Of a stretch of 64,000 nucleotides of DNA, positions 1 through 64,000 are shown piece after piece. Within the stretch, counting starts at the first letter, position 1; every line of letters begins with the position of its first letter. Below the pieces are notes generated by a model. That model was not told the DNA's origin, did not search any database, and was given only the letters and a program-made list of their open reading frames with translations. The position numbers and the translations under genes are program-made. The DNA is from Mitsuaria sp. GD03876. Lineage in GTDB: Bacteria; Pseudomonadota; Gammaproteobacteria; Burkholderiales; Burkholderiaceae_C. The stretch covers positions 1-64,000 of the forward strand of contig NZ_JAOCCU010000013.1 in assembly GCF_029840635.1 (NCBI RefSeq), written 5' to 3'.

Positions 1-1680
1 AGTCCGGGTCCCGCTCGACAGCGCGGTCGAGGTCGAGGCGCCAGAGGACGTCGCGTTGGCGGGCCCGCGCGTCGCCGGCGGGACGAACGCGGCCCGCGGC
101 GCTGCGCCGGCGGTCTCGGTGCCGGTGCGGAAGACCGCGACCGCGCCGACCATGCCCGCCGCCTGCTGCTTGAGGCTGTCGGCGGCGGCCGCGCTTTCCT
201 CGACCAGCGCGGCGTTCTGCTGCGTGGCGCGGTCCATCTGCGTGATCGCCTCGCCGACCTGGGCGACGCCGGCGCTCTGCTCGGTGCTGGCGGCGCTGAT
301 CTCGCCGACGATGTCCGACACGCGCCGGATCGCGCCGACGACCTCGGTCATCGTCGCGCCGGCCTGGTCGACCAGCTGGCTGCCCTGCTCGACGCGCGAC
401 ACGCTCTCGCCGATCAGCTGCTTGATCTCCTTGGCGGCGCCGGCCGAGCGGCTGGCCAGGCTGCGGACCTCCGAGGCCACGACCGCGAACCCGCGGCCCT
501 GCTCGCCGGCGCGTGCGGCTTCCACCGCGGCGTTCAAGGCCAGGATGTTGGTCTGGAAGGCGATGCCGTCGATGACGCCGATGATGTCGGCGATGCGGCG
601 GCTGCTGTCATTGATGCCGCGCATGGTGTCGACGACCTGGCCGACGACTTCGCCGCCGCGCACCGCCACGTCGCTGGCGCTGCGCGCGAGCTGGTTGGCC
701 TGCTGCGCGTTCTCGGCGTTCTGGCGCACGGTGGCGCTGAGCTGCTCCATCGAGGCGGCGGTCTCCTCGATCGCCGACGCCTGTTCCTCGGTGCGCGAGG
801 ACAGGTCCAGGTTGCCCTGCGCGATCTGGGCGCTGGCCATCGCGATCTGGTCGGCGGAGCCGCGGACCTGGCCGATCAGCGCCAGCAACTGGCCCTGCAT
901 CTGGCCCATCGACGCCAGCACGCTGTCGGCGGGCGCCTGCGCCGCGCCGTCGACCGGCCGCAGGTCGCCCTCGGCGATGCGGTGGGCGGCCTCGGCCAGC
1001 GCGGCCGGCTCGGTGCCCAGCGCCTTCATCAGGCGACGCACGATCCACGCGCCCAGCGCGGCGGCCAGCACCGCGGCGCCCAGGCCCAGCGCGATCATCC
1101 AGGCGCGCTGCGAGGCGTAGGCGGCGTTCGAGGCCTCGGCCAGCGCGGTGCCTTGCGCGCGGGTGTACTCGACGTACTCGCGCGAGGCGGTCAGCAGCGC
1201 CGCCAGCAAGGGCCGGCAGTCGCGCGCCACCGCGTCCATGGCCTCGTCGCGCTTGCCGGCGGCGGCCATCTCGACGATGGCCACGGCCACCGGGCTGTAC
1301 TTGGCCTCGATGTCGGCGATGCGGCCCAGCAGTTCGCGCTCGCGCGGCGTGACGTCGCCGGCGGCGGCGACCGCCGTCTTCAACTCGACCAGGCGCTTGC
1401 CCAGCGTCGCATGGGCTTCCAGCGCCATCGCCTTGGCCGCGTCGACATCGACCGGCTGCTTCATGACGACCATGTCCCGCACGCCGATCGCGCGGCGGTT
1501 GGCCGCGATGCGCAGGTCGACCGCTGTCGTCTCGCGGGCGCTGATGCCGTCGATGTAGCCGGAGAACCGGTCGTCCGCGGCACGCAGGCTGTGCAGGGCG
1601 ACGACGCTGACCATCGCCACCATCGCCACCAGCGCGGCGAAGGCGAGCGTCAACTGCTTCTTGATCGAGAGACCGTTCAT
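1..1680 (-). CDS. Methyl-accepting chemotaxis protein (C-terminus beyond window)
   Basis: Chemoreceptor that signals through CheW/CheA. Reading leftward from an ATG at 1680 (AGGAA about 7 nt upstream) gives 560 open codons to the window edge with no stop, so the gene is partial at its 3' end. There is an N-terminal membrane helix (residues about 8-30), a helical periplasmic sensor of the four-helix-bundle type, a second membrane segment near residues 190-215, a HAMP-like region and a cytoplasmic signalling domain. The hairpin-tip motif [20 protein letters not shown] is present, followed by an Ala/Pro/Thr-rich tail. The ligand cannot be predicted. No other chemotaxis gene is adjacent, although cheZ is in this window. 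Confidence 0.93.
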
Positions 1681-2091
1681 GTCCAGTTCCTGGGGAGGCG
1701 CGTTCAGGCGCAGGAAGGAGGAGGCCGGCACGCGATGCGCGGTGCACGGGGCTGGGGAACGGTCGAAATGCTACTTTTGAAACCCCGCTGCGGAATTTGC
1801 TGATTTTTTCTTTCGTGAAGCAGTCACCGGCCTGCGGCGACCTCCCCCCGCATTCCGGGGGGAGGGCCCCGTGACGAGGTTCACGGGCCGGGATTCAGGG
1901 CGCGGACACGGGCGGCGACCGTAGCGGCGGCACGGGGGTCAAAAGCCGGATTCGGCGCGCCCACCGTTCGATGACAACGCGATGTCACGACGATGTCGGC
2001 GACGCAGAAATCGGCACCCTCCCCGGGGGTGCCGCGGATCGCGCCGGGCTTCTAGCATCCCGGGAATTTTTCACACTCGACACGCCGCGCC
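1681..2091. other. Intergenic region with two tandem hairpins
   Basis: This 411-bp gap lies between divergently transcribed MCP and PEP-CTERM genes, so it should hold promoters for both. I see two adjacent inverted repeats: 1841-1850 with 1856-1865 (C-rich/G-rich arms, 5-nt loop), then 1867-1889 (CCCGTGA-type arms around a short loop). Neither is followed by a T-run, so they are not clear intrinsic terminators. No convincing sigma-28 flagellar promoter was found upstream of the MCP. Confidence 0.35.
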
Positions 2092-4146
2092 ATGGTCCAC
2101 CCGCTGCCCCGCCGTTCCGCCTCCCTCCTTCGCGCGCCGGCGCTGCGCCTGAGCGCCGTGGCGCTCGCGGCGCTGCTGCTGCAGGCCGGCCCGGCCGCCG
2201 CCGCGTCGTTCGACCTCTGCGGCGCGTTCACCGCGGCGCAGACGCTGGGCAGCGGCAGCGGGCAGACCGGCGCGCTGTGCGCGACCGGCACGCTGGCGGT
2301 GGGCGGCTCGACGGTGGCGGTGACCATCAGCGGCAACAACGCGACGCTGAACAACCTGGGCAGCATCACGCAGACCGGCACCGGCCGCGTGATCCGCGAC
2401 AACACCGGCGTGCAGAACCTGGTGATCAACAACGGCAGCGCCACCAACGCGACCGCGTCGCTGCGCGCGCAGGACGCCGACGTGATCCAGATGAACAAGT
2501 CGCCGGCCAGCGTCACGCTGAACAACTGGGGCGTGATGACGTCGACGAATGCGTCGGCGGGCGGCAACCAGGTGGTGGACTTCAACGCGATCGCCTCGGG
2601 CGTCAACATCGTCAACAACATGGCCGGCGCGACGATGCTGGCCACCGAGGCCGACGCGGTCCGGCCCGGCGTGAACGGCGTGGTCAACAACGCCGGCACG
2701 ATCCGCGCGGTGACGACGACCGGCTCGAGCAGCGACGGCATCGACTTCCAGGCCAACAGCGGCATCACGTTCAACAACCTGTCGGGCGGCCTGCTCGAAG
2801 GCGGCCGCCATGGCGTGACCGGTGGCCCGGAGACGGCGATCGCCTGGACCGGCACGATCGACAACGCGGCGGGCGCGACGATCCGCGGCATGAACGGCTC
2901 GGGGCTGAACTTCGACGGCTTCAACGCGCTGCAGGTGATCACCGTGCGCAACGCCGGCCTGATCACCGGCAACGGCGTGACCGGCGACGGCGACGGGGTG
3001 GACATCGACGGCCCGGTCAACCTCACCAACAGCGGCACGATCCGCTCGATCAACGCGTTCTCGGCGCTGGGCAGCGGGCTGGCGTTCAGCGAAGGCATCT
3101 CGGCCGGCGGCGGCACGATCCGCAACAGCGGCCTGATCGAGGGCCTGGTGGCCGCGGGCAACACGAACGCGGTGGGCCGCGGGATCTCGCTGGTCGGCAA
3201 CGACATCACCAGCGGCGTGAACGCCGGCAAGCGCGAGGCGCTGTACACCGACACGACGGTGACCAACCTGGCCGGCGGCGTGATCCGCGGCCAGAGCGAT
3301 TCGGCGATCTACATCGGCGGGCTGGGCGGCAGCGGCAAGCTGGTCCGGATCGACAACCAGGCCGGCGGCACGATCGTCGGCGGCGGCACGGCGCCGGCGA
3401 TCCTGTCGGCCTCGGACTACGACACGACGGTGGTGAACGCGGGCCGGATCGACGGCAGCGCCAGCGGCGTGGCGATCGACCTCGGCGCGGGCCGGAGCTC
3501 GCTGGTGATCAGCGGCGGCCAGGCCGAAGTGCTGGGCAACGTGCGCGGCGCCAGCGGCGCGGGATCGGCGACGCTGCGTTTCGAGGTCGGCAATGGCAAC
3601 CAGTTCAGCTACGCCGGCGGGTTCAGCCGCTTCAACCAGGTGCAGGTCGAGAGCGGCCGCGTGGTGCTGAGCGGCCAGAGCCAGGACATCGGCGCGGTGG
3701 CGCTGGACGGCGGCGTGCTGGAGCTGCGCGGCGACCAGCGCCTGGGGGCGGCCGGCGCGCTGGCTGTGAATGGCGGGACGCTGAAGGTCGTCGGCGGGAA
3801 CCAGAGCTTCGCGAGCCTGGCGCTGCTGGGCAGCGGCGCGTTCGAGCTGGACGGCGCCGGACTGAGCTTCGGCGGCCTGGGCAGCGTGGTCGCGGGCAGC
3901 GTGCTGTCGGTGACGCAGCTGGGCGCGGGCTACGCGCTGCGCTTCGCCGGCGACCTGTCGCATGACGCGAGCTTCCTGAACCTGGTCGCGGCCACGAAGA
4001 TCAACGGGCAGGCGGTGAGCTTCAGCTTCAGCAACGGCTTCACCGTGCTGAGCGCGGTGCCGGAGCCGTCGACCTACGCGATGCTGCTGGCGGGGATCGC
4101 GGTGCTGGGCTGGCGCCTGCGCCGCCGGATGGGCGAAGCCCGCTGA
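2092..4146 (+). CDS. PEP-CTERM sorted, autotransporter-like beta-helical surface protein
   Basis: Predicted exported or surface protein of 684 residues. An N-terminal signal peptide (about residues 1-38, ending in an Ala-rich stretch) is followed by a long body of short Asn/Gly/Thr-rich repeats of the type N-N-x-G-x-I, typical of right-handed beta-helix (pectin-lyase/autotransporter passenger) folds. The C-terminus is a classic PEP-CTERM signal: VPEPS at about 656-660, a hydrophobic helix, then an Arg cluster. By family knowledge such proteins are processed by an exosortase, which is not in this window. No beta-barrel translocator is present, so it is not a true autotransporter. Function in adhesion or extracellular matrix is inference. 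Confidence 0.88.
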   Translation: MVHPLPRRSASLLRAPALRLSAVALAALLLQAGPAAAASFDLCGAFTAAQTLGSGSGQTGALCATGTLAVGGSTVAVTISGNNATLNNLGSITQTGTGRVIRDNTGVQNLVINNGSATNATASLRAQDADVIQMNKSPASVTLNNWGVMTSTNASAGGNQVVDFNAIASGVNIVNNMAGATMLATEADAVRPGVNGVVNNAGTIRAVTTTGSSSDGIDFQANSGITFNNLSGGLLEGGRHGVTGGPETAIAWTGTIDNAAGATIRGMNGSGLNFDGFNALQVITVRNAGLITGNGVTGDGDGVDIDGPVNLTNSGTIRSINAFSALGSGLAFSEGISAGGGTIRNSGLIEGLVAAGNTNAVGRGISLVGNDITSGVNAGKREALYTDTTVTNLAGGVIRGQSDSAIYIGGLGGSGKLVRIDNQAGGTIVGGGTAPAILSASDYDTTVVNAGRIDGSASGVAIDLGAGRSSLVISGGQAEVLGNVRGASGAGSATLRFEVGNGNQFSYAGGFSRFNQVQVESGRVVLSGQSQDIGAVALDGGVLELRGDQRLGAAGALAVNGGTLKVVGGNQSFASLALLGSGAFELDGAGLSFGGLGSVVAGSVLSVTQLGAGYALRFAGDLSHDASFLNLVAATKINGQAVSFSFSNGFTVLSAVPEPSTYAMLLAGIAVLGWRLRRRMGEAR

Positions 4147-4204
4147 CGCGGGCTCAAAGGACGATCGAACCGGCGCCGGGAGGCGGCCGGTCCGATCCCG
4201 ACGC

Positions 4205-4636
4205 TCAGCGGGCGCGGCGGGCGTCGAGGCTGAAGCGGCCGGCGCCGTTGATCATCAGCATCAGGAAGGCGCCGGCGATGGACACGTTCTTCAGGAACAT
4301 GATCATCTGCGTCTGGTCGGCGAAGTTGTTGTGGAACAGCAGGGCCGTCAGCAGCGTGAAGCCGGCGAGCAGGAAGGCGACGACGCGGGTGCGCCAGCCC
4401 AGGATGATGGCCAGGGCGCCGAGGACCTCGGTGGCGATGACGACGGGGAGCAGGAAGCCCGGGACGCCCATCGCGGCCATGTAGCCGGCGGTGGCGGCGT
4501 AGCCGGTGATCTTGCCGACGCCCGACAGCAGAAACATCAGCGACAGCATCACGCGGCCGGCGAGCTCGATGGCGCTGGGCAGGCCGCCGGCCTGCGCGGG
4601 GGTGGCGGTGGCGAGGGATTGGGAGAAGGTGGACAT
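4205..4636 (-). CDS. DoxX family membrane protein
   Basis: Small inner-membrane protein of 143 residues with four predicted membrane helices and the DoxX-type pattern (an early RxxLSLMFLLSGxxKI segment, then GxP and a GWRTR loop). The start is the ATG at 4636 with AAGGAG just upstream. DoxX proteins are linked to quinone/thiol redox chemistry or oxidative-stress complexes in some bacteria, but here there is no functional context: the neighbours are the convergent PEP-CTERM gene and the TcmP/DUF5131 pair. Confidence 0.85.
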   Translation of the reverse strand: MSTFSQSLATATPAQAGGLPSAIELAGRVMLSLMFLLSGVGKITGYAATAGYMAAMGVPGFLLPVVIATEVLGALAIILGWRTRVVAFLLAGFTLLTALLFHNNFADQTQMIMFLKNVSIAGAFLMLMINGAGRFSLDARRAR

Positions 4637-4782
4637 GAGGGGCTCCTTGTGGATATCGGGATCGTGGATCGATGGACCGAAATCTACGAGCCGCGGCGCA
4701 AGTCCACTAGCCGGGTGAAGTGGGATTGATTGATGCTGGAATCGACCTAATCGGCGATGCCAGGCCCCGCTTTCCCCCTTCC

Positions 4783-5541
4783 TCAAGGCGATGCGAGCCG
4801 CCCAACCACTTCCGCCGGCATCTCGTCCCAGGTGCGCCCGTCCAGCAGACGTCCATTGGCGCTCTTGGCGCGCCGCTTGCCATCGGCGCCCCAGCCGCCC
4901 CACTGCTTGAAGAAGAACGCGACGCCCTGCGCTTCGCATTGATGCTGAACGGCCAAGGCCCAGGCCTTCTGCATGGGACGGGCCTTCGGCCCGGACTCTC
5001 CGCCGACGATCACCCAATGGATGTCGGTCAGGTCGAGCGCGCCGACGTCCTCGAGCAGCGGCTCCACCGACAGGAAGCGGATCGAAGCGGGGACTTCGCG
5101 CAGGTGGTCGATCCGAGGGACGCCGTACTTCCGGTCCTCGACCGAAACGCCGATCCATGCATTGCGAGGCACGGGCCGCCCCTTGAAATAACCGGCCAGG
5201 CGTTCCGCCCGCTTCGTCAGGATTTGATAGGTGTGATGGGGTGTCGCGCGGATCGTGGCGAAGACACGATCGATGTACTCGTCGAGCACGTCCTCATGGA
5301 AAAGGTCCGACATGGAGTTCACGAAGTAGACCGTGGGGCGTTTGCGCTTGATCGGGTCGCCAAGCCGCTCCGGCAGCAGCGTCAGCGCGAAGCCGTTCTC
5401 GTAGCCGGGGGTGCCCATCGCCTGAAGCCGACGCGCCATCGCCTCGGCATAGCAATGCTTGCAGCCCGGCGAGATCTTGGTGCACCCCACGATCGGGTTC
5501 CAGGTCTGTTCGGTCCACTCGATGCGGCTGGTGGTGGTCAT
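4783..5541 (-). CDS. DUF5131 (phage Gp37/Gp68-type) three-Cys-motif protein
   Basis: Protein of 252 residues with the hallmark N-terminus of the DUF5131 / Gp37-Gp68 family: W-N-P-x-x-G-C-T-K-x-S-P-G-C-x-x-C-Y-A-E. The three cysteines are C20, C27 and C30 (CX6CX2C), which look like a metal or iron-sulphur ligand set similar to, but spaced unlike, canonical radical-SAM proteins. Further family blocks are visible: a VNSMSDLF segment, TKRAERL, IGVSVED, LSVEPLL and VGGESG. The start at 5541 has GGGGAG upstream. It lies 94 bp downstream of the gene for its usual partner TcmP on the same strand. Enzymatic activity is not established. The family occurs in phages and mobile regions. Confidence 0.88.
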   Translation of the reverse strand: MTTTSRIEWTEQTWNPIVGCTKISPGCKHCYAEAMARRLQAMGTPGYENGFALTLLPERLGDPIKRKRPTVYFVNSMSDLFHEDVLDEYIDRVFATIRATPHHTYQILTKRAERLAGYFKGRPVPRNAWIGVSVEDRKYGVPRIDHLREVPASIRFLSVEPLLEDVGALDLTDIHWVIVGGESGPKARPMQKAWALAVQHQCEAQGVAFFFKQWGGWGADGKRRAKSANGRLLDGRTWDEMPAEVVGRLASP

Positions 5542-5635
5542 GCTTTCTGCGCTCCCCTCGTTCAGGCGTCGGGATTGTCCGGCGCCTGGCCTTGTGCTGC
5601 CTGGACGCCTGATTGTTCAAGGTGACCGTGTCGTT

Positions 5636-6490
5636 CTAGAAGTCGAAAGCGAGATTGGGGCTTCGAGCGATGTCGCCCCAGATGCGCTCCGGCAGTGCGT
5701 GGCGACTGAAGAACACCAACCGGTACAAGGGCCGGCCTTGTTCATTCGGCACAAGCGGCATCTCTTCGCTCACGCTGAAGCCGAGCCTGGCGATGCGATC
5801 CCGCCAATCATTGAAGAACCAGGCGGCGAGGCTGGCCTTCGACGCGTTCTTCGGACATCGGTCGCGCCATCCTGGGTTCGCCCCATTGAAGCGATCCCGC
5901 TCCGGATCGAGCTCCATGTCGACATTGCGACTGAGGTCCATCAGGCTGAAGTGAACGGCGAAGTCCACATGCGGCAGGAGCGCCAGTCGCTCGATGATGG
6001 AGAAGGACAGGAACTCCAGGTTGTGGGGATCGATGTAGGCCAGGCACAGCGCGCCTCGCGGGACGGCCGCGGCCATGCGGATGGCGGTCTCTGTGGCCGG
6101 TCCATCGAAGCGTGTCACCGGGGCCTGGACCGCGCGCAATCGGGCTTCGCAGGCGCGGCTTCGATCGTCATCCAGGTCGCCGATCAGGATGTCGGTGAAT
6201 GGACAGCGCGACTGGACCGACTGGCGCCAAGCCACCATCGTGCCGCCGTCCCGCGTGAACGCTTCGCCATGCACCTGGATTCGGCCGGGGCCGCAGAAGG
6301 GGTCGATGAGCACGCGCCTGGGGAACTTCACCTGGGCCTTGCGCGTGCCGTCGATGTACTTGGCGAGGTAGGTGTGCTTGAACTGCGGCACCCAGGATCC
6401 AACGCCCACGCCTGTCGGTCCGCGTTCGATGATCAGTTGAGGACACGGATCGGCGTGGACCGGAAGGGTGAACACGGGGCGCTTGGACAT
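5636..6490 (-). CDS. Three-Cys-motif partner protein TcmP
   Basis: Protein of 284 residues matching the TcmP family, named because it neighbours the three-Cys-motif (DUF5131) protein. It looks like a Rossmann-type methyltransferase-like fold: residues 63-70 read DPFCGPGR (motif-I-like) and residues 153-158 read IDPHNL (motif-IV-like), with an acidic DLDDD stretch at about 105-109. The start ATG at 6490 has a GGAGG ribosome-binding site. It is the first gene of a probable two-gene operon with the DUF5131 gene downstream. The upstream gap 6491-6674 should hold the promoter, but no clear boxes were seen. Biological role unknown. Confidence 0.85.
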   Translation of the reverse strand: MSKRPVFTLPVHADPCPQLIIERGPTGVGVGSWVPQFKHTYLAKYIDGTRKAQVKFPRRVLIDPFCGPGRIQVHGEAFTRDGGTMVAWRQSVQSRCPFTDILIGDLDDDRSRACEARLRAVQAPVTRFDGPATETAIRMAAAVPRGALCLAYIDPHNLEFLSFSIIERLALLPHVDFAVHFSLMDLSRNVDMELDPERDRFNGANPGWRDRCPKNASKASLAAWFFNDWRDRIARLGFSVSEEMPLVPNEQGRPLYRLVFFSRHALPERIWGDIARSPNLAFDF

Positions 6491-6674
6491 GGCACCTCCA
6501 GGAAGTGGTCGGGCGAAAAGTGTCTCGCTCGACCTGTCGCGCGGCCATTCCCGAAAGCTGTCGACTACCCGGCAGGAATTCGGGATCGGCGCGTGGGAGA
6601 GCCGTCTATCCGCACAGCCCACGGACCAGCAGGCGGTGCAAAGGAATTCTTGGAAGCCCCTATCGCACCCGCGA

Positions 6675-7274
6675 TCACAACGACGGCAACCGGATCTCGG
6701 TAAGCTGCCACGACGCGAACCCCCGGCGCTCGAGGACCAGGCCGGTCCGGCGGTCCTCGGGCTGGTTGGCGCCTCTCGCATACAGGACGAGCTTGTCGAC
6801 GCTCTTGCGTTCGGTCGACCAGATGGGATCACGGCCGTCCGCGCGGTTGGCATCGGAACCACCACGAGGCTCCTCGCCATCCTGATCTTCGCCGTCCGGC
6901 GCTCGGCGCGACCCTCGCTTGGGCATCAACTTGCCCTCCTGCATGATCCGCATGACCGCCTCGGGCCGCACCAGCGCATCCACCATGCGGTCCGTCATCG
7001 CCACCGCGAACATCGAGCCCAGGACCGCGCCGGCCCTGCCCGCGTCGCTCTTCGGCGCCCGGTCCGCCATCCGGTCCCCGATGGCCGCGGAGAACTGACC
7101 CTTGAGGCTCTCCCGCAGCCGCGGATAGTCGACGTGGTCATTGAACGCATCGGCGTCCCCCGCCTTCGCCGCCGCGCGAAGCTGGTGGATCGCCAGGAAC
7201 GGCGACCAGTACCAGTACGCGGCGACGCCCAGCAACACGGCGATCGCGCCGACCTTCAAGCTCTTCGATGCCAT
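6675..7274 (-). CDS. DUF2939 domain protein
   Basis: Hypothetical 199-residue protein with one N-terminal membrane anchor (residues about 7-25, GAIAVLLGVAAYWYWSPF) followed by the DUF2939 pattern (short helix, then a phrase close to DADAFNDHVDYPRLRESLKGQF). The middle, about residues 118-150, is a charged low-complexity linker. It starts 12 bp after the stop of nrdJ, with a GGGGGAG ribosome-binding site, so it is likely co-transcribed with it. Function unknown. Confidence 0.8.
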   Translation of the reverse strand: MASKSLKVGAIAVLLGVAAYWYWSPFLAIHQLRAAAKAGDADAFNDHVDYPRLRESLKGQFSAAIGDRMADRAPKSDAGRAGAVLGSMFAVAMTDRMVDALVRPEAVMRIMQEGKLMPKRGSRRAPDGEDQDGEEPRGGSDANRADGRDPIWSTERKSVDKLVLYARGANQPEDRRTGLVLERRGFASWQLTEIRLPSL

Positions 7275-7286
7275 GCGGCTCCCCCT

Positions 7287-10232
7287 TTACCCGCACTGCC
7301 CCACGAACCCGCACGCCGTGCAGAACTCGCACCCATCGCGGTGGATGAGCGTCGCGTTCCCGCACTCCGGGCACTTCTTCCCCGCCATCGCCCGCACGCC
7401 GCCGGTCTCCGACGCCGGCCGCGCGGCGCTCGCCGTCCTCGCCGGCGCCTGCTGCATCAGCCCCATGTCCACCAGCGGATAGCCGTTCTCGTCCAGCACC
7501 CCCAGCATCGCGTAGCGGTGGATCACCAGCCGCGCGACGTACGCGACCGTCGACGGCCACACCTGCTGCCGGCGTTCCCCGGACAAGGTCGGCACCGGTG
7601 CCATGAAGTGCCCCAGTGGCTCGCCCACGTTGAGCAGCTTGCGCAGCTTCATCCCGATCCATCCCGGATCGAGCACCCGCATGTCCAGCGACAGCAGTCT
7701 CGACAGCCCGTCCAGCGCCTTCGGATAGTTCCCCGAGAACCCCATCGCGCACGGCCGCGTGACGCTGCCGCCGTCCGGCGTCGGCAGGCTCACCTCCTTC
7801 AGCGTCAGCGTGAACAGCTCGCCGGTCGCCGGGTTGTCGACGTCCACCGCCCAGGCCAGCGTGCCGGCCGTCCCGGTCCTCGGCTCCTCGCGCGAGAACA
7901 TCGCGTCCAGCACCGGCGTCGGACCGCCTTCCTGCAGCGCGCCCAGTTGCTCGCAGCGCCAGCGGATCACCGCCGCCGTCGCCGCCACCACGCCCGGGAA
8001 CAAGCGCGGCTCGCCTTGCGGCGGCATCGGCATCTCGAAGGCGCGCTCCTCGGCCACCGTCGCCAGCGCGTCCAGCTTCAGCCGCAGCCAGGCCGCGTCG
8101 TTCGCGCGCAGGTCCATCGACAGCGTCTTGGCCATCGCGCCCAGACCGCGCGGCTGCTCCGCGCCGTTGACCCAGACCTCGAACGGCAGCGTGCGGCCGA
8201 ACAGCCCCGCATCGGGCCCCTCCGCCGGCAGCTCGCCGACGAAGAGCGCGAAGTCTCCATGCGGGTGGCGGATCATCGTCGACCACGCCGGATTGCCGCC
8301 GGGCAGCTCCGGCCGGCTCGGCCAGCGCAGCGAGGCGAGCACCGGCTTGGGCAGGCGCTCCACGCGCAGCCGCTGGTTCGGCCCGGTGTCGGCCTTCAGC
8401 GGCTCGGGCTGGGCGATCGGCTCCACGCTCAGCACCGCGCCCAGCACGCTGTTGGGACGGTAGGTCGCCAGGCCCTTCAGCCCGCTCTGCCAGGCCCAGC
8501 GGTAGAGGTCCTGGAAATCGGCATAGGGATAGTCCGCCGGCACGTTCACCGTCTTCGAGATCGACGTGTCGATGCAGGGCGCGACCGCCGCGACCATCGC
8601 CTCATGGTCCGCGGCCTGCAGCTCCAGCGCGGTGACGAAGGCGTCGGTCAACGGCGCGTCGGGCCCGTACAGGTGGCGGTAGAGCCGCCAGGCGTGATCC
8701 TCGACGGCGTATTCCTTGAAGCTGTTGTCGGGCATCCGCTTCTTGCGGGTGTAGCTCCACGAGAACGCGGGCTCGATGCCGTTGCTGGCGTTGTCGGCGA
8801 AGGCCAGCGAGATCGTGCCGGTCGGCGCGATCGACAGCAGGTGCGAGTTGCGCAGCCCCTGCGCGCGGATCTTGTCCTTCAGCCACGGCGGCAGGCGCGA
8901 CGCGAAGTTGCCGCCGGACAGGTAGAGGTCGGCGTTGAACAGCGGGAAGGCGCCGCGCTCGAGCGCCAGGTCGGCGGACGCCTCGTAGGCGGCATCGCGC
9001 ATGAGCTCGCTGATGCGGCGCGCCATCGCGCGCGCGGGCTCGCCGTCGTAGCGCAGGCCGATCATCACCAAGGCGTCGCCCAGGCCGGTGAAGCCCAGGC
9101 CCACGCGCCGCTTGTTGGCGGCCTCGCGCGCCTGCTGCGGCAGCGGCCACGGCGTCACGTCCAGGACGTTGTCCAGCATGCGGGTGGCGACCTTGCAGAC
9201 TTCGATGAGCCCCTGCTCATCCAAGCTGGCTCTGGCGCTGAATGCATCCCTTACGAATGGCGTCAGATTGACCGATCCAAGGCAGCAGCACCCATAAGAA
9301 GGCAGCGGCTGTTCAGCACACGGATTCGTGGCGCTGATCGACTCGCAGTAATGCAGGTTGTTGTCCGCATTGATCCGGTCCAGGAACAGCACCCCCGGCT
9401 CCGCGTGGTCGTAGGTCGAGCGCATGACCTGGTCCCACAACTTGCGCGCGCGCATTCGCCGGTACACCCACAAGCCATCCGAACGCTGCGTCGCCCCCGC
9501 CGCCCGCTGCTTCGCGCCCGGCGCGGCCTTGTGCACCAGCTCGATGTCCGCGTCCGCCTCCACCGCCTCCATGAACGCGTCCGTCACGCCCACCGAGATG
9601 TTGAAGTTGCGCAGGTCCCCCTGGTCCTTCGCGTGGATGAACTCCTCGATGTCCGGGTGATCGCAGCGCAGCACACCCATCTGCGCCCCACGCCGCGATC
9701 CCGCCGATTCCACCGTCTCGCAGCTGCGGTCGAACACCCGCATGTAGCTCACCGGCCCCGACGCGCTCGACTGCGTCGACTTCACATGCGCCCCCTTGGG
9801 CCGGATCCGCGAGAAGTCGTACCCGACCCCGCCGCCGCGCCGCATCGTCTCCGCCGCCTCGGTCAGCGCGGTGTAGATGCCGGGATGGCCGTCCTCCTCT
9901 TCCGCGATGGCGTCACCCACCGGCTGCACGAAGCAGTTGATCAAGGTCGCCGACAACGACGTCCCCGCCGCCGACGCGATCCGCCCCGCCGGCACGAAGC
10001 CGCGCCGTTGCGCCTCCAGGAAACGCGCCTCCCAATGCGCGCGCTGCTCGGGCGACTCCGCCGCCGCCAGCGCCCGCGCCACCCGCGCCCGCACCTCCTC
10101 CAGGGAGCGCTCGCCGTCCTTCGCGTATTTCTCCAGCAGCACCTCGGCGCTGATGTCCTGCGGCGGGAGGCTCTCGGCCGTCGCCTGCAGCGGCAGGGAC
10201 GACGAGTTCTGAGGGACGGTCTGCTGGCTCAT
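7287..10232 (-). CDS. nrdJ: Adenosylcobalamin-dependent ribonucleoside-diphosphate reductase (class II)
   Basis: Reduces ribonucleotides to deoxyribonucleotides using a B12-generated radical, so it works with or without oxygen. The protein is 981 residues from the ATG at 10232 (GGAGACC upstream); an in-frame upstream ATG at 10313 is less likely. Visible motifs are the first redox Cys in [11 protein letters not shown], the [20 protein letters not shown] block with the thiyl-radical Cys, an [10 protein letters not shown] loop, and a C-terminal zinc-ribbon-like tail with paired cysteines (CPECG...CEFCTACG). The extra ~300 residues after the catalytic core are usual for the long proteobacterial NrdJ form. 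No cobalamin riboswitch was recognised in the 10233-10467 gap. Confidence 0.95.
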
Positions 10233-10467
10233 GCGGGGTCTCCATCGAACGACGCGGACCATCCTAGTCCCGGCCCGCCGCGCGCGTCCCCGAAGGTCCC
10301 GCGAATCGGTCATGCCCCCGCCGCCGACGCGTCACCAAACCTTCACCGGCGTGTCCTCCGGTAAGCGCGCACTTGCGGCGCGGACACGGTTTGATGCGTG
10401 TTTGTCGTTGTTTCCGCTGGTTAGCCCCCATGGGCTGTCCGTATGTCGGACGCTATTCTTTTCGGTC

Positions 10468-11136
10468 ATGACTCCCGACAAGGTCTTGCGATCCAGCCCC
10501 GGCACCCTGGGCGATCTGGAACAAGGCTGCGCCGACGCCCGCCGTCTGATCCTCGACGGCCAGCTCGACGCGGCCCGCTCGCGCCTGGACGAGCTGCGCA
10601 AGACCCACGGCGACGACCACGCCCCGATGCAGGAAGCCTTCAGCGCGCTGGCCGAAGCCCATGGCGACTTCAACATCGCCCTCGCCCACTTCAAGCGCTT
10701 CCATGCGCTGGCCGTCCAGGCCGGCGCGTCCTCGCCGCTGGCCTCGCGCGACCAGTTGCTGGCGCGGCTGGTCGAGCGCCAGCAGCAGCAGGCGCCGGAC
10801 ATGACCTGGTGCCTCGTCGCGCTGGCCGCCAACCGCGCGCCCGCCGGCGCGCTGCCGCACATGCTGCGCCAGCAGTGCCGCGCGCAGGACGTGCTCGCGC
10901 TCGGCCAGGGCGAGGCGATGCTGATGCTGCTGCACGACGTGGACCTGCCCACCGGCCGCAAGGTCTGCGAGCGCTTCCGCGCCGTGTGGATGCAGCAGCA
11001 GCCGACCGCCGGCCCGCTCAGCATGGGCCTGACGGCCTGGCGCGGCGCGGGCGACACCGGCAGCGGCCTGCTCGGCCGGGCCGAACAGGCGCTGGCGCGC
11101 AGCCAGCGCGAAGGCGCCCCGCTGCGCACCGGCTGA
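10468..11136 (+). CDS. Protein with TPR-like N-terminus and degenerate GGDEF half-domain
   Basis: Protein of 222 residues if translated from the ATG at 10468 (no strong ribosome-binding site; start uncertain). The first ~90 residues are helical and TPR-like (an LDAARSRLDELRKTHGD-type helix pair). The C-terminal ~90 residues resemble the second half of a GGDEF domain: in place of the active-site loop it reads LGQGEAMLMLL, followed by a helix, a strand (LSMGLTAW) and a closing helix LLGRAEQALARSQREG. The Gly-Gly-Asp/Glu-Glu-Phe residues are missing, so diguanylate cyclase activity is not expected. Divergent from nrdJ. Confidence 0.65.
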   Translation: MTPDKVLRSSPGTLGDLEQGCADARRLILDGQLDAARSRLDELRKTHGDDHAPMQEAFSALAEAHGDFNIALAHFKRFHALAVQAGASSPLASRDQLLARLVERQQQQAPDMTWCLVALAANRAPAGALPHMLRQQCRAQDVLALGQGEAMLMLLHDVDLPTGRKVCERFRAVWMQQQPTAGPLSMGLTAWRGAGDTGSGLLGRAEQALARSQREGAPLRTG

Positions 11137-11182
11137 ACGCCCCGGGCGCCGCGCGCCCGGACCGCCTCGCCGGCTTTTCCCG

Positions 11183-11830
11183 TCAGAACGGGTTGATCGT
11201 CTTCTCGGGCCGGTAGTGGATGTAGCCGACGCTCGCCCCGGCGCGCAGGCCCACGCCCAGCCGGATCGGGGCCAGCGTGATGCCGTCGGCGCGCTGGTAG
11301 TTGATGCCCGCGCCGCCGATGTAATAGAGGCTGCCGTCCACGCCCGGGAAGCGGCGGTAGATCGCGGACGTCTTCGGCAGCTTGTAGACCAGCGTGAACA
11401 CCTTGGACGCGTTCGCGCCCAGGTCGAAGCCCACCGACGGGCCCGCCCAGTACACCTTGGCCGCGCCGCCATGCTTCATCAGCAGGTCGCCCTCGCCGTA
11501 GCGCAGGCCCACCGTGATCGCGCCGCCGGCCTCCTGGCCCTTGATGTAGGCGTTCGGGCGGCCCTGCTCCTTGAAGGCCTTCTCGATCACCTTGGCCAGG
11601 CCCTCGGTGGTCTCGCCGAAGAAGTCGGTCGCCGCCTTCACCACGGAATCCTGGTCGTAGGTGTCGTCCTCGTTCTCGGCGGCCAGCGCCGGCAGCGCCG
11701 CCAGTCCCGGCGGCAGGATCAGGCCCGCGGCGGCGTAGCGCCCCAGGCGCCCCAGCGCGTCGCGGCGCGCCCGCTCGGGCGCCTCGGTCAGGTCGTTCGA
11801 GCCCTCGGTCGAAATCTCTTGGCGATTCAT
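11183..11830 (-). CDS. DUF1134 (EipA-like) envelope protein with Tat-like signal
   Basis: Protein of 215 residues starting at 11830 (GGAGAG upstream). The N-terminus carries a twin-Arg segment (RRDALGRLGRYAAAG) before a hydrophobic stretch ending in ALPALAA, suggesting Tat export. The mature part has the DUF1134 pattern: KAATDFFGETTEGLAKVIEKA, a GLRYGEGDL segment and a Gly-rich GPSVGFDLGANASKVFTLVY block. DUF1134 includes EipA, an envelope-integrity protein of Brucella; the betaproteobacterial members are less studied. It is convergent with the gene at 10468. A longer reading frame upstream to 12061 lacks support. Confidence 0.82.
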   Translation of the reverse strand: MNRQEISTEGSNDLTEAPERARRDALGRLGRYAAAGLILPPGLAALPALAAENEDDTYDQDSVVKAATDFFGETTEGLAKVIEKAFKEQGRPNAYIKGQEAGGAITVGLRYGEGDLLMKHGGAAKVYWAGPSVGFDLGANASKVFTLVYKLPKTSAIYRRFPGVDGSLYYIGGAGINYQRADGITLAPIRLGVGLRAGASVGYIHYRPEKTINPF

Positions 11831-12084
11831 GCGTCTCTCCGGGTAAGTCTGGATGGCGTCGGACTCTCGCGTCCCGGCGCCGCTTGCCGACGGGCAGGCA
11901 ATCGGGATGCCCGCTCTCCGAACGCGATGGATGCTACCCGGCGGCGTGACAAACGGCGTGCGCATCGCGTCGACGCCCCGATACACTCCGCTCCACGCCG
12001 TCGAGAGGGAACCGATTCCATAACAAGGAGCGGCGATGCATGCAAACAGCAGTCGTGACAAGAGTGCATCAAGGAGGACATGCA

Positions 12085-12513
12085 GTGAGCAGTGATCTGC
12101 CCCGTCTGGCCCGCGCGCTGGAGTACCTGGACATGGCGTCGGCGCTTTACCTGGCCGGTGGCGCGGACCATTCCGCGCAACTGCTGGCCGCCGCCGGCGA
12201 ACGGCTGCTCGGCGACCTCGCCCGGCTGATCCAGTCCCCCGAACATGGCCACGAGGTCCAGCAGCTGCTGGCCCGCCTGACGCAGCAGCACGTGCCGTCG
12301 CAGGTGCCCGAGGTCGTCGGCCACAACCAGTCGCGACAGCTCCAGGCGATGCTCTCGCGCCAGGAGACGCCCGAATCGAGCGAGCTGCGCCAGGCCACCT
12401 CCGCGCTGCTGCGCGCGTCCTGGTACCTGCTGGAGACGATGGGCCTGGAGCCGCTGGCCCCGTCGCGTTTGCATCAGGCCATCGAGAAGAGCACGATCTA
12501 CGCCGAGCTCTGA
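12085..12513 (+). CDS. Conserved hypothetical protein (helical)
   Basis: Protein of 142 residues, chosen to begin at a GTG at 12085 because AGGAGG lies 7 nt upstream; an in-frame ATG at 12040 lacks such a site. The sequence is alpha-helical and Leu/Ala-rich (ALEYLDMASALYLAGGADHS, then a QQLLARLTQQH helix). There are no Cys residues, no signal peptide and no membrane span. I do not recognise the family. It lies 27 bp upstream of the PilZ gene on the same strand, so the two are probably co-transcribed. Confidence 0.7.
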   Translation: MSSDLPRLARALEYLDMASALYLAGGADHSAQLLAAAGERLLGDLARLIQSPEHGHEVQQLLARLTQQHVPSQVPEVVGHNQSRQLQAMLSRQETPESSELRQATSALLRASWYLLETMGLEPLAPSRLHQAIEKSTIYAEL

Positions 12514-12540
12514 TTCCCAGATCCCCACGCCCCGCCGCCC

Positions 12541-12906
12541 ATGAGTTCCGAAGAACGCCGCCACTTCTCCCGCATCGCGTTCGCCGGCCCGGCGCAGCTG
12601 GTGACGGTCGAGCAACGCCTGCCGGTGCAGGTGCTGGACCTGTCGCTCAAGGGCGCGCTGCTGCTGTTGCCCGAGTCGTCCGCCGTCGAGGCGGGCGCGC
12701 TGTGCCTGCTGGATCTGCCGCTGGCGCCGCATGAAGGGCGCATCGCGATGGCCGCGCAGCTGGCGCACGTGGAAGGCGGTCGCGCCGGGCTGCTCTGCCT
12801 GGGCATCGACATCGAGAGCATCACCCATCTGCGCCGCGTCATCGAGCTCAACCTCGGCGACGCGACGCTGGTCGAGCGGGACCTGAAGGCGCTGGTGGCG
12901 TCCTGA
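12541..12906 (+). CDS. PilZ domain protein (cyclic-di-GMP binding)
   Basis: Single-domain PilZ protein of 121 residues. Both ligand-binding motifs are intact: RxxxR at residues 7-11 (R-H-F-S-R) and DxSxxG at residues 33-38 (D-L-S-L-K-G). It should therefore bind c-di-GMP, presumably acting as a small receptor that docks on a partner protein. It follows the helical hypothetical gene by 27 bp. The nearby degenerate GGDEF protein (10468) hints at a c-di-GMP theme here, but no active cyclase or phosphodiesterase is present. Confidence 0.88.
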   Translation: MSSEERRHFSRIAFAGPAQLVTVEQRLPVQVLDLSLKGALLLLPESSAVEAGALCLLDLPLAPHEGRIAMAAQLAHVEGGRAGLLCLGIDIESITHLRRVIELNLGDATLVERDLKALVAS

Positions 12907-12990
12907 CGCCCCAGGCGCGAGCGGTCAGCGCGACTTCGCCGGCCGCTGGCTCTCGCCCCGGCCCTCTCCCGCAGGCGGGAGAGGCAGTCA

Positions 12991-13839
12991 TCAATCGGCG
13001 ATGAACTTCCTCAGCACCGCGAAGGCCGCTTCCGGATCGTCGCGCCACGCGCCGTGGCCCACGCCGGGGAAACGCGCCAGCTGACGCCATGGCGCCGGCA
13101 GCGCGTCGTGGATGTCCAGCGCGTCCTCGAGCGGGCACACCGGGTCGTCTTCCCCGACCATCACCAGCACCGGGCACTGCGCCCGCGCCAGGCCTTGCAG
13201 CAGGCCGAGGTCCTGTTTCTCGCCGCCGACGAAGTGCAGCAGGATGTCCAGGTTCACCAGCGTGCGCGCGCCGGATTCGGCGTCCGCCGCCGGCCGCGTG
13301 TTGTAGAGGTGGCGCACGCCGGCCCAGTAGGCCTCGAAGGTCGCGCGCGACGGATGGCGCCAGAAGGCGTCGGCCAGCGCCCGGGCCTCGGGCCCGCCGC
13401 GGCGCTCGAACGCCGCCAGCTTGCGCTCCAGGCCCATGTGGTGCGAGGTGCTAGACAGGATCACCTTGGCCGCGTGCCCCGGATGCCGCGCGATGTAGCG
13501 CTGCGCGACGAAGCCGCCGAAGGACTGGCCCAGCACGATCGGCTTGTCGATGCCCAGCGCGTCGCACAGCCGCACGATGTCGTCGGCCCAGGTGTCCAGC
13601 GTCCATTCCGACGACGGCCGCGGATCGCTGCGGCCATGGCCGCGGTGGTCGTAGTAGACGATCTGCGCGATGTCGGCCAGTTGGCTGAACGCCGGCTTGA
13701 ACGCCGCATGGTCGAAGCCGGGGCCGCCATGCATGCAGATCAGCGTCGGCTTCTGCCGCATCCGCGTGCCGTCGGGCACCAGGCCGGCGCCCTCGATGTC
13801 CACGAACAGGCGCGCGCCGTTTCCGATATGGATCTTCAT
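12991..13839 (-). CDS. Alpha/beta hydrolase (proline-iminopeptidase-like)
   Basis: Protein of 282 residues from the ATG at 13839. The oxyanion-hole motif HGGPG (37-41), a strand leading to YDHRGHGRSDP (63-73), the nucleophile elbow GQSFGG with Ser106, an acidic VGEDDPVCP block and a terminal GVGHGAW catalytic His fit an alpha/beta hydrolase. HGGPG is characteristic of the proline iminopeptidase/epoxide-hydrolase-like group. The substrate cannot be told. It is cytoplasmic (no signal) and divergent from the LytS operon with 156 bp between. Confidence 0.87.
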   Translation of the reverse strand: MKIHIGNGARLFVDIEGAGLVPDGTRMRQKPTLICMHGGPGFDHAAFKPAFSQLADIAQIVYYDHRGHGRSDPRPSSEWTLDTWADDIVRLCDALGIDKPIVLGQSFGGFVAQRYIARHPGHAAKVILSSTSHHMGLERKLAAFERRGGPEARALADAFWRHPSRATFEAYWAGVRHLYNTRPAADAESGARTLVNLDILLHFVGGEKQDLGLLQGLARAQCPVLVMVGEDDPVCPLEDALDIHDALPAPWRQLARFPGVGHGAWRDDPEAAFAVLRKFIAD

Positions 13840-13995
13840 GGGCGGCGAGTATGCCGCCTCCGCCCCGATCCGCCGCCGGCCCTCCCCGGGGGCGCGGCCG
13901 GTGTCCGCCCCCGGCTTCCCGGACTCGTCCGGCCCTGGGCGGCTTCGTCGCAAGCCCGCTGGCGGGGCCGCCGGGCGGCGGCCAGAATGCCGCCC

Positions 13996-15159
13996 ATGTC
14001 CGATGCGACCCCGTCCCCGCCCGCCGCCGAGCCGCGCCGCTCCGCGCGCGACGCCGCCTTGCAGTTCTTCAACCTGCGGATGATCGCGGCGGCTTTCTAC
14101 TTCTGCCTGGCGATGGCCGGGGCGCGCTCGCTGACCTGGCTGACGCAGGACGACGGCGTCGGCACCTGGGTGCTGGAGTGGCTGCGCTTCACCCGCCAGA
14201 CGCTGCTGACGGCGCTCAGCGTGCTGGCCGCGCTGGCGCTGGCCGAGGCGCTGCTGGCACGCACCGCGATGCGCTGGCCGGTCGCCGTGCGGGCGCTGGG
14301 CGTGGCCGTCGGCGCCCTGGTGGGCGCGCTGCTGCGCTACAAGGTCGCCAACTTCGGCGCGCCGGAGGAGCCGCTGAATTGGGACTGGCTGCTGTCGACG
14401 ACGGCGCTGTGGCTGGTGCTGGGCGGCTTCTTCGCCGCGCTGCTGCACGGCGTGCGCGAGGAACGCAGCGCCCAGGCCCGGCTGGCCGAGCTCGCGCGCC
14501 AGCACGACCACCTGCAGGCCCAGCAGCTGGAGGCGCAGTTCTCCGCGCTGAACGCGCAGATCGAGCCGCACTTCCTGTTCAACACGCTGGCCAACGTCAA
14601 GCGCCTGTACGAGACCGCGCCCGAGCGCGGCCGCGACATGATGACCAGCCTGATCGCCTACCTGCGGGCCGCGCTGCCCAGCATGCGCCAGGGCATGTCC
14701 ACGCTCGGCCAGGAGCTGGAACTGGCGCGCAGCTACCTGACGATCCTGCAGATGCGCATGGGCGAGCGGCTGCGCTTCGACATCGAGGCCGACGCCGCGC
14801 TGTTCGCGACGCCGCTGCCGCCGATGGTGCTGCCCACGCTGGTGGAGAACGCGATCAAGCACGGACTGTCGCCGCTGCCCGAGGGCGGCCGCATCGACAT
14901 CAGCGCCCGCCGCGAGCCCGACGGCGCGGGCCTGCTGCTGGAGGTGCGCGACACCGGCCAGGGCTTCGCCGCCAGCGGCGGCAGCGGCGTCGGCCTGGCC
15001 AACACGCGGGCGCGGCTGATGGCGATGTTCGGGCGCGACGCCTGGCTGGAACTGGAGGCGGCCGAGCCGCGCGGCGTCGTCGCGCGGGTGCGGGTGCCGC
15101 TGGCCGGCGCCTCGCGCGGCGTGGGCGCGGCCCCGGCGATCGCCGGAGCCCTCCCATGA
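13996..15159 (+). CDS. LytS/YehU-family sensor histidine kinase
   Basis: Membrane histidine kinase of 387 residues (ATG at 13996; an in-frame ATG at 13987 is possible). Four predicted membrane helices occupy residues about 25-150, followed by a coiled linker and the His_kinase motif QIEPHFLFNTL with phospho-acceptor H192. The ATPase half is intact: an N-box (LVENAIKHGL), a G1 box (DTGQGF) and GVGLANTRARL. It overlaps the next gene by 4 bp (ATGA) and leads a three-gene operon ending in a LytTR regulator, so it is the likely active kinase. Confidence 0.93.
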   Translation: MSDATPSPPAAEPRRSARDAALQFFNLRMIAAAFYFCLAMAGARSLTWLTQDDGVGTWVLEWLRFTRQTLLTALSVLAALALAEALLARTAMRWPVAVRALGVAVGALVGALLRYKVANFGAPEEPLNWDWLLSTTALWLVLGGFFAALLHGVREERSAQARLAELARQHDHLQAQQLEAQFSALNAQIEPHFLFNTLANVKRLYETAPERGRDMMTSLIAYLRAALPSMRQGMSTLGQELELARSYLTILQMRMGERLRFDIEADAALFATPLPPMVLPTLVENAIKHGLSPLPEGGRIDISARREPDGAGLLLEVRDTGQGFAASGGSGVGLANTRARLMAMFGRDAWLELEAAEPRGVVARVRVPLAGASRGVGAAPAIAGALP

Positions 15160-16265
15160 GCGGGCGCGACACCGTCGCCCACGTCTGGCGCTCGTGGCGC
15201 TCGCTGCGCCGGGAGGAGCTGTCGTGGTTCCTGCTGATGGGGATCTTCTACGGGCTGGTGGACGTGTCGTCCATCTTCTACGTGATGGACGACGTGCGCT
15301 GGCCCGCCGCGCTGGCCAACCAGATGCTGACGCCGCTGCTGGTGTCGCTGGTGATCCTGACCACCTGGCTGCCGGCGTCGCGCAGCGCGATCGAGAGCCG
15401 CTGGCGCGTCGTGCGCCTCGGCGCGGCGGTGCTGGTCGGCGCGGTGCTGGCCAAGCTGCTGTACGACCAGTTGATGCCGATGCTGAACCTGCCGTCGATC
15501 GCCGACCTGGCCCGCGCGCGCAAGGGCGAGCATCCCTACAAGCCGATCCAGTCGCTGAACTTCATCGGCGAATGCCTGTCGTTGTGCGTCACCGCCAGCC
15601 TGTCGGTCGCCTGGTACGAGATGGCGATGCGGCGCCGCCGCACCCGCGCCCGGCTGGAGGCGCTGCTGCGCGAGCAGAGCGCGATGCAGCGCGACGCGGT
15701 CGCGGCCCGGCTGGCGGCGCTGCAGGCGCAGGTCGAGCCGCAGTTCCTCTTCGACACGCTGGTCGACATCGAGCGCGCCTACGAGCGCGGCGACCACGCG
15801 GCGCCCGAGCAGATGGAGCGGCTGATCCGGCACCTGCGCGTGGCGCTGCCGCGGCTGCGCGAGCGCGGGGTGACGCTGGAATCGGAGGCGGCGCTGCTGG
15901 ACAGCTACCTGGCCGTCGTCGCCGGGCGCCAGCGCGGCGCGCTGCCGCTGGCGACCGAGTGGTCCGCGTGGCTGGCGCCGCGGCCGATGCCGCCGATGCT
16001 GCTGCTGCCGCTGGCCCAGCTGATGCTGCGCGACGCGGCGCGGCTGCCGACGCAGGCCCGGCTGAGCGCGCAGGAAGCCGCCGGCGGCGGCCTGCGGCTG
16101 CGGCTGTCCTTCGACCGCGGCGGCCTGTGCGGCGAGGAGACCGCGCTGCGCGCGCTCGGCGAGCGGCTCGACCGCCTGGACCGCGCGCCCGGCGCGCCGC
16201 CGCCGCGGCTGCACTGCCGCAGCAACGCCGAGGACACCGAATTCACGCTGGAGCTGCCCGCATGA
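15156..16265 (+). CDS. LytS-type pseudokinase (paralogue lacking phospho-acceptor His)
   Basis: Protein of 369 residues with the same plan as the upstream kinase: four N-terminal membrane segments, a linker, then a His_kinase-like motif. The motif reads QVEPQFLFDTL, with Gln196 where the phospho-acceptor His should be and Asp replacing the conserved Asn. The ATP-binding half is also broken: the N-box position reads LLPLAQLMLRDAARLP and no DxGxG box is visible. It is therefore not expected to autophosphorylate. ATGA overlaps with both neighbours indicate translational coupling, suggesting it acts as a heterodimer partner or sensor for the upstream kinase (inference). Confidence 0.88.
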   Translation: MSGRDTVAHVWRSWRSLRREELSWFLLMGIFYGLVDVSSIFYVMDDVRWPAALANQMLTPLLVSLVILTTWLPASRSAIESRWRVVRLGAAVLVGAVLAKLLYDQLMPMLNLPSIADLARARKGEHPYKPIQSLNFIGECLSLCVTASLSVAWYEMAMRRRRTRARLEALLREQSAMQRDAVAARLAALQAQVEPQFLFDTLVDIERAYERGDHAAPEQMERLIRHLRVALPRLRERGVTLESEAALLDSYLAVVAGRQRGALPLATEWSAWLAPRPMPPMLLLPLAQLMLRDAARLPTQARLSAQEAAGGGLRLRLSFDRGGLCGEETALRALGERLDRLDRAPGAPPPRLHCRSNAEDTEFTLELPA

Positions 16266-17023
16266 GCCTTCATCCCACCGCCGTCGTCGCCGAGGACGAG
16301 GCCACGCTGCGCCACGAGCTGGTCGAGCGGCTGGCGCAGCTCTGGCCGGAACTGAGCATCGTCGGCGAGGCCGCCGACGGCGTGCAGGCGCTGCGCCTGC
16401 TGCACGAGACCCGGCCCGACGTGCTGTTCCTGGACATCCAGATGCCGGGCGCGACCGGACTGGACGTGGCGCGGCAGGTGCAGGGCCGCTCGCACGTGGT
16501 CTTCGTCACCGCCTACGACCAGTACGCGGTGTCGGCCTTCGACGAGGGCGCCGTCGACTACCTGCTCAAGCCGCTGGAACCGGCGCGGCTGTTCACCGCG
16601 ATCCAGCGCGTCAAGCAGCGCCTGGCCGGACCGCCGGCCGACCTGAGCGCGGTGCTGAGCCAGCTCGGCGCGCAGGCGGGGCAGATGCCGCAGCGCCAGT
16701 TCCTGCGCTGGATCAACGCGTCGGTGGGGCAGACCTTGAAGCTGATCACCGTCGACGAGGTCCTCTACTTCCAGTCCGACAACAAGTACACCCGCGTCGC
16801 CACCCGCCAGGGCGAGGCGCTGATCCGCAAGCCGCTCAAGGAGCTGGTCGAGGAGCTCGATCCGCAGCAGTTCTGGCAGATCCACCGCTCGACGCTGGTC
16901 AACGCGGCGGCCGTGGCCGGCGTCTCGCGCGACTTCCGCGGCCGCATGCAGGTCAAGCTCAAGGAGAGCGAGGACGCGTTGATCGTCGCGGAGAGCTATA
17001 CCCACCTGTTCCGGCAGATGTGA
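16262..17023 (+). CDS. LytTR-family response regulator
   Basis: DNA-binding response regulator of 253 residues. The receiver domain (about 5-120) has acidic residues E11/D12, phospho-acceptor D58 in LFLDIQMPG, a Thr/Ala switch in FVTAYD and the conserved Lys in LLKPL. The LytTR domain (about 150-253) shows VDEVLYFQSDNKYTRV, FWQIHRSTLVNA and a FRGRMQVKL strand. It overlaps the pseudokinase gene by 4 bp. It is the presumed output of the kinase/pseudokinase pair; the target genes are not evident. Confidence 0.94.
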   Translation: MSLHPTAVVAEDEATLRHELVERLAQLWPELSIVGEAADGVQALRLLHETRPDVLFLDIQMPGATGLDVARQVQGRSHVVFVTAYDQYAVSAFDEGAVDYLLKPLEPARLFTAIQRVKQRLAGPPADLSAVLSQLGAQAGQMPQRQFLRWINASVGQTLKLITVDEVLYFQSDNKYTRVATRQGEALIRKPLKELVEELDPQQFWQIHRSTLVNAAAVAGVSRDFRGRMQVKLKESEDALIVAESYTHLFRQM

Positions 17024-17034
17024 GCGGCGTGGCG

Positions 17035-17057
17035 GCCATGACGCGAGGCGTCATGGC
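17035..17057 (+). terminator. Hairpin after LytTR gene
   Basis: Perfect 10-bp stem (17035-17044 with 17048-17057) around a GAG loop, 12 bp after the regulator stop. No T-run follows, so it may be an mRNA-stabilising hairpin rather than a true intrinsic terminator. Confidence 0.4.
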
Positions 17058-17131
17058 GGGCCTGTCGCCTACATGACCGCGAGAGCATGGCCCCGCTCCC
17101 ACAATCGCCGCCAGACGACGGGAGACAAGCC

Positions 17132-19387
17132 ATGGCCGACGCCGCAGCCAACGAGACCACCCACTACCGCATCTGCCCGCTGTGCGAGGCCGCCTGCGGC
17201 CTGCAGATCCGCACCGCCGCGTCCGGCACCGGCACCTCCGTCGTGTCCATCCGCGGCGACGACGCCGACCCGTTCAGCAACGGCTACCTGTGCCCCAAGG
17301 GCGTCGCGCTGAAGGACCTGCACGAAGATCCCGACCGGCTGCGCCAGCCCATGCGCCGCCGCGCGGACCGGTCCGGCTTCGATCCCATCGGCTGGGACGA
17401 GGCCTTCGCCGAGATCGCCGAGCGCCTCCCGCCGCTGCGCGAGCGCCACGGCGCCGACGCGGTCGCGCTGACGATCGGCAATCCGGCCTCGCACAAGATC
17501 GGCCTGTTCAGCTACTTCCCGCACCTGGCGCGGGCGCTGGGCACGCGCAACCTGTTCTCCGCGTCGACGCTGGACCAGATGCCCAAGCAGCTCGCCTGCG
17601 GGCTGATGTACGGCCACTGGCTCAGCGTCCCGGTGCCCGACCTGCCGCGCACCGACCTGTTCCTGTGCATCGGCGCCAACCCGATGGTCAGCAACGGCAG
17701 CCTGTGGACCAGCCCCGACTACCGCGGCAAGGCCAAGGCGCTGCGCGCGCGCGGCGGCCGCATCGTCGTCATCGACCCGCGCCGCACCGAGACCGCGCAG
17801 GCCGCCGACGAGCACCTCGCGATCCGCCCCGGCGGCGACGTGTTCCTGCTGCTCGGACTGCTGCACACGGTGTTCGACGAGCAGCTCGAACGGCTCGGCC
17901 ACCTGGCCGATCACGTCGAGGACCTGGACGCGCTGCGCGCGGCGGTCGCCGACTTCCCGCCCGAACGCGGCGCCGCCCACTGCGGCATCCCGGCCGAGAC
18001 GCAACGGCGGCTCGCGCGCGAGTTCGCGACCACGCCCAAGGCCGTGCTCTACGGCCGCTTCGGCACCTGCACGCAGCGCTTCGGCTCGCTCAACAGCTGG
18101 CTGATCGACGCGCTCAACATCGTCACCGGCCACTTCGACGTCGAGGGCGGCCTGATGTTCCCGAAGGCCGCGGCCTTCGCGGCCAACACGATGGGCAAGC
18201 CGGGCCAGGGCAAGGGCGTGGCCACCGGCCGCCGCCGCAGCCGCGTCGGCAAGGCGCCCGAGGTGATGGGCGAGTTCCCGATCAGCTGCCTGGCCGAGGA
18301 GATCGAGTCGCCCGGCGACGGCCAGGTCCACGCGCTGATCACCGTCGCCTGCAACCCGGTGCTGTCGGCGCCCAACGGCGCCCGGCTGGCGCGCGCGCTG
18401 GACCAGCTGGACTTCATGGTCAGCCTGGACCCGTACATCAACGAGACCAGCCGCCATGCCGACCTGATCCTCCCGCCGCCGTCCCCGCTCGAAGACTGGC
18501 ACTACGACATGGTGTTCTCGCAGCTGTCCTGGCGGAACCATGCGCGCTGGTCTGGCCCCGTGATGCCGGCGGATCCCGCGGCCCCGCGCGCCGAGTGGCA
18601 GACGCTGCTGCGCCTGGCCGCGATCGCCGCCGGCCAGCCGCCCGACGCCGACCTGCAGCCGATCGACGACGCCGCGCTGCGCGCCGAGCTCAAGCGCCAG
18701 GCCGGCGATCACGCCGACGCCGTCTTCGCGATGCTGGACGGCGGCCCGGGTCCGGCGCGCTGGCTGGACCTGGCGCTGCGCAGCGGCCCGTATGGCGACG
18801 GCTTCGGCGCGAAGCCGGACGGGCTGACGCTGGCCCAGGTGAAGGCCGCGCCGCATGGCATCGACCTCGGCGAACTGCGGCCGCGGATCCCCGAGGTGTT
18901 GCGCACGCCGTCCGGCCGCATCGAGCTGGCACCGGAAGCGCTGCTCGCCGACCTCGCCCACGCGGACGCGGCGCTGCGTCATCCGACCGGCGACGAGCTG
19001 CTGCTGATCGGCCGTCGCGAGACCCGCAGCAACAACAGCTGGATGCACAACCTGCCGGTGCTGGCCAAGGGCCGCGAGCGCTGCACGCTGCTGGTCCATC
19101 CCGACGACGCGGCGCGCGCCGGCCTGGCCGACGGCGCGACCGCGCGGCTGAGCAACGCGCGCGGCAGCCTGCTGGCGCAGATCACGGTCACCGGCGACAT
19201 GCGGCCCGGCGTCGTGAGCCTGCCGCACGGCTGGGGCCATGACCTGGCGGGCAGCCAGCTCGCGGTGGCGGCGCGCCATCCAGGCGTCAACATGAACCTG
19301 CTGCTCGACGACGAGGCGCGCGATCCGGTCTCGGGCACCTCGGTGCTGAGCGGCATCCCGGTGCGGCTCAGCGCCGCCGAAGCCTAG
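17132..19387 (+). CDS. Molybdopterin-dependent oxidoreductase (DMSO-reductase superfamily)
   Basis: Cytoplasmic enzyme of 751 residues (no Tat signal) with an N-terminal [4Fe-4S] site C15-X2-C18-X3-C22-X31-C54, a Mo-bisMGD core and a C-terminal molydopterin-dinucleotide-binding domain. Near residue 145 the sequence reads STLDQMPKQLACG, so there is no Sec or Cys at the formate-dehydrogenase ligand position I would expect. Other landmarks are CIGANPMVSNGS, VIDPRRTETA and LPHGWGHDLAGS. The start follows GGAGA. No partner subunit or chaperone lies nearby. Substrate unknown; electrons presumably pass to a soluble carrier. Confidence 0.87.
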   Translation: MADAAANETTHYRICPLCEAACGLQIRTAASGTGTSVVSIRGDDADPFSNGYLCPKGVALKDLHEDPDRLRQPMRRRADRSGFDPIGWDEAFAEIAERLPPLRERHGADAVALTIGNPASHKIGLFSYFPHLARALGTRNLFSASTLDQMPKQLACGLMYGHWLSVPVPDLPRTDLFLCIGANPMVSNGSLWTSPDYRGKAKALRARGGRIVVIDPRRTETAQAADEHLAIRPGGDVFLLLGLLHTVFDEQLERLGHLADHVEDLDALRAAVADFPPERGAAHCGIPAETQRRLAREFATTPKAVLYGRFGTCTQRFGSLNSWLIDALNIVTGHFDVEGGLMFPKAAAFAANTMGKPGQGKGVATGRRRSRVGKAPEVMGEFPISCLAEEIESPGDGQVHALITVACNPVLSAPNGARLARALDQLDFMVSLDPYINETSRHADLILPPPSPLEDWHYDMVFSQLSWRNHARWSGPVMPADPAAPRAEWQTLLRLAAIAAGQPPDADLQPIDDAALRAELKRQAGDHADAVFAMLDGGPGPARWLDLALRSGPYGDGFGAKPDGLTLAQVKAAPHGIDLGELRPRIPEVLRTPSGRIELAPEALLADLAHADAALRHPTGDELLLIGRRETRSNNSWMHNLPVLAKGRERCTLLVHPDDAARAGLADGATARLSNARGSLLAQITVTGDMRPGVVSLPHGWGHDLAGSQLAVAARHPGVNMNLLLDDEARDPVSGTSVLSGIPVRLSAAEA

Positions 19388-19400
19388 GAGAGCGCTCGGC

Positions 19401-20429
19401 TCAATCGCCGGCGGGACTGCGCTCCAGCAGGCTCTCCGGCCGTCCGGTTTGCCGCGGCGCCGGGAACCGGCCGGCCAGCATCCCGCTGACCAGCTCCAGG
19501 TGGTGCATCACCTCCCACTGCTTGCTGAGCGCCCGCGACGGTGTCGAGCCGTCGATGAGACTGGTCAGGTAGCGCCGCACCGCCTCGGTCGGGCCGAAGC
19601 AGGCGTCGGTCCGGTCCAGCGCCGCGTGGAAGGCCTGCAGCGCGTAGCGGAAGCGCGCGTCGGGCCCGCCCTCCTCCGCCGAGCAGCGGCCGTTCATGAA
19701 GTGCTCGATCCAGACCTCGCCCGAGGTCGACGGCTGGCGCAGGAAACTCAGCCGGAACGCGATCGTCCGCGAGGGCAGCTCCGGCGCCTCGGGCCGGGAC
19801 GGCAGCGTCGTGTAGTCCGAGAAGCCCGCCAGCCCCGCCGCGCGGAAGCTCGCGGCGCGGTCGGTGAACAGGTGGCGCTCGTTGACGCGCAGGTCGTGGG
19901 TCTCCGGCAACCGCCGGTTCTCGACCCAGACGCAGCCGGCGCCGCCGAGAGCCGCGCGGGCGGCCGGCGCCGGCTCGCTGTCCTTGAAGAACACCCGCCG
20001 CACCTGCGCGCCGCCCAGCAGCGCCATCACGTCGGGCAACGGCGGCGCGTCGGCGCCGACGACGAGCCCCAGCGGCCGCGACCCGAACAGCTGCACGAAG
20101 CGCCGCACGACCTCCGGCGTCAGCGCCGGGCCCAGCATCAGCGTCGGATGGATCCACTGCCGCCGCGACAGCGAGGTGAACAGCTGCCGGCCCCATTCCA
20201 GCGTCTCCGACGGGCGCAGCAGCTCGAAGTCCTGCCGCACCGGGTTCACCACCAGCCAGACCTGCAGCCGGTGCGCCTCGCAGGCCTCGAGCGTGTGCCG
20301 CATCGAGGTCGCCGCCTGGCGCACCGGCTCCAGCACCGGCTGCAGCTGGCCTTCCGCGCCCAGGACGGGCGCGAGGTGCCGCAAGGCCAGCACCTCCTTC
20401 TGTTTGCCATGGAGATAGGGGTAATACAT
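19401..20429 (-). CDS. sce7725 family protein (solitary)
   Basis: Protein of 342 residues starting MYYPYLHGKQKEVLALR, the signature opening of the sce7725 family (related to the phage beta-protein group). It has a TIM-barrel-like periodicity, with strands such as VWLVVNPVR, THPTLMLGP-type segments and a VIWVENRR-like strand. The start at 20429 follows GGAGACC. By family knowledge sce7725 genes usually sit next to an sce7726 gene; none is present here. It ends 13 bp from the convergent Mo-enzyme gene. Function unknown. Confidence 0.75.
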   Translation of the reverse strand: MYYPYLHGKQKEVLALRHLAPVLGAEGQLQPVLEPVRQAATSMRHTLEACEAHRLQVWLVVNPVRQDFELLRPSETLEWGRQLFTSLSRRQWIHPTLMLGPALTPEVVRRFVQLFGSRPLGLVVGADAPPLPDVMALLGGAQVRRVFFKDSEPAPAARAALGGAGCVWVENRRLPETHDLRVNERHLFTDRAASFRAAGLAGFSDYTTLPSRPEAPELPSRTIAFRLSFLRQPSTSGEVWIEHFMNGRCSAEEGGPDARFRYALQAFHAALDRTDACFGPTEAVRRYLTSLIDGSTPSRALSKQWEVMHHLELVSGMLAGRFPAPRQTGRPESLLERSPAGD

Positions 20430-20627
20430 GGTCTCCGCCTCCGCGAGGTCGTTTCAGGGAGGCGCGATGATGGGGAGCACTGGCCCATCCGTCAGCAGCG
20501 ATCGCCTGCATGTGTGAGGCAAGTCAAAGGACCATCAAAAAAGATCAAGAACGACGCCTCGAGATCGCACCATTCGCCCGCGCCGCCCACACTGATGCGC
20601 CCCTTCGGGGTCCCCCGGAGGACGGAC

Positions 20628-20657
20628 AAAAGAAAAGGGACCGCGAGGCGGTCCCTT
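20628..20657 (-). terminator. Rho-independent terminator of the dolP-diaA-yraN operon
   Basis: On the minus strand an 8-bp GC stem (20655-20648 with 20644-20637, CTC loop) is followed by TTTTCTTTT (20636-20628). It lies 72 bp beyond the BON-protein stop. Beside it at 20672-20691 is a short tandem GGTCC repeat (four copies). The rest of the 20430-20729 gap shows nothing else. Confidence 0.82.
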
Positions 20658-20729
20658 CGAGGGGGGATGCAGGTCCGGTCCGGTCCGGTCCGGGCCGGAT
20701 CCGGCGCCGGGATCAGCCGGCGGGCGCGT

Positions 20730-21398
20730 TCACTGGTCGCTCTTGGGCTTGGATTGCTGCTGCGACTGGCCCATCGCGGCGAGTTCGGCCTCGCTGATGA
20801 TCTCCATCGCGCGCACGACCTTCTGCACGCCGCGCACGCCGCGGGCGATGTCGGTGGCGCGGGCCGCCTCGCGCTCGGTCACGCGGCCCATGATGTAGAC
20901 GTTGCCGCGCTCGACCACGACGTAGAAGGCGTTGGAGATCAGGTCCTTCGCGTCGACCAGGCTGGCCTTGACCTTGGCGGCGATGGCCACGTCGTTGGCG
21001 CGGCTGGACAGCGAGCTCAGCATGCCCACGCCGACCTCGTTGAGCACGCTGCTGACGTTCTCGACGCCCTGCGCGATGCGCTCGACGGCGGCCTTGTCCT
21101 CGTCGTTGCGGGTCTCGCCGGTCAGCAGGACCATGCGGTTGTAGCTGTTGACGTTGATGTGGACGCGGTCGCCGAGCTGCTCGCGGATGCGGTTGCCGGT
21201 CTTGAGCTCGATGCCCTGGTCCTCGAGCTGCGTGCCGGAGGTGCGGCGGTCGGTGGCCACCAGCGCGCCGCCGACGGCGGCGCCGCCGACGATCAGCGGC
21301 ACGCACGCGGTCTGCAGCAGCGCGGCGCAGACGGCGGCGGCGAGGAGGACGCGGCGGGCGGGGCGGGTCGAACGGTTCGAGCGGATCAAGGTCGTCAT
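20730..21398 (-). CDS. dolP: Two-BON-domain lipoprotein (DolP/YraP-like)
   Basis: Outer-membrane lipoprotein of 222 residues. The signal peptide ends near LLQTAC, a somewhat atypical lipobox, followed by a Gly/Ala-rich stretch. Two BON domains follow (about residues 60-125 and 135-200); landmarks are DRVHINVNSYNRMVLLTGET and VVERGNVYIMGRVTERE. DolP supports outer-membrane integrity in E. coli. The neighbouring SIS-domain and YraN genes give the same yraN-diaA-dolP order as in gammaproteobacteria, which supports the assignment. An alternative start exists five codons upstream (21413). Confidence 0.87.
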   Translation of the reverse strand: MTTLIRSNRSTRPARRVLLAAAVCAALLQTACVPLIVGGAAVGGALVATDRRTSGTQLEDQGIELKTGNRIREQLGDRVHINVNSYNRMVLLTGETRNDEDKAAVERIAQGVENVSSVLNEVGVGMLSSLSSRANDVAIAAKVKASLVDAKDLISNAFYVVVERGNVYIMGRVTEREAARATDIARGVRGVQKVVRAMEIISEAELAAMGQSQQQSKPKSDQ

Positions 21399-21426
21399 CG
21401 GGAGGTCCTTCAAGGCGTGAAGAGGG

Positions 21427-21996
21427 TCATTCGCTGGCGCCGAGCAGCTGCAGGTCGATCGCGTCGCCGAGGCAGTGCGACAGCAGCCGGTGCGCCTCCG
21501 CCACCCGCGCGAAGCGGCTGTGCGGCACGCGCAGCTGCACGTCGGTGTCCAGCAACGTGCCGCGCCAGTCGTCGTCCTGGGTGCCGCTGAGCACGATCAC
21601 GCTCATTTCCTGCGCGTGCGCCACCTGTAGCAGCGCGGCGGCGGCGCCGCTGGCCTGCGCCTCGAACAGCAGCAGCAGGTCGCCGGGGTGGCCGAAGGTC
21701 TGGATCTGGCGCATCAGCGCCGAGGCCGGATCGGCGTACCCCTGCGCCTGCGCGTCCAGCGCGATGGCGGCCAGGCCGGGACGTTCCTGCTCGAAGCGGC
21801 CGGACAGCAGCGAGGCCATGTAGGTCGCGTCCGCGGCCGAGGGGCCGAGCCCCGCGGCCAGCACGCGGCCGCCGGCCGTCAGCGCGTCCACCATCATCTG
21901 CGCCGCGACCGCCAGCGGGCGCGACAGGCCCTCGGCGACCTGGTACAGCAGGTCCGCGCTTTCGAAGAATTGTTGTTGTATGCGTTGTTCCAACAT
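21427..21996 (-). CDS. diaA: SIS-domain protein (DiaA/GmhA-like)
   Basis: SIS-fold protein of 189 residues: LEQRIQQQFFESADLLYQVA helix, GGRVLAAGLGPSAADA nucleotide-sugar loop, and a phosphosugar-binding-like SG strand. The GmhA catalytic residues are not obviously conserved, and the position next to yraN and dolP matches DiaA, which in E. coli binds DnaA and times replication initiation. Phosphoheptose isomerase function is the alternative. It sits 28 bp upstream of the BON gene. Confidence 0.75.
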   Translation of the reverse strand: MLEQRIQQQFFESADLLYQVAEGLSRPLAVAAQMMVDALTAGGRVLAAGLGPSAADATYMASLLSGRFEQERPGLAAIALDAQAQGYADPASALMRQIQTFGHPGDLLLLFEAQASGAAAALLQVAHAQEMSVIVLSGTQDDDWRGTLLDTDVQLRVPHSRFARVAEAHRLLSHCLGDAIDLQLLGASE

Positions 21997-22043
21997 GAGC
22001 GCGGATGATAAAGGTTGAAGACCGCGCTCCGGGGCCGCCGCCC

Positions 22044-22451
22044 TCACCGTTCCTGAGGCACGTCGAACGCGCCGCGCAGCCACTCGATGCGGTCGCCGTC
22101 GATGGCGACGACGTCGAAGCGGCACGGCGGCAGCGCCGGCAACGTCCGCAGGAAACATTCCGCCGCGAAGATCACCTTGCGTTGCTTGGCCGGCGACACG
22201 CTCGCCGCCGCGCCGCCATGCGCGTCGCGCTCGCGAGCGCGGACCTCGACGAACACCAGCGTGCCGTCGCGCTCGCGCAGGATCAGGTCGACCTCGCCGC
22301 CGCGCGCGGACGGTCCGCGCGCCACCCGATAATTGCGCGCCACCAGCCGCAGCCCCTGGCGCCTCAGGTAGTCCAGCGCGCGCTGTTCGGCACTGGCGCC
22401 GCGCGCCTGCGCCTGCGCGCCGTCCCGTCCGATGGAGAGCTTCTTGAACAT
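22044..22451 (-). CDS. yraN: YraN (UPF0102) family endonuclease-like protein
   Basis: Protein of 135 residues with the UPF0102 core: G-x-x-A-E-x-x-A-x-x-Y-L at about 18-29, then the PD-(D/E)XK-like signature GGEVDLILRERDGTLVFVEV and K-R-K. It has the fold of a Holliday-junction-resolvase-like nuclease; the substrate is unproven. Its 5' end overlaps the divergent rsmI start by 20 bp, so the two genes share their promoter region. Confidence 0.9.
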   Translation of the reverse strand: MFKKLSIGRDGAQAQARGASAEQRALDYLRRQGLRLVARNYRVARGPSARGGEVDLILRERDGTLVFVEVRARERDAHGGAAASVSPAKQRKVIFAAECFLRTLPALPPCRFDVVAIDGDRIEWLRGAFDVPQER

Positions 22452-23412
22452 TCCGACGTCCCCGTCCGCCTCGCTGATCGCCGCCGCCTCGGCCGCGGCC
22501 GGGCATCAGCAATATCCCGGCGGCACGCTCTACGTCGTCGCGACCCCGATCGGCAACCTCGCCGACCTGAGCCTGCGGGCGATCCACCTGCTCGGCCTGG
22601 TCGACGCGGTCGCCTGCGAGGACACGCGCGTCAGCGCTCAGTTGCTGCGCTGGCTCGGGTTGCACAAGCCGCTGGTGGCGCTGCACCAGCACAACGAGCA
22701 GCAGGCCGCCGAGGGCCTCGTCGCCCGATTGCTGAACGGCGAGCGCATCGCCTACGTCAGCGACGCCGGCACGCCGGCGATCTCCGACCCGGGCGCGGTG
22801 CTGGTCGCCGCGGCGGCCAAGGCCGGCGTGCGCGTCGTGCCGCTGCCCGGCGCCAGCAGCGCGGCCGCGGCGCTCAGCGTCGCCGGCGACGCGCGGGCGC
22901 AGGGCTTCCGCTTCGTCGGTTTCCTGCCGACCAAGGCGGCGGAGCGCCGCGCGACGCTGCAGGCGCTCACCGGCGCGCCCTACAGCCAGGTGCTGTTCGA
23001 GGCGCCGCATCGCATCCAGGAACTGATCGCGCTGCTGGCCGAGCTCGCGCCCGACCAGACGCTGACCGTCTGCCGCGAGGTCACGAAGCAGTTCGAGACG
23101 ATCCACACCGCGCCCTGCGCGACGCTGCCCGCGTGGATGGCCGAGGACAAGCAGCGCGAACGCGGCGAGTTCGTGCTCGTGCTGCACGCGGCGCCGGCGC
23201 CGTCGGACGCGGGCGGGCTGCCCGAGGACGCGCTGCGCACGCTGCGCGTGCTCGTGCGCGACCTGCCGCTGAAGCAGGCGGCGGCGCTGGCGGCCGAGCT
23301 GACGGGCGAATCCCGCAAGGCGCTGTATCAGCAGGCGCTGGACTGGAAGCAGGCGGCGTCCGACGACGACACCGAAGCCGCCGAAGCCGCCGAAGACGAC
23401 GAGGATCGCTGA
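22432..23412 (+). CDS. rsmI: 16S rRNA (cytidine1402-2'-O)-methyltransferase RsmI
   Basis: Tetrapyrrole-methylase-fold enzyme of 326 residues that 2'-O-methylates C1402 in the ribosomal P site. Visible are LYVVATPIGNLADLSLRA, CEDTRVS, AYVSDAGTPAISDPG (SAM site), PLPGASSAAAALS and FVGFLPTKAAERR. The C-terminus ends in an acidic Glu/Asp/Ala tail. It overlaps yraN divergently by 20 bp, as in many proteobacteria. Confidence 0.96.
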   Translation: MESFLNIPTSPSASLIAAASAAAGHQQYPGGTLYVVATPIGNLADLSLRAIHLLGLVDAVACEDTRVSAQLLRWLGLHKPLVALHQHNEQQAAEGLVARLLNGERIAYVSDAGTPAISDPGAVLVAAAAKAGVRVVPLPGASSAAAALSVAGDARAQGFRFVGFLPTKAAERRATLQALTGAPYSQVLFEAPHRIQELIALLAELAPDQTLTVCREVTKQFETIHTAPCATLPAWMAEDKQRERGEFVLVLHAAPAPSDAGGLPEDALRTLRVLVRDLPLKQAAALAAELTGESRKALYQQALDWKQAASDDDTEAAEAAEDDEDR

Positions 23413-23440
23413 CCATGGGCCTCCTTCGGTCCCTCGCTCC

Positions 23441-23490
23441 GGGGCGTTCCTCCCCCAAATGAAGAACGCCCCGAGGGGCGTTCGTTCATT
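23441..23490. terminator. Bidirectional hairpin between rsmI and the convergent small gene
   Basis: Three alternating complementary blocks occur: 23441-23449, 23464-23472 and 23475-23483, so two mutually exclusive hairpins can form. The second is followed by GTTCATT on the plus strand and has TTCATTT on the minus side. The T-runs are weak, but the position between convergent genes fits termination in both directions. Confidence 0.5.
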
Positions 23491-23512
23491 GCAGGAGAAC
23501 GGGGGAACGAGG

Positions 23513-23854
23513 TCAGTTGCCGGCGGTGCGCTTGTTGTGCTTCGCGCGGCGGATGTCGGCGCTGGCGACGTCCTGCTTGCGTTGCAGCTGGCGGCGCTCC
23601 TTGGCGGTGACCACGCCGTCGGACTTGGCCTTCGCCTCGGCGTTGTCGACGCGGGCCTGCTCCTTCTCGAGGTGCTGGGTTTCCTTGGCGGTCAGTTGAC
23701 CCGAGGCGGCGCCGTTGGCGATGCGCTGCTGCTGGTTGGCCTCGCGCTGGTCGACGCGCGGCGTCTGCGGCGCGGCGGGCGCGGTGGTCTGGGCGAACGC
23801 CGAGGCGGCGATCAGGCTGGACACGAGGGCGATCGACAGGGACAGGCGTTTCAT
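23513..23854 (-). CDS. Small exported Gln/Lys-rich protein
   Basis: Periplasmic protein of 113 residues: signal peptide 1-22 (ends ASAFA-Q), then an Ala/Pro linker and a charged helical body with repeated ANQQQRIANG, TAKETQHLEKEQ and TAKERRQLQRKQ segments. The two related segments suggest internal duplication of a helix with a Lys-Glu start. The start at 23854 has AAGGAG upstream. This type of short repeat protein is common in Burkholderiales. No function is known. Confidence 0.78.
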   Translation of the reverse strand: MKRLSLSIALVSSLIAASAFAQTTAPAAPQTPRVDQREANQQQRIANGAASGQLTAKETQHLEKEQARVDNAEAKAKSDGVVTAKERRQLQRKQDVASADIRRAKHNKRTAGN

Positions 23855-24056
23855 CGAGGTGCTCCTTCGGAGGGTGGTGGGCGCGGCGTCGCCGCCGCTG
23901 GGGATGTCAACGACCGCCGACCGCGCCACGGCGACCGGTTCCAGTAAAGAACAGTGAACCGATTGCTACCGGCGGTCACCGGTCGCGGCGACGGGTGGCG
24001 CCCGGGCGGTCCCCCTCCCGGGCCCAGGGTCGCGGGGCCCTGCCTACAATCGCCCG

Positions 24057-25520
24057 ATGATTTCGCGCGAACCCACCCTCGCCCGCCTGGTCACCGCCCG
24101 TGCCCAGCTGCTCGAACCCTTCGGCCTGACCGACGCGTCGCTGTCGCAGGCGTTGCGGCTGATCACCGAGCACCGCGTCGACGACGCCGACCTCTACTTC
24201 CAGACCACCCGCGCGGAGGGCTGGAGCCTGGAGGAAGGCATCGTCAAGAGCGGCAGCTTCTCGATCGACCAGGGCGTGGGCGTGCGCGCCGTCGCCGGCG
24301 AGAAGACGGCGTTCGCGTATTCCGACGACATCTCCGAGGCCGCGCTGCTCGACGCCGCCCGCACCGTGCGCGCGATCGCGTCGGCCGGGCAGAGCAAGCG
24401 CGTGAAGGTGCCGGCCGAGCCGGTGGTGTCCGCGAGCCGGGCCCTGTACGGCGAGGCCGATCCGATCGCGAGCCTGGACAGCACGCAGAAGGTGGCGCTG
24501 CTGGAGCGCACCGAGCGGCTGGCCCGCGCCAAGGATCCGCGCGTGGTGCAGGTGATGGCCGGCCTGGCCGCCGAGCACGAGGTGGTGCTGATCGCGCGCG
24601 CCGACGGCACGCTGGCGGCGGACGTGCGGCCGCTGGTGCGCTTGTCCGTCACCGTCATCGCCGAGAGCAACGGCCGCCGCGAGGTGGGTTCCGGCGGCGG
24701 CGGCGGCCGCTTCGGGCTGGCGTACTTCACCGACGAGATGATCGCGTCCTACGTCGAGCAGGCGGTGGGCGCGGCGCTGACCAACCTCGAGTCGCGCCCG
24801 GCGCCGGCCGGCGAGATGACGGTGGTCCTCGGCCCGGGCTGGCCCGGCGTGCTGCTGCACGAGGCGGTCGGCCACGGCCTGGAGGGCGACTTCAACCGCA
24901 AGGGCTCGAGCACCTTCTCGGGCCGCATCGGCGAGCGTGTCGCCGCCAAGGGCGTGACGGTGCTGGACGACGGCACGATCCCGGACCGCCGCGGTTCGCT
25001 CAACGTCGACGACGAGGGCTGCGCGTCCCAGCGCAACGTGCTGATCGAGGACGGCATCCTCAAGGGCTACATCCAGGACGCGATGAACGCGCGGCTGATG
25101 AAGGTCGCGCCCACCGGCAACGGCCGGCGCGAGAGCTACGCCCACATGCCGATGCCGCGCATGACCAACACCTACATGCTGGGCGGCGACAAGGATCCGA
25201 AGGAGATCATCGCCAGCATCGACAAGGGCCTGTACGCGACCAACTTCGGCGGCGGCCAGGTCGACATCACGTCGGGCAAGTTCGTGTTCTCCGCGAGCGA
25301 GGCCTTCTGGGTCGAGAACGGCAAGATCCAGTACCCGGTCAAGGGCGCGACGATCATCGGCAACGGCCCGGACGCGCTCACGCGGGTCAGCATGATCGGC
25401 AACGACATGCAGCTCGACACCGGCGTCGGCGTGTGCGGCAAGGAAGGCCAGAGCGTGCCGGTGGGCGTCGGCCAGCCGACGCTGCGCATCGACGGCCTGA
25501 CCGTCGGCGGCACGGCCTGA
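24057..25520 (+). CDS. tldD: Metalloprotease TldD
   Basis: Protein of 487 residues, the typical TldD length. The zinc site HEAVGHGLEGD begins at H268. Other family blocks are an N-terminal LYFQTTRAEGWSLEEG segment, GSGGGGGRFG, GSSTFSGRIGE, MPRMTNTYML and GGGQVDITSGKF. TldD pairs with TldE (PmbA), which is not in this window, to process peptides such as modified antibiotics and toxins. The gene ends about 90 bp before the aroG leader promoter. Confidence 0.96.
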   Translation: MISREPTLARLVTARAQLLEPFGLTDASLSQALRLITEHRVDDADLYFQTTRAEGWSLEEGIVKSGSFSIDQGVGVRAVAGEKTAFAYSDDISEAALLDAARTVRAIASAGQSKRVKVPAEPVVSASRALYGEADPIASLDSTQKVALLERTERLARAKDPRVVQVMAGLAAEHEVVLIARADGTLAADVRPLVRLSVTVIAESNGRREVGSGGGGGRFGLAYFTDEMIASYVEQAVGAALTNLESRPAPAGEMTVVLGPGWPGVLLHEAVGHGLEGDFNRKGSSTFSGRIGERVAAKGVTVLDDGTIPDRRGSLNVDDEGCASQRNVLIEDGILKGYIQDAMNARLMKVAPTGNGRRESYAHMPMPRMTNTYMLGGDKDPKEIIASIDKGLYATNFGGGQVDITSGKFVFSASEAFWVENGKIQYPVKGATIIGNGPDALTRVSMIGNDMQLDTGVGVCGKEGQSVPVGVGQPTLRIDGLTVGGTA

Positions 25521-25610
25521 CCGGCCGCGAGCCCCGGCATCCGCTGTTTTCGCGAAGGATGAGTTGCCCGATGTCGTCGATCCCGGCGTGCGGCTGTCAC
25601 CCCTTCGCGC

Positions 25611-25640
25611 TTGACGCGGTGCAGCAAGCGCGTGCACCAT
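25611..25640 (+). promoter_or_regulatory. Predicted sigma-70 promoter of aroG leader
   Basis: TTGACG at 25611-25616, an 18-bp spacer and CACCAT at 25635-25640. The -35 is strong and the -10 is weak. A start of transcription 6-9 nt after the -10 would fall at or just before the leader ATG (25649), which would explain why no ribosome-binding site precedes it. This is a prediction from spacing only. Confidence 0.45.
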
Positions 25641-25648
25641 TGGCCCTT

Positions 25649-25726
25649 ATGCGTTCCGCACCGAAGTTTTACTTTGCCTATTTTTGGTTCTCGCACCGCC
25701 CCGGCGGAGGAGAGGCGAACGCATAA
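25649..25726 (+). CDS. aroG leader peptide (aromatic-codon attenuator)
   Basis: A 25-codon ORF whose codons 7-14 (25667-25690) encode F-Y-F-A-Y-F-W-F, seven of eight aromatic, including Phe, Tyr and Trp codons. It ends with TAA at 25724-25726, before a strong terminator and 140 bp upstream of aroG. In known attenuators (for example the pheA and trp leaders) ribosome stalling at such codons controls termination. No Shine-Dalgarno is visible. The peptide is not expected to have a function of its own. Confidence 0.88.
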   Translation: MRSAPKFYFAYFWFSHRPGGGEANA

Positions 25727-25783
25727 GCAGAGCGCCAAGAATCCTCAGAAAACCGCCGGGCCCACAGCCCGGCGGTTTTTTTT
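25700..25783 (+). promoter_or_regulatory. Transcription attenuator: antiterminator arm plus terminator
   Basis: The terminator is a 13-bp stem (25749-25761 with 25767-25779, CCACA loop) running into eight T's (25776-25783). Its 5' arm can instead pair with an exact 8-nt complement inside the leader ORF: CCCGGCGG at 25700-25707 with CCGCCGGG at 25753-25760. Stalling at the aromatic codons, which end 9 nt before 25700, would leave this arm free and favour read-through. A ribosome reaching the stop would cover it and allow termination. Confidence 0.85.
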
Positions 25784-25865
25784 CGGCCGGGCGCCGGGAG
25801 AGCGGGGATTTGGGGAGTGCCGAGCGTCTCGACCTGCCGTCCCATACAACCTGAAAGCGTCATCC

Positions 25866-27017
25866 ATGAATGCCAAGTCGACCAGTCCTTATCCCAGCGC
25901 GCAGCAGGCGGAGCGCTGGTATTCGCCGCAGGACAAGACCTCCCAGACCGACGACGAACGCATCCTGGACATCACGCCCTTGCCGCCTCCTGAACACCTC
26001 ATCCGCTTCTTCCCGATCCGTGGCACGGCCATGGAGCAACTGGTCGTCGGCACGCGCCAGCGCATCCGCGACATCATGCAGCGCAAGGACGACCGGCTGC
26101 TGGTGATCATCGGGCCGTGCTCGATCCACGACCCGGCCGCGGCGCTGGAGTACGCCAAGCGCCTCACGCCGATGCGCGAGAAGCACGCCGACACGCTGGA
26201 GATCGTGATGCGCGTGTACTTCGAGAAGCCGCGCACGACGGTCGGTTGGAAGGGGCTGATCAACGACCCCTACCTGGACGAGAGCTACCGCATCGACGAG
26301 GGCCTGCGCATCGCGCGGCAGCTGCTGCTGGAGATCAACCGGCTGGGCATGCCGGCGGGGTCGGAGTTCCTGGACGTGATCTCGCCGCAGTACATCGGCG
26401 ACCTGATCAGCTGGGGCGCGATCGGCGCGCGGACCACCGAGAGCCAGGTGCACCGCGAGCTGGCCTCGGGCCTGTCGGCGCCGATCGGTTTCAAGAACGG
26501 CACGGACGGCAACATCAAGATCGCGACGGACGCGATCCAGGCGGCGGCGCGGCCGCACCACTTCCTGTCGGTGCACAAGAACGGCCAGGTGGCGATCGTC
26601 GAGACCAAGGGCAACCGGGACTGCCACGTGATCCTGCGTGGCGGCAAGGCGCCGAACTACGACGCGCAGAGCGTCGCGGCGGCCTGCGCGGACCTGGAGG
26701 CGTCGAAGCTGGACACGCGGCTGATGGTGGATTGCTCGCATGCCAACAGCAGCAAGAAGCATGAGCGGCAGTTGGATGTCGCCAAGGACATCGCCGCGCA
26801 GATCCGTGGCGGCAGCACCAGCATCTTCGGCGTGATGGTCGAGAGCCACCTCAAGGGCGGCGCGCAGAAGTTCAGCCCCGGCAAGGACGACCCCGCGCAA
26901 CTCGAGTACGGCAAGAGCATCACCGACGCCTGCCTAGCATGGGATGACTCGCTCGAGGTGCTCGATGTCCTGAGCGAAGCGGTGCGAGCCGCCCGCACGG
27001 AGACCGTCGACCGCTGA
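25866..27017 (+). CDS. aroG: 3-deoxy-7-phosphoheptulonate (DAHP) synthase, class I
   Basis: Catalyses the first step of the shikimate pathway (PEP + erythrose-4-phosphate to DAHP). The protein is 383 residues, about 30 longer than E. coli AroG because of an N-terminal extension. Landmarks are RLLVIIGPCSIHDP, RVYFEKPRTTVGWKGLINDP, GARTTESQVHRELASGLS, GFKNGTDGN and DCSHANSSKKHERQ. Expression is apparently attenuated by the aromatic-codon leader immediately upstream. Whether the enzyme is also feedback-inhibited by Phe, Tyr or Trp cannot be told. Confidence 0.96.
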   Translation: MNAKSTSPYPSAQQAERWYSPQDKTSQTDDERILDITPLPPPEHLIRFFPIRGTAMEQLVVGTRQRIRDIMQRKDDRLLVIIGPCSIHDPAAALEYAKRLTPMREKHADTLEIVMRVYFEKPRTTVGWKGLINDPYLDESYRIDEGLRIARQLLLEINRLGMPAGSEFLDVISPQYIGDLISWGAIGARTTESQVHRELASGLSAPIGFKNGTDGNIKIATDAIQAAARPHHFLSVHKNGQVAIVETKGNRDCHVILRGGKAPNYDAQSVAAACADLEASKLDTRLMVDCSHANSSKKHERQLDVAKDIAAQIRGGSTSIFGVMVESHLKGGAQKFSPGKDDPAQLEYGKSITDACLAWDDSLEVLDVLSEAVRAARTETVDR

Positions 27018-27127
27018 GCCCCCGCCCAACCGGCCGCCCGCGCCACGCCTCGGGCCTACCGCCCGAGCCCGCACCGCCACGCGCCCGCGGCCAAAACGGC
27101 ATGCCGCGGTCCAGCAGCCTCGCGCAT

Positions 27128-27219
27128 CGGCAGCCGGCGACGCCGGTGCCCCCCGGAGCGAATTCCGAGCGGCGAGGAGGAGATTGAGCGGAGGGGGGCA
27201 CCGGCGTTGCCGGCTGCCG
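27128..27219. repeat. REP-like palindromic repeat, copy A
   Basis: Inverted repeat with 27-nt arms (27128-27154 and 27193-27219, one mismatch) around a 38-nt centre. The centre and inner arms are closely shared with copy B at 38590-38674 (GGAGCGAAT and TGAGCGGAGGGGGGCACC blocks). The outer arms differ in sequence between copies but each remains self-complementary. It sits between aroG and the convergent lectin gene. Confidence 0.75.
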
Positions 27220-27229
27220 ATTCCCCGGT

Positions 27230-28069
27230 CTACCAAGACCAGCGCTGGTTATCCCCCCCGTTGCATCGATACATGATGACCGCCGTCCCCGGCCGCGCCC
27301 GTCCGTTCTCGATGTCGAGGCATTTCCCGGTTTCGACGCTGCGGATTTCCCCACCCCGCGTTCGCCACCGCTGGTTCGAGCCCCCGTTGCAGTTGAACGC
27401 CATCACCCGCGCCCCATCGGAGGTATTGCGGTCGGCGACGTCGAGGCAGAGTCCGGAGACGCGGAGTTCTCCGTTGCGGTTCCATTCGAAGCGTTGGTTC
27501 CCGCCCCCATTGCAGTCGTAGACGATGAGGTTGCGTCCTGGCCGGGCGCCGCCTTCGATGTCGAGGCACAGGCCGCCTTTGCCGCGGATCTGGCGGCTGT
27601 TCCAGCCGGCGTCGCCTTGCCAGTCGTCGTCGCGGTCCCTGTCCTTGTCCTTGTCCTTGCTGCTGGCGATCAGGGCGATGCCGGCGATGACGGCGGCGGC
27701 CGCGACAGCGGCGCCGATGTTGCTGGAGTTATCGGAGCTGGAGGTGTTGCTGTCTCCACCGGACGAGTTGCCGGCCCCTGAGACGGTGATTTTGAAGCGT
27801 CCGCCGCAGCCGCCGTCGACCCAGACTTCCTTGTTGGTGAGGTCGAAGCCCCAGGTGCGGCCGAAGCGGCATCCGCCGGCGGTTTGCTGGACGAGTTCGA
27901 CCTCGGTGGTGCCGTCGGGCAGGCGGGCGCTCTGGTAGCCGCCGCGCGAGGTCAGGTCGATGGTTTGTTCGGCGGCGCGTGCCGGCGGGCCGCCGAGCGT
28001 GATGGCCGCGGCGACGGGCGCCGCGACGAGGCGGCGCATCCAGCGTGCGCGCTGGTTCTGCGTGGTCAT
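27230..28069 (-). CDS. Exported DUF3011-like/ricin-type lectin protein
   Basis: Protein of 279 residues. A signal peptide (about 1-32) is followed by a Cys-containing module resembling DUF3011 (CRFGRTWGFDLTNKEVWVDG). Then come a Ser/Asn-rich linker, a hydrophobic segment (AAVAAAAVIAGIALIAS) and a charged KDKDKDRDRDDD stretch. The C-terminal ~110 residues are ricin-type beta-trefoil repeats, with CLDIEGG/CLDVADR/CLDIENG and three QRW/QRF motifs. The mid-protein hydrophobic segment could anchor it in the membrane. A carbohydrate-binding cell-surface role is inferred. Confidence 0.85.
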   Translation of the reverse strand: MTTQNQRARWMRRLVAAPVAAAITLGGPPARAAEQTIDLTSRGGYQSARLPDGTTEVELVQQTAGGCRFGRTWGFDLTNKEVWVDGGCGGRFKITVSGAGNSSGGDSNTSSSDNSSNIGAAVAAAAVIAGIALIASSKDKDKDRDRDDDWQGDAGWNSRQIRGKGGLCLDIEGGARPGRNLIVYDCNGGGNQRFEWNRNGELRVSGLCLDVADRNTSDGARVMAFNCNGGSNQRWRTRGGEIRSVETGKCLDIENGRARPGTAVIMYRCNGGDNQRWSW

Positions 28070-28125
28070 GGTGGTTCCTCCCGGTGCGCGCCGGACGCGC
28101 GCGAGTGCGGGGGATGCTAGGCGGC

Positions 28126-28512
28126 TCAGGCGGTGACGTCCAGCGCGCGCGGGGTGCCGCCGGCGCGGTCGACGTGGCTCGACAGCAGCGGGCCGAGCGA
28201 CACGTTCACCTTCAGGTCGGGGAAGCTGGCGGCGGTGTAGGTGCCGTGGGAGTAGGCCGGGGTCTCGATGCGGCTGACCGGCGGCGCTTCCTGGCCGAGC
28301 GGATGGCGGCCGTAGGTGACGTCGGCGCTGTCGCGGGCGCGCATTTCCTTCAGCGGCCCTTCCGTCCCGATGAACGGGGACAGCTTGAGCACCACCGACG
28401 GCGGCGGGCCGTCGAGCATCTCTTGCTGGACCTTGGCGCGGTACTGCTGCAGCGGACTGACGTCGAATGGCGAGGTCCGTAGCGACGTCGCCTGCACTTG
28501 CGAAAACTTCAA
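28126..28512 (-). CDS. Hypothetical protein, start uncertain
   Basis: An ORF of up to 128 codons whose farthest start is a TTG at 28512; a GTG lies five codons downstream. Only a weak AGGG precedes the TTG. The sequence is ordinary soluble protein (SPFDVSPLQQYRAKVQQEML, then PPPSVVLKLSPF), with no signal or membrane span. I do not recognise a family. The codon pattern fits a real gene better than the opposite frames. Confidence 0.5.
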   Translation of the reverse strand: MKFSQVQATSLRTSPFDVSPLQQYRAKVQQEMLDGPPPSVVLKLSPFIGTEGPLKEMRARDSADVTYGRHPLGQEAPPVSRIETPAYSHGTYTAASFPDLKVNVSLGPLLSSHVDRAGGTPRALDVTA

Positions 28513-28858
28513 ATCGCCCTGACGGCGACCCTGCGCGCTGGCCGGTCGCCGCCCTCCCTCGTGACTCGTGTGTTGGTATCAGGCGACCGTCGCGCGGTGG
28601 CGCTGAAATCAGCGCTCAAGTCCGGGTCGACCCAGGCCGAAATTGTCCGGTCCCGGGAAGGCGGAGCGGCCGGCGGCGGGCCCCGTCCGGACGTCAATCG
28701 CCCCGGCGCGCGGGGGGCGTCGCGTGCGCGCCGCAGTCCTGTTCGAACGTCGGTCGAATCCCTCGTTCGAACGCAAGACCTGACCCGCCCTTGAAAAGAT
28801 CGGCGGGCGCGCGCATCTTGGGAGTTCCGCAGCGAAACGCCTTCGCGCCCCGCTCCCG
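28513..28858. other. Intergenic region with TTCGAA repeats upstream of mtfA
   Basis: A 346-bp gap between divergent genes. It contains two copies of the palindrome GTTCGAAC (28741-28748 and 28765-28772) with a third TCGAA between them, spaced 11-13 bp apart, a pattern that could be an operator. No clear promoter boxes or RNA gene were recognised in the rest. Confidence 0.35.
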
Positions 28859-29677
28859 ATGACCCTGCTGTTGCTTGCGGCGATCGCCGCGCTGATCTGC
28901 ACCTGGCTGCTGAGCCAGCCCTGGCGGCAGGCGCGCCGCCGTGCCGCGCTGCGGGCCAAGGCCTTTCCCGCCACGTGGCGCGCGATCCTGCGCCGCAACG
29001 TGCCGCAGGTCGCGGCCCTGCCGGCGGACCTGCAGCTGCGGCTCAAGCGCCAGATGCAGGTCTTCCTCGCCGAGAAGACCTTCATCGGCTGCGCCGGCCA
29101 GGTCATCACGGACGAGGTTCGCGTGACCATCGCCGCGCTCGCCTCGCTGCCGCTGCTGGGCCGCTCCCGCGGCTACTACCCGAAGCTGCACACGGTGCTC
29201 GTCTATCCCGGCGCCTTCGTCGTCGACCGCGTCCGGCACCAGGGCCCGCTGCAGATGCAGCAGCGCCAGGTGCTCAGCGGCGAATCCTGGGGCGAGGGCC
29301 AGGTCGTGCTGTCCTGGGACGACGTGCAGCGCGACGCCGCGCAGCCGGCGCTGGGCCACAACGTGGCGGTGCATGAATTCGCGCATCAGCTCGACCAGGT
29401 CAAGGGCATCGCCAACGGCGCGCCCTGGCTGGGCAACCGGGCGCGGCAGGCGCGCTGGGCGGTGGTGATGCAGCAGAGCTTCAACCTGCTGCGCGCGCGG
29501 CTCGACGCGGGCGAGCCCGATCCGTTGGGCGACTACGCGGCCACCGAACCGGCGGAGTTCTTCGCCGTGGCGAGCGAGCGTTTCTTCGGCCAGCCCTGGG
29601 CGCTGGCGCAGGCGCATCCGGCGCTGTACGCCGAGCTGAGACGGTTCTACGAAGTGGATCCGATGCTCTGGTCCTGA
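28859..29677 (+). CDS. mtfA: Zinc-dependent peptidase MtfA family
   Basis: Protein of 272 residues with an N-terminal hydrophobic helix (1-20) that is longer than in E. coli MtfA. The metal motif HEFAHQLD starts at H172 with E173 and H176; a downstream EFFAVASERFF segment supplies the third ligand region. Family landmarks are FLAEKTFIGCAG, TVLVYPGAFVV and SWDDVQRDA. E. coli MtfA binds Mlc and has aminopeptidase activity. No sugar-PTS gene is nearby here, so the regulatory partner is unknown. Confidence 0.93.
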   Translation: MTLLLLAAIAALICTWLLSQPWRQARRRAALRAKAFPATWRAILRRNVPQVAALPADLQLRLKRQMQVFLAEKTFIGCAGQVITDEVRVTIAALASLPLLGRSRGYYPKLHTVLVYPGAFVVDRVRHQGPLQMQQRQVLSGESWGEGQVVLSWDDVQRDAAQPALGHNVAVHEFAHQLDQVKGIANGAPWLGNRARQARWAVVMQQSFNLLRARLDAGEPDPLGDYAATEPAEFFAVASERFFGQPWALAQAHPALYAELRRFYEVDPMLWS

Positions 29678-29687
29678 CGGACCGGGC

Positions 29688-30242
29688 TCAGAAGCCCATC
29701 TCGGCCAGCAGCGCGTCGACGTCGTCCTGCTGCAGCGCCTTGTCCGGCGTCTGCACGCCGGCGAGCTGTTCCTGCTCCGCGGCGACGACGGCCGGCGCGG
29801 CCTCGTGCGAGGCCAGCAGCTGTTGCAGCGGCTCCTGCGCGGGACGCAGCATGCCCAGCACCTTGTTGATCACCTGGCCGGACAGGTCCTGGAAGTCCTG
29901 GGCCATCATGATCTCGGTCTGCAGGCCCTTGACCCGGTCGGCGAAGCCGGCGGCGCCGGCCGCGTAGGCCGCGCACAGCCGCATCATGGCGCGGGCCCGC
30001 TCGATGCTCAGGTCCGGCGCGGCGGCCAGCCGCTGCAGCGATTCCGACAGCTCCTTGCCCTGGCGGCCCACCGCGTCCGCGTCCTCCTGGGCCGACTCCA
30101 CGATGCCCAGCACCTTGCTGGCCGCCTGGTCCGTCATGCGCTTGACGTAGTCCAGGCGCTCGCAGGCGTCCGGCAGTTCCTGCGACAGCTTGTGCAAGGC
30201 CTGGTGTTCGGCGGGCGTGAGAGGGGTATCGGTCTGGGACAT
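29688..30242 (-). CDS. cheZ: Chemotaxis protein CheZ (CheY-P phosphatase)
   Basis: Protein of 184 residues from the ATG at 30242. The catalytic helix reads MMAQDFQDLSGQVINKVL (about 113-130) and the C-terminus ends QDDVDALLAEMGF, the CheY-binding peptide. It is shorter than E. coli CheZ (214) at the N-terminus. No good ribosome-binding site precedes the start. It is convergent with mtfA (10 bp apart) and away from any che operon in this window. Confidence 0.92.
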   Translation of the reverse strand: MSQTDTPLTPAEHQALHKLSQELPDACERLDYVKRMTDQAASKVLGIVESAQEDADAVGRQGKELSESLQRLAAAPDLSIERARAMMRLCAAYAAGAAGFADRVKGLQTEIMMAQDFQDLSGQVINKVLGMLRPAQEPLQQLLASHEAAPAVVAAEQEQLAGVQTPDKALQQDDVDALLAEMGF

Positions 30243-30533
30243 GGTGGGCAGGCTCGCGAAGGTGGACGCAGTCGGCGTGTGGATTCGCGCGAATTCGTGC
30301 GCTATGCGCCACGTCTCTCGGGCGCTGGACGGTGCTCTGTCGGCGCCGTTCAAGGGTGCGGAAATCTTAGTTCTGCAACCGCTGTAACCAACGGAAAGGG
30401 AGGCCGTCACCCGTGCATTTTTGGTGGGGATTTCTGCATTTAAGTCATCCAATCACCGGGTCGCCTGTAGCCTTCATCCCGTCCGTCCGCGGCACGTCCT
30501 CGGTGTTTGTCACAAGCTGAGCGATCCGTCCCC

Positions 30534-30980
30534 ATGAACATGGCCACCACCCGCCCCTCGCCCGGTCTCAATCGCGCCACCGCGCGGTCTGGCTCCTCCG
30601 CCACGTCGCGCGGCGCCTCCAGCGCCTCTCGCGACGAGGACCGGAGCTTCGCCGCCGCCCCGCGGGCGCAGACGGCCGCGCCGCCATCGGCGTTGCGCGA
30701 TGTCAGCGACATCATGGTCGGCGTGGCGCTGATGCTCGGCGTGCTGTTCGCGCTGCTGATGCTGACGCTCTACACCCGCGATTCGATGGCGGTCGGCAAG
30801 GCGCTGTCGGACCAGGGGCAGAACCGCAGTTCCCTGATCTGCAAGGACGGCAAGATCGCCCGCGGCGACGGCTCGTTGCCCGATCGGATCATGGAAGACG
30901 GCGTCTTCGTCTGCACCGACTGGCGCACCCTGCAGGCCGTCGAGCAGGAAGAGTCCGAGCGCGGGATGCGCAAGTACTGA
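30534..30980 (+). CDS. Hypothetical single-span membrane protein
   Basis: Protein of 148 residues if started at 30534 (an in-frame ATG two codons later is also possible). The N-terminal ~60 residues are Ser/Arg/Ala-rich and disordered. One membrane helix (IMVGVALMLGVLFALLMLTLY) follows, then a small domain with two cysteines (LICKDGKIARGDG and VFVCTDWRTLQAVEQ). Not recognised. It abuts the convergent CBS gene with no gap. Confidence 0.65.
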   Translation: MNMATTRPSPGLNRATARSGSSATSRGASSASRDEDRSFAAAPRAQTAAPPSALRDVSDIMVGVALMLGVLFALLMLTLYTRDSMAVGKALSDQGQNRSSLICKDGKIARGDGSLPDRIMEDGVFVCTDWRTLQAVEQEESERGMRKY

Positions 30981-31673
30981 TCAGGACCAGAGGTCCAGCG
31001 GCGGCTCGTGCGTCATGCCGCGCAGCAGGTCGCTGCGCGAGAGGAAACCGATCGGGTGGCCGTTGTCGTCGCCCACCGGCAGCCCCGGCAGGCCCAGGTC
31101 GAGCATCAACTGCGCCGCCTCGCGCAAGGGCGTGTCCGATTGCGCCACCGGCACCGGCGTCCACATCACCTCATCCACCGGCGCGGCCAAGCGGCGCGCG
31201 ATCAGCATCATCTCGGGCACCTCGTCGAGGTCGTCCGCCAGACCGCGGGTCAGGTCGCCGCGCGACACCAGGCCGCGGACCTCGCCCATCGGGCCCAGCA
31301 CCGGCGCCTGCGCCACGCCGGCGCGCGACATCATCCGCATCGCCTGCCGCAGCGGCGCGCCCGACATCACGCTGATCAGCTTGCGGCTCATCAGCTGATG
31401 CACCTGCGTCAGCGGCTGGCGCGTCGTGTCGCCGGCGTAGGCGGCCAGCGCTTCATGCGCGACGTAGGCGGAAGGCCCCGTCATCGGGCCGCCGCCGCCC
31501 GCGCCGCCCTGCGTCACGCCGGCCAGCACCACCGACGAGGGCGTCAGGTCCCCCTGGCGGGCGATGGGCGCGATCGCGCGCGTGCGCGCCACCGCCTGGA
31601 CCGGGGCGAGGTCTCGGACCTGCTCCAGGCCCCCGGTCAGGATCTTTCCGGACGTGCCGTAGACGGAGAACAT
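30981..31673 (-). CDS. CBS-domain pair protein
   Basis: Protein of 230 residues. The C-terminal ~130 residues hold two CBS motifs (VHQLMSRKLISVMSGAPLRQ, VRGLVSRGDLTRGL, then DEVMWTPVPVAQSDTPLRE and PIGFLSRSDLLRGMT). The N-terminal ~85 residues are Gly-rich and low complexity. CBS pairs usually bind adenosyl ligands and regulate partners; no partner domain is fused here. Confidence 0.88.
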   Translation of the reverse strand: MFSVYGTSGKILTGGLEQVRDLAPVQAVARTRAIAPIARQGDLTPSSVVLAGVTQGGAGGGGPMTGPSAYVAHEALAAYAGDTTRQPLTQVHQLMSRKLISVMSGAPLRQAMRMMSRAGVAQAPVLGPMGEVRGLVSRGDLTRGLADDLDEVPEMMLIARRLAAPVDEVMWTPVPVAQSDTPLREAAQLMLDLGLPGLPVGDDNGHPIGFLSRSDLLRGMTHEPPLDLWS

Positions 31674-31770
31674 GATTCAAAGGATGTCACGAGCAAAGGC
31701 CGATGCCCATTGAGGAGAACGAGCACGGCGTCAGGGAACGGCACAGGGGCGCGGTGTCCTGGCGCGGCGT

Positions 31771-32241
31771 TCATGGGACCGGATACGCGGTCTCGTACTT
31801 CACCTCGCGCAGCACGACGTTGCTGCGCACGCTCGCCACGCCCGGCACCTTGAACACCTTGTTCTGCAGGAACTGGTCATAGGCCTTCATGTCCGGCGCG
31901 ACGATCTTCAGGACGTAGTCCGCCTCGCCGGTGATCGCCTGGCATTCGACGATCTCCGGGCTGCCGGCGGCCATCGCCTCGAACGCGTCCACCGCCCCTT
32001 CGGTGTGCCTCACCAGGCTCACGTTGGCCAGCACGCAGATCGACAAGCCCAGTTGCTCCCGATCCACCAGCGCCACGTGGCGCCGGATCACGCCGCGTTC
32101 CTCCAGCTCCTTCACCCGGCGCCACACCGGCGTCGCCGACAGGCCCACCCGCTCGGCGAGCTGCTGCGTGCTCTGGCGCGCGTCGGCCTGCAGCGCCTCC
32201 AGGATCAGGCGCGTCGCGCGGTCGAAACGTTCATTCTCCAT
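31771..32241 (-). CDS. Lrp/AsnC family transcriptional regulator
   Basis: Protein of 156 residues: winged helix-turn-helix (DRATRLILEALQADARQSTQQLAERVGLS, ATPVWRRVKELEERGVI), then a RAM ligand-binding domain with CQAITGEADYVLKI and GVASVRSNVVLREVK. It is divergent from the indolepyruvate oxidoreductase gene, 162 bp away, and the intergenic region carries repeats that look like operators. It probably senses an aromatic or branched amino acid and controls the oxidoreductase (inference). Confidence 0.93.
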   Translation of the reverse strand: MENERFDRATRLILEALQADARQSTQQLAERVGLSATPVWRRVKELEERGVIRRHVALVDREQLGLSICVLANVSLVRHTEGAVDAFEAMAAGSPEIVECQAITGEADYVLKIVAPDMKAYDQFLQNKVFKVPGVASVRSNVVLREVKYETAYPVP

Positions 32242-32286
32242 ATCGTCCTCATTTGAGAATGGATCTATCGATCTTTGCTATCGATC
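32233..32286. promoter_or_regulatory. Putative Lrp/AsnC operator region
   Basis: Two repeat structures lie between the divergent genes. An inverted repeat, CATTCTC (32233-32239) with GAGAATG (32255-32261), overlaps the regulator start codon. A direct repeat of CTATCGATC occurs at 32265-32273 and 32278-32286, 13 bp apart. The position suits autoregulation plus control of the oxidoreductase. Assignment to this regulator is inference. Confidence 0.45.
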
Positions 32287-32403
32287 GAGCGAACGAAGCA
32301 AGAAACTGCGCATTGTCTCGGAAAGAATCCCTCCATTCATCATTCCTAGAACCCGAGCCGACCGGCGGCGTCCGGCCGGCTCGTCCCGTTGGGGAGACAA
32401 GCC

Positions 32404-35400
32404 ATGACCGAAGCCAGTCTTGCCGTCGCGCCGGCGCTGCGCCCGTACCAGCTGTCCGACAACCTGGCCGCGAGCGCCGGCCAGGTGTTCCTGACCGGCA
32501 CGCAGGCCCTGGTGCGCCTGCTGCTGATGCAGAAGGCGCTGGACGAGCGCCAGGGCCTGAAGACCGCCGGCTTCGTCAGCGGTTACCGCGGCAGCCCGTT
32601 GGGCATGGTCGACCAGCAGCTGTGGAAGGCGAAGAAGTTCCTCGACAAGGCGGCGGTCAACTTCCTGCCCGCGATCAACGAGGACCTCGCCGCCACCGCC
32701 TGCCTGGGCGTGCAGCGCGTGGCGCTCGATCCGAAGCGCACCGTCGATGGCGTCTTCGCGATGTGGTACGGCAAGGGCCCGGGCGTGGACCGCTCCGGCG
32801 ACGCGCTCAAGCACGGCAACGTCTACGGCACCGCGAAACAGGGCGGCGTGCTCGTCGTCTGCGGCGACGACCACGGCTGCGTCTCCTCGTCGACGCCGCA
32901 CCAGAGCGATCTCGCGCTGCAGGCCTGGTCGATGCCGCTGGTGCATCCGGGCAATGTCGCCGAGTACCTCGAGTTCGGCCTCTACGGCTGGGCGCTCTCG
33001 CGCTTCTCGGGCGCGTGGGTCGGTTTCAAGGCGATCTCCGAGGTCGTCGAGTCGGGCATGACCGTCGACCTCGACGCGGTGCCGCTGGACTTCGAGCTGC
33101 CGGTCGACCACACGCCGCCGACGAATCTCCACATCCGTTCCGTCGACCTGCCGTCGCTGGAGCTGGAGTCGCGCCTGGCGCACAAGATCGATGCCGTGCT
33201 GGCCTTCGCCAAGGTCAACTCCATCGACAAGCACATCGTGGTGAGCCCGCGCGCGACGCTGGGCATCGTCACCGTCGGCAAGGCGCATTACGACTTCATG
33301 GAAGTCCTGCGCCGCCTGGACCTCGACCCCAACGCGCTGGCCGCGGCGGGCGTGCGGCTCTACAAGGTCGGCCTGGTCTATCCGCTGGAGCCGACGCGCA
33401 TCCGCGAATTCGCGCAGGGCCTGACCGACATGCTGGTCATCGAGGAGAAGGCCCCGGTCGTCGAGCGCCAGATCAAGGAACTGCTCTATCACCTGCCCGA
33501 CGCGCAACGTCCGCGCGTCGTCGGCAAGACCGACGAGCACGGCGGCGCGGTGCTGAGCGCGCTCGGCGAGCTGCGGCCGTCGCGCATCATGCCGACCGTC
33601 GCGGACTGGCTCGCGCGGCTGAACCCGGCGCTGGACCGCCGCCACCTGGTCGTCGACTTCCTGACGCCCTGCCTGCTGTCCAACGATGCCGACGCGGTGC
33701 GCCGCCAGCCCTACTTCTGCTCGGGCTGCCCGCACAACACGTCCACCAAGCTGCCCGAGGGCTCGCGCGCGCTGGCCGGCATCGGCTGCCACTTCATGGC
33801 GAGCTGGATGGAGCGCGGCACCTCCGGCCTGATCCAGATGGGCGCCGAGGGCGTCGACTGGGCGGCGCATTCGCGCTTCACCACCGAGAAGCATGTCTTC
33901 CAGAACCTGGGCGACGGCACCTACTACCACTCGGGTTACCTGGCGATCCGGCAGGCCATCGCGGCCAAGGCCAACATCACCTACAAGATCCTCTACAACG
34001 ACGCCGTCGCGATGACCGGCGGCCAGCCGGTGGACGGCCAGACCTCGGTCCCGCAGATCGCGCGCCAGGTCGAGGCCGAGGGCGTCAAGCGCCTGGTCGT
34101 CGTCTCCGACGAGATCGGCAAGTACGACGGCCATCACGGCCTCTTCCCGGCGGGCACGACCTTCCATGACCGGTCCGAGCTCGACGCGGTCCAGCGCGAG
34201 CTGCGCGAGATCGCCGGCGTCACCGTGCTGATCTACGACCAGACCTGCGCGGCCGAGAAGCGCCGCCGCCGCAAGAAGGGCGAGTTCCCCGACCCCAACA
34301 AGCGCATCTTCATCAACGAGTCCGTCTGCGAGGGCTGCGGCGACTGCGGCCAGGCGAGCAACTGCCTGTCGGTGGTGCCGGTGGAGACCGACTTCGGCCG
34401 CAAGCGCGCAATCGAGCAGAGCAGCTGCAACAAGGACTTCAGCTGCGTCAACGGCTTCTGCCCGAGCTTCGTCTCGGTGCACGGCGCCAAGCTCAAGAAG
34501 CGCGCGGGCGCGGCCTTCGGCCCGGCCGACCTGGCGCGCGAGATCGCCGCCATCCAGCCGCCGGCGACCTGGGCCTGGACGGGTCCGTTCGACATGCTGG
34601 TCACCGGCGTCGGCGGCACCGGCGTGGTGACGGTGGGCGCGCTGGTCACGATGGCCGCGCACCTGGAAGGCAAGCAGAGCTCGGTGCTGGACTTCATGGG
34701 CTTCGCGCAGAAGGGCGGCGCGGTGCTCTCCTTCGTCCGCGTCGCGCCGACGCAGGACCTGCTCAACCAGGTCCGCATCGACACGCAGCAGGCCGACGTG
34801 CTGCTGGCCTGCGACATGGTCGTGGGCGCCAGCGCCGACGCGCTGGCCACGGTCAAGGCCGGCCGCACCGTGATCCTGGCCAACACGCATGAGCTGCCCA
34901 CGGCCGCCTTCGTCCGCAACCCCGACGCCAACCTGCAGGCCGACGCGTTGCTGGCCAAGATGCGCCACGCCGTGGGCGAGGGCAAGGACCTGCTCGCCAG
35001 CATCGACGCGCAGGACATCGCCCAGCGCCTGATGGGCGACACCATGCCCAGCAACATCGTCATGCTCGGCGCCTGCTGGCAGCGCGGGCTGGTGCCGGTG
35101 TCCTTCGAGGCGCTGATGCGCGCGATCGAGCTCAACGGCGTCGCGGTCGAGAACAACAAGACCGCCTTCGCGCTGGGCCGCCTGGCGATCGCCGCGCCCG
35201 AGGCGCTGCGCCGCCTGGCCGGCGAGCAGCCGGGGTCGGCGGTGCAGTGGTTCAACTTCGACCAGCTCGACGACAAGGACGGCCAGCCCGGCCTGGTCTC
35301 GCGCCGCAAGGCCTTCCTGGCCGACTACCAGGACGCGGCCTACGCGTCGCGCTACGAGGCGCTGGTGCAGCGCGTGCGCGCGGCCGAGACCGCGCTCGGC

Positions 35401-36000
35401 GACGCGGGCAAGGGCCTGCGCCTGACCAAGGCGGTCGCGCGCTACTACGCCAAGCTGCTGGCCATCAAGGACGAGTACGAGGTCGCGCGCCTGTACACCG
35501 ACGGCAAGTTCGAGGCCGCGCTCAAGGCGCAGTTCGAGGACTGGGACCACCTGAGCTTCCACATGGCCCCGCCGCTGATCGCCAAGCCCGGCGCCGACGG
35601 CCGCGCGAAGAAGGTCGAGCTCGGCTCGTGGACCTTCATGGCGCTCAAGACGCTGGCGAAGTTCAAGGGCCTGCGCGGCGGCGCGCTCGACCTCTTCGGC
35701 AAGACCGAGGAACGCCGGATCGAACGCCAGCTGATCCGCGACTACGAGGCGCTCGTCGACGAGCTGCTGGCCGGCCTGGCCGGCGGCAAGGCCGACAAGC
35801 TCGACGTCGCGATCAAGCTCGCGCGCCTGCCCGAGGGCATCCGCGGCTACGGCCACGTGAAGCTGGCCAACGTCGTCACCGTGCGCGCGCAGTGGAAGGA
35901 CCTGCTGGACCGCTTCCACGGCCGCGCGGTCGAGGCGCCCATCGCTGTCGTGCCGCTGACGAAGGCCCCCGAACGCGTGAAGGGCGTGGCCGAGCTCTGA
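32404..36000 (+). CDS. Indolepyruvate ferredoxin oxidoreductase, fused alpha/beta subunits
   Basis: Protein of 1198 residues that should oxidatively decarboxylate aryl-pyruvates to aryl-acetyl-CoA, passing electrons to ferredoxin. It fuses the IorA part (thiamin-diphosphate domains, residues 1 to about 690) with the IorB gamma domain (about 720-1198). Landmarks are FVSGYRGSPLGMVD, GDDHGCVSSSTPHQSD, FCSGCPHNTST, cysteine clusters CEGCGDCGQASNC and CNKDFSCVNGFC, and GVGGTGVVTVGALV. The start follows GGGGAGA. It is probably used in aromatic amino acid breakdown and is likely controlled by the divergent AsnC regulator. Confidence 0.94.
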   Translation: MTEASLAVAPALRPYQLSDNLAASAGQVFLTGTQALVRLLLMQKALDERQGLKTAGFVSGYRGSPLGMVDQQLWKAKKFLDKAAVNFLPAINEDLAATACLGVQRVALDPKRTVDGVFAMWYGKGPGVDRSGDALKHGNVYGTAKQGGVLVVCGDDHGCVSSSTPHQSDLALQAWSMPLVHPGNVAEYLEFGLYGWALSRFSGAWVGFKAISEVVESGMTVDLDAVPLDFELPVDHTPPTNLHIRSVDLPSLELESRLAHKIDAVLAFAKVNSIDKHIVVSPRATLGIVTVGKAHYDFMEVLRRLDLDPNALAAAGVRLYKVGLVYPLEPTRIREFAQGLTDMLVIEEKAPVVERQIKELLYHLPDAQRPRVVGKTDEHGGAVLSALGELRPSRIMPTVADWLARLNPALDRRHLVVDFLTPCLLSNDADAVRRQPYFCSGCPHNTSTKLPEGSRALAGIGCHFMASWMERGTSGLIQMGAEGVDWAAHSRFTTEKHVFQNLGDGTYYHSGYLAIRQAIAAKANITYKILYNDAVAMTGGQPVDGQTSVPQIARQVEAEGVKRLVVVSDEIGKYDGHHGLFPAGTTFHDRSELDAVQRELREIAGVTVLIYDQTCAAEKRRRRKKGEFPDPNKRIFINESVCEGCGDCGQASNCLSVVPVETDFGRKRAIEQSSCNKDFSCVNGFCPSFVSVHGAKLKKRAGAAFGPADLAREIAAIQPPATWAWTGPFDMLVTGVGGTGVVTVGALVTMAAHLEGKQSSVLDFMGFAQKGGAVLSFVRVAPTQDLLNQVRIDTQQADVLLACDMVVGASADALATVKAGRTVILANTHELPTAAFVRNPDANLQADALLAKMRHAVGEGKDLLASIDAQDIAQRLMGDTMPSNIVMLGACWQRGLVPVSFEALMRAIELNGVAVENNKTAFALGRLAIAAPEALRRLAGEQPGSAVQWFNFDQLDDKDGQPGLVSRRKAFLADYQDAAYASRYEALVQRVRAAETALGDAGKGLRLTKAVARYYAKLLAIKDEYEVARLYTDGKFEAALKAQFEDWDHLSFHMAPPLIAKPGADGRAKKVELGSWTFMALKTLAKFKGLRGGALDLFGKTEERRIERQLIRDYEALVDELLAGLAGGKADKLDVAIKLARLPEGIRGYGHVKLANVVTVRAQWKDLLDRFHGRAVEAPIAVVPLTKAPERVKGVAEL

Positions 36001-36171
36001 GGCTCGCGGCATCGAACGCGCCGTCGCGGTGCCCGTCCCCGTCCTGAAGGGGGAACGCGGCGCCGGACGGCGCGTTTGTCTTCATCCGTCAAGGCGCGCC
36101 GCTCGCGGGCCGGGGAAGCTTCGAGGCCTGTGCCACTTCCCCACGCGGTCCTGTCCGGGACCGCGGCTGCC

Positions 36172-36525
36172 ATGCCGACGATCCTGAGCTTCAACGGCCT
36201 GCGAGCGGTGATCTACCTGAACGACCACCGCCCCGGCCAGGTCCACGTGATGGGCCACGGCTGCGAGGCGCGCTTCGAGTTCCGCCCTCGCGGCCACGCG
36301 AGTTCCACGAGCCATGCGGGCCATGCGGGCCATGCGGGCCATGCGGGCCATGCGGGCCATGCGGGCCATGCGGGCCTCGATGGTGGCGCCGCCGGCGCGC
36401 TGACGCTGACGCTGATGGAGAACCACTTCTTCACCCACGCGCGGCTGAACCGCATCGCCGCGATCCTGGCGAGCCAGCTGCCGCGGCTCAGCGCCGACTG
36501 GAGGGTTCTCCATGGACGGCATTGA
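36172..36525 (+). CDS. DUF4160 protein with (His-Ala-Gly) tandem repeat
   Basis: Protein of 117 residues. The N-terminal half matches DUF4160 ([36 protein letters not shown] is the family opening in type) and the C-terminus has the family ending (a helix with [13 protein letters not shown], then DWRVLHG). Between them is an insertion of seven His-Ala-Gly units (about residues 48-68) encoded by a 9-bp tandem repeat, absent from typical members. It overlaps the downstream DUF2442 gene by 14 bp, the usual pairing. Role unknown; such pairs have been suggested to be toxin-antitoxin-like. Confidence 0.8.
36313..36375 (+). repeat. 9-bp tandem repeat (CATGCGGGC x7)
   Basis: Seven perfect head-to-tail copies of CATGCGGGC inside the DUF4160 gene, encoding His-Ala-Gly each time. 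Because the unit is a multiple of three, slippage would change protein length without breaking the frame. Confidence 0.95.
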
Positions 36526-36886
36526 CGATCCCGACGCCGCGCCGGTCCCGATCGACGCCGACACCTACGAGGCCGCCGAGCGCGCCGGCGCGTTGCAGCG
36601 CTCGCTGATGCCGGCGGCGGTCGCGGTGCGTTACGACGGCGTGACGGACCGGGTGCTGGTGATCCTGGACACCGGCGTCGAACTCGCCTTCGCGCCGTGG
36701 CTGGTGCAGGGGCTGGGCGGCGCCGAGGCCGGCGACCTCGCCGACGCGGTGATCTCCCCGTCCGGACTGGGTGTGTTCTTCCCCCGGCTCAACGCGGATG
36801 TCTACCTGCCGGGGCTGCTCGAAGGCGTGATGGGCACCAAGCGCTGGATGGCCGCGATGCGGCGCGCGCCGCCGCTACAACTGTGA
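36512..36886 (+). CDS. DUF2442 domain protein
   Basis: Protein of 124 residues, with a DUF2442-like core in the C-terminal 80 residues ([51 protein letters not shown]). The first ~35 residues form a poorly conserved extension. It starts inside the end of the DUF4160 gene, so the two are translationally coupled. Function unknown; the coupling says the products act together. Confidence 0.82.
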
Positions 36887-36940
36887 AGTAGCGAAAAGGT
36901 CTCTGGACATCGCGGACGCGGCGGCGGCATGCTAGCCCCC

Positions 36941-38488
36941 ATGTCATTGCCGACCGCCTCCGTCCCGATCCCCCGCCGCGCGTTGCTGCTCGGCGCGACC
37001 GCGTCCGCGGCGCTCGCCGCCTGCGGCGGCCTGCCGTCGGCGCCGGACGTGCCGATGGATGCGACGCAGCGCCAACGCGCGGCCAACCGCATCGGTTGGG
37101 GCGCGACGCAATCGCAGCTCGACGAGATCGACCGGCTTGGCTGGGGACGCTACGTCGAACGCCAGTTCAAGGCCGATCCCAAGGCGCCGATGCCCGCGCC
37201 GATCCAGGCCCGCATCGACGCGCTCGGCATCAGCCAGGGCGACGTCGCGTCACGCGTGTGGGCGGCGGAATCGTTCCGACGCAACGGCGACAAGGGCGCG
37301 ACCGAGGAGGAGCGCGCCGCCGCGCGCAAGGCCTACCAGGAGGCGCAGGGCCTGGCCGCGCGCGAGACCGGCGAGCGCCAGCTGCTGCGCGAGCTGTACG
37401 GCGAGCAGCAGCTGCTCGAGCACCTGTCGTGGTTCTGGTTCAACCATTTCAACGTGCACCAGGGCAAGCGCGACATCCGGCTGCTGCTGGCGGATTACCA
37501 GGACCGCGCGCTGCGCCCGCAGGCGCTGGGTTCGTTCCGCCGGATGCTGGGCGCGGTCGCGCGACATCCGGCGATGCTGCGCTACCTAGACAACGACCAG
37601 AACGCGGTGCGCGCGATCAACGAGAACTACGCGCGCGAGTTGCTGGAGCTGCACACGATGGGCGTGGACGGCGGCTACACGCAGCGCGACGTGCAGGAGC
37701 TGGCGCGCGTGCTGACGGGATTCGGCGTGCGGGTCGATCCGGACCCGGCGAAGGTGGCGCCGCGTTTCGAGCGCCTCTACCAGCGCGACGGGCTGTTCGA
37801 GTTCCATCCGGGCCGCCACGATTTCGGCGACAAGCAGTTGCTGGGCCACACGATCAAGGGCCGCGGCGCGGACGAGTTGGACGAGGTGCTGGACCTGCTG
37901 ACGGCGCAGCCGGCGACGGCGCGATTCGTGTGCCGCAAGCTGGCGGTGTTCTTCCTGAGCGACCAGCCGCCGCAGCCGGTGGTGGACGCGATGACGGCGG
38001 CGTTCCTGCGGACGAAGGGCGACGTGCCGGCGACCTTGAGGCCGCTGCTGTACGCGCCGCAGTTCGCGTCCGCGGAGTCCCCGAAGTTCAAGGACCCGCA
38101 TCACTACTTGCTGTCGAGCTTGCGCGCCGGTTTCGAGCGCCGCGAGCTTCAGAACGCGCAGCCGCTGCAGAACTGGTTGCGCCGCCTGGGCCAGGGCCTT
38201 TACGACAAGCAGACGCCGGACGGCTATCCGATGACGGCGGACGCGTGGAACAGCCCGGGCCAGATGACGCTGCGATTCGAGATCGCGCGCCAGATGGGCA
38301 GCGGCGCGGCGCCGCTTTACCGCCCGGATGGCGTCACGACGCCGGTCCCGATGCCGGACCTGAGCCCTCTACGGACGCGTATCGAGCCCACGCTGGCGAC
38401 GACGACGATGGCTGCCTTGTCGCAGACCACATCGCCGCAGCAATGGCTGACGCTGTTGTTCTCGAGTCCTGATTTCATGTATCGATGA
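36941..38488 (+). CDS. DUF1800 family protein with Tat/lipoprotein signal
   Basis: Protein of 515 residues from the ATG at 36941 (another in-frame ATG at 36929). The N-terminus is PRRALLLGATASAALAACGG, which combines a twin-Arg motif with a lipobox-like AAC. The body shows DUF1800 landmarks: NRIGWGATQSQLDEID, HLSWFWFNHFNVH, NENYARELLELHTMGVDGGYTQ and LTGFGVRVDP. It overlaps the DUF1501 gene by 4 bp (ATGA). The DUF1800-DUF1501 pair is widespread and its biochemical role is unproven. Confidence 0.9.
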   Translation: MSLPTASVPIPRRALLLGATASAALAACGGLPSAPDVPMDATQRQRAANRIGWGATQSQLDEIDRLGWGRYVERQFKADPKAPMPAPIQARIDALGISQGDVASRVWAAESFRRNGDKGATEEERAAARKAYQEAQGLAARETGERQLLRELYGEQQLLEHLSWFWFNHFNVHQGKRDIRLLLADYQDRALRPQALGSFRRMLGAVARHPAMLRYLDNDQNAVRAINENYARELLELHTMGVDGGYTQRDVQELARVLTGFGVRVDPDPAKVAPRFERLYQRDGLFEFHPGRHDFGDKQLLGHTIKGRGADELDEVLDLLTAQPATARFVCRKLAVFFLSDQPPQPVVDAMTAAFLRTKGDVPATLRPLLYAPQFASAESPKFKDPHHYLLSSLRAGFERRELQNAQPLQNWLRRLGQGLYDKQTPDGYPMTADAWNSPGQMTLRFEIARQMGSGAAPLYRPDGVTTPVPMPDLSPLRTRIEPTLATTTMAALSQTTSPQQWLTLLFSSPDFMYR

Positions 38489-39807
38489 CCATGCACAGAC
38501 GTCACCTCCTCCACGCTCTCGCACTGGGCGGCCTGACGATTTCCAGTGCCCGTCTCTTCGCCACCGACGGACGGGGGCTGGGCATGGAGAAGCCTGGGCA
38601 GCCGGTGCCCTCCGGAGCGAATGCCGAGCGTGCGGAGGCGTCTGAGCGGAGGGGGGCACCGGCTGTTCAGGCTTCGGGCGCCCGTCCACGTTTCCTGCTG
38701 GTGTTCCTGCGCGGTGGTTACGACGCCACCAACCTATTGATTCCGACCTCGAGTGGTTTCTATTACGAGCAACGCCCCCGCATCGCGATCGCCCGCCCGA
38801 GCGCAACGGATGTGAACGCCGCGCTGCCGCTGAATGCGGACTGGGGTTTGCACCCCGCGCTCCGGAACAGCGTGTACCCGCTGGCGCAGGCTGGCCAGGC
38901 GCGGTTCATCCCGTTCGCCGGCACCGAGGACTTGTCCAGGAGTCATTTCGAGACGCAGGACAGCATTGAGCTGGGCCAACCGGTGGGTGGATCGCGCGAC
39001 TACAACTCGGGTTTCCTGAACCGGCTCGCGGCGGAGCTCGATGCGCAGCAGGCCTTGTCGTTCACCGACCAGTTGCCGATGGCCTTCCGGGGTCCGGTGC
39101 GCATTGCCAACGCGGGCTTGCGGGAGACGGCGCGCCCGGCGGTGGAGGGGAAGAACCGGGCGCTGATCGCGAGCATGTACCAGGGTCAGCCGCTGGGGGC
39201 GAGCGTGCAGGAGGGACTGGCGCTGCGGGATGAGCTGGCGAGGGATCTGTCGCCAGACCGGATGAAGTCGATGACCGATGCGGCGGGTCGCAACGCGATT
39301 CCGGCGAAGGGGTTCGAGTTGGAGGCGCGACGCATCGCGACCTTGATGCGAGGGCGGTTCAGCCTGGGGTTCATCGATGTGGGTGGGTGGGACACGCATG
39401 TGAACCAGGGCGGCGCGACGGGGCAGTTGGCGAACCGGTTCGAGGAACTGGGCCGAGGCCTGGCGGCGATCGCCGACGAATTGGGGCCCGAGGTGTGGCG
39501 CCAGACCACCATGATGGTGATCAGCGAGTTCGGCCGGACTTTCCGCGAGAACGGCAACCGTGGCACCGACCACGGTCACGGGAGCGTCTACTGGCTGCTG
39601 GGCGGCGGGCTGGCGAGCGGCGGGCCCGTCGCGGGCGACCAGATCGCGCTGACGGCGACGACGCTGTTCCAGAACCGGGACTATCCGGTGCTGAACGATT
39701 ACCGCGCGGTGCTCGGCGGCCTCTGGCAACGCCAGTTCGGCCTGTCGAACGAAGCGCTGACGCGTGTGTTCCCGTCGGTCCGCCCGAAGGACCTGCGCCT
39801 GGTCTGA
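38485..39807 (+). CDS. DUF1501 family protein with inserted repeat
   Basis: Protein of 440 residues with a Tat-type start (MHRRHLLHALALGG) and a DUF1501 (sulfatase-like) body: RPRFLLVFLRGGYDATN, GLHPALRN, SHFETQDSIELG, FIDVGGWDTHVNQGG and DHGHGSVYWLLGGG. Between the signal and the body, about residues 36-64, lies an Ala/Gly/Glu/Arg-rich stretch encoded by a palindromic repeat also found at 27128-27219. The reading frame stays open through it. Translationally coupled to the DUF1800 gene. Confidence 0.9.
   Translation: MTMHRRHLLHALALGGLTISSARLFATDGRGLGMEKPGQPVPSGANAERAEASERRGAPAVQASGARPRFLLVFLRGGYDATNLLIPTSSGFYYEQRPRIAIARPSATDVNAALPLNADWGLHPALRNSVYPLAQAGQARFIPFAGTEDLSRSHFETQDSIELGQPVGGSRDYNSGFLNRLAAELDAQQALSFTDQLPMAFRGPVRIANAGLRETARPAVEGKNRALIASMYQGQPLGASVQEGLALRDELARDLSPDRMKSMTDAAGRNAIPAKGFELEARRIATLMRGRFSLGFIDVGGWDTHVNQGGATGQLANRFEELGRGLAAIADELGPEVWRQTTMMVISEFGRTFRENGNRGTDHGHGSVYWLLGGGLASGGPVAGDQIALTATTLFQNRDYPVLNDYRAVLGGLWQRQFGLSNEALTRVFPSVRPKDLRLV
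38590..38674. repeat. REP-like palindromic repeat, copy B, inside DUF1501 gene
   Basis: Second copy of the element described at 27128-27219. The arms 38590-38613 and 38651-38674 pair with about three mismatches, and the centre keeps GGAGCGAAT and TGAGCGGAGGGGGGCACC. It is in frame with the surrounding gene and contributes about 28 codons at the signal/mature junction. Confidence 0.72.
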
Positions 39808-39843
39808 GGCCGGGCCCCCCCACTCGCCCCAAAGCCCCCAGGC

Positions 39844-39861
39844 CGTGCAAGCGCTTGCACG
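39844..39861. promoter_or_regulatory. 18-bp perfect palindrome (LacI-type-like)
   Basis: CGTGCAAGCGCTTGCACG is perfectly self-complementary, with the AAGCGCTT core typical of LacI/GalR-family operators. It lies 7 bp upstream of the -35 of the Fur-box promoter. There is no LacI-type regulator in the window. It could also act as a hairpin after the DUF1501 gene, but it has no T-run. Confidence 0.45.
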
Positions 39862-39868
39862 ACGAGGC

Positions 39869-39898
39869 TTGCAAATGAGAGCAATTCTCATCTAGCAT
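39869..39898 (+). promoter_or_regulatory. Promoter with embedded Fur-box-like operator
   Basis: -35 TTGCAA (39869-39874), an 18-bp spacer and -10 TAGCAT (39893-39898). The spacer is filled by an inverted repeat ATGAGA-GCAAT-TCTCAT (39875-39891), close to the proteobacterial Fur-box form. A repressor bound there would block RNA polymerase, so transcription should be induced by iron limitation (inference from the site and the family). Confidence 0.7.
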
Positions 39899-39904
39899 CG
39901 TCAC

Positions 39905-40013
39905 AAACGAAAAGACTCCAGCGGGACCCGAGCCCCGCGACCAATGCAACTTGCACAGAGGCTGCGCCGCCATCAGATCGGCATCGTTCGGCGGCGCGGC
40001 CTCTTTTTCTTTT
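39905..40013 (+). ncRNA. Candidate Fur-controlled small RNA upstream of fumC
   Basis: A start 6-8 nt after the -10 and an intrinsic terminator at 39958-40013 define a transcript of about 110 nt with no convincing ORF. It begins A-rich (CACAAACGAAAAG), contains a GC hairpin near 39920-39940 (GCGGG with CCCGC-type arms) and ends in a strong terminator with a U-rich tail, as Hfq-binding sRNAs do. Iron-repressed sRNAs such as RyhB and PrrF, and BrrF in Burkholderia, have this layout. Read-through into fumC is the alternative use of the promoter. Confidence 0.6.
39958..40013 (+). terminator. Strong Rho-independent terminator before fumC
   Basis: A 14-bp stem (39958-39971 with 39990-40003, a single G-U wobble) with an 18-nt loop, followed by CTTTTTCTTTT. 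It lies about 140 bp upstream of the fumC start, so fumC either has its own promoter beyond it or depends on read-through. Confidence 0.85.
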
Positions 40014-40149
40014 GCATCGTTCGCATGGTCCCCCGTCCGGCCTGGAGTCCCCCACTTCGGCAGGCCCTCCACCGGCTTCACGGCGCCGCGCAACTCACGC
40101 TGCTACGCTGGTCCGTGGCGATCCGCCTGCCCGACATGAAGGAATCCCG

Positions 40150-41550
40150 ATGAACAAGCCCACCCGCATCGAACGAGACTCCATGGGCGAGGTGGCCGTG
40201 CCGGTCGACGCGCTGTACGGCGCGCAGACCCAGCGCGCGGTCGAGAACTTCGCGATCAGCCGCCAGCCGATGCCCGAGCGCTTCGTGCGCGCGCTGGTGC
40301 TGCAGAAGGCCGCGGCGGCGCGCGCCAACATCGCGCTGGAGCAACTGCCCGCCGACATCGGCCAGGCCATCGATCGTGCCGCGACCCAGTTGTTGCAGGA
40401 TCCGGCGCTGATGAGCCACTTCCCGGTGGAAGTTTTCCAGACCGGCTCGGGCACCAGCTCGAACATGAATGCCAACGAGGTGCTGGCCACCGTGGCCACG
40501 CGGCTGATCGGCAGCGGCGCGGCGAACCCGGTCAGCGTCAGTCCCAACGATCATGTCAACGCCGGTCAGAGCAGTAACGACTCGATCCCGACGGTGCTGC
40601 ACATCAGCGCCGCGCAGGCGCTCAACGGCGAGCTGCTGCCCGCGCTGGACCTGCTGGTGCAGACGCTGCAGGACAAGATCCAGAGCGACGGCCATCACGT
40701 CAAGACCGGCCGCACCCACCTGATGGACGCGATGCCGCTGCGCCTGGGCCAGGAGCTGGGCGGCTGGTGCGCGCAGATCGAGGCGCGACGCGCGCAGCTG
40801 CGCGCGCTGCTGCCGTCGGTGTGCGAACTCGCGCAGGGCGGCACCGCGGTGGGCACCGGCATCAACGCGCATCCGGACTTCGCGCGCCGCTTCTGCGAGG
40901 AGCTGTCCACCCTCACCGGCCTGAGCTTCCGCCCGGCGCCGGACTTCTTCGCCGCGCTGTCGGCGCAGGACACGGCGGTGGCGCTGTCGGGCGCGCTCAA
41001 GGGCCTGGCGGTGTCGCTGATGAAGATCGCCAACGACCTGCGCTGGATGAACTCCGGCCCGCTCGCCGGGCTGGCGGAGATCGAGCTGCATGCGCTGCAG
41101 CCGGGCTCGTCGATCATGCCGGGCAAGGTGAATCCGGTGATCCCGGAGGCGGTGACGATGGTCTGCGCGCAGGTCATCGGCCATGACGCGGCGATCACCG
41201 TGGCGGGGCAGTCGGGCAACTTCCAGCTCAACGTGATGTTGCCGCTGATCGCGACCAACCTGCTGGACAGCCTGGCGTTGCTGGCGGCGGCGACGCAGGC
41301 GCTGGCGGCGCAGGCGATCCGCGACTTCAAGGTCAACACCGACGGGTTGCAGCATGCGCTGGCGCGCAACCCGATCCTGGTCACCGCGCTGAACCGCGAG
41401 ATCGGCTACCTGAAGGCCGCCGCGATCGCCAAGCGCGCCTATGCCGAGAAGCGTCCGATCCTGGACGTCGCCGAGGAGATGACCGAGTTCGACCGCGCCA
41501 CGCTCCAGCAGATGCTGGATCCGGCCAAGCTGACCGATGGCGGACTCTGA
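40150..41550 (+). CDS. fumC: Class II fumarate hydratase FumC
   Basis: Iron-independent fumarase, interconverting fumarate and malate in the TCA cycle; 466 residues. Landmarks are ERDSMGEVAVPVDALYGAQTQRAVENF, FQTGSGTSSNMNANEV, SSNDSIPT, KTGRTHLMDAMPLRLGQE and the superfamily signature GSSIMPGKVNP. An upstream Fur-box promoter fits the known use of FumC to replace iron-sulphur fumarases under iron starvation. The 3' end overlaps the ZIP transporter gene by 14 bp. Confidence 0.96.
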   Translation: MNKPTRIERDSMGEVAVPVDALYGAQTQRAVENFAISRQPMPERFVRALVLQKAAAARANIALEQLPADIGQAIDRAATQLLQDPALMSHFPVEVFQTGSGTSSNMNANEVLATVATRLIGSGAANPVSVSPNDHVNAGQSSNDSIPTVLHISAAQALNGELLPALDLLVQTLQDKIQSDGHHVKTGRTHLMDAMPLRLGQELGGWCAQIEARRAQLRALLPSVCELAQGGTAVGTGINAHPDFARRFCEELSTLTGLSFRPAPDFFAALSAQDTAVALSGALKGLAVSLMKIANDLRWMNSGPLAGLAEIELHALQPGSSIMPGKVNPVIPEAVTMVCAQVIGHDAAITVAGQSGNFQLNVMLPLIATNLLDSLALLAAATQALAAQAIRDFKVNTDGLQHALARNPILVTALNREIGYLKAAAIAKRAYAEKRPILDVAEEMTEFDRATLQQMLDPAKLTDGGL

Positions 41551-42463
41551 GGCCGTCATCGCCGCGGACCGGACGTCGGCGCGCCGCCATCGGCTGCGCC
41601 AGGCGCTGGGCTGGACGATCCTGCTGATCGGCGCGGTGCTGCTGCTGCACCAGGGCTGGACCTGGATGCAGCCGGCGGGTGGCATCGGGCAGGGGTCGGT
41701 GATCGTCATGGCGCTGCAGGCCGGCCTGATCGCCGCGGCGGCGACGGCCTTCGGCACCTTGCCCGCGCTGGGCACGCGCAGTTTGTCGGCGCGCGGCCAG
41801 GATGCGCTGATGGGCTTCGGCGCCGGGGTGATGCTGGCGGCCTGCTCGTTCTCCCTGATCATTCCGGGCCTGGCGGCGGCGCGCGATCACGCGACCGCCT
41901 CCGGCGCCGCCGCGCAGGTGGCCCTGGCGGTGCTGCTGGGCGCGTGGGCGTTGATGGCGCTGGACCGCTGGCTGCCGCACGAGCACTTCATCAAGGGCCG
42001 CGAAGGCACCGATCCGACGCGGCTGCGGCGCACGACGCTGTTCGTGATCGCCGTCACGCTGCACAACCTGCCGGAGGGCCTCGCGATGGGCGTGGCCTTC
42101 GCGGCGAACGATCCGCTGGCGGCGGCCAGCCTCAGCCTGGCGATCGCGATCCAGGACCTGCCCGAGGGCTTCGTCATCGCGGTGGCGCTGATGGGGGTCG
42201 GGTACTCGCGGCGCAAGGCGCTGCTGCTGGGCGCGGCCTCGGGGCTGGTGGAGCCGGTCGGCGCGGTGCTGGGCGCCTGGGTCGTGTCGGCGTGGCCGCA
42301 GCTGCTGCCATGGGGACTGGGGTTCGCGGCGGGCGCGATGCTGTTCGTCATCAGCCACGAGATCATTCCCGAGTCGCACCGCAAGGGCCATGAGCGCTGG
42401 GCGACGCAGGGACTGATGCTGGGCTTCGCGCTGATGATGGTGCTGGACACGGCGCTGGGCTGA
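41537..42463 (+). CDS. ZIP family metal transporter
   Basis: Inner-membrane transporter of 308 residues with eight predicted membrane helices. The metal-binding motifs of ZIP proteins are visible in helices IV and V: LHNLPEGLAMGV and IQDLPEGFVIAVAL. A later HEIIPESHRKGHE segment is also typical. The usual His in the second motif is Asp here. It starts inside the end of fumC, so it is translationally coupled. The imported metal (zinc, iron or manganese) is not determined; the fumC/Fur context makes metal homeostasis plausible. Confidence 0.9.
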   Translation: MADSEAVIAADRTSARRHRLRQALGWTILLIGAVLLLHQGWTWMQPAGGIGQGSVIVMALQAGLIAAAATAFGTLPALGTRSLSARGQDALMGFGAGVMLAACSFSLIIPGLAAARDHATASGAAAQVALAVLLGAWALMALDRWLPHEHFIKGREGTDPTRLRRTTLFVIAVTLHNLPEGLAMGVAFAANDPLAAASLSLAIAIQDLPEGFVIAVALMGVGYSRRKALLLGAASGLVEPVGAVLGAWVVSAWPQLLPWGLGFAAGAMLFVISHEIIPESHRKGHERWATQGLMLGFALMMVLDTALG

Positions 42464-42473
42464 GCGTCGGCCC

Positions 42474-42492
42474 CCCACGCGACGGGCGTGGG
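42474..42492 (+). terminator. Hairpin after ZIP gene
   Basis: A 7-bp stem (42474-42480 with 42486-42492, 5-nt loop) 10 bp after the ZIP stop. It has no clear T-run, so it is only a weak terminator candidate. Confidence 0.3.
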
Positions 42493-42673
42493 TCCGCTCT
42501 CGCGCCGTCGCGCGGCCCCTCGCCGCGCCGTTCGGACCCGCGTCGTTTACAACTCGCCACGCGCAAGCGGCAGCCTGTCACGGCGCCCCCGCTCCCGCGC
42601 GGAACCGCGCGCCCACAAGCGCCGCGCGGCCCGTCACCATCGGTGCTCTGCCCTTCCCTGCAGGACCCGAGCG

Positions 42674-43381
42674 ATGAAGAAGTTGTTCGCCGCGCTGACC
42701 GCCGTGGCCGCCGCCCTCCCCGTCCTTTCGACCGCCGCGCATGCCGCCGGCCTGACGCCGCTGGAGCAGCGCTGGGTCGCCGGCATGACGCCGGTGCTGG
42801 TGCATGCGAAGGGCACCGGCATGCCGGTGGACATCGTGGTCCAACCGCAGGACGCGCCGGAGGCCGCGCCGCTGGCGCTGGGTTTCAAGGACGGCCGCTG
42901 CAAGCTGGTGCTCAGCCTGCGCGGCAACCCGGAAGGCGAAGCGACGCTCGGTCGCGTGCCGGAGGGGCTCGAGGATGCCGCGCTCGAACTGATGGCCGCG
43001 CATGAACTGGGTCACTGCCGTCGCTACCTCGACGGCGCGTGGTTCCAGCTGCCGGCTGGATTCACCGCGGGCCAGGTGCCGGATGGGCTGAGCCCCGACC
43101 TGCAGCGCGCCTACCAGTCGATGAAGTCCACGCGCCGCGAGGAAGGCTACGGCGACCTGGTCGCGCTGAGCTGGACCGCGCAGCGCCACCCGGCTCAATA
43201 CGCCGCGCTGCACGCCTGGCTCACCGCCGAACGCGGTCGCGACCTGCTGCCGGGCAGCCACCACGACACGCTCGCCTGGCTCAAGCTCGCGCGCGATCCG
43301 AAGGCGCTGGGAAGCGCCGGGTCGATGTTCGAGGCGGCAACGGCCACCTGGCAGAGCGGCCTGAATCTCGACGACGACTGA
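42674..43381 (+). CDS. Exported putative metallopeptidase-like protein
   Basis: Protein of 235 residues with a signal peptide (MKKLFAALTAVAAALPVLSTAAHA, 1-24). A zinc-type HExxH motif is visible in LMAAHELGHCRRYLD (about residues 113-127). Downstream, SMKSTRREEGYGDLVALSW could hold a third ligand, Glu. Otherwise unrecognised. A periplasmic metallopeptidase role is a guess from the motif. Confidence 0.72.
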   Translation: MKKLFAALTAVAAALPVLSTAAHAAGLTPLEQRWVAGMTPVLVHAKGTGMPVDIVVQPQDAPEAAPLALGFKDGRCKLVLSLRGNPEGEATLGRVPEGLEDAALELMAAHELGHCRRYLDGAWFQLPAGFTAGQVPDGLSPDLQRAYQSMKSTRREEGYGDLVALSWTAQRHPAQYAALHAWLTAERGRDLLPGSHHDTLAWLKLARDPKALGSAGSMFEAATATWQSGLNLDDD

Positions 43382-43479
43382 GCCCGCCGCACGGCATTGC
43401 CCCTTCCCCGCGAATTGCCGGCCCGAGCGGCGCGACCGTCATTCGCGAGCTGACCGCTCTTACGGCGGCGTGACCGCCT

Positions 43480-45195
43480 TCAGCGCAACGTCACCGCCGT
43501 CAGCGCCATCGGATCGGCGGTGGTCGCGGTGTTCGTCGTCACGATCAGCAGCGTGCCGCGCTGGCTCATGCCCAGCCAGCCGCCCAGCGAGTAGCGCCAC
43601 ACCGCCTGGTGCGTCGCCAGGTCGATCGCCACGGTCTGGCGATCGGTCGAGACGAACAGGTGGGTGTCCGTCAGCACCATCGTCTGCTGCCAGACCCGGT
43701 CGGCCGCGTCCATCGGCCACGACCACAGCACCGATCCATCGGCCAGGCTGCGCGCCTCGATCGCCTTGTTGCCCTGGTTGGCCAGGTACACCACGCCGTT
43801 GGCCGTCACCGGCAAGCCGCGGAACGGCGCACGCACCGTCCACCGCACCGAACCGTCCGCGCGCGCGAGCGCCTGGACGCCGGCGTTCGCGCTCGCCGAT
43901 TCCTGGACGTAGCGCGGGCGGTCCATCGCCAGCACCGTGTTCGCGTCCGCGATCACCGGGGTCTGGCTCTCGTAGAGCTTCAGCGCCAAGGACTGTCCGC
44001 CATCGGCCGTCACGTCGAGCAGTTGCCCGCCGTCGGTCGCCCGGAAGGCGCGGAAGGTCGTGCTCGAGTGCGTGTACACCACGCCGTCGGCCACCGTCGC
44101 GCCGAACTGGCCGTGCACCGGCAGCACGCGGCTCGGCGACGGATCGGCCTTCGCGGTCCAGCGCGTCTGCAGGTCGCCGGGGTTCACCGCCGCCACCTCG
44201 CCGGTGATCGCGTCGGTCAGGTACAGCGTGTCGTCCGTCGCGAGCCAGAAACGCGGCGGGTTGTTCTCGTTCAGCGAGCGGGTGGCCAGCACCGCGCCAT
44301 TGGTCCGGTTCGTCGACACCGCCGAGTACAGCGGCAAGGTGCCCGGCGTCGTCGCCTGCAGCGAGGACCAGACCGCGCGGCCGCCCGCCGGCACCACGTG
44401 CGTCAGGCCCGCGCCGGCGATCGTCGCGGTCCATTGCGGCTTGCCGTCGGACTCCGACAGCGCCAGCGCGTTCGGCCCGGTGGCGCCGTCGATGACGCGC
44501 GCCTGCGGCACCAGGATCTGGCCGTCCACCAGCGCCGGCAGTCCGGGCGTCGAGGTGTCCGTCGCGCCGACCAGCCAGGCCATCCAGCGCCGCGAGAACT
44601 TCGACGCGTCCAGCGAGACCGGCACGTAGCCGCTGCGCGTCGAGCCGGGGGCCGCGTCGCTCCAGGGCGTGGCGCCGGCGACCGTCGCGGGCAGCGGCGT
44701 GGTGGCGGTCGGCACCGCCGTCACCTCGAGCCGGTAGTTCAGCCGGGCGCCGCGGTAGCGCTTGCCCGCCGGCGGGATCAGGTCCGGTGGCAGGTCGACA
44801 TGGACCGCCCCGACGTAGACGCCGGCCGGGCGGTCCGGCGCGAGGCGGAAGCTCATCTGCCAGCGCCCGTCGGGCAGCTGCTTCATGTCGCCCATCGACT
44901 GGACCGGGATGCCGGTCGCGCCGTCGACCGAGCGCACGTAGACGAACGGGGTCCGGTCGCGACGCTCCAGGTGCACCGGCGTCGCGTAGATCGTGACCTG
45001 GTCGCAGCTCGCCTCGGGCGCGGCCTTGCAGTCGAAGGTGTCCCGGTCCAGCGCGAAGGTAGGAATGTCCTCGACCGGCGGAGCGCCGGAGTCCGAACCG
45101 CCGCAGCCCGCCAGGGCGGTGAGCGCGAGCAGCGCCGTCGCGCTCGCGCGCCATCCTTGCGCGGCGGCCAGTCGCCGCCCGATCGTCGAAGTCAT
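43480..45195 (-). CDS. PQQ-like beta-propeller lipoprotein
   Basis: Protein of 571 residues starting at 45195 (GGGAGA upstream). The signal ends in the lipobox LTALAGC, giving a lipoprotein. After an N-terminal beta domain (about 25-170), repeated strands such as VYLANQGNKAIEARSLADGSVLWSW and LFVSTDRQTVAIDLATHQAVWRY mark PQQ-like propeller blades resembling BamB. No quinone-binding or dehydrogenase residues are evident. Function unknown. Confidence 0.82.
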   Translation of the reverse strand: MTSTIGRRLAAAQGWRASATALLALTALAGCGGSDSGAPPVEDIPTFALDRDTFDCKAAPEASCDQVTIYATPVHLERRDRTPFVYVRSVDGATGIPVQSMGDMKQLPDGRWQMSFRLAPDRPAGVYVGAVHVDLPPDLIPPAGKRYRGARLNYRLEVTAVPTATTPLPATVAGATPWSDAAPGSTRSGYVPVSLDASKFSRRWMAWLVGATDTSTPGLPALVDGQILVPQARVIDGATGPNALALSESDGKPQWTATIAGAGLTHVVPAGGRAVWSSLQATTPGTLPLYSAVSTNRTNGAVLATRSLNENNPPRFWLATDDTLYLTDAITGEVAAVNPGDLQTRWTAKADPSPSRVLPVHGQFGATVADGVVYTHSSTTFRAFRATDGGQLLDVTADGGQSLALKLYESQTPVIADANTVLAMDRPRYVQESASANAGVQALARADGSVRWTVRAPFRGLPVTANGVVYLANQGNKAIEARSLADGSVLWSWPMDAADRVWQQTMVLTDTHLFVSTDRQTVAIDLATHQAVWRYSLGGWLGMSQRGTLLIVTTNTATTADPMALTAVTLR

Positions 45196-45525
45196 GTGTC
45201 GTTCTCCCTGAGGCATCGCGCCGGGCCGATCCCATCGCGAGGGTCAGGTCTTGTTGCCGGCGCGCGGCAGGGTATGTCGACCTGGTGTCATCGGCAACCC
45301 GCCCGAAGAGGGACGGGAAAACGCCGATGCCAAGGCGACGCGACGCAGGCCAGGCGGATTCGGAACGACGCCTGAACGCGATCCCAACGGCCTCCAAACA
45401 CCTCGCGCGGAGCGGTGTCGTTTGGAGCGCCAGCGGTCATGCAACGCCAAGGGCACCGTGCCACACTGCCGCCGGCCGGCGATCCGGCCGCCTCGTTTCC
45501 AGCCCTTCCCAACGCCCTCATCACC
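45196..45525. other. Intergenic region, nothing recognised
   Basis: A 330-bp gap between the divergent lipoprotein and alpha-carbonic-anhydrase genes. It must hold promoters for both, but I saw no clear boxes, hairpins or small ORFs with a ribosome-binding site. Open frames crossing it lack start signals. Confidence 0.4.
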
Positions 45526-46281
45526 ATGACCCTGCACGCGCGCGCGCTGACGACCGTCCTGTCGATCGGCCTCCTGTCTTCCGCCCTGTCCGCCGTCGCC
45601 GCGACGCCGCCCCACTGGGCGTACACCGGCGACAAGGGCGCCACGCACTGGGGCGACATCGACGCGTCCTTCGCGCAATGCGGGCTCGGCCATCAGCAGA
45701 GCCCGATCGACATCGCCCAGACCGTGAAGGCCGAGCTGCCCCGGCTCGAGTTCCATTACGGCAGCGCCGCGCCGACGATCTGGAACAACGGCCACACCGT
45801 GCAGGTGAACCTGCCGGCCGGCAACACGCTGCAGGTCGGCGACCAGACCTACGAGCTGCTGCAGTTCCACTTCCACACGCCCAGCGAGGAGCGCATCAAG
45901 GGCAAGTCGCAGCCGATGGTGCTGCACTTCGTCCACCGCAACGCGGCCGGCGAGCTCGGCGTGGTCGCCGTGCTGGCGCGCGCGGGCCAGGCCAACGCCG
46001 CGCTGTCGCCGGTGTTCGCGCACCTGCCACGCCCCGGCGAGAAGATCACCGTGGACGAGCTCGCGCTGGACCTGCCGGCCCTGCTGCCCACGTCGCTCGG
46101 CTACTACGACTTCGCTGGCTCGCTGACCACGCCGCCCTGCTCCGAGGGCGTGCACTGGATGGTGCTGAAGACGCCGGTGACGCTGTCGGCCCGCCAGATC
46201 GGCGCGATCCGCAAGCTGGTCGGCAGCAACGCGCGGCCGGTGCAGCCGCTCAACGGTCGCGAGGTCAAGGAAAGCGAGTAA
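45526..46281 (+). CDS. Periplasmic alpha-class carbonic anhydrase
   Basis: Zinc enzyme of 251 residues interconverting CO2 and bicarbonate. A signal peptide (about 1-29) indicates periplasmic location. Family landmarks are HWGDIDASFAQCGLGHQQSPIDI, the zinc ligands in QFHFHTPSEE and LHFVHRN, and the late YDFAGSLTTPPCSEGVHWMVL. Two cysteines (after FAQ and in PPCSEG) match the conserved disulphide. A separate cytoplasmic beta-class enzyme is encoded at 51269-51946. Confidence 0.94.
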   Translation: MTLHARALTTVLSIGLLSSALSAVAATPPHWAYTGDKGATHWGDIDASFAQCGLGHQQSPIDIAQTVKAELPRLEFHYGSAAPTIWNNGHTVQVNLPAGNTLQVGDQTYELLQFHFHTPSEERIKGKSQPMVLHFVHRNAAGELGVVAVLARAGQANAALSPVFAHLPRPGEKITVDELALDLPALLPTSLGYYDFAGSLTTPPCSEGVHWMVLKTPVTLSARQIGAIRKLVGSNARPVQPLNGREVKESE

Positions 46282-46339
46282 GCCGCCCTCCGGCGCCCGG
46301 GCCTGCCGCCGGCGAGGCGGCCGGCACCGGGGCCCGCGC

Positions 46340-47470
46340 TCAGACCAGCGCGCGGCCGATCAGGATCTTCTGCACCTCGGAGGTGCCTTCGTAGATCTGC
46401 GTCACCCGCACGTCGCGGTAGATCCGCTCGACCGGGAAGTCGCTGACGTAGCCGTAGCCGCCGTGGACCTGGATCGCGGCGGAGCACACCTTCTCCGCCA
46501 TCTCGCTGGCGAAGAGCTTGGCCATCGCCGCTTCCTTCAGGCAGGGCTGGCCGGCATCCTTCAGCGACGCCGCATGCCAGATCAGCTGGCGCGCGGCCTC
46601 GATCTGCGTGGCCATGTCGGCCAGCTTGTGCTGCATGGCCTGGTGCTCGAAGATCGGCACGCCGAAGGCGACCCGCTCCTTGCTGTAGCGCAGCGCCGCC
46701 TCGAAGGCCGCGCGCGCCATGCCCACCGACTGCGACGCGATGCCGATGCGCCCGCCCTCCAGCCCCGACAGGGCGATCTTCAGGCCCTGCCCTTCCTCGC
46801 CCAACCGGTTGGCCGCCGGCACCCGGCAGCCCTCGAACAGGATCTGCGCCGTGTCGCTGGCGTGCTGGCCCATCTTGTCCTCGATGCGCGCCACCACGTA
46901 GCCCGGCGTGGACGTGGGCACCAGGAAGGCCGAGATGCCCTTCTTGCCGGCGGCCTTGTCGGTCACCGCCATCACGATCGCGACGTCGCCGTTCTTGCCG
47001 CTGGTGATGAACTGCTTGACGCCGTTGAGGACGTAGTCGTCGCCGTCCCGCACCGCCGTGGTCTTCAGGCCGCCGGCCTCGGAGCCCACATGCGGCTCGG
47101 TCAGGCAGAACGCGCCCAGCATGTCGCCGCGCGCCAGCGGCTTGAGGAAACGTTCCTTCTGGTCCTCGTTGCCGAAGGCCATCAGGATGCTGCACACCGG
47201 GCAGTTGTTGACACTGACGACGGTGGAGGTCGCGCCGTCGCCCGCGCCGATCTCCTCCAGGATGATCGCCAGCGCCAGGTAGTCCAGGCCGGCGCCGTCG
47301 TACTCGGTGGGCACGGCCACGCCGTAGCAGCCGAGTTCGGCCAGGCCCTTGAGCTCGGCCGCCGGGAAGTGGTGGGACTTGTCCCACTCGGCCGCCTTCG
47401 GCGCGATCTGGTCCTGCACGTAGGCGCGGACGGCGTCCTGCACGGCGCGGTGGTCTTCGGAAAGGATCAT
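46340..47470 (-). CDS. Acyl-CoA dehydrogenase
   Basis: FAD enzyme of 376 residues, the usual size for the family. Landmarks are [59 protein letters not shown], the middle [22 protein letters not shown] and the C-terminal [33 protein letters not shown], with Glu in the catalytic position of YEGTSE. It follows the SDR gene by 4 bp in a minus-strand run of acyl-CoA genes, suggesting fatty- or branched-chain acyl-CoA oxidation. The exact substrate is unknown. Confidence 0.94.
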
Positions 47471-47474
47471 GGCG

Positions 47475-48143
47475 TCACCAGGGCAGCGCGCTGCCGTCGT
47501 AGTTGAAGAAGCCGCCGTTGTCGGCCGGCTTCAGGCCGTCGAGCACGCCGCGCAGGCTCGAGGCGCTGGTCGCCACGTCGATGTCGGCCTCCTGGCCGCC
47601 CATGTCGGTCTTGACCCAGCCCGGGTGGAGGCTGACGCAGATCGCGCGGCCGTCCAGCGTCAGCGCGACGTCCTTCATCACCGAGTTCACCGCCGCCTTC
47701 GACGCCCGGTAGACCCAGCCGGCCGAGTTCGCCCGCAGCGTCATCGAGCCCATCCGCGAGGACAGGATCCCGATGCGCGCGTCCGGCGCGAGCGCGTCCA
47801 GCAGCTGCGGCAGCACCCGCATCGGGCCCAGCACGTTGGTGTGCATGACGGCGTCGAAGTCCGCCGCGCTAGGCGGCTGCAGGCCGATCGTCTTCGGGCC
47901 GTACAGCCCGGCCACGTACATGACGCGGTTGAACTGGTGCCCGTCGAGCTGCCAGGCCAGCCCGGCGATGCTGATCATGTCGGACACGTCCAGCTTGATC
48001 GCGGTCGCGCCGAGCGCCTTCAGCTTCTCCAGGCTGGCGTCGTCGCGCGCGGTCGCGACGACGGCGTCGCCGCGCTCGCGGTGCTGCTTCACGAGCTCGA
48101 GGCCGATGCCCCGCGACGCGCCGATGATGAGGACTTGGGCCAT
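47475..48143 (-). CDS. Short-chain dehydrogenase/reductase
   Basis: Rossmann-fold oxidoreductase of 222 residues with the NAD(P) motif GASRGIG (8-14), catalytic Ser in ILSSRMGS and Tyr-x-x-x-Lys as YRASKAA. The end reads NGGFFNYDGSALPW, typical of the small SDR group related to C-factor/csgA. It is 11 bp downstream of the thiolase and 4 bp upstream of the acyl-CoA dehydrogenase. Substrate unknown. Confidence 0.92.
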   Translation of the reverse strand: MAQVLIIGASRGIGLELVKQHRERGDAVVATARDDASLEKLKALGATAIKLDVSDMISIAGLAWQLDGHQFNRVMYVAGLYGPKTIGLQPPSAADFDAVMHTNVLGPMRVLPQLLDALAPDARIGILSSRMGSMTLRANSAGWVYRASKAAVNSVMKDVALTLDGRAICVSLHPGWVKTDMGGQEADIDVATSASSLRGVLDGLKPADNGGFFNYDGSALPW

Positions 48144-48154
48144 CCGTCCCGTCC

Positions 48155-49333
48155 TCAGATCAGCTCGACGCCGACGGCGGTCGCTTCGCCGCCGCCGATG
48201 CACAGCGCCGCGACGCCGCGCTTGAGATTGCGGTGCTTGAGCGCGCCCAGCAGCGTGACCAGGATGCGGGCGCCCGAGGCGCCGATCGGATGGCCCAGCG
48301 CCACGGCGCCGCCGTTGACGTTGACGATCTCGTGCGGCAGCTTGAACTCGGCCATCGCGGCCATCGTGACCGCGGCGAAGGCCTCGTTCACTTCCCACAG
48401 GTCGACGCTCTTGGCGTCCCACTGGTTCTTCGCGAGCAGCTTCTGGATCGCGCCGACCGGGGCCGTCGTGAACCATTCCGGCGCGTTGGCGTGCACCGCC
48501 GTGCCGACGATGCGCGCCACCGGCGTCACGCCCAGCTTGTTGGCGGTGGATTCGCGCATCAGCACCATCGCGGCCGCGCCGTCGGAGATCGACGACGAGG
48601 TGGCGGCGGTGATCGAGCCGTCCTTCTTGAACGCCGGCTTCAGCGTCGGGATCTTGTCGAGCTTGGCCTTGAACGGCTGCTCGTCGCGCGAGATCACCGT
48701 GTCGCCGCCCCTGCCGGCGATCGTCACCGGCGCGATCTCCCAGGCGAAGGAGCCGTCCTCGTTGGCGCGCTTGGAGCGCTCGGTCGAGGCGATCGCGAAC
48801 TGGTCCTGCGCCTCGCGGGTGAAGGCGTACTTGTCGACGCACTGCTCGGCGAAGACACCCATCGCCTTGCCGCGCTCATAGGCGTCTTCCAGGCCGTCCA
48901 GCGCCATGTGGTCGTACATCTGCGCGGCGCCGTACTTCACGCCCTTGCGCGCGAACATCAGGTGCGGCGCGTTGGTCATCGACTCCATGCCGCCGGCGAT
49001 CAGGATGTCGGCGCTTTCGGCCTTCAGCGTGTCGTGCGCGAACATGGTCGCGCGCATGCCGGCGCCGCACATCTTGGACAGCGTCACCGCGCCAACCGAC
49101 TGCGGCAGGCCCGCCTTCAGCACGGCCTGGCGCGCCGGGGCCTGGCCCTGGCCGGCCATCAGGCAGTTGCCGAGGAAGGCTTCCTCGATCGCGTCGGCCG
49201 GGATGCCGGCGCGCTCGACGGCCGCCTGGATGGCGACGGCGCCCAGCTCCCACGCGGCCAGGCCGGCGAAGTCGCCCAGCAGGCCGCCGATCGGCGTGCG
49301 GGCCGCGGAAACGATGACGATGGAATCGGACAT
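48155..49333 (-). CDS. Acetyl-CoA C-acetyltransferase (thiolase)
   Basis: Thiolase of 392 residues joining or cleaving acetyl-CoA units. The nucleophilic Cys lies in LSKMCGAGMRA (about residue 89), and the C-terminal motifs NVNGGAVALGHPIGASGAR and CIGGGEATAVGVE hold the catalytic His and second Cys. The block NAPHLMFARKGVKYG fits the acetoacetyl-CoA thiolase group. With the downstream SDR and dehydrogenase it may form an operon for leucine or fatty-acid degradation. Confidence 0.95.
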   Translation of the reverse strand: MSDSIVIVSAARTPIGGLLGDFAGLAAWELGAVAIQAAVERAGIPADAIEEAFLGNCLMAGQGQAPARQAVLKAGLPQSVGAVTLSKMCGAGMRATMFAHDTLKAESADILIAGGMESMTNAPHLMFARKGVKYGAAQMYDHMALDGLEDAYERGKAMGVFAEQCVDKYAFTREAQDQFAIASTERSKRANEDGSFAWEIAPVTIAGRGGDTVISRDEQPFKAKLDKIPTLKPAFKKDGSITAATSSSISDGAAAMVLMRESTANKLGVTPVARIVGTAVHANAPEWFTTAPVGAIQKLLAKNQWDAKSVDLWEVNEAFAAVTMAAMAEFKLPHEIVNVNGGAVALGHPIGASGARILVTLLGALKHRNLKRGVAALCIGGGEATAVGVELI

Positions 49334-49371
49334 GGGGGTCTCCTTCAAAGAAGTCCGTGGAATCGGTGGAA

Positions 49372-51225
49372 TCAATGGATCGGGAGCTCGCGGTCCTGCG
49401 GCTCCGGCACCTTCAGCGCGGGCGCCACGTCCCGGACGTGGAAGCGCTTGTGCGGGTCGTACGGGAAGACGTCCTCGACATGGCCCGCCAGGATGCGCTC
49501 CTTGTGGGTCTGCCAGAACGCGGGATCGAGCAGGTCGGCGTGGTGCGCCATGAAGACGTCGCGCACGCCGGGATGGCCGAGCAGGAACGGGCCGAAGGTC
49601 TCGGGGAACACGTCGTGCTTCTGCACCGAGTACCAGACCTCGCCGGACAGCTCTTCCTCCTCGTTGCGCGCCTCGGGCACCTTGCGGAAGTTGCAGTCGG
49701 TCAGGTACTCGATCTCGTCGTAGTCGTAGAACACGACCTTGCCGTGGCGGGTCACGCCGAAGTTCTTCCACAGCATGTCGCCAGGGAAGATGTTGGCCGC
49801 CACCAGATCCTTGATCGCGTTGCCGTACTCGACCACCGCATGCGCCAGCTGCGCCGGCGACGCCTCCTGCAGGTAGATGTTGAGCGGCACCATGCGCCGC
49901 TCGATGTACAGGTGCTTGATGACGAGGTCCTCGCCGGTCTCCTCCAGCAGCGACGGGCAGAAGTGCTTGAGCTCGGCGATCAGCTCTTCCTCGAAGCGGT
50001 GGCGCGGGAAGGCGACGCGGGTGTACTCCAGCGTGTCGGCCATGCGGCCCACGCGATCGTGCTGCTTGACCAGCAGGTACTTGGACTGGATCTGCTCGCG
50101 CGTCGTGTCCTTCTGCGGCGGGTAGAAGTCCTTGATGACCTTGAAGACGAACGGGTAGGACGGCAGGTCGAAGACCAGCATCACCATGCCCTTGATGCCG
50201 GGCGCGATGCGGAACTTGTCGCTGCTGTGGCGCAGGTGATTGAGGAAGTCCCGGTAGAACAGGTTCTTGCCCTGCTTCTGCAGGCCCAGCGCCGAGTAGA
50301 TCTCCGAGCGCGGCTTGCGCGGCATCAGCGAGCGCAGGAACTGCACGTAGGCGCTGGGGACCTCCATGTCGACGAGGAAGTAGGCCCGCGCGAAGCTGAA
50401 CAGCATCTGCAGCTCGTCCTCGCCGAACAGCGCGGCGTCGATGTAGAGCCGGCGCTCGACCGGGGCCGGCGCCTTCGATCCGTTGGGCTGGGCCGCCGGT
50501 GCCGTCTCCTTGTGCAGGATCGGCAGCGCGAACGGCGTCTCGGTGAAGCCGTTGATGACCTTGCCGACGATGTACGCGCCCTTGTTGCGGAAGAACAGCG
50601 AGGACAGCACCTGCACCTGGAAGTTGGTGCGCCAGCGGAAGGCGCCCAGCTGCTCGCCCACGGCCTGCAGCACCAGGTCGATGTCGCGGCCCAGGTCCTC
50701 GAACTCCAGCGCCAGCTGGAAGTTCCAGACGATGCGCATGAAGGTGTCGCGCAGCGTGTCCTGCGAGGGGTAGTAGCAGCGGTAGGTCGGCTGCGCGGCG
50801 GGCTCGTCGTTCTCGATGAACTCGGTCGACAGCGCCGGGCGCACGAAGATGAACTCGTTGTGGAAGTAGCTGTGGTGCAGGATGCGCGTCGTGACCGAGT
50901 TGAAGAAGGTCTCGGCGAGCTCGGGCCGCAGGTGCTTGGTCAGCAGCCCGATGTAGTGCAGCTTGACCTGCTGCCAGACCTCGCCGGGCAGCGCGCTGGT
51001 CTGGTAGCGCGCTTCGAGCAGCGCCACCGCCTCGTCCACGCGCAGGTCGTAGAACTCGATGCGCTCGCGCTGCGCGCGCTGCTGGCCGTGCCAGTCCGCC
51101 TGCTCGAAGCGCGTCTTGGCCGTCGCCGACGCGGCGCGGAACAGCCGGTAGTGCTTGTCGAAGCCCTCGAGCATCGCCTGCGCGATCTCGAAGGCGCGCG
51201 GATCGGTGAGCTCGTGGGGGAACAT
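49372..51225 (-). CDS. aceK: Isocitrate dehydrogenase kinase/phosphatase AceK
   Basis: Bifunctional regulator of 617 residues that phosphorylates and dephosphorylates isocitrate dehydrogenase to switch between the TCA cycle and glyoxylate bypass. Landmarks are the N-terminal regulatory domain, then [26 protein letters not shown] (ATP-binding region), [35 protein letters not shown] (catalytic DYDE) and a C-terminal [11 protein letters not shown] short insertion after LPILHKETA is rich in Pro/Ala. No aceA/aceB genes are present here; in Burkholderiales aceK sits in this leucine-catabolism block. Confidence 0.97.
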
Positions 51226-51268
51226 CGCGTCGTCCGTTCCAGGGGTGACCGCTCGCCGGCGCGCGGGC

Positions 51269-51946
51269 TCAGCGGCCCATCGCGGCCTCGTAGCGGCGGT
51301 GCAGCGCCTCGAGCGCGCTGCGGTAGGCGGGGCCGACGTCCTCGGCCTTGCCGACAGTGATGCTCAGGTCCTTCAGCAGCCCGTTGTGCAGGCCGTAGAC
51401 CCAGCCGTGCACGGCCACCGACTGGCCGCGCGCCCAGGCGTCCTGGACCACGGTGGTCTGGCAGGCGTTGCGGGCCTGCTCCAGCACGTTGAGCTCGCAT
51501 AGCGCGTTGGCGCGCTGGTCCGGCGCCACCTGGTCCAGCCACTCCTGGTGGTGGTTGCGCACGTCCTGGACGTGGCGCAGCCAGTTGTCGACCAGGCCGA
51601 CCCGCAGGTCCTCCAGCGCCGCGCGCACGCCGCCGCAGTTGCTGTGGCCGACGATGATGATGTGCTGGACCTTGAGCTGGTCGACGGCGAACTGCATCAC
51701 CGACAGGCAGTTCAGGTCCGAGTGCACGACGACGTTGGCGACGTTGCGATGGACGAAGAGCTCGCCCGGCAGCAGGTCCACCAGCTCGTTGGCCGGCACG
51801 CGGCTGTCCGCGCAGCCGATCCACAGGTATTGCGGCGTCTGCTGCTTCAGCAAGCGCGAGAAGAAACCGGGGGACTGCTCTTCAGTCTCCGTGGCCCAGC
51901 GCTTGTTGTTGTCCAGCAGGTCTTGCAGTTGGTTCGTCGTGCTCAT
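51269..51946 (-). CDS. can: Beta-class carbonic anhydrase
   Basis: Cytoplasmic zinc enzyme of 225 residues. The ligand set is intact: C45 and D47 in CADSRV, H101 and C104 in GHSNCGG. It supplies bicarbonate to carboxylases, which suits its place between isovaleryl-CoA dehydrogenase and aceK: leucine breakdown uses a biotin carboxylase (methylcrotonyl-CoA carboxylase, not in the window). Confidence 0.95.
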
Positions 51947-52001
51947 GAAGCGGGATTGTCGCGGTTGCGGGCCGTCGCCGGATGTCGGAACCGCGAAGGC
52001 C

Positions 52002-53180
52002 TCACATCGTTTCGGCGAAGAGCTCGCGGCCGATCAGCATGCGACGGATCTCGGACGTGCCCGCGCCGATTTCGTAGAGCTTCGCGTCACGCCACAGGCG
52101 GCCCAGCGGGTACTCGTTGATGTAGCCGTTGCCGCCGAAGATCTGGATGCCCTCGCCGGCCATCCAGGTGGCCTTCTCGGCGCACCACAGGATGACGGAG
52201 GCGCAGTCCTTGCGGACCTGGCGCACGTGGGCGCCGTCCAGCGCGTCCAGGTTCTTGCCGACCGTGTAGCAGAACGCCCGGGCGGCCTGCAGCACCGTGT
52301 ACATGTCGGCGACCTTGCCCTGGATCAGCTGGAACTCGCCGATCGACTGGCCGAACTGCTTGCGGTCGTGGATGTAGGGGACGACGTTGTCCATCACCGC
52401 CTGCATGATCCCGATCGGACCGGCGGCCAGCACGGCGCGCTCGTAGTCCAGGCCCGACATCAGCACCTTGGTGCCGCCGCCGAGCTGGCCCAGGATGTTC
52501 TCGGCCGGGACCTCGACGTCCTGGAACACCAGCTCGCCGGTGTGGCTGCCGCGCATGCCCAGCTTGTCGAGCTTCTGCGCGATCGAGAAGCCCTTCATGC
52601 CCTTCTCGATCAGGAAGGCGGTCATGCCGCGGGCGCCCAGCTCGGGCTCGGTCTTGGCGTAGACGACCAGCGTGTCCGCGTCGGGACCGTTGGTGATCCA
52701 CATCTTGGTGCCGTTCAGGACGTAGTAGCCGCCCTTGTCCTCGGCCCGCAGCTTCATCGAGACGACGTCGGAACCGGCGCCCGGCTCGCTCATCGCCAGC
52801 GCGCCGACGTGCTCGCCGGAGATCAGCTTGGGCAGGTACTTCTTCTTCTGCGCCTCGTTGCCGTTGCGCTTGATCTGGTTGACGCACAGGTTGGAGTGGG
52901 CGCCGTAGCTCAGGCCGACCGAGGCGCTGGCGCGGCTGATCTCCTCCATCGCCACCATGTGGGCCAGGTAGCCCATCGCGGCGCCGCCGTACTCCTCGGG
53001 CACCGTGATGCCCAGGACGCCCACGTCGCCCATCTTGCGCCACAGGTCCATCGGGAACTGGTCGCTGTGGTCGATCTCCGCGGCGCGGGGAGCGATCTCG
53101 GCTTGGGCGAACTCGCGCACCGCGTCGCGCAGCGCGTCGATGTCCTCTCCGAGTTGGAAGTTCAGACCGGGCAGGTTCAT
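52002..53180 (-). CDS. ivd: Isovaleryl-CoA dehydrogenase
   Basis: FAD enzyme of 392 residues for the third step of leucine catabolism (isovaleryl-CoA to 3-methylcrotonyl-CoA). Landmarks are [49 protein letters not shown], an [17 protein letters not shown] block with the Glu254-like catalytic residue and [31 protein letters not shown]. The start at 53180 follows GAGGAG. A 16-bp palindrome just upstream resembles the operators of leucine-catabolism regulators. Confidence 0.95.
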
Positions 53181-53245
53181 GGGTTTGTCTCCTCGACCAC
53201 CTCCGCGCGCCGCCGTCCGGGCGCCGCGCTGGGCAATTCGCACTT

Positions 53246-53261
53246 ACGTTTACGTAAACGT
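53246..53261. promoter_or_regulatory. 16-bp palindromic operator upstream of ivd (LiuR-like)
   Basis: ACGTTTACGTAAACGT is perfectly self-complementary and lies about 66 bp upstream of the ivd start, right after TTGACG on the minus strand. ACGTAAACGT-type palindromes are reported for MerR-family LiuR sites upstream of leucine-catabolism genes. I recall the motif only approximately. No liuR gene is in the window. Confidence 0.6.
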
Positions 53262-53376
53262 CAATTGTAGAGCAGGTCGACCCGGTTCCGGCTATTGCAG
53301 AAATGCGTAAGGAAGAGTCCGGAGGGCGGCGCCGGTCCGCCGGGACGGGCCGGGGGGTGGCGGCGCCTTCGGGGAA

Positions 53377-54435
53377 TCAGGAGCGCGGGGCGCCTTCGCC
53401 TTCGCCTTCGCCTTCGCCTTCGCCTTCGCCTTCGCCTTCGCCTTCGCCGTCGCCGTCGCTTTCGTCTTCGTCTTCGTCTTCGTCGCCGTCGTCCACGACG
53501 TACGCATCGCGCGTCCCGCGCTTGCTCTCCGCCCGGCGGGCTTCCTTCTCCGCCTCCTTGGCGGCCTCGGCGGCGTCCGCGGCGGCGGTCCACTCGGCGA
53601 ATTCGTCCGGCGTCTCCAGCGTGATCCGGCCCAGTTGCCCCTGGCGCAGGTCGTACAGCAGGATCTCCGCCGCCTTCTGCGTGTTGATCCGGCCGCCCGG
53701 CAGCACCGCGCCGCGCCGCTTGCCGATCAGCGCCAGCACCTCGCCGTCGAGCAGCGACGCGTCAGGCTCCAACTGGTACCGGACCTTGAGCGCCTGCGGA
53801 TAGTGCCGGCGCAGGTAACCCAGCAGGTCCAGCGCGACCACTTCCTCCTCGAACGCGTTGCGGCCGATCGCGCCGCTGGCGGCCAGGTTGAGCCCCGCCT
53901 CCGGCACGCGGATCTTGGGCCACAGCATGCCCGGCGTGTCGAAGAGGTAGACCCCCTTCTCCAGCAGGATCTTCTGCTCGATCTTCGTGATGCCCGGCTC
54001 GTCGCCGGTGGCGGCGGCGCGCTTGCCCACGATCGTGTTGATCAGCGTGCTCTTGCCGACGTTGGGAATGCCGCAGATCAGCACCCGCAGCGGCTTGTCC
54101 AGCCCGCCCCGGGTGGGCGCGAGCGAACGGCACTCGGCCGCCATCATCTTGGCCAGCCCGGGCTGCCCCTGATGGATCCCCACCGCGTGCGTGTTCGGCT
54201 GCGACTGGTAGAACGCCAGCCACTGCGCCGTGCGCGCCGGGTCCGCCAGGTCCTGCTTGTTGAGCAGCTTCAGCGCCGGACGGCCGGCCGTGAGTTGCGC
54301 GATCAGCGGATTGGCGCTGCTCGCGGGCACGCGGGCATCGAGCATCTCGATGACCACGTCGATCCCGCTTTTCATGCGCTCGCGGATCGCGCCCCGGGTC
54401 TTGTGCATGTGCCCGGGAAACCATTGAATCGCCAT
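53377..54435 (-). CDS. RbgA/YlqF-type ribosome-biogenesis GTPase with acidic repeat tail
   Basis: Circularly permuted GTPase of 352 residues from the ATG at 54435 (MAIQWFPGHMHKTR, the family opening). G4 LLNKQDLAD comes before G1 GIPNVGKSTLIN and G3 DTPGM, the permuted order of YlqF/RbgA. These proteins help assemble the large ribosomal subunit. The C-terminus carries a helical Ala/Glu stretch and then an Asp/Glu/Gly tail with nine Glu-Gly pairs encoded by a 6-bp repeat. The tail is unusual for the family. Confidence 0.94.
   Translation of the reverse strand: MAIQWFPGHMHKTRGAIRERMKSGIDVVIEMLDARVPASSANPLIAQLTAGRPALKLLNKQDLADPARTAQWLAFYQSQPNTHAVGIHQGQPGLAKMMAAECRSLAPTRGGLDKPLRVLICGIPNVGKSTLINTIVGKRAAATGDEPGITKIEQKILLEKGVYLFDTPGMLWPKIRVPEAGLNLAASGAIGRNAFEEEVVALDLLGYLRRHYPQALKVRYQLEPDASLLDGEVLALIGKRRGAVLPGGRINTQKAAEILLYDLRQGQLGRITLETPDEFAEWTAAADAAEAAKEAEKEARRAESKRGTRDAYVVDDGDEDEDEDESDGDGEGEGEGEGEGEGEGEGEGAPRS
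53392..53445 (-). repeat. 6-bp tandem repeat (GCCTTC x9) in GTPase tail
   Basis: Nine perfect copies of GCCTTC on the plus strand (GAAGGC on the coding strand, Glu-Gly), followed by two GCCGTC variants (Asp-Gly). Being in frame, slippage would lengthen or shorten the acidic tail only. Confidence 0.95.
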
Positions 54436-54570
54436 CCCGCGATTGTCGGCGATTCGCGAGGGGTGGCTGCCACCTGCCGCGTCCCAGCGCCAGGCCGCCA
54501 GGGCATGGGGCCCCGGCGGCAAGCGCCGAAACCCCACGCCCTTCCGGCCCCGAACGACCGGGGACTGACC

Positions 54571-54957
54571 TCAGTTCGCGGCGGGCGCGGGACGCAGCTC
54601 GACGATCGTCAGCTGCCCCTGCTGGGCCTCGATGCGGACCTCGACCTTGTCGCCGATCTTGACCTCGGAGAGCTGCGCGGCGCTCAGCACGCCCGGCGCG
54701 AGCTTGAACGGCATCGTCATGCCCGGCATGTCGAGGTGACGGATGTCGCCATGCTTGAGCGTCAGCTTCTGCTGCGGGATGTCGATGCGGCGGACCTCGG
54801 CGGCGACCCAGTCCTGCGACGACGGCGTCGCCGCGTCCGAGGCGGCGGACGCTTCCTGGTCGTGGCCTTCATGCGAATGCGCCTGCGCGCGCAGCGGCGT
54901 CTGCGCGCCGATCAGCGTGACGAGGGCGATGGCGAAAGAGAGGGCAATGCGGTTCAT
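54571..54957 (-). CDS. Periplasmic copper-binding protein (CusF-like)
   Basis: Protein of 128 residues with a signal peptide (1-24) and a His-rich start to the mature chain (HSHEGHDQ). The C-terminal ~80 residues fit the CusF small beta-barrel: VRRIDIPQQKLTLKHGDIRHLDMPGMTMPFKL, with the His and the paired Met of the copper site. It ends the copper operon, 15 bp after the multicopper oxidase. It probably chaperones Cu(I)/Ag(I) in the periplasm. Confidence 0.9.
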   Translation of the reverse strand: MNRIALSFAIALVTLIGAQTPLRAQAHSHEGHDQEASAASDAATPSSQDWVAAEVRRIDIPQQKLTLKHGDIRHLDMPGMTMPFKLAPGVLSAAQLSEVKIGDKVEVRIEAQQGQLTIVELRPAPAAN

Positions 54958-54972
54958 GTCGGTGTTCCTTGT

Positions 54973-56385
54973 TCAATGTCCTTGATGTCCGTGCCCATCG
55001 GGCTTGCGGACACGCAGCGGTTCGGCGGCGGGCGCCGCGGTGGGCTTCGGCGGTGGCGCGACCGGAGCGCCCGGAGGCGTCGCGACGGCCCGGGCGACCG
55101 TGCCCGCCGGCGCCGCGTACCAGCCCGGATCGCGGTAGTCGCCGGGCTTCTGGTCCTTGCGCACCTTGAGCACGCTGAACATGCCGCCCATCTCGAGCGG
55201 CCCGTGCGGCCCCTGCCCGGCCATCATCGGCACGGTGTTTTCGGGCAGCGGCATCTGCATCTCGCCCATGTCGGCCATGCCGCGCTCGCCCATGGCCATG
55301 TAGTCGGGGATGACCTTGTTGATGCGCGCCGCCAGCCCGCGGTGGTCGACGCCGATCAGCGTGTCCACCTCGTGCCCCATCGCGTTCATCGTGTGGTGGC
55401 TCTTGTGGCAGTGGATCGCCCAGTCGCCGGGCTCGTCGGCCAGGAACTCGATCTGCCGCATCTGCCCGACCGCCACGTCCGTCGTCACCTCCGGCCAGCG
55501 CGCCGACTTGGGCACCGGGCCGCCGTCGGTGCCGGTGACCTCGAACTCGTGCCCGTGCAGGTGGATCGGGTGGTTGGTCATCGTCAGGTTGCCGACGCGG
55601 ATCCGGACCCGGTCGCCCTGGCGCACGTTGAGCGTGTCGATGCCCGGGAAGACGCGGCTGTTCCAGGCCCACAGGTTGAAGTCGGTCATCGTCATCGTGC
55701 GCGGCGTGTAGCTGCCGGGATCGATGTCGTAGCTCGACAGCAGGAAGCAGAAGTCGCGCTGCACCTCGGCGATCTGCGGATGGCGGCCCTTCGGATGCGT
55801 GACCCAGAAGCCCATCATCCCCATCGCCATCTGCGTCATCTCGTCCGCGTGCGGGTGATACATGAAGGTGCCGGGCCGGCGCGCGACGAACTCGTAGACG
55901 AAGGTCTCGCCCGGCCGGATCGCAGGCTGCGTCAGGCCCGACACGCCGTCCATGCCGTTGGGCAGCCGCTGGCCATGCCAGTGCACGCTGGTGTGCTCGG
56001 GCAGCCGGTTGGTGACGTAGATGCGCACGCGGTCGCCTTCGACGACCTCGATCGTGGGACCGGGCGACTGCCCGTTGTAGCCCCACAGGTGCGCGGTCAT
56101 GCCGGGCGCGAGCTCGCGCAGCACCGGCTCGGCGACCAGGTGGAACTCCTTGACGCCGTCGCGCATCCGCCAGGGCAGCGTCCAGCCGTTGAGCGTGACC
56201 ACCGGGTTGTAGGGCCGGCCGTTGGGCGGCGCCAGCGGCGGCGCGGTGTCGGCGTTGTCGCGCTGGGCGGGCTCGGGCAGCGCCGCCATCGCGACGCGCG
56301 AGACGCCGCTCGCGTTGACCGCGCCGGCCGCGCCCAGCGCGGCGCCGGCGGCGACCTGCGCGAAGAGGTTTCGTCGGGAAATCAT
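54973..56385 (-). CDS. Multicopper oxidase (copper-resistance, Tat-exported)
   Basis: Oxidase of 470 residues with a Tat signal (SRRNLFAQVAAGAALGAAG). Copper-ligand motifs are all visible: HWHG, YHPHADEM, HPIHLHGHEF and HCHKSHHTMNAM. Met-rich stretches (MTQMAMGMMG and near MAMGERGMADMGEMQM) suggest Cu(I) binding as in CueO/CopA. The C-terminus is Pro/Ala-rich and ends KPDGHGHQGH. It likely oxidises periplasmic Cu(I). Part of a five-gene copper operon. Confidence 0.93.
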   Translation of the reverse strand: MISRRNLFAQVAAGAALGAAGAVNASGVSRVAMAALPEPAQRDNADTAPPLAPPNGRPYNPVVTLNGWTLPWRMRDGVKEFHLVAEPVLRELAPGMTAHLWGYNGQSPGPTIEVVEGDRVRIYVTNRLPEHTSVHWHGQRLPNGMDGVSGLTQPAIRPGETFVYEFVARRPGTFMYHPHADEMTQMAMGMMGFWVTHPKGRHPQIAEVQRDFCFLLSSYDIDPGSYTPRTMTMTDFNLWAWNSRVFPGIDTLNVRQGDRVRIRVGNLTMTNHPIHLHGHEFEVTGTDGGPVPKSARWPEVTTDVAVGQMRQIEFLADEPGDWAIHCHKSHHTMNAMGHEVDTLIGVDHRGLAARINKVIPDYMAMGERGMADMGEMQMPLPENTVPMMAGQGPHGPLEMGGMFSVLKVRKDQKPGDYRDPGWYAAPAGTVARAVATPPGAPVAPPPKPTAAPAAEPLRVRKPDGHGHQGH

Positions 56386-56408
56386 CGGGAATCCTTTCGG
56401 AACCGCGC

Positions 56409-57839
56409 TCAATGCGCGGCGCCGCCGGCCGCTTCGGGCGAGGCGGCGGCGGACGAGGCAACAGGGGAGGCGGCGGCGCCGCCCAGCGGGCCGAGCAGGC
56501 TTTGCGACAGCGCCGATTCGGCCAGCCAGTAGTCGCGCTGCGCGTTGAGCGTCGCGGACACGGCACGGGCCTGGGCCCGCGCGTCGGCGAGCAGGTCCAT
56601 CACGCCGACCAGCATGCCGTTGTAGCGCAGCAGGGTCTCGTCGGAGACCTGGCGGGCCAGCGGCAGCACCTCGTCGTGATGGCGCCGCGCGATGCGCCAG
56701 GCCGCCTCGGCCTGCGCGCGCGCGACGCGCACTTCCGAACGCGCCTCGATGGCGACCTGCGCGGCCCGTTCGAGCGATTGCCCGTAGGCCTCGCGCGCGC
56801 CGGCGACGCGCGCCTGGCCCCAGTCGAACAGCGGCAGCTCGACGGTCAGCTCGACGCCGCGCTGCGTCGGCTCCTCGTTGCTGCTGTTGCGCTGCAGGCC
56901 GAGTTCGAGCACGTTGACCCGGCCGGTCTGGCGCGTCAGGCCGAGCTGCGCGGCGAGCTGCGCCGAGTCGCGCGTCGCGGCCAGGATGTCGAGCCGCTGC
57001 GCGACCGCCTGGCGCTCCAGGTCGTCCGCGGCGCGGAACTCGGCCGGCACGTCCGGCAGCCGCTTGGGCAAGGTCAGCGTGGCGACGTCGTCGCCCCACA
57101 GGCCGATCGCCCGGACCAGCGCCTCGCGATCGCGCACCGCCTGCAGGTTGGCCTGCTCCAGCGCGAGTTGCGCCTCGGCCAGCACCGCGCGTTCGCGCGC
57201 CAGCCGCAGGGCGCTGACATTGCCCGCCTGCCGCATCCGCGCGGCGAGCTCCGCGCCGGCCGACGCGGAGTCGAGCACCGTGCGCACGTGCCCCAGCTGC
57301 TCCTGCGAGGCGACGGCCTGCACCCAGGCGCGGCGCGCCTGGCCGGCGACATCGAGCAGCTGCTGCGCGGCGCGCGCCTGTTCGCGCTCGAGCGCGCGGG
57401 CGCCGGCCTCCTGCCGGGCGCCGCGGCCGAGCAGGCGCAGCAGGTTGAACTCCAGGCCGCGTTCGATCTCGCGTTCGTCGCCACGGACCATGCGGCCGAT
57501 GCTCAGCACCGGATTCGGCCAGAGCAGCGTCTGCACGCGCTCGGCGTCCGCCATGCCCAGGCCGTACAGGCTGGCCTGCAGGCCGCGGTGGTTGAGGAGC
57601 GCCAGTTGCACCGCGCCCTGCGCGTCGAGCGGCCGCGCCAGCAGCGCCTGGGCGCGTTCGCGGGCGGCGGCGCGCTGGTCGTCGGTGCGCTGCAGCGGCA
57701 GCTCGGCGCCGAGCCAGTCGCGGCTCTTCTGCTGAACCGGCGCGGCGGCCTGCTCTGGCGACAGCGAGGCGCAGGCCGACAGCGTCAGCGCCAGCAGCAG
57801 CGGGATGGCGAGCCGCCCGGATGTGTGATGGAAGGACAT
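56409..57839 (-). CDS. TolC-family outer-membrane lipoprotein (CusC-like)
   Basis: Outer-membrane efflux-type protein of 476 residues. The signal ends in LALTLSAC, so it is lipidated like CusC/OprM. Two TolC-type repeats of long helices follow (for example VQLALLNHRGLQASLYGLGMADAERVQ and the second AQVAIEARSEVRVARAQAEAAW). There is no inner-membrane pump or adaptor gene beside it, so it may serve an RND pump encoded elsewhere or act alone in copper handling. Confidence 0.9.
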   Translation of the reverse strand: MSFHHTSGRLAIPLLLALTLSACASLSPEQAAAPVQQKSRDWLGAELPLQRTDDQRAAARERAQALLARPLDAQGAVQLALLNHRGLQASLYGLGMADAERVQTLLWPNPVLSIGRMVRGDEREIERGLEFNLLRLLGRGARQEAGARALEREQARAAQQLLDVAGQARRAWVQAVASQEQLGHVRTVLDSASAGAELAARMRQAGNVSALRLARERAVLAEAQLALEQANLQAVRDREALVRAIGLWGDDVATLTLPKRLPDVPAEFRAADDLERQAVAQRLDILAATRDSAQLAAQLGLTRQTGRVNVLELGLQRNSSNEEPTQRGVELTVELPLFDWGQARVAGAREAYGQSLERAAQVAIEARSEVRVARAQAEAAWRIARRHHDEVLPLARQVSDETLLRYNGMLVGVMDLLADARAQARAVSATLNAQRDYWLAESALSQSLLGPLGGAAASPVASSAAASPEAAGGAAH

Positions 57840-57849
57840 CGAGCGCTCC

Positions 57850-58275
57850 TCAATGCGAGTGATGGCCGCGGTCCGATGCCGGAGCCGGGGCCGGCGTCGA
57901 TGCGGAGCGGACTGGCGCCGAGGGCGCAGCGGATGCCGATGCGGAGGCAGGCACGGATGCGGACGACCGCGCGGCCGGTGCCGGTGCCGGTGCCGGTGCC
58001 GGTGCCGGAGTCGCGGGCGCGTTCGCGGCACGGCTTTCGCGCAGCAGCGCGCGCCAGCCGCCGGCCTCGTGGACGCGGCGGTTGGCGTCGCGCCAGTCAC
58101 CGACGCCGGGGTCGGCGACGGCGGCGCTGGATGGCGCGGAGGGTGGCGGCGGGAGCGGCGCGCGCGAATTCACGCGGGCATCGGTGGGATCGGGCGGCGG
58201 CTCGGCGGCGAACGCCGCGCCGATGACGCCCAGGCAGGCGGCCAGCGCGAACGCCGGCGGGACTCGAGAAGACAT
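57850..58275 (-). CDS. Exported Pro/Ala-rich protein of copper operon
   Basis: Protein of 141 residues: signal peptide (1-23, ends GAAFAA), a Pro/Ser-rich part, a short conserved-looking helix (DWRDANRRVHEAGGWRALLRE, about 60-80), then Ala-Pro repeats and a His-containing end (DRGHHSH). It lies 10 bp upstream of the CusC-like gene. Unrecognised; the terminal His cluster hints at metal binding. Confidence 0.72.
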   Translation of the reverse strand: MSSRVPPAFALAACLGVIGAAFAAEPPPDPTDARVNSRAPLPPPPSAPSSAAVADPGVGDWRDANRRVHEAGGWRALLRESRAANAPATPAPAPAPAPAPAARSSASVPASASASAAPSAPVRSASTPAPAPASDRGHHSH

Positions 58276-58378
58276 GGCTTCCTCGCGAAGGAACGGGGAT
58301 CGGGGCCGAGGCGCCGCGATCGGTCGCGGGCGCGGGTCGGCGCGAGCGGCGTCCCGTCAGTGGCGGGGACGCCGGCGT

Positions 58379-58900
58379 TCAGGCGAGGAAGGTTTTTGGC
58401 GGCCGCTCGAGCGGCTGCGGCGATTGCTCGGGCGCGCCGACGGCGCCGAGCGAGGGCGCCGCGTCGCGCAGGTCCTGCGCGGCGACGGTCAGCGGCGCGA
58501 TCGGAAGCGCGACGCCGATGCAGCACTGCAGGCAGATGCCGCAGTGGGAATGGTCGGACGCCGAATGCGCGCCGTCGTCCTGCGACCCGGCGTGATCAGC
58601 GCTCATCAGCGCGTGGCCGGCGCCGGAATCCGAGGGATGGCCCATCGCGCCGTGGTCCATGGCGGTGCCGTGGTCCATGCCGGACATGTCCATCGCGCCC
58701 GTGTTCATCGACGCCATGTCGTGGCAGTCGCTGGGCATCGTCATCACGGTGTCCGTCGAGTGCGACGCCATCAGCGCCATCCCGATGCCCATGGTCGCGG
58801 CGAGCGCGCCCTGCAGCGGCAGCGTCAGGCTCAGCAGCGCGAGCACCAGCCACCGGCTCCAGAGGAGCCGTCGCGGGGCGGACGCGGGGCGGCGGGACAT
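58379..58900 (-). CDS. Met/His-rich membrane protein of copper operon
   Basis: Protein of 173 residues with an N-terminal membrane segment (about 13-35). The middle is dense in Met, His and Asp (MDMSGMDHGTAMDHGAMGHP) and is followed by HSHCGICLQCC, a likely metal site, then a second hydrophobic stretch. It resembles the small DUF2946-type proteins found in copper clusters. First gene of the minus-strand copper operon. Start chosen at 58900; an upstream in-frame ATG is possible. Confidence 0.68.
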   Translation of the reverse strand: MSRRPASAPRRLLWSRWLVLALLSLTLPLQGALAATMGIGMALMASHSTDTVMTMPSDCHDMASMNTGAMDMSGMDHGTAMDHGAMGHPSDSGAGHALMSADHAGSQDDGAHSASDHSHCGICLQCCIGVALPIAPLTVAAQDLRDAAPSLGAVGAPEQSPQPLERPPKTFLA

Positions 58901-58952
58901 GGGGCGTGAGTGTAGGCCACTACCGGATTCGACCGCTTCCTGCTCCGATGCC

Positions 58953-61910
58953 ATGCCCTTCCCCTTGAACACGCCTTGTTCGCCTCGCACATCTTCCGGT
59001 GCGACACCGGAGGCGCTTTCGCCGCACGCGCCACCGGATTCGGCCGCCGGGGCGGCCACGGAGCGCGACCCGACCACCGCGCTCCTCGACGTGTCGTCGG
59101 CCAATGAGGTCTTCGCGCGCTGGGCTGTCACCGGCCTCGACGGTGCCGGTGAAGTGCGCTATCTCCTGGGCCAGTGGCTGAGGGAAACGCGGTCGGAGCA
59201 CCCGACCGCCGCCCTCGCCGCCCTCGCTGCGGCAGCCCCGTCCTCGGCGGACGGCCAACTGGTCTGGGGCCGCTTCACCAGCACGCGGCTGCCCGACCTG
59301 CTGGCCAACTGGATCGCCGAGGCCGACGCCGGCGGATTCCGTGCCGATCCCGCGTGGGCGCGGCACGTCTGCCATCTCGTCGATCGCGTGCTGCGCAGCG
59401 ACGCCCAGGCGGCACGCGTCGCGGCCCACGGAGCCGCCCCGCAAGGGGCGACGCTCGCCGAACGGATCGCCGCCATCACCGCCGTGCTGGACACCGCGGC
59501 GTCGATGCCGTCTCCCGCGCAGCAGCGATTGGCGGTGCCGCGCCTGCCCGCGGCGCGGCATCCGTCGCCCGATGTCCCCACGCCGCCGTCGCTGGACCGG
59601 CAGTGGAGCCTGCCATCGATTCCTCCCACGCCGGGACGCGGCGGCGCGGACGCGTCGGGGCCTTCGCCCTTGTCGAGCGCGAGGACCGACGGGGCCGCCT
59701 CGTTCGTCCTGTCGTCGCGGCACGACTCGGACGGTCCGCCGCCAACGCCCGGCGCCGGACTGGTGTTCTCCCCGTCCGACAACACGGTCAGCGTCTCGAG
59801 TTCGGAGCCCGGCGCCCTCTCCGTGACCGATCCCGCCACGTCCGGTCTTCGAAGGAACGCGCTGCTGGTTCGCCGGACTCCCGGCAACGGCCTCGCGCCC
59901 TTGCCGGCGCGGCGCGTGCGGCCAGAGGCGGATCCCGCCACCACCGCAACCGCAACCGCAACCGCAGCTGCAGCTGCAGCTGCAGCTGCAGCCGCAACTG
60001 CCACGCTGCCATCGATGAGGTCGGTCGGCTGGCTACCCGCGGTGGATTCGTTCGCGCCCGGCACGCCGGCGCCGGGCCGGGAGTTCCGCACGACGGCGCC
60101 CTGGCGAGCGAACGCGATGGTGGTGCGAGACCGCCTCGACGAGATGTCGCCCGCGGCGTTCACGGTGACCGAGCAGGAACTGTTCCGGCGGACGCTGGGG
60201 CTGCTGGGCCGCCACCTCGCCGCGGACGACGGTGGCCCGTCCCCCTCCCTCGCGGAGGGGGAGCTCATCCAGCGGACCCTGAACTGCGCGTTGCGTCGGA
60301 TCACGGCCATGGCGGTCACGGCCGACGGCAGCGGCATCGAACTGCGAGCGCGCGACGCCGAGGAATCCGAAGCCTTGCAAGCGCTGGTGACCTGGGCCAG
60401 GGCAGCCTCCGGCCCCGAGGCGCTCCGGCGCGAAGGCTGGGTCGAGTGGTTGTCGGAACGGACGTTCCATCCCGGCCGCCCGCTCCAGCTCCCGGCGGCG
60501 CTGATCGCCGGCGGGGCCGAGCCGCCGCCTGGCGATGCATTGCGCGCGCTCGCGCCGCCCGACGAACTGGGCGACCGCGGCACCCTGCGATGGCGAGGGG
60601 AAGCGCTGCTGTCGGGGCCGTCGGTCGCAGGCCTGCTGGACCGGCTCGGCGTGCGGCACCTCGACGCGCCCGCGCCGGCGCTGATGGGGCCGGCGCTGCC
60701 CGAGGCGCTGAGGGACGCGGACATCGCCGTGGCCACCCTGCGCCAGACCGGCCGGCTGGCGCCGGCGGACATGGCGCGGCGGATCGCCGGGCTGGCCGCC
60801 GCGATGCCGGCGCTGTACCTGGTCCGCCTGGCCGACAGCCAGGGTGGCATCGACCCCGCCGCGTTGCCGCCCGAATGGATCGCCGATCCCGCCCATCCCG
60901 GCCAGATGTTCCATCGGCGCCGCAACGCCAACCGGCAGTGCCTGGCGCCGATCCGGGACCTGTGGCCCGGCGGCCGCATCCCGCCCGCGCTGCGCGCCCA
61001 GGCCGTGAACGTGCCGCCGGACGGCGAGCCGGTGCTCCGCTACATCGCCGGCGTGCGCCATCAGCGGGCCGGGTTCCACGAGTTCAGCGCCGACGACGTG
61101 GCCCTGTGCGCCCACCTGGGCACCATCGTGAGCGGCCTGAGCCAGGACGCCGCCTTCGCGGCCCGTTGCCGGGCGATGGCCGGGCAGCCGCTCGGCCCCT
61201 GCGCGGATGCCGGCATGCTGACCTTGTCGGCCATGGCGGCGCAGCGCGATGCGGCCGAGGCCGCCACCGTGGCGGACGTGGCGGGCAATGCGTTCCTGCA
61301 AGCCTGCCTGGCGCGCGCCGATGCCGACCGGGTCCAGCGCCATCCAGGCTTCGACGAGGTGCTCGAGGAAGCCATGGTGCTGCGCTGGCATGTGTCGCGC
61401 GTGCTGGCGGAGGTGCTCGGCGCCGACCGCGTCCGCGTGAGCGACAAGCCGCTCTTCGGCGCCTGCGTGGAAGGCGCGGACTGGGACTCGCCCGCCCGGC
61501 GCGAGACCTTCCGGCGCGAGGCGCTCGCGCTGGTCGCGGCCGAGGTCGAGGCGGGTTTCCCCGGCGTCGTGCAGTTGCTGTCGGCCCGGGACGATCCGCT
61601 GGGGGCGATGTTCCAGTCTCGCCTGGACCAGGAGCCCGACTGCCAGGCCTTCGCCGCGAGCCGGCAGGCGGCGCAGGACGACTACGCACGAGCCCTGGAG
61701 GACGGCGAGGAGGAATCCGTCGCGCTGGCGCGCGCGGACGGGCTCATGACGCAGATCGACGCGTCCTGGCGCCAGGCCCGCCTGGACCTGCTGCGTCCGG
61801 CGCTGGACGGGATAGCCGCTCAGGTGCGGGCGGTCGCCGACAGGAAACGCGCGGCGGCCGGGGACCCGGAGGGTCCGCCCGCCAAGCGGCCCCGGCGCAA
61901 CACGCAGTGA
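58953..61910 (+). CDS. Putative NEL-type effector (E3 ligase-like) with C-terminal NLS
   Basis: Protein of 985 residues. Residues 1-40 are Ser/Pro/Thr-rich, as in type III secretion signals. Residues ~200-350 are low complexity, with an Ala/Thr repeat. The C-terminal third resembles NEL (novel E3 ligase) domains: a C-x-D motif at C750-A-D752 followed by LTLSAM, then about 50 residues on an FDEVLEEAMVLRWHVSRVLAEVLG helix, like SspH/IpaH and Ralstonia RipAW/RipAR. No leucine-rich repeats are seen. The last residues carry a bipartite nuclear-localisation pattern (RKR 964-966, KRPRR 978-982). No secretion system is in the window. The NEL call is by eye. Confidence 0.6.
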   Translation: MPFPLNTPCSPRTSSGATPEALSPHAPPDSAAGAATERDPTTALLDVSSANEVFARWAVTGLDGAGEVRYLLGQWLRETRSEHPTAALAALAAAAPSSADGQLVWGRFTSTRLPDLLANWIAEADAGGFRADPAWARHVCHLVDRVLRSDAQAARVAAHGAAPQGATLAERIAAITAVLDTAASMPSPAQQRLAVPRLPAARHPSPDVPTPPSLDRQWSLPSIPPTPGRGGADASGPSPLSSARTDGAASFVLSSRHDSDGPPPTPGAGLVFSPSDNTVSVSSSEPGALSVTDPATSGLRRNALLVRRTPGNGLAPLPARRVRPEADPATTATATATAAAAAAAAAAATATLPSMRSVGWLPAVDSFAPGTPAPGREFRTTAPWRANAMVVRDRLDEMSPAAFTVTEQELFRRTLGLLGRHLAADDGGPSPSLAEGELIQRTLNCALRRITAMAVTADGSGIELRARDAEESEALQALVTWARAASGPEALRREGWVEWLSERTFHPGRPLQLPAALIAGGAEPPPGDALRALAPPDELGDRGTLRWRGEALLSGPSVAGLLDRLGVRHLDAPAPALMGPALPEALRDADIAVATLRQTGRLAPADMARRIAGLAAAMPALYLVRLADSQGGIDPAALPPEWIADPAHPGQMFHRRRNANRQCLAPIRDLWPGGRIPPALRAQAVNVPPDGEPVLRYIAGVRHQRAGFHEFSADDVALCAHLGTIVSGLSQDAAFAARCRAMAGQPLGPCADAGMLTLSAMAAQRDAAEAATVADVAGNAFLQACLARADADRVQRHPGFDEVLEEAMVLRWHVSRVLAEVLGADRVRVSDKPLFGACVEGADWDSPARRETFRREALALVAAEVEAGFPGVVQLLSARDDPLGAMFQSRLDQEPDCQAFAASRQAAQDDYARALEDGEEESVALARADGLMTQIDASWRQARLDLLRPALDGIAAQVRAVADRKRAAAGDPEGPPAKRPRRNTQ
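59946..59987 (+). repeat. Hexanucleotide repeats in effector linker
   Basis: Three GCAACC units (59946-59963) followed by four GCAGCT units (59964-59987), encoding Ala-Thr and Ala-Ala pairs. In frame, so length changes would only alter the linker. Confidence 0.9.
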
Positions 61911-61936
61911 TGCGCGCCGACGGCGCGCCATGACAA

Positions 61937-61995
61937 AGGGCCGCTCACGCGGCCCTCCGGGGGAAACCTGGGCAAACGATCCGTCGACGGATCGT
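61937..61995. terminator. Two hairpins between effector and TonB-like gene
   Basis: The first stem is AGGGCCGC with GCGGCCCT (61937-61956, 4-nt loop), the second a 20-bp perfect palindrome (61976-61995). They lie between convergent genes and could terminate both transcripts, although neither has a good T-run. Confidence 0.45.
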
Positions 61996-62006
61996 CGGCG
62001 TCGGGC

Positions 62007-64000: not shown

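Follow-up and report, generated by a model that had tools for sequence, protein, structure and literature searches.

A small RNA gene, probably Fur-controlled, in the fumC leader of Mitsuaria sp. GD03876

Introduction

Iron-sparing small RNAs have arisen repeatedly without a common sequence. Those of the RyhB, PrrF and NrrF class are repressed by Fur, measure about 100 nt, end in a terminator and act on sodB, acnB and sdh mRNAs. A study of BrrF from Burkholderia cenocepacia (PMC7377471) places the Fur site of RyhB and PrrF immediately upstream of the RNA. BrrF itself, according to that study, is cut out of the 3′ end of the hemP mRNA; it is not preceded by a separate Fur box, and its end forms no terminator stem-loop. 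The same study reports that at low iron the wild type shows fumC up and acnA, fumA, sdhA, sdhC and sodB down.

For Pseudomonas, another report (PMC3377617) treats the fagA-fumC-orfX-sodA operon as a possible target of Fur and records higher FumC_1 when iron is limiting. Our searches of open-licence papers brought up no iron small RNA for the genus studied here, and none placed before fumC.

Results

A Fur-type box in the promoter of a terminator-ended RNA

The window is a stretch of 64,000 nt from Mitsuaria sp. GD03876 (genome G000), part of contig C5 in the 6.36-Mb assembly. Its relevant features are as follows:

39869..39898, + strand: promoter, with -35 TTGCAA at 39869-39874, an 18-bp spacer and -10 TAGCAT at 39893-39898 (sequence)
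39875..39891, no strand assigned: Fur-type box ATGAGA-GCAAT-TCTCAT within the promoter spacer (sequence, genome count)
39902..40013, + strand: small RNA body of about 110 nt, its start placed from the -10 box (covariance model, fold, covariation)
39902..39919, + strand: 5′ segment CACAAACGAAAAGACTCC, mostly unpaired in the fold
39914-39919, + strand: GACTCC, complementary to a GGAGUC ribosome-binding site and invariant in 8 sequences
39921..39938, + strand: stem-loop 1, GCGGG / CCCGC, its stem kept without covariation and its loop length differing among species
39939..39952, + strand: conserved linker module GACCAATGCAACTT, common to a second RNA locus beside pstS (pattern search)
39957..40013, + strand: intrinsic terminator with a 15-bp stem, an 18-nt loop and a T-tract at 40004-40013 (fold, alignment, covariation)
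40060..40131, + strand: fagA relic of 72 bp, 82% identical to the G202 gene (L030), E 5e-15
40150..41550, + strand: fumC-type class II fumarase, an iron-free enzyme class (PF00206, PF10415; NCBIfam)
41537..42463, + strand: metal transporter of the ZIP family, its gene overlapping the 3′ end of fumC (PF02535)

An earlier reading made from the letters alone (the sequence-only reading) had proposed the promoter, the box, the RNA body and the terminator, and all four are present where it put them. The box is also specific: in a pattern search of the whole genome, TGAGANNNATTCTCA has five distinct sites and the reversed control none, which supports its assignment as a putative Fur box. The remaining four sites adjoin iron-uptake genes, as judged by eye from the translated products, namely a TonB-dependent receptor beside a FecR-like protein, an ECF sigma factor, another TonB-dependent receptor and a periplasmic iron-binding-type protein. 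Promoter and box together (TTG...TCTCATCTAG.AT) precede fumC in 14 of the 16 genus loci compared, and were not found at fumC in L039 and L043. A sigma-70 scan called no promoter here, the site scoring 8/12 by hand against a cut-off of 9. The predicted Fur box is placed so that it overlaps the RNA's own promoter.

The 114 nt from 39903 to 40016 fold at -50.5 kcal/mol (z -4.28), and none of 200 shuffles was equally stable. The arms of the terminator stem lie at 39957-39971 and 39990-40004, and the loop word TCGGCAT is kept in seven of eight sequences; CAAACGA in the 5′ segment is nearly invariant in eight. The terminator is missing from our terminator scan because its 18-nt loop exceeds the scan's loop limit of 8. 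The covariance model hits 39902-40016 with 121.5 bits, the window sequence being among the eight used to build it. The same model, R1, scores 30 bits on the opposite (minus) strand of this terminator and matches weakly at some other places that have no Fur box; all these matches were set aside. The long stem, the T-tract and the fold agree with the proposed terminator-ended transcript and, together with the conservation described below, define a conserved, structured, non-coding RNA with a predicted intrinsic terminator.

Membership in the RyhB, PrrF or any other Rfam family was considered and rejected, since no curated covariance model reaches its gathering score anywhere in the window. Around the RNA, seven matches at E <= 10 belong to unrelated families and fall far under their gathering scores, and at E <= 1 the eight genus loci searched gave none.

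Conservation within one genus

The full RNA is found in 8 of 16 genus genomes at 73.8-128.7 bits, genomes that match by construction because the model was built from these same eight sequences. G211 has a truncated copy (28.2 bits), and at the fumC locus of the other seven genomes the model detects no RNA. The covariance search of relatives that the sequence-only reading had proposed thus finds box and RNA conserved together in half of the genus sample.

A search of 399 family genomes, with stricter filters than the genus search, returned G000, G203 and G205 as sole full-length matches, all of them genus members; outside the genus no full-length match appeared, and G148 gave a weak match of 36 bases. 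When 191 bases were compared with 200 family genomes by BLAST, the window itself aside, only chance-like GC-rich matches of 20-46 bases came up. For finding relatives, the covariance model outperformed BLAST.

In the alignment of the eight sequences, 92.8% of the cells are standard pairs and eight pairs change on both sides, none of them in stem-loop 1. The covariation score is 0.269 versus 0.160 in shuffles, with none of 500 as high, and falls to 0.067-0.118 when pair partners are slid by 1-3 columns; a measure of further pair types is ordinary (180 of 500 shuffles).

Over the 28 sequence pairs, mean pairwise identity is 0.714 for the RNA, 0.376 for the next 110 nt and 0.888 for fumC; the RNA lies below the third positions of fumC (0.778), which are biased in this GC-rich genome. 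Two of the eight RNA genomes have lost fagA and are therefore without homologous downstream DNA. For the 15 pairs of fagA-bearing genomes, the values are 0.73 for the RNA versus 0.48 downstream (hand average from the same table).

On a fumC tree, the RNA occurs in six of the seven members of one supported clade, the seventh being G211 with its truncated copy. It is also present in G201, which has no firm position, and in G200, inside another group. This distribution would fit either an ancestral RNA with more than one loss or an RNA that has moved. Judged by these comparisons, the RNA gene is real and conserved, with a range that is part of one genus.

The fumC operon and the history of fagA

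All 16 genus genomes have fumC. In the window its best NCBIfam model is fumC_II, with a score under the curated cut-off, and the gene begins at 40150, 137 nt after 40013 as had been claimed. The ZIP gene, which follows fumC, is probably in the same operon; the predicted gene after it matches neither Pfam nor NCBIfam models at E 0.001. In the window, no sodA is seen two genes past fumC. Elsewhere in the window, 36130-36525 encodes a predicted protein with about seven consecutive HAG repeats, possibly metal-binding.

Directly before fumC, fagA is found in 12 of the 16 genus loci (L029-L032, L034, L036-L042), 11 of which also carry the promoter; in L032 its frame is shifted close to the 3′ end. 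The encoded protein is a homologue of Pseudomonas FagA (35% identity, 113 aa, E 8e-21, in the one pair compared), and one FagA scanned against Pfam and NCBIfam matched no model. By eye, the Pseudomonas loci L046 and L054 repeat the fagA-fumC order, and an AT-rich box resembling a Fur site lies upstream of their fagA. From this synteny we identify the predicted promoter as that of a Pseudomonas-like fagA-fumC operon, and it is through this operon that the proposed link between fumC and iron starvation finds support.

In the window itself, the order Fur promoter - fagA - fumC is broken, fagA being a relic. Read by eye, the fumC tree is most parsimoniously explained by three independent losses of fagA, in G000, G203 and G211, with fumC kept each time; the RNA abuts fumC in this genome only because of the loss in G000. 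The proposed single promoter for both RNA and fumC would fit the RNA-less loci L037, L038 and L040-L042, where the same promoter leads into fagA-fumC, but here a strong terminator intervenes.

Separately, we observed that GCCAGCCCG(C/T)G recurs in a TonB receptor leader after hemP (L254) and in fagA leaders in several of L029-L041, with seven copies in the G000 stretches scanned.

Alternative readings of the leader

The RNA could act in cis only, attenuating fagA-fumC from within the operon's 5′ leader; termination or anti-termination would then set the output, and the free RNA would be no more than a by-product. In each of the eight genomes with the whole RNA, it lies downstream of the Fur promoter and ahead of fagA or fumC, a place that would suit this role, as would the complementarity of its GACUCCUG to CAGGAGUC at the fagA ribosome site of L029, L032 and L034. 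However, CAGGAGTC is found at fagA also in the RNA-less L038, L039 and L042, and the RNA-bearing L030, L031 and L036 have different sequences at this site. Moreover, the RNA is intact in G000 and G203 despite the loss of fagA. Having come through two of the three losses, it is therefore independent of fagA, which argues that it is probably a trans-acting small RNA and not merely a fagA leader; a purely cis-acting leader we regard as unlikely.

Still less probable, in our estimate, is a plain terminator with an ordinary untranslated leader and no regulation beyond Fur. Seven of the 16 genus genomes indeed manage without the RNA, and a terminator ahead of an operon also damps upstream read-through, but the 5′ segment and the linker are nearly invariant outside the stem, the stem covaries, and identity is far above that of adjoining non-coding DNA.

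Finally, compared by description, a place in the Burkholderia BrrF family is hardly credible: the two RNAs share the bacterial order (inferred), control by a Fur promoter, which for ours is predicted, and some expected targets, yet by its locus and anatomy ours is not BrrF, given the hemP-derived, box-less and terminator-less form described in PMC7377471, the location of hemP on another contig (C12) from the RNA at fumC with its own promoter, and our search for a BrrF-like RNA at hemP loci, which found none, model R1 matching nothing at those of six genus genomes.

Candidate targets

The pairing potential of the RNA is suggestive only: GACUCC could mask the GGAGUC ribosome sites of sodB and acnB, and the linker could pair near sdhC. 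We predicted 389 genes from 482,541 bases of this genome with a home-made codon-position caller and no annotation. Fourteen have GGAGT[CT] at -24 to -4, including sodB and acnB, both identified by Pfam (the sodB product is an Fe/Mn-type SOD). In a smaller set of 107 genes, sodB and acnB alone have the motif. Among seven candidates of the RyhB kind (sdhC, sdhD, sdhA, sdhB, gltA, acnB, sodB), about 0.25 hits are expected; the enrichment is suggestive at most, because the motif was chosen after some sites had been seen. GACUCC is an anti-Shine-Dalgarno sequence and would fit 12 further genes of the 389.

At sodB the site is AGGAGTC in G211 and in seven genomes with the RNA; G200, which also has the RNA, shares AGGAGTG with the four RNA-less genomes examined. 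One change on the tree may account for this split. That G200 has the RNA yet AGGAGTG at sodB counts against the explanation favoured below.

Interaction scoring in this genome ranked sodB 9th, sdhB 27th and acnB 44th of 379 with the 5′ segment, and sdhC 3rd with the linker and 9th with the loop (both of 379). Across the eight genomes, always set against background genes of G000, sodB ranks 16-87 of 379 with a slightly longer 5′ segment (37 here), and sdhC ranks 3-30 of 379 with slightly different linker segments. The best sdhC pairing in four genomes is a 7-nt ribosome-site match, not TTGCGTTG. The latter is found upstream of sdhC in all eight RNA-bearing genomes and G211, and in none of the four examined genomes that lack the RNA. 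Since a TAAAAT resembling a -10 box lies next to it, the site may sit in the sdhC promoter, outside the transcript.

A pairing of sdhB with CCGCNGGAG was rejected: it is seen in five genomes, one apparent compensatory change occurring in G202, but G000 and G200 do not keep it. Two further target tests covered eight genes, acnB and sodB being left unscored, and seven genomes with 40 shuffles for each gene. Their lone strong value was sdhB in G205 (0 of 40); the start patterns of the second test found gltA in no genome and sdhA in G200 alone. As a separate observation, several genus genomes have an inverted repeat GTTTTCATG...CATGAAAAC upstream of sdhC (L239:11513-11638, by eye), a possible operator.

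A second RNA beside pstS

The pattern RACCAATGCAAN{0,3}TT has exactly two sites in the genome, the Fur RNA and one on contig C37. A second terminator-ended RNA, sharing GACCAATGCAA-TT with the first, is found at L153:3533-3617 on the minus strand (G000 C37:38032-38116), and also in L154, L155 and L156. The C37 site lies between a divergent pstS-like gene (PF12849) and a convergent gene that reads by eye as glmM. Matches in G206, G205 and G200 are similarly placed (per-genome E 4e-4 to 0.017); the remaining four RNA-bearing genomes show no pstS-linked match at E <= 1. Upstream of the second RNA, G000, G206 and G205 have two TGTCAT words exactly 22 nt apart, which we take to be the spacing of a PhoB box, and we infer that this RNA may be under PhoB control. 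In G200, a fasciclin-like gene (by eye) stands ahead of the module instead.

Searched across the family, the linker plus a T-run occurs in 50 of 399 genomes against about 8 for the reversed control, many of the matches being one recurring coding-like sequence (by eye). Six genomic sites carry TTGCATTGG, the complement of the linker, against 1 for the reversed control: both RNAs, two places that look coding and two positions past terminators. Of the last pair, the copy at L239:3881-3889 on the minus strand lies just beyond the terminator after acnB and faces sodC, while the other follows a terminator in L190.

Discussion

We consider it reasonably likely that the Fur-repressed promoter of a former fagA-fumC operon makes a small RNA of about 110 nt that pairs with iron-enzyme mRNAs, while fumC is still supplied. 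The box, the promoter sequence, the RNA structure, its conservation and the operon history are read from the DNA, and by these the small RNA gene is probably Fur-controlled. Fur binding, the transcript, its pairing and targets, and read-through would then combine as follows. With ample iron, Fur would repress the promoter inherited from a Pseudomonas-like fagA-fumC operon. As iron falls, Fur would leave and the terminator-ended RNA would accumulate, pairing through its exposed GACUCC and its linker (GACCAAUGCAA) with iron-enzyme mRNAs, the likeliest being sodB, acnB and perhaps sdhC, so as to lower their translation. Leakage through the terminator or another promoter would supply fumC. Against this explanation count the seven of 16 genus genomes that are without the RNA, the one where it is truncated, an identity lower than that of fumC third positions, and target signals that are weak and in part post hoc.

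The overall picture drawn by the sequence-only reading survives in its Fur-type box, its terminator-ended RNA, their joint conservation in 8 of 16 genomes and the link to a fumC operon. What changes is the meaning of the adjacency to fumC, which in this genome came about solely through the loss of fagA.

A rather doubtful extension would place both starvation RNAs of the genus in one family, with GACCAAUGCAA plus terminator as their common module. The Fur copy in the fumC leader and the PhoB-type copy divergent from pstS would act on shared central-metabolism mRNAs, with read-through from the Fur copy's promoter also yielding the iron-free fumarase. If true, the module would join iron and phosphate starvation by way of these common mRNAs; its presence beside pstS raises the question of whether one pairing sequence serves two starvation responses.

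For the single RNA, gain or loss of an iron-sparing regulator could be traced inside one genus, in the leader of an operon for an iron-free enzyme. Natural genomes exist without the RNA, without fagA or without both, and the origin of such regulators is therefore testable.

The Pseudomonas fagA operon (PMC3377617) shares with this genus a Fur-type promoter and, in 12 of 16 loci, a FagA homologue together with fumC. In contrast, part of the genus has the RNA with its terminator inserted ahead of fagA, downstream of the promoter; here the gene after fumC is a ZIP transporter, no sodA is seen, and fagA has been lost. With BrrF, as portrayed in PMC7377471, our RNA has in common a proposed role in iron starvation and partly the same expected targets, but it differs in its own promoter, its own terminator and its locus.

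Its likeness to RyhB, PrrF and NrrF lies in a Fur-type box in its own promoter, a length of about 100 nt, an intrinsic terminator and the candidate targets sodB, acnB and sdh. Unlike them, it forms the leader of a fumC operon and has no Rfam match. Although a member of neither family by the tests made, by its anatomy the RNA would work like RyhB or BrrF.
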